From: a bacterium
GTDB taxonomy: Bacteria; Chloroflexota; Dormibacteria; UBA8260; Bog-877
Length of the DNA: 13,333 bases
Assembly (NCBI GenBank): GCA_021802115.1
Contig: JAKABA010000100.1
Location: forward strand, 1 to 13,333
Direction: 5' to 3'
How positions within the stretch are numbered: the stretch's first letter is position 1; every line of letters starts with the position of its first letter. Positions 1-13,333 of the stretch are shown piece after piece. The notes beneath the pieces were generated by a model. It was not told the DNA's origin, did no database searches, and saw only the letters and a program-made list of their open reading frames with translations. The translations under genes and the position numbers were made by a program.

Positions 1-31
1 GTCGCCGGTTCGAACCCGGTCTCCCGCTCCA
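1..31 (+). tRNA. tRNA 3' end, probably tRNA-Gly (partial)
   Basis: The window opens inside a tRNA. Positions 4-8 and 16-20 pair as a T-stem (four Watson-Crick pairs and one G-U) around the invariant loop TTCGAAC at 9-15. Positions 21-27 (CTCCCGC) are the 3' half of the acceptor stem, 28 is the discriminator T, and 29-31 are an encoded CCA. A U73 discriminator with an acceptor starting GCGGG is typical of bacterial glycine tRNAs, so Gly is the best call. The anticodon lies before the window, so identity is inferred. Everything 5' of the T-stem is missing. Confidence 0.85.
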
Positions 32-37
32 AGGCCA

Positions 38-54
38 GCCGCAGGGAATGCGGC
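38..54 (+). terminator. Stem-loop just after the tRNA
   Basis: GCCGCA (38-43) pairs perfectly with TGCGGC (49-54) around a 5-nt loop, starting 6 nt after the tRNA CCA. No T-tract follows. It could end the tRNA transcript or guide 3' processing, but this rests on position and pairing only. Confidence 0.35.
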
Positions 55-1017
55 CGCGCCCTCCGTCGGCTCTGTGACGGCGTTGAGGTCCCGCAGTTTC
101 CAGCAAACGGGACGTGGCTTTCGCTGATTCACTCCTCGTGACCCCTGCATACGACACCCTCGCACGAGTGTCAACCGCACCACCTCTTGGTTCAGGTACG
201 ACGCCATCATCATGCTCGAGAGCTTGATCGTCGCGCTGTTCCTTGGGCCCCTGCCCCTCAGGCGGCGCGCTCCGCAGAGCTGGCCGGTTGCGGGGCCCCT
301 CATCTAAGGGCCGCGATGCGTAAGCCGTCCGACTTCCTGGAACTGGCGGGCTCGATTGGCCCACCGTCTTCTAGCACGGAACCTACCCCCGGGGGCGACT
401 GGTTAGCGTGCGGTCGGAGTACCGATGAGTGCGCCCGAGGGCGCCGCGCCGGAAGGCGAAGGCAGCGCGGCCGATGCTTGCGGTCGGAACCCGGCGTCGG
501 CAGTCGATCTCTACCCGCAAACGTTAAGATGCCAGCATTGCTAAGCCCCGCATCTTGCTGACCATCGCCGAAGACGGGTGGCGTGGGCTTAGGGTGTGCG
601 CGGCCGGGACCAGCCAGGGTGATGGTGCGGTGATCGGGGTGGCTCCTCGGCGGGATTTGACCTTCCACGCGTCGACTGCGTCTGCGCTTGCCACAGCATC
701 CATCGCAGCGACCGCTGCCGGCCGGTGTGTTCCGGCGGGTGGCGGAGGGTGGAGACGAGCAGCGATCGCCCCTCACTTCGGCTCAAGTGCGGACAGGGTC
801 ATTGGCGTCGACGGCTCCGCTTTCTCGGGACCGCTTCTGGGAAGGGAGGCTGGCGAACGCCGGCATCGTTTTGCTCGTGGCGGCCTTTGCCGCAACGCCT
901 ATGAGAGGGCCGTGAAGTCGGATCGAGACGGTGCGTTCTGTCGTCGTTGCGCCCGGCGGTGATGTCCATCGGCGCCGGTCGGTCGGTCAGGTCCGACCCC
1001 ACCCCCAGCTGAGCTCA
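55..1017. other. Gene-poor stretch between tRNA and photolyase
   Basis: I find no gene I can support here. The open frames on both strands give arginine-, proline- and alanine-rich translations with no recognisable motif, as expected by chance in GC-rich DNA. The only mildly suggestive item is a short hydrophobic reading frame from ATG 212 to the stop ending at 307 (31 codons, beginning M-L-E-S-L-I-V-A-L-F-L), without a convincing ribosome binding site. A run of five C followed by five G lies at 386-395. The photolyase promoter should be near the right end, but I could not place it. Confidence 0.5.
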
Positions 1018-2427
1018 GTGGAACCTGCGATCCACTGGTTCCGGCGCGACCTGCGGCTGACCGACCACCAAGCCCTCGCCAAAGCGGGCGAAGAGGGCCG
1101 GCCGGTGATCGGGCTCTTCGTGCTTGACCCAGCCATACTTCACGGCCCTGACGCGGGGAGGAGCCGGCTGGCATACCTGCTGGAGGCTCTCGCCTCCCTG
1201 GACGAAGGGCTTCGGCGTCGCGGCTCGGCGCTGGTGATCCGGAGTGGGGACCCGCGTGAAGTGGTGCCCAATCTGGCAGCGGAAACCGGCGCTCGATTGG
1301 TCACCGCGGTTCGGGACTTCACCCCCCACGCCAGAAGCCGCGACCGGGCCGTTGCAAGCTTGCTCGCCCGGGACGGGCGGTCCCTGTGGCTGTCGGGGGA
1401 GCAGCTGGTGCTGGATCCAACGGGGCTCCCGCCGCTGCGGACATTCGCAGCGTCCAGGAGGCGCTTCCACTCCACCGTTCTCGAAGGCTTCGGCCCTACC
1501 GTCTCTGCTCCTCACCTCTTGGGTGTGGCGGAGCTCCCGAGGAGCGACGCCATGCCGAGGCCCACTCAGTTCGGGGTGCGTCCGCTGGATCGGGTGCTGG
1601 AGGCGGGAGAGGGTGCCGCGGCCAACCGTCTGCGCACGTTCGTCGACCGACGACTGAGCGGGTACGCAACCGACCGGGAGGATCCCGGCGCGGACGCCAC
1701 CTCCCGACTCTCTGCCGACCTGCATTTCGGCACCATCTCGGTGCGGACCGTGATCCGGGCGGTGGTTGAGGCGGTCGGTGCCGTTCCACACCTTGCCGGT
1801 GGGGCGAGTCGATGGCTAGACCAACTGGCCTGGCGCGACTTCTTGGCCGCCACGCTCTGGCACTTTCCGGAGGTTGCCAAGCGGGAGTACAAGCCGGAGC
1901 TTCGCAACCTGGCGTGGCCGGGCACCTCGGAGGCTCTCCTGGCCTGGAAGCAGGGCCTGACGGGCTACCCGGTGGTGGACGCAGCGATGCGTCAACTTCA
2001 AGCCGAGCACTTCATGCACAACCGCTGCCGCATGATCGCCGCCTCCTTCCTGGTCAAGGACCTGCATCTCGACTGGCGCCACGGCGAAAGCCATTTCATG
2101 CGAGAACTGGTCGATGGGGACCTGGCCAACAACAACGGAGGGTGGCAGTGGGTGGCCGGGACCGGGCTCGACGCGCAGCCCTTCTTCCGCATCCTCAACC
2201 CTGTGCTGCAGGGGAAGACCCACGATCCCTCAGGTGCCTACGTGCGCCGCTGGGTGCCGGAGATCCGTCACCTGCCGGATCGCTACATCCACCGCCCCTG
2301 GGAAGCCACAAACCCGCCCGCTGCCTACCCCGAGCGCATCGTCGATCACGCTCGCGAACGGCGGGTCGCTCTGGAGCTCTACCGTGCCTGTGCCCGACCG
2401 GCGATCGGCAATTCAACTCGGAGCTGA
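1018..2427 (+). CDS. phrB: Deoxyribodipyrimidine photolyase (class I cryptochrome/photolyase family)
   Basis: This predicted flavoenzyme uses blue light to split cyclobutane pyrimidine dimers in DNA. The protein is 469 aa, normal for class I CPD photolyases. The N-terminal alpha/beta antenna domain opens with the family signature WFRRDLRLTDH (residues 7-17). The helical FAD domain covers roughly 200-460 and includes QLAWRDF (269-275), GYPVVDAAMRQL (316-327), MHNR (333-336), DWRHGE (352-357) and DGDLANNNGGWQW (366-378). The tryptophans expected for the electron-transfer chain are present: W310 in AWKQG, W353 in DWRHG, and W376/W378. I chose GTG 1018 because homology begins within a few residues of it; the frame is open back to GTG 931, but those 29 codons do not look like the family. 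No partner gene lies within 800 bp. A (6-4) photolyase or a cryptochrome is less likely given these motifs. Confidence 0.93.
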   Translation: MEPAIHWFRRDLRLTDHQALAKAGEEGRPVIGLFVLDPAILHGPDAGRSRLAYLLEALASLDEGLRRRGSALVIRSGDPREVVPNLAAETGARLVTAVRDFTPHARSRDRAVASLLARDGRSLWLSGEQLVLDPTGLPPLRTFAASRRRFHSTVLEGFGPTVSAPHLLGVAELPRSDAMPRPTQFGVRPLDRVLEAGEGAAANRLRTFVDRRLSGYATDREDPGADATSRLSADLHFGTISVRTVIRAVVEAVGAVPHLAGGASRWLDQLAWRDFLAATLWHFPEVAKREYKPELRNLAWPGTSEALLAWKQGLTGYPVVDAAMRQLQAEHFMHNRCRMIAASFLVKDLHLDWRHGESHFMRELVDGDLANNNGGWQWVAGTGLDAQPFFRILNPVLQGKTHDPSGAYVRRWVPEIRHLPDRYIHRPWEATNPPAAYPERIVDHARERRVALELYRACARPAIGNSTRS

Positions 2428-3311
2428 GCTCCCGCTGGGACCTGGGATTGCGTCGACGCGGAGCAACAGGACGCCGGGATGCCCGGGGGGACGGAGAGCA
2501 GGGGAGCGCAGCCGGCGTGGTAGCGAAGCGAGCGCCGAAGTGGGCGACGGCCAAGTAGCCCGTATCGATGCGTCCCAGCGCGCGGCACCCGAAGTCCCGG
2601 GATGGTTGCAAGTGGGGGTGATTATTCCCGCAGCTCCTTCCGCTCGGCGTCGACCCGAATTCCACGGGCCCGCAGTGCCCTTGTTCGACGCCATCGCCCC
2701 CTCCCCGGACGATTCACGGTGGGCGTCGGCGGGGCGGATGGTGACCTGATCGAAGCCTGCATCCAGCTCCTCCCAGCGTAGTCCGCCCGCGCCACCGGCT
2801 TGCCAAGTCGAGATTGGCCGGGCGCCTACCCGGCGCAGACCCATCAACGCTGCCCTTGCCTCGGCTTCATCGGACCAACCGGCTGGACCGTCGCCTACCA
2901 ATCGGGCGGCCGCCACCATCGCGGCCATGTCCCACGGCGCTGATCCCGGGCCAGCTTCGAGCGTGCGATTCGGAACTGGCCGCGCGACCCTTCACGGATC
3001 ACTGGCCCGGACCACAGGTCGCGGCGGCTTAGACGCGCTGGCCCTGAATTCAGGTTCGTCGCGAAGGCGCCTGGCACCCAACCGAGGAGGTGGTCGATCG
3101 AACGGGGTCAGTCACCCCCAGATTGCCCAGCTCTTGACGAGCGCAGCAAGCTGGTCGCCTCAACTCGGGGGGACGCCCGAGCGCGTCGGCGTGGGTTGTT
3201 CTCGGATCTCGCGGGAGGCGCCTGGCCCCGGCTGTCGGATTCACGGCCCCTTGCCCGTAGAGTGAGTGAACGGCGGTCGATGGCACCGCCCCCACGAACT
3301 GAGGAGTCCGA
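2428..3311. other. Gene-poor stretch between photolyase and DGPF gene
   Basis: No recognisable gene is present. The best candidate is the minus-strand frame 2413-2928 (171 codons from ATG 2928; the frame stays open upstream to a stop at 2992-2994). Its first 65 or so residues look protein-like, with helical A/E/R-rich segments such as EAEARAALMGLRRVGARP. The rest turns into serine- and proline-rich text, and the end runs antisense into the photolyase stop. It may be the remnant of a decayed gene or chance. The right end of the stretch holds the promoter and ribosome binding site of the next gene. Confidence 0.45.
3233..3260 (+). promoter_or_regulatory. Candidate ECF-type promoter of the DGPF gene
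   Basis: TGTCGG (3233-3238) and CGTAG (3256-3260) are 17 nt apart, 51 nt before the start codon of the DGPF protein. ECF42 sigma factors are reported to recognise a TGTCGA-like -35 with a CG-containing -10 upstream of the linked DGPF gene. The match is close but not exact, and I judged it by eye. If real, the downstream sigma factor controls its own neighbour. Confidence 0.4.
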
Positions 3312-3704
3312 ATGGCCCAGTATCTCATCTACTTCAACGACGAGTGGGTGACCGAGGCGAGCGACGAGGAGTGGCAGGAGCGATCCCGGCGGGTGGGCGC
3401 CCTACGCGAGGAGATGAAAGCGGCCGGGGTTTATATCTTCGGAGGCGGCCTCGACAACGACGCGGCGGTCTTCCACGTGGAGCCGCGCGGTGGCGCGCCT
3501 GTCTTCACCGATGGGCCATATGCGGAGACTAAGGAGACCTTCGGTGGCTTTGCCGCCGTGGAGGTGGCCGACGAGAGCGCCGCACGGTACTGGGCGGGGA
3601 AGATCGCGGTGGCCTGCGACTGGCCGCAGGAGGTGCGAATCTTCCGAGATCGTGTTCCGACGCCGGATGCCGACCGCCGCGGCGACGCTACCCAAACGGG
3701 CTGA
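3312..3704 (+). CDS. YCII-related / DGPF-domain protein
   Basis: This 130-aa cytoplasmic protein belongs to the DGPF subgroup of the YCII-related fold, a small ferredoxin-like alpha+beta domain. It starts MAQYLIYFND, has helical residues 19-39, and carries the family motif as D67-G68-P69-Y70 followed by AETKETFGGF (71-80). A helix (87-102) and the closing strand EVRIF (107-111) follow. The last 18 residues are unstructured. ATG 3312 has a good ribosome binding site, GAGGAG at 3301-3306. DGPF proteins typically sit beside ECF42-type sigma factor genes, as here (sigma start 235 bp downstream). The biochemical role is unknown; the family has been suggested to be enzymatic or to act in the signalling that controls the sigma factor. 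The family assignment is strong, the function is not. Confidence 0.9.
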   Translation: MAQYLIYFNDEWVTEASDEEWQERSRRVGALREEMKAAGVYIFGGGLDNDAAVFHVEPRGGAPVFTDGPYAETKETFGGFAAVEVADESAARYWAGKIAVACDWPQEVRIFRDRVPTPDADRRGDATQTG

Positions 3705-3938
3705 GATGTCCCAGCGCCCGATGTCGGTGCCCGGCGCCCATGACAATCGGCGTCGACGGTGCGTGTCTAGCCCCTTCTATCCCAATGGGGCTCACCTGGA
3801 CGCGAAGGAGTCCGTGGGTGCAATATCGGCGGATCCGGCGCCGAACCCTGACTGCGCACTGCAACTGGCCGTCCTGACCTGGGCGCCGTGCTGCCCAGGG
3901 ATTGCGGACCGTCCGTTCCTGGGGCTGGTCCAGTCGCG

Positions 3939-5360
3939 GTGATCGAGGAAATCTATCGCGCCGAGTGGCCCCGAGTGGTGGCCGCTTTGTCCCGACGCTT
4001 CGGGGACCTCGACCTCGCCGAGGACGCAGCGAGCGAGGCCTTCCTTGCCGCTGTCGCGACATGGGGCGCGGGTGGCACCACACCTCCGGCCAACCCGGGC
4101 GGTTGGCTGATGACGACTGCCACGCGGAAGGCGATAGATCGCCTCCGCCGCGAGTCCCAACGGCGGGTCAAGCACGCGCAGGCGGCGCTACTGCAACCGA
4201 AGCCCGGGCCCCCGCACGCCGTCGAGGACGACCAACTCCATCTGATCTTCACCTGCGCCCATCCGGCACTGGCATCGGAGGCTCGACTGGCACTCACGCT
4301 GCGCTTGGTCGCTGGACTCACGGTGGCAGAGATCGCTCGCGCTTTGATGTCCAGCGAGGCGGCGATCGGGCAACGAATCACCAGAGCCAAGGCCAAAATC
4401 CGGGATGGACATATTCCGTTCGTGGTTCCCGAGCGGCCCGCCGAACGCGTGCCCGACGTTCTTGCAGTCATCTACCTCATCTTCAACGAGGGTTATCTCC
4501 CCGGCAGTGACACCGACGTGCGCGTCGATCTGTCCGACGAGGCGATTCGACTGGCCCGGCTGCTGGCCAAGCTGCTGCCGGACGAACTGGAGGTGGTGGG
4601 GCTGCTGGCCCTGCTGCTCCTGATCGACGCGCGCCGCCCGGCTCGCATCGACGCCTCGGGGGAGTTGGTGACACTCGACCAACAGGACCGATCTCGGTGG
4701 GACTGGACGCTCATCGGTGAGGGACACGCCCTGGTACGAGCCTGCATCCGTGCCAACCGCCCTGGGCCGTACCAGATCCAAGCGGCCATCAACGCTGTCC
4801 ACACCGCCACCCCCGCGTTCCCGGAAACCGACTGGCACACGCTCGCGAAGCTCTACGACCAGCTGTACGCACTCACTCCCACCCCGATCGTGGCGCTCAA
4901 CCGGGCCGTGGTCACCGCCGAGCTGGCCGGGCCAGAGACGGCGCTGGCCGCGATCGACCGGCTGCCGCTGGACACTTACCACGCTTTCCACGCGGCCCGC
5001 GCCGAACTGCTCCGCCGGATCGGGCGCCGGGCCGAGGCGGAGGCGGCATACGCCCGGGCAATCGACCTGGCAGGCAATGCCGCTGAGCTCCGCTATCTGG
5101 AGCGCCGCCGTGCTGAACTCGTGGCCAGCAGGCCAAGCTCTTCGGCAGTCGGCGCCTCAAGACGCATCCAGGTGCGGCCATGGACGGGTCCCCAGCCGCG
5201 TTGCGTCGGGCACCGTGAGGGTCCGCCACTCGGTCGCTGCCGGGACCTGGCTAAGGGCGCGGGAAACCCTGTCTCTGATGTTCCACTTGGGGCCGGACGG
5301 GGCAGTCAGCCAGATGATCGTTCACCAGCCCCAGGGACTGCATCAAGGAGTAGGCACTGA
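3939..5360 (+). CDS. ECF42-like RNA polymerase sigma factor with TPR-like C-terminal domain
   Basis: This is an alternative sigma factor of the group with a large helical C-terminal extension, once annotated as RpoE-like or DUF6596. From GTG 3939, sigma region 2 covers roughly residues 3-70 (EEIYRAEWPRVVAALSRRF, then DLAEDAASEAF). The conserved DDQLHLIFTCAHPAL joins to region 4 (about 110-155: GLTVAEIARAL, then QRITRAKAKIR). The extension shows the family blocks AVIYLIFNEGY, DQQDRSRWDW, GPYQIQAAINAVH and TPIVALNRAVV, and ends in TPR-like helices at about residue 395. An upstream GTG at 3888 is in frame; 3939 was chosen because family similarity starts with EEIYR, although neither has a clear ribosome binding site. 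There is no anti-sigma gene; the C-terminal domain is thought to regulate this group. About 78 residues after the canonical end are low-complexity, and the last 110 bp overlap tag antisense. Confidence 0.9.
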   Translation: MIEEIYRAEWPRVVAALSRRFGDLDLAEDAASEAFLAAVATWGAGGTTPPANPGGWLMTTATRKAIDRLRRESQRRVKHAQAALLQPKPGPPHAVEDDQLHLIFTCAHPALASEARLALTLRLVAGLTVAEIARALMSSEAAIGQRITRAKAKIRDGHIPFVVPERPAERVPDVLAVIYLIFNEGYLPGSDTDVRVDLSDEAIRLARLLAKLLPDELEVVGLLALLLLIDARRPARIDASGELVTLDQQDRSRWDWTLIGEGHALVRACIRANRPGPYQIQAAINAVHTATPAFPETDWHTLAKLYDQLYALTPTPIVALNRAVVTAELAGPETALAAIDRLPLDTYHAFHAARAELLRRIGRRAEAEAAYARAIDLAGNAAELRYLERRRAELVASRPSSSAVGASRRIQVRPWTGPQPRCVGHREGPPLGRCRDLAKGAGNPVSDVPLGAGRGSQPDDRSPAPGTASRSRH

Positions 5361-5862
5361 CCGCACCCACGAAGCCGAACCCCCGACGCTTGAGCTCTCG
5401 CGCTAGGGCGGCCGACTCCGGGATCGACTGGGGGATGTCGGCCATGGTGCGGGGAGGGGGGACCGGTGCGGGCTCGTGGTCCCAGCACAGCTTCGCCAAC
5501 GACTGCCCCGCGTCCTGGAGGCGCAGAGTGGCCCGCGCATTGGCAACCGCGGCCCGGATCTTGCCCGGATGGCGCACGATGGCCCGGTCCTGGAGCAGTC
5601 GGCTCACATCTCGCTCGCCGAACTGCGCGACCAGGGCGGGTTCGAAGTCACGGAAGGCGCGCCTGAAGGCGCTTCGCTTGCGCAGGATGGTGATCCAGGA
5701 AAGGCCGCTCTGGAAGCCTTCCAGGCAGATCCGCTCGAGCACCAGCCGGTCATCAGCCACTGGTCTGCCCCACTCGTGGTCATGGTAGGCAAGGTACTCG
5801 TCCGCGGAATGGGCCCAGGGGCAGCGCGGGTCCGGACTCTCGCGTTCTGCTCCAACTGCCAC
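5251..5862 (-). CDS. tag: DNA-3-methyladenine glycosylase I
   Basis: Tag removes 3-methyladenine from alkylated DNA to start base excision repair. The 203-aa protein aligns by eye along its length with E. coli Tag, offset by about 10 residues. CPW (14-16) and YHDHEWG (26-32) open the domain. ICLEGFQSGLSW (45-56) holds the catalytic Glu (E48, matching E38) and a base-stacking Trp (W56, matching W46). GFGFVG and VNDHLADC close it. The four zinc ligands are all present: C14, H27, H183 and C187. GTG 5862 is the farthest in-frame start; the ribosome binding site is weak, so a few N-terminal residues are uncertain. The gene converges on the sigma factor gene and their 3' ends overlap by 110 bp. No ada- or alkA-like partner is visible. 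Confidence 0.95.
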   Translation of the reverse strand: MAVGAERESPDPRCPWAHSADEYLAYHDHEWGRPVADDRLVLERICLEGFQSGLSWITILRKRSAFRRAFRDFEPALVAQFGERDVSRLLQDRAIVRHPGKIRAAVANARATLRLQDAGQSLAKLCWDHEPAPVPPPRTMADIPQSIPESAALARELKRRGFGFVGAVSAYSLMQSLGLVNDHLADCPVRPQVEHQRQGFPRP

Positions 5863-5987
5863 GACGGCAACGGTATCGCACCTCCATCGGCCTCCCGATA
5901 GGGCTTTCCTCGCGCCCGGGGAGCACCGGCGGCAGCAGGGCAGCGGCTTCGGTCCGGTGCTCAGGTCAGGCTGGGCCGAGTTGGGAT

Positions 5988-6016
5988 CTGACAGATTCCG
6001 GGTTCCGGCCTACGAT
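5988..6016 (+). promoter_or_regulatory. Sigma-70-type promoter for the M50-like gene
   Basis: CTGACA (5988-5993) and TACGAT (6011-6016) are separated by exactly 17 nt, giving five and four matches to the housekeeping -35 and -10 consensus. Transcription would start near 6022, about 50 nt before ATG 6072. Confidence 0.55.
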
Positions 6017-6071
6017 CGAAGCAGGGGCGGAAGGGTACTGGAGACGGCGTCGGCAGTGGAGTTGGCAAGCC

Positions 6072-6506
6072 ATGGTAGTGATCTGGGCGACGTTGGTCGT
6101 CGCTCTGGTGGTGCACGAGGGGTCCCACTACCTCCTGCTCCGGTGGGCCGGGCTGCACCCCCGCCCCTCCTTCCACTTCCCCGGCCTCGGATGGCGATTC
6201 AACACGGGTCACGCCAGCGCCCATCAGCTGATGGACATCTGGCTGGTGGGGCCGATCATGGAGAGCCTGGTCTGGGCCACGGCGGCCCTGCTTTTTTCGG
6301 CATGGGCGTGGGAGCTGCTGCTCGTGATGGGGATCGAGCTGGGCACCAATCTGGCGCTGCCGGGGAGTGACGGACGCCGGGTGCTCAGACTCTGGCGCAG
6401 CACCAGCGCCAGGGGTGCGGGTGGCGCCTCTTCGAGATGCGGCGGGGGGGTGCCCGATTCGACCAGTGGCTTGCACGCCGGCCCCACCGTCGGCTCTCGG
6501 CGCTGA
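6072..6506 (+). CDS. Small M50 (site-2-protease-like) membrane metalloprotease
   Basis: This 144-aa protein has the minimal signature of the M50 intramembrane metalloprotease family. A hydrophobic segment (3-14) leads straight into HEGSH (15-19), the HExxH zinc motif with catalytic Glu E16. A second hydrophobic stretch (57-77) contains G60-P61, like the GP motif of the family's central membrane segment, but the usual nearby Asn is replaced (GPIMES). A third (78-92) precedes N93-LAL-P97-GS-D100-G101, matching the N-x-x-x-P-x-x-D-G motif whose Asp is the third zinc ligand. The core is therefore complete in about 110 residues, much shorter than RseP or SpoIVFB, and there is no PDZ or CBS domain. 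Residues 109-144 are Ser/Gly-rich without structure. ATG 6072 has GGAG at 6058-6061. The gene stands alone between its own promoter and terminator. The substrate is unknown, and it could be an inactive relative. Confidence 0.65.
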   Translation: MVVIWATLVVALVVHEGSHYLLLRWAGLHPRPSFHFPGLGWRFNTGHASAHQLMDIWLVGPIMESLVWATAALLFSAWAWELLLVMGIELGTNLALPGSDGRRVLRLWRSTSARGAGGASSRCGGGVPDSTSGLHAGPTVGSRR

Positions 6507-6515
6507 GCACAGCGA

Positions 6516-6535
6516 CGGGACCCGACCGGGTCCCG
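6516..6535 (+). terminator. Strong hairpin terminator after the M50-like gene
   Basis: CGGGACCC (6516-6523) and GGGTCCCG (6528-6535) form a perfect 8-bp stem with loop GACC, beginning 10 nt after the stop codon. The following sequence is CTACTTAC, not a true T-run, which is common for terminators in GC-rich bacteria. Confidence 0.65.
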
Positions 6536-6822
6536 CTACTTACACCAACATACGGGGCGTGATCCCATCCGCTGCTGGGCCTTGGCGGTCGCGGCTGGAA
6601 GGCGGGGTGCACGCGGGGCCGTGACAGGGGGGACGAGCGCCCCTTCGTTGGACAAGACCCGTGCTGCTAGCACCGGAGCGGCGGCGCCGCCCGCCGACGA
6701 GGCTGTGGTTGACGCGGGCCGGTCACCGGGAGAGGCTGCCTAGCTAACTCGAAGGGGACGCCCGCGACGGTGACGACTGCCCGATATGTTGGGGCGACGC
6801 GGCGGATCCTGCCGGGGTCCAC
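6536..6822. other. Intergenic sequence upstream of the amidoligase operon
   Basis: No gene is seen. There is a GC-rich, partly self-complementary patch near 6660-6700 (GTGC...GCAC around 6660, then GGCGGCGCCGCC), without a clear function. Together with the flanking terminator and promoter, it isolates the next operon from the M50-like gene. Confidence 0.4.
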
Positions 6823-6851
6823 TTGCCAGATCAAGTTCTCAGCCCTATGGT
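6823..6851 (+). promoter_or_regulatory. Sigma-70-type promoter of the amidoligase operon
   Basis: TTGCCA (6823-6828) and TATGGT (6846-6851) are 17 nt apart, matching the -35 consensus at 5 of 6 and the -10 at 4 of 6 positions. Transcription would begin near 6857, about 60 nt before ATG 6918. This makes the much earlier in-frame start at 6786 unlikely. Confidence 0.55.
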
Positions 6852-6906
6852 GAGCGCAGCGTGGTGTGGCCCGGGATTGGGCGCGCTCGGCTGCGGGAGC
6901 GGCTTT

Positions 6907-6911
6907 GGGAG
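6907..6911 (+). promoter_or_regulatory. Ribosome binding site deciding the ATP-grasp start
   Basis: GGGAG lies 6 nt before ATG 6918, and the protein from that ATG starts MGAKVGLLVG, a typical first beta strand of an ATP-grasp fold. The 44 codons of open frame upstream to 6786 are arginine-rich and unlike the family, so they were left out. Confidence 0.6.
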
Positions 6912-6917
6912 TGGCGA

Positions 6918-7856
6918 ATGGGCGCGAAGGTGGGGCTTCTGGTGGGGGTGGAGGACACCTTTCCGAAGCCGTTCTTGGATCTGGTCAACCAGCGGGGGAG
7001 CAGATGGGGTGTGACCGCGGAACTCGCTCGACTGGGAGGAATCCCGGAGATCCAGGACCCGCTTCGCTACCAGGTGATCGTCGACCGGATCTCCCATGAG
7101 GTCCCCTTCTATCGCGCCTACCTGAAGAGCGCCTGCCTCCAGGGCACGGTCGTGATCAACGATCCCTTCTGGTGGGAGGCTGACGAGAAGTTCTTCGAGT
7201 GCTCGTTGGCCCGCCGCCTGGGCGTGGCGGTGCCGCGCACGGTGGTGCTGCCCAACAAGGAGTACATCTCCTACATCGACCCCTCGCGGTCTCTGCGCAA
7301 CTTGGAGTATCCCCTGGACTGGGACGGTATCGTCCGCTACACCGGACTCCCGGCGGTGCTCAAGCCCAACACCGGGGGTGGCTGGCGGGATGTGTACATG
7401 GTCGACTGCCTGGACGACCTGATCCGCGCCTACGATCAGACCGGGACCAAGACCATGATCCTGCAGGAGCGGATCCAGTGGGACGACTACTTGCGCTGCG
7501 TGGTGATCGGCGCTGACGTGATGGTCTTCCGCTACGACCCCACCAGGCCCTTCATGGAGCGCTACGTCATCGACCGCCCACCGCCGCCGGAGCTGCGGGA
7601 CCGCGCCGCCGAGCAGGCGCTGACGCTCACCAAGGCTCTGGGCTACGACATGGACACAGTCGAGTTCGCGGTCCGCGACGGCATCCTCTACGCCATCGAC
7701 TTCCTCAACCCCGCCCCCGACTTCGACAGCTTCTCCATCAAGGATGAGGGGTTCAACTGGGTGCTGGACCGGATGTGCGCTCTCGTCTTGAGCTATGCGA
7801 AAGGGGAGCTGTCCCCGCCCTGGCGGGGTGCTCATCGCTGGTGGCGATTCGTGTGA
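6918..7856 (+). CDS. ATP-grasp carboxylate-amine/thiol ligase
   Basis: This 312-aa protein is predicted to activate a carboxylate as an acyl phosphate with ATP and join it to an amine. The order is that of a classical ATP-grasp protein. An N-terminal preATP-grasp segment (1-100) starts MGAKVGLLVGVED and contains INDPFWWEADEK (80-91), resembling the NDP...K element of RimK-type enzymes. The nucleotide-binding lysine is in PAVLKPNTGGGWRDVYMV (145-162, K149). ILQERI (181-186) is the adenine-contacting hinge. TVEFAV (247-252) and IDFLNPAPD (260-268) supply the magnesium-binding E249, D261 and N264. No carrier-protein or membrane segment is seen. It is the first gene of a three-gene operon; its stop overlaps the next start in GTGA. 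The substrate cannot be read from sequence. RimK/glutathione-synthetase-like is the nearest family I can name. Confidence 0.88.
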   Translation: MGAKVGLLVGVEDTFPKPFLDLVNQRGSRWGVTAELARLGGIPEIQDPLRYQVIVDRISHEVPFYRAYLKSACLQGTVVINDPFWWEADEKFFECSLARRLGVAVPRTVVLPNKEYISYIDPSRSLRNLEYPLDWDGIVRYTGLPAVLKPNTGGGWRDVYMVDCLDDLIRAYDQTGTKTMILQERIQWDDYLRCVVIGADVMVFRYDPTRPFMERYVIDRPPPPELRDRAAEQALTLTKALGYDMDTVEFAVRDGILYAIDFLNPAPDFDSFSIKDEGFNWVLDRMCALVLSYAKGELSPPWRGAHRWWRFV

Positions 7857-9208
7857 ACCCGGCCAGAAGGGCCCGCCGCGACTTCGACGAGCTCATGGCT
7901 GATCCCGACACCCGCGCCAGCAGCGTGGAGGTGCTGCACCAGGGTCAGCGTGAGCGGGGGCTCTACTTTGGCAGTCACCCGCTGTGCGTAGCGCTTCGGC
8001 CGGAGTTCCTGACCCGGAAGGAGTACCAACAGGCCAGCCGGGCGGCACAGATCGTGTGGGCGGCCCTGAGCCGGCTCGAGGCCGCGCTGCTGCAGGACCC
8101 GAAACTGCGCCAGGAGCTGGACCTGGATCCGATGGAGGAGCGCCTGGCCCTGGCTGACCCTGGATACCGGCCTTCGTCGCCGGGCTCGCGACTTGACAGC
8201 TTCTGGGCGTCTGAGGTCGGGTACGTGGAGTACAACGCCGAATCGCCGGCCGGGATCGCCTACGGCGAAGAGCTGAGCCGCATCTTCTGGGAGATGCCGG
8301 CCGTCCAAGAGCTGCGGATGAAGTACCAGCTTCAGCCGGTGGCATGTCGCGACCGTCAACTTGAGGTGATGCTGCGAGCGTTTCGCGACTTCGCCAGCGC
8401 CGGGGGGGCTCCCACGGTCGCCATCGTCGACTGGCCCAACCTGCCCACCTTGCGGGAGTTCGAGCTGTTCCGGGACGCCTTCGAACGTCGCGGGGTCAGG
8501 ACTTTGATCTGCGAGCCGGCGGAGCTGGAGTACTCCAAAGGAGTGCTCCGAGGGCCGTCGGGAATCGCCATCAACCTCGTCTATCGGCGGGTGCTGGAGA
8601 GCGAGCTGCTGGCCACGGACGGCGCCTGGGAGGCCCTGTGCTCAGCCTATCTGGACGGCGCGGTGTGTGTCGTGAACTCTTTTCGGGCCAAGCTGCTGCA
8701 CAAGAAGATGAGCCTGGCCCTGCTGTCGGACGAGGGCTATGCCCACCTCTACACCCGAGCACAGCTGGAGGCGATCCGGCGTTACGTGCCCTGGACCCGC
8801 AAGGTGCGTTCGGGTCCGAGCACCAGGGCCGGCCGGGCCATCCCCGATCTGGTGGACTACGTGGTCCAGAATCGCAAGACCATGGTCCTCAAGCCCAACG
8901 ACGAGTACGGCGGCAAAGGGGTGGTGCTGGGCTGGTTGGTGAGCCAGCGGGAGTGGGAGCAGACGCTGGCGGTGGCGCTGACGCAGTCCTACGTGGTCCA
9001 GGCCGCCGTGGAGGTACCCCGCGATCTGTACCCGGTGGCGGTGGGTGACGAGGTGGAGATGCTCAGCCTCGCCAGGGACATGGACCCGTACCTCTTCAAT
9101 GGCCGGGTGGGCGGGCTCTTGATCCGGCTCTCCTCCTCCGCGCTCTTGAATCTCACAGCCGGTTCGGGCAGCGTGGTTCCGGCATTTTTGGTGGAGATGA
9201 AGCAGTGA
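7853..9208 (+). CDS. Circularly permuted ATP-grasp enzyme
   Basis: This predicted ATP-dependent amide-bond-forming enzyme is 451 aa from GTG 7853. The motif order is permuted relative to the preceding gene. The metal-binding block VEYNAESPAGIAYGEE (125-140, with E126, N128 and E130) comes first. A central Rossmann-like segment follows (APTVAIVDWPNLPT, 186-199). Then come VVNSFRAKLLHKKMSLALLSD (273-293), typical of this class, the ATP-binding lysine in MVLKPNDEYGGKGVVLGW (344-361, K347), and a C-terminal hinge YVVQAAVEVP (380-389). This resembles the CP-ATP-grasp families (COG2308 or glutathionylspermidine-synthase-like). GTG 7853 overlaps the upstream stop as GTGA; an in-frame GTG at 7841 is an alternative. 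The 3' end overlaps the next start by the same 4 bp, implying translational coupling of all three ligases. Substrate unknown. Confidence 0.85.
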   Translation: MNPARRARRDFDELMADPDTRASSVEVLHQGQRERGLYFGSHPLCVALRPEFLTRKEYQQASRAAQIVWAALSRLEAALLQDPKLRQELDLDPMEERLALADPGYRPSSPGSRLDSFWASEVGYVEYNAESPAGIAYGEELSRIFWEMPAVQELRMKYQLQPVACRDRQLEVMLRAFRDFASAGGAPTVAIVDWPNLPTLREFELFRDAFERRGVRTLICEPAELEYSKGVLRGPSGIAINLVYRRVLESELLATDGAWEALCSAYLDGAVCVVNSFRAKLLHKKMSLALLSDEGYAHLYTRAQLEAIRRYVPWTRKVRSGPSTRAGRAIPDLVDYVVQNRKTMVLKPNDEYGGKGVVLGWLVSQREWEQTLAVALTQSYVVQAAVEVPRDLYPVAVGDEVEMLSLARDMDPYLFNGRVGGLLIRLSSSALLNLTAGSGSVVPAFLVEMKQ

Positions 9209-10353
9209 GAGAAGGCTGGCTCACCCTCGGTGTGGAAGAGGAGTTCCAGATCATTGATCGGCAGGGGCAGTTGCGTTCCCATATCGAGACCCTCTTGTCG
9301 CAGGCAACCCCACTGCTCGGAGAGGATGTCAAGGCGGAGATGCTCCAGTCGGTGGTAGAGGTCGCGACCCCGATCTGTGCGGACGTGGGGGCCGTCCGGA
9401 CCGAGGTCACCCGCCTGCGCCGCGCGGTGGCCGACCTGCTCCGCCCCTTCGATCTGCGCATAGCGTCGGCGGGCACCCATCCGTTCGCGAACTGGCAGGA
9501 GCAGCAGGTGACCGACCTCGAGCGCTACAAGATGCTCGAGGAGGAGATGCAGGATGTGATCCGGGAGCTGCTGATCTTCGGGATGCATGTGCACGTGGCC
9601 ATCCCCGACCCTGAGCTCCGCATCGAGGTGGCCAACGAGGCGCGGTACTTCTTACCTCACCTGCTGGCTCTGTCCACCTCCAGCCCCTTCTGGATGGGCC
9701 GGCAGACCGGCCTCAAGAGCTACCGCAGCGTGGTGTGGTCGCGCTTTCCCAGGACGGGGATACCCCCGGAGTTCAGCTGTCACGACGACTTCGAGAACTA
9801 CACGCAGCTGCTGGTCCAAACCGGCAGCATCGACGACGGCAAAAAGGTTTGGTGGGACCTGCGACCCCACTGCGTGTACCCGACCCTGGAATTCAGGGTC
9901 TGCGACGCGGTGACCAAGGTGGATGAGGTCGTCTGTCTGGTATCCATCATCCAGGCGATCTGCGCCAAGCTGCTCAAGCTACGACAGTCGAATCTGGGGT
10001 TTCGCAAGTACCTGCCCAACCTCATCGCGGAGAACAAGTGGCGGGCTCTCCGACACGGGCTGGACGGGCGGCTCATCGACTTCGGCAAGGTGCAGGAGGT
10101 GCCCATGCGGCAGCTGGCGCTGGAGCTGCTGGACTTCGTCGACGACGTCCTCGACGAGTTGGGCTCCCGCGCCGAGGTCGAGTACCTTCACCAGATCCTC
10201 GCCGAAGGCAGCAGCGCGGACCGGCAGCTGCGCTGCTTCGAGCGCACCGGTTCGCTGCCGGCGGTGGTGGAGCAGCTGGCCAACGAGACCATGCTTGGGG
10301 TTGGTCCGGAGGTGCCGCGAGAACCCACCTTGGAGGGCCTCCTCTTCGACTGA
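9205..10353 (+). CDS. Carboxylate-amine ligase, YbdK/GCS2 family
   Basis: This is a member of the glutamate-cysteine ligase type 2 family, which has a glutamine-synthetase-like fold and joins a carboxylate to an amine with ATP. It is 382 aa, close to YbdK (about 370). The metal-binding signature is L8-GVEEEFQIID (8-17), then VVEVATP (50-56), SAGTHPFANWQEQ (88-100) and FGMHVHVAIPD (125-135). LSTSSPFWMGRQTGLKSYR (156-174), RFPRTGIPPEF (180-190) and WWDLRPH-YPTLEFRVCD (216-234, one residue group skipped) complete the family blocks. GTG 9205 overlaps the previous stop and has GGAG at 9193-9196. Many YbdK-like proteins are annotated as weak glutamate-cysteine ligases, but the true substrate is usually unknown. 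The operon context argues for a dedicated third amide bond rather than glutathione synthesis, since gshB is not recognisable. Confidence 0.92.
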   Translation: MREGWLTLGVEEEFQIIDRQGQLRSHIETLLSQATPLLGEDVKAEMLQSVVEVATPICADVGAVRTEVTRLRRAVADLLRPFDLRIASAGTHPFANWQEQQVTDLERYKMLEEEMQDVIRELLIFGMHVHVAIPDPELRIEVANEARYFLPHLLALSTSSPFWMGRQTGLKSYRSVVWSRFPRTGIPPEFSCHDDFENYTQLLVQTGSIDDGKKVWWDLRPHCVYPTLEFRVCDAVTKVDEVVCLVSIIQAICAKLLKLRQSNLGFRKYLPNLIAENKWRALRHGLDGRLIDFGKVQEVPMRQLALELLDFVDDVLDELGSRAEVEYLHQILAEGSSADRQLRCFERTGSLPAVVEQLANETMLGVGPEVPREPTLEGLLFD

Positions 10354-10355
10354 AC

Positions 10356-11096
10356 TCAGCAGAACCGGGGCAGGTGGTGGGCGAGCTGCTGGCGCCAGGA
10401 GGGCCAGTCATGAGGCACGTCGTACCCCCAGACGTCGAGTTCGTGGGATATCCCCTTCTCAGCCAGCAGCCGCGCGAAGGCGCGGGTGGACTGCAGCGCT
10501 CCGGTCGTGTCCTCCCACATTCCCTGACCGCACACCAGGGTGAGGTGGGCTCGCCGCCGGAGCCACTCCAGATGGTCGCCATGGGCGTGCGCGAGATAGT
10601 CCATGGGGTTGTTGAAGTAGCTCTCACTGCCGCGCTCCCACCCGCCGCCCACCACCGACACGTCATAGACGCCCGAGAGGCACAGCGCCCTCGGGAAGAG
10701 GTCCGCCCGCTTGAGGCAGAAGTTGGCGGCGTGGTAGGCGCCGAAGCTGCAGCCGATGACGCCGATGTCGAGTCGTCCCAGGCAGTCCTGGTGGATCCGC
10801 GGCACCAGGTGGTTCACCACCCAGTCCTCGAAGCGAGCATGGTTTCGTGCCCTCTCCTCCAGGGAGAGACTGGCATTGCGCCACGAGTGGCGGTCGAAGC
10901 TGTCGACGCAGTAGAGCTTGACCCGGCCCTGCTCCAGAAGTTGTCCGACAGCGTCGATCATCCCCCGCTGCTCGAAGTCGTGAGCGCTGCCCATGTCGGT
11001 GGGGAACACGATCAGGGGTGGCCCGTAGTGGCCGTACGCCAGCACCGTGGCCGCGCCGGCGCCCTCCGACTCCACCACCCACTGATCCCGGCGCAT
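10356..11096 (-). CDS. Alpha/beta hydrolase, putative esterase family
   Basis: This 246-aa cytoplasmic serine hydrolase is of the putative-esterase (esterase D/antigen 85-like) type. LIVFPTDMGSAHDFEQRG (28-45) forms the first strand and oxyanion region. The nucleophile elbow is G115-C-S117-F-G-A, followed by LCLSGVYDVS (138-147), typical of this family. HLTLVCGQG-WED (184-196) is the likely acid-bearing loop, and H229 in VPHDWPSWRQQL is the probable catalytic histidine. No signal peptide is visible. ATG 11096 lies 10 bp after the stop of the upstream hydrolase gene, so the two are probably co-transcribed. Its stop is 2 bp from the stop of the convergent GCS2 gene. Context suggests hydrolysis, transfer or release of the amidoligase product; the substrate is not known. 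Confidence 0.85.
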   Translation of the reverse strand: MRRDQWVVESEGAGAATVLAYGHYGPPLIVFPTDMGSAHDFEQRGMIDAVGQLLEQGRVKLYCVDSFDRHSWRNASLSLEERARNHARFEDWVVNHLVPRIHQDCLGRLDIGVIGCSFGAYHAANFCLKRADLFPRALCLSGVYDVSVVGGGWERGSESYFNNPMDYLAHAHGDHLEWLRRRAHLTLVCGQGMWEDTTGALQSTRAFARLLAEKGISHELDVWGYDVPHDWPSWRQQLAHHLPRFC

Positions 11097-11106
11097 CAGT
11101 GGATTC

Positions 11107-12267
11107 TCACAAGCTGGACCAGAGGCAGGCCAGCAGCTGGCTCAGCCATGGACGGAAGGCATCGCGCCACGCGATCCAGTTGTGGGCGTCGCGGAGGCGC
11201 TGGAGCTCGCATCGGTATCCCAGGCGGCTCAGGCTGCTGGCCATAGCGGTGTTGGCCAGCAAGGTCTCCTCGACGGTACCACAGGTCAGCACCACCGAGG
11301 CTCGTGCCGGCGCGTGGCAGGCGGAGTGGATGGACTCTGTGAAGGCGCAGATCCGCTCCATGTGCTCGAAGCTCAGACTCTGGGAGAAGTAGTGGTGATT
11401 GAAGAAGCTGGCCGACTGCAGGAACAGCCCTCCCAGGAGCTCCGGCTGGCTCCAATGCGCATGCAGCATGGCAAGCCCACCCAGACTGGCACCCATCCCC
11501 ACCCGGGCCCTTGGCTCGGGGCGGATCGAGACCCGGCCTGCGAGCTGCGGGAGCACCTCCTGTTGCAGGGAGCAGGCGAAATCCGGGGACGCGGAGTAGT
11601 CGCGGTCGCGTTGCACGGGATGCAGCAACGCGGCGCGCATCGGCGGCAGCTCACCGGCACGCGCGGCCTGGTCCAGAAACTGGGTGAGCGACGAGTAGAG
11701 GTCGTACTCGAGTCCGTCCAGCGCGATGAGGAGGGGCAGCGACTGCTCGCTGCGGGTTCCCGGAGATGACCAAAGGCGGCAATGGGTCGCCCCCTCAAGG
11801 GTCGGGCAGGGGATGTCGAAGTCCCGAACCTCGCCCCGTGGCAATGCGGATGAGGCCGTCCATCGAGGGGCTCGATACTCCGGAAACTCGATCACGGACT
11901 TGTCGCCAAATGGCCCCGGAGCTCGCCGCGGATTGCCCGGATCCGTCCCGAGGGTCACCTGCCCGTTGCGGTATCGCAATCTGAACAGGTACTCCATGCG
12001 ATCGACCGGCGGTCTGGGGATCGCCACCTCATAGACCCCGCCCCTCATCGTCATTCGCGGGCCGTCTCTGGGCTGGAGGACTTCCTGGTAGAGGCTGACC
12101 GCGACCACCTCGGAACCGGGGTCAGGCAAGCGGAAGGTGACCCCCTGGGTCTGCACCAGCGGGCCGAGTGACTTGAGCTCTAGCGCGAGGTTGTGATCAG
12201 TGATGCCGACGACTTCTAAGCCAGTCTCGGGGCAGCGGGCCACGCTCTCCTTGGCCGCCTGTTCCAT
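11107..12267 (-). CDS. Enterochelin-esterase-like hydrolase with N-terminal E-set/CBM48-like domain
   Basis: This 386-aa protein has the two-domain build of Fes-like esterases. Residues 43-133 form the beta-sandwich: VTFRLPDP, a central strand run, then the diagnostic end TDPGNPRRAPGPFGDKSV (108-125), IEFPEY and APRW. The alpha/beta hydrolase follows from about 145. LPLLIALDGLEYDLYSSL (177-194) is the oxyanion-side segment. The nucleophile is S261 in GMGASLGG (257-264), an acid is probably in LTCGTVEET (327-335), and H362 sits in DAHNWIAWRDAF. Fes cleaves ferric enterobactin, but this family has many other ester and peptide-ester substrates, and no siderophore or iron genes are present. ATG 12267 has no clear ribosome binding site. 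The same frame stays open upstream to a stop at 12394-12396 without a standard start, so the N-terminus is uncertain. Confidence 0.85.
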   Translation of the reverse strand: MEQAAKESVARCPETGLEVVGITDHNLALELKSLGPLVQTQGVTFRLPDPGSEVVAVSLYQEVLQPRDGPRMTMRGGVYEVAIPRPPVDRMEYLFRLRYRNGQVTLGTDPGNPRRAPGPFGDKSVIEFPEYRAPRWTASSALPRGEVRDFDIPCPTLEGATHCRLWSSPGTRSEQSLPLLIALDGLEYDLYSSLTQFLDQAARAGELPPMRAALLHPVQRDRDYSASPDFACSLQQEVLPQLAGRVSIRPEPRARVGMGASLGGLAMLHAHWSQPELLGGLFLQSASFFNHHYFSQSLSFEHMERICAFTESIHSACHAPARASVVLTCGTVEETLLANTAMASSLSRLGYRCELQRLRDAHNWIAWRDAFRPWLSQLLACLWSSL

Positions 12268-12489
12268 CAGTGCGTCTGCGGCGTCTTGCGGGCGCTGCCG
12301 GCCAGTCCAACGGCGGCCGTCGATCGCGGTCCAAGTGGGAAAGGGGCGCTGGCAGAAGCGGGCGCAGTAGGGGTGTGGGCAAGAGGACTTCCATCAGATC
12401 GTTGCGATTTTAGCCTGCTCGCGCGGACGTGAGGCGCACCCTGTGCCTGCCGCGAGGAGTTTCCTGGTGGACCCGCCTCCGGCGCCGGA

Positions 12490-12507
12490 CAGTCGCGGCC
12501 GCGACTG
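12490..12507. promoter_or_regulatory. Perfect 18-nt palindrome (possible operator or cruciform)
   Basis: CAGTCGCGGCCGCGACTG is identical to its reverse complement over 18 nt. It overlaps a second palindrome, GACTGCAGTC (12503-12512). The core ACTGCAGT recurs at 12593-12600. It lies 220-240 bp upstream of the esterase start, where a dimeric regulator could bind. Function is inferred from symmetry and position only. Confidence 0.3.
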
Positions 12508-12590
12508 CAGTCACAGGGGCACAGCCGCACTGCTCCATCGCAGTCGGTGGGCGGCAAGCCGCGCATCGGCACCTGATGTCTGATGCGGCC

Positions 12591-12602
12591 CTACTGCAGT
12601 AG
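12591..12602 (-). terminator. Palindrome after the aspartyl-protease stop codon
   Basis: CTACTGCAGTAG is a perfect 12-nt palindrome starting 18 nt past the TAG stop (12620-12622). The GCGGC-AA-GCCGC inverted repeat (12551-12562) follows 28 nt further on. Either may help end the transcript. No T-run is present and a loopless palindrome is a poor hairpin, so an operator role is equally possible. Confidence 0.25.
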
Positions 12603-12619
12603 ACAGATGGGGGGCCGGG

Positions 12620-13333
12620 CTAAGTCTGCTCACGGGCGAGAAGCCCATTCGGTAACGCGAATATCATCCGGGCGTTGGGGAGGTCATAGCTGACGACGAA
12701 GTTCCTGAGGAAGGCATCGCCAACGAGCCCGTCATAGATGATCTTCTGGAACATCGCCTTGGGATCTCGCTGGCAGATCGAGGGTGCCCCGGTCACACTG
12801 ACCACGCCCTGCAGAGCGGTGAAGTAGCGAACGTACTCATGGCCCGTCTCATCCCGACCCTCGACTCTTTGGGTGCTTGCGTCGACGAGGTTGATCCCAA
12901 GATCATCCGCAAGCGCCTCATCCAGGATCAACGAGTCACTCCCCATGTCGACCTCGACCGAAATGGACCTCCGTCCCGGCAAATCAAGGGGGAGGAAGAC
13001 GGTCGTAGAGTGCGCGTCCTGCGCCACTCTGACGTCCACCGCGAGCCCGGAATCCGCGCGGGCGGCCACAGCGTCGGCATCATCGAGGACCAGTGCTCTC
13101 GATGGGTAGTCGACTGTCACCGGCCTTGACCGGAAGAAGTCAAGCGACAGAAAGCCCTCGACGCCCTCGAGACCAGCGATGTCGAAGATGCCCACGGCAA
13201 CGTCCTTGCGAGCGTAGCCTCCGAGGGCGAGCGAGCCCAGGGTGCCCAGTGGGATTGTCACCTCCTGCCCCGACATCCGGTGTCCGGTGTACGTGGCGCC
13301 GGTCGGCTCGCAGCCCGCTGCGGTGGCGAGCGA
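12620..13333 (-). CDS. Two-lobed retropepsin-like aspartyl protease homologue (5' end outside window)
   Basis: The frame is open to the right edge, so the N-terminus with the first Asp motif is missing; 237 residues are visible. They hold two copies of the retropepsin-like fold. Lobe 1 (visible from LATAAGCEPTG, residues 2-12) ends GVEGFLSLDFF and VTVDYPSRALVLDD (57-85). Lobe 2 starts ISVEVDMGSDSLILDEALADDLGI (124-147) and ends GLVGDAFLRNFVVSYDLPNARMIF (202-225). The lobe ends match each other, showing internal duplication. The active-site motif of lobe 2 is D129-M-G-S rather than D-T/S-G. Proteins of this type are often secreted or surface-attached, but a signal peptide cannot be checked here. 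The stop is TAG. Protease activity is uncertain, as the first lobe's catalytic Asp is beyond the edge. Confidence 0.75.
   Translation of the reverse strand, partial: SLATAAGCEPTGATYTGHRMSGQEVTIPLGTLGSLALGGYARKDVAVGIFDIAGLEGVEGFLSLDFFRSRPVTVDYPSRALVLDDADAVAARADSGLAVDVRVAQDAHSTTVFLPLDLPGRRSISVEVDMGSDSLILDEALADDLGINLVDASTQRVEGRDETGHEYVRYFTALQGVVSVTGAPSICQRDPKAMFQKIIYDGLVGDAFLRNFVVSYDLPNARMIFALPNGLLAREQT

Follow-up and report, generated by a model that had tools for sequence, protein, structure and literature searches.

A recurrent four-gene core of three carboxylate-amine ligases and a serine hydrolase in Dormiibacterota and other bacteria: a candidate pathway for a small peptide or conjugate

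Introduction

The biosynthesis of glutathione and homoglutathione is a close described parallel to the locus reported here, since it combines a GCS2-type first ligase with a second ligase of the eukaryote-type glutathione synthetase fold, as is also predicted for our proteins C and B. In contrast to that pathway, B and C miss the cut-offs of the respective models, and a third ligase (A) as well as serine hydrolases (D, E) are regular partners. Glutathionylspermidine synthetase/amidase (GspSA) unites both activities in a single chain, whereas the hydrolases of our locus are separate PF00756 enzymes. To our knowledge, E. coli YgiC/YjfC have no assigned function. The locus also differs from the systems of RimK, LysX/ArgX and D-Ala-D-Ala ligase: no LysW-like carrier or ribosomal target gene was recognised nearby, and protein A matches no Pfam family, and thus no RimK or other ATP-grasp model, at E≤0.001. 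The E-64 pathway is fungal (Cp1B ATP-grasp plus amide bond synthetase), employs an oxygenase for the warhead and has another kind of second ligase.

Iyer and colleagues reportedly described in 2009 conserved neighbourhoods in which mixed ATP-grasp and GCS2-like ligases occur together with peptidases. The D-A-B-C set would be a variant of this type with an unassigned product. Searches of the open-licence PMC literature brought up no account of the set.

Results and Discussion

Organization of the locus

The window, i.e. the whole stretch of 13,333 nucleotides from a soil bacterium that was analysed, carries the five genes to which an earlier note on this DNA had drawn attention, all of them intact and with open reading frames (Table 1). 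The translational coupling described in that note is evident from GTGA overlaps at A/B (7853-7856) and B/C (9205-9208), in which the start codon overlaps the preceding stop codon. D and E are convergent to A-B-C, and the ends of C and D lie at 10353 and 10356. Position 6823 is part of a sigma-70-like -35 hexamer and not the start codon of A; this promoter match (9/12 matches in a motif scan) is weak because of the number expected in shuffles.

Table 1. Genes and promoter match of the locus
Feature	Position	Strand	Description
Sigma-70-like promoter match ahead of A (weak)	6823..6851	+	1 match vs 0.4 expected in shuffles
Gene A	6918..7856	+	312-aa ligase with predicted RimK/LysX/Ddl-type ATP-grasp fold; ATG 6918
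Gene B	7853..9208	+	451-aa circularly permuted ATP-grasp, predicted glutathione synthetase/GspS fold; GTG start
Gene C	9205..10353	+	382-aa YbdK-type GCS2 carboxylate-amine ligase; GTG start
Gene D	10356..11096	-	246-aa serine hydrolase, PF00756; S117 in GCSFG, H229 in HDWP
Gene E	11107..12267	-	386-aa serine hydrolase related to enterochelin esterase; S261, H362

The genes are under selection, with pN/pS ratios from 0.17 to 0.59 against the homologous loci L002 and L006 to L009 (A also against L001), although dS values of 0.65-1.48 mean that these comparisons are partly saturated. Gene by gene, the ratios were 0.17-0.35 (A), 0.41-0.59 (B), 0.29-0.40 (C), 0.37-0.48 (D) and 0.45-0.56 (E). No Rfam family matched the window at the gathering threshold, and searches of the window for the amidotransferase, c4, c16 and c19 families found near A in other phyla (see below) were negative.

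Protein families and catalytic residues

The assignment of the ligases to three different folds (ATP-grasp, circularly permuted ATP-grasp and GCS2) was upheld, for A and B by structure prediction. The predicted fold of A matches the RimK family, and PF08443 is present in 3 of the 120 A homologues listed; the protein of the window has no NCBIfam match at E≤0.001 and passes no glutathione synthetase model. In some lineages A has Lys/Ala-rich or HhH tails, which the protein of the window does not have. B scored 20.2 bits against CP_ATPgrasp_2 (PF14403; cut-off 32), a family carried by many of the 120 B homologues listed, and 18.4 bits against the glutathione synthetase model PRK12458 (cut-off 408). 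Given its predicted eukaryote-type glutathione synthetase fold, the chemistry may be nearer to that of glutathione than the earlier note had assumed.

C matches PF04107 (212 bits in a Pfam scan) and passes the YbdK-type carboxylate-amine ligase model PRK13515 (NF010039; 505.2 bits, cut-off 371) as well as TIGR02050, a broad model for YbdK (293 bits, cut-off 176.4). It also matches the YbdK structure 1r8g (E 2.8e-47). It remains below every listed glutamate-cysteine ligase cut-off (NF010043, 344.5/409 bits; NF010041, 280.7/332; TIGR02048, 72.3/249), below that of EgtA (19.2/370.8 bits), and likewise below those of the remaining listed models. At the family cut-offs, none of C, B and A scores as an ordinary glutathione or mycothiol enzyme, with the predicted fold of B as a caveat, and on these scores an ordinary glutathione operon was rejected as a candidate. 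Both hydrolases pass PF00756 (D 32.7 and E 34.5 bits, cut-off 22), and E matches structure 2b20 (E 1.9e-8).

The active sites, which had been judged functional from the window alone, are well preserved: the residues named then show a conservation of 0.97-1.00 among aligned relatives of near-full length (rows used: A 118/120, B 66/79, C 73/75, D 84/85, E 18/18). Their numbering fits A from the ATG at 6918 (K149, D261, N264), B from the GTG at 7853 (K347, E126), and D (S117) and E (S261) as called. E249 is a further conserved residue of A, and E126, N128, K347, D350 and R425 of B are invariant (1.00, 66 rows). In C, the EEE of the GVEEE motif falls into the same range; the G of the motif lies outside the called start and is unscored. 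Conservation in D and E was 0.98 and 1.00 for the catalytic serine, and 0.98 and 1.00 for the histidine.

Conservation of the gene set

A protein search scored 7999 candidates for A and 7997 for B, of which 7973 and 6558, respectively, are homologues. A scan of species genomes yielded 62 loci encoding A. Most of their titles name Dormiibacterota/Dormibacteraeota or Chloroflexi; five say only 'bacterium', and the others are one Actinomycetes, one Actinomycetota, two Saprospiraceae and one Ignavibacteria. The linkage count was based on L001-L056 (56 of the 62), leaving out L057-L059 (other phyla) and L060-L062 (partial A matches), and 31 of these 56 were excluded because their flanks were too short or no A was scored. 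Among the 25 loci used, B, C and D stand beside A in 24, with the gene order kept in 24, whereas E was found in 4. The sole exception is L001, which has kept A and stubs of B and E, and has neither C nor D. Layouts identical to that of the window (A-B-C facing D and E) were seen in L002, L006, L007, L008, L009 and also L174.

The set therefore travels together across genomes, as the earlier note had proposed should be checked, and its homologues do not co-occur rarely. The proposed five-gene group reduces to a core of four, D-A-B-C; five genes as one fixed unit are rejected on account of the 4/25 loci with E. D is the commonest partner of A, and E an optional one located upstream of D. No other neighbour family is found in more than 14 of the 58 loci with a called A, and every one of these families is restricted to a particular subgroup. 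The codon-model caller gave an empty result for the low-GC loci L057-L059; an ORF list served instead for L057 and L058, and L057 and L059 were re-read later. A search for short ORFs (20-95 aa) in 28 loci, over the region between 3 kb ahead of A and 7 kb behind it, gave 225 ORFs outside called genes and one cluster present in at least 4 loci, namely in four close relatives. None of these ORFs forms a cluster suited to a RiPP or carrier-protein system, although a precursor or carrier gene may nonetheless be present.

Co-occurrence was also assessed in 121 genomes from the phylum of the genome carrying L041 (titled Candidatus Dormiibacter). A matches 35 of them at E≤0.001 (31 at E≤1e-98), B 38 (29 at E≤1e-120) and C 48 (45 over the model cut-off). 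All 29 genomes with a strong B also have a strong A, and C reaches at least 505 bits in exactly these 29; there is no clear gap in the C scores because the next one is 504.3 bits. The comparisons of A and of B with C are read from the lists, and the probability calculated for co-occurrence applies to A with B and takes no account of kinship. Two genomes with a strong A and no B also have no C. C is unlinked from B in 6 of the 29, e.g. at a distance of some 4.7 Mb (contig coordinates) in one genome (G127), and A, B and C lie on three contigs in another (G047). In 16 further genomes C is over the cut-off without a strong A or B.

Thiol background of genomes with the module

Thiol enzymes were searched in 26 module genomes (8 of the Bacteroidota phylum and 18 others; assembly completeness not given). 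C was over the cut-off in 25 and EgtD (ergothioneine) in 2. GshB was over the cut-off in one, of the Bacteroidota phylum, with weaker matches in 7 more, and BshC was found in all 8 Bacteroidota-phylum genomes. Neither GshB over the cut-off nor BshC was found in the 18 other assemblies, whose completeness is unstated. MshC was over its cut-off of 485 in none of 19 genomes, of which 16 had matches of 333-416 bits and 3 only of about 255 bits. The same search matched all 14 control genomes, one of them over the cut-off. These genomes may have a mycothiol-type pathway, as MshC-like matches occur in 16 of 19 and also in every control.

Related arrangements in other phyla

In the phylum of a Saprospiraceae genome (Bacteroidota), A matches 76 of 198 genomes, 72 at E<1e-50. 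In 20 loci of this phylum (L148-L167), the genes near A and on its strand include D in 11 loci, C in 14, the c4 family in 13, a glutamine-amidotransferase-like protein in 9 (PF00117 in the one scanned) and B in 3. All three B-bearing loci also carry c19, a PF00756 hydrolase as scanned in L163. The c4 protein has about 395 aa and no Pfam family at E≤0.1 (one scanned). It may be a form of B, for which the hhalign comparison (probability 49.6%, E 1.7e-4 over 318 columns) is suggestive only. Of the 20 distant loci L098-L117, only 4 have D adjoining A.

In the phylum of the Actinomycetota genome, A matches 23 of 246 genomes, 2 of them strongly, and most of the other longer matches are accounted for by A', a longer relative of A (hhalign probability 100%). 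The genes E-D-A' stand in a row in 9 of 15 A' loci (L168-L173, L175-L183), and 5 of these 9 have the c9 family next to E; its member in L172 is an ABC-2 membrane protein. The absence of transport genes noted earlier holds for the window ORFs scanned, but in other genomes the E-D-A' version has ABC-2 transporter genes as neighbours. Given these rows, the facing E-D pair of the window resembles the Actinomycetota pair joined to an A-B-C operon. Both forms occur in one genome, G171 (L173 and L174).

Proposed function and alternatives

We give about even chances to a modular, ribosome-independent amide-ligase pathway of glutathione-like logic, with a small and probably gamma-glutamyl-type product, either a peptide or a conjugate. 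C would activate a carboxylate with ATP, most likely the gamma-carboxyl of glutamate, and couple it with an amine or amino acid. B, whose predicted fold is that of glutathione synthetase, would activate the carboxylate of the product of C and add a second amine or amino acid, and A would attach one more unit, as RimK or LysX do. The hydrolases, D and in some loci E, may act on an ester, thioester or amide of the product to trim it, release it or turn it over. From these steps we infer a single small peptide or conjugate as the product of the genes, and no activity is known to us in the families A, B and D. Several points count against this pathway: by its model scores, C belongs with the carboxylate-amine ligases and not with the glutamate-cysteine ligases; it occurs over the cut-off without A or B in 16 of the 121 genomes; MshC-like proteins are present in 16 of 19 genomes; and D is rarely beside A in the distant loci. 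The tails of some A proteins would also suit a macromolecular target better than a small molecule.

Those tails, together with the predicted fold of A, fit a modification of proteins or ribosomes as well, in which the RimK-like A would add amino acids, B and C would extend them or make the donor, and D would remove them. We regard this as unlikely, since no common target gene is kept next to A (see the 14/58 loci above), the folds of B and C are those of small-molecule ligases and the A of the window is tailless. A plain glutathione pathway of divergent enzymes, with C producing gamma-glutamylcysteine and B adding glycine, would explain the GCS2 family of C, the predicted fold of B and the lack of GshB over the cut-off and of BshC in all 18 module genomes outside the Bacteroidota phylum. 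It is nevertheless quite unlikely: C and B stay below the cut-off of every glutathione-enzyme model that lists them, A and D would be left without a task, and the 8 Bacteroidota-phylum genomes have BshC, with GshB over the cut-off in one of the 8, yet keep a version of the module.

The ligases may instead tag an amine by temporary gamma-glutamylation, which the hydrolases would undo, similar to putrescine breakdown. The amidotransferase-like protein in 9 of the 20 Bacteroidota-phylum loci points in this direction, as the class-I glutamine amidotransferase fold is also found in gamma-glutamyl hydrolases, and so does a family resembling aldehyde dehydrogenase by eye in 10 of 58 loci. However, most occurrences of the latter are over 4 kb upstream of A, only a single locus has it within 4 kb, and it is limited to one subgroup. 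Three ligases also exceed the needs of such a tag, and this explanation is very unlikely. That the genes have separate functions and are neighbours through shared ancestry alone is highly improbable. Most loci do come from related soil lineages, and flanking families are common to subgroups of loci, but these families reach at most 14 of 58 loci compared to B, C and D in 24 of the 25 with enough flank. In addition, even where C is unlinked it is found in the genomes that have A and B, and the pairing recurs in other phyla with new partners.

Returning to the peptide- or conjugate-forming pathway, the set recurs in interchangeable combinations in several bacterial groups. We tentatively suggest, at well below even chances, that the module makes a class of low-molecular-weight metabolites not described before, perhaps a thiol or redox conjugate that replaces glutathione or acts beside bacillithiol in a wide range of environmental bacteria, and that phyla swap the second and third ligases around D-A. 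With a strong A in 72/198 Bacteroidota-phylum genomes, and A, B and a high-scoring C in 29/121 of another phylum, a metabolite or modification of such reach without an assigned structure would mark a genuine gap in the knowledge of bacterial chemistry. With three ligases, all of which have conserved active sites, plus one or two hydrolases, the set is of a size that allows direct testing.

Plasmids

A plasmid-borne cluster was rejected, since tblastn gave no match for A (window, L160), A' (L172) or c4 (L160) in 72,556 plasmid records. Homologues of C and D do occur on plasmids. No annotated ATP-grasp lies within 7 kb of the plasmid C relatives in three records viewed. D adjoins a different ATP-grasp on Peptoclostridium and Pararhizobium plasmids, although not in the Thiodictyon record viewed. 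This ATP-grasp belongs to the c16 family (E 1e-66, 2e-61), which is also found near A or A' in L116, L164 and L170.

Module decay, A and neighbouring families

L001, the locus of the closest genome relative, has retained the ATP-grasp ligase A (84% identity to the A of the window), while the circularly permuted ATP-grasp B is reduced to a 53-residue stub, the serine hydrolase E is present as a fragment, and the YbdK-type GCS2 ligase C and the second hydrolase D are absent from the locus. Given these losses and the transposase-like ORFs, judged by eye, approximately 3–5 kb downstream, L001 is a module in decay.

In separate lineages, A carries Lys/Ala-rich tails or a helix-hairpin-helix domain at its C-terminus, which suggests that these A proteins touch either a large assembly or nucleic acid. 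The protein family c4 (~395 aa), found in 13 of the 20 Bacteroidota-phylum loci, is perhaps a further circularly permuted ATP-grasp; the single c4 protein scanned matched no Pfam family.

MshC-like proteins were detected in 16 of the 19 module genomes searched, scoring 333–416 bits, below the model cut-off of 485 bits. They may be mycothiol-type ligases that have diverged, or else paralogues of cysteinyl-tRNA synthetase.

Genes flanking the module

In one subgroup of loci (L027, L030, L033, L039, L040, L043, L045, L046, L050, L051 and L054), a family resembling inorganic pyrophosphatases by eye directly precedes the D-A-B-C operon, approximately 0.7 kb upstream of A. The small HEGSH-motif protein of the window also lies upstream of A in L001, L002 and L005.

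Coordinates of the features discussed
Feature	Locus	Position	Remark
Module in decay	L001	10939-11615 and 13772-15546	
c4	L160 and relatives	2469-3659 (L160)	
A with C-terminal extension	L057	9977-11386	by eye
A with HHH_5 domain	L108	4785-5990	HHH_5 match 4e-7
A with C-terminal extension	L106, L115		by eye
Small protein with HEGSH motif	window	6072-6506	upstream of A
YCII/DGPF-like small protein, then ECF sigma factor with DUF6596 tail	window	3312-5360	YCII/DGPF-like by eye
Aspartyl protease-like protein	window	12620-13333	PF13650; runs past window end

The pairing of a YCII/DGPF-like protein with an ECF sigma factor is a known feature of the ECF42 group. E is adjoined in the window by the aspartyl protease-like protein.
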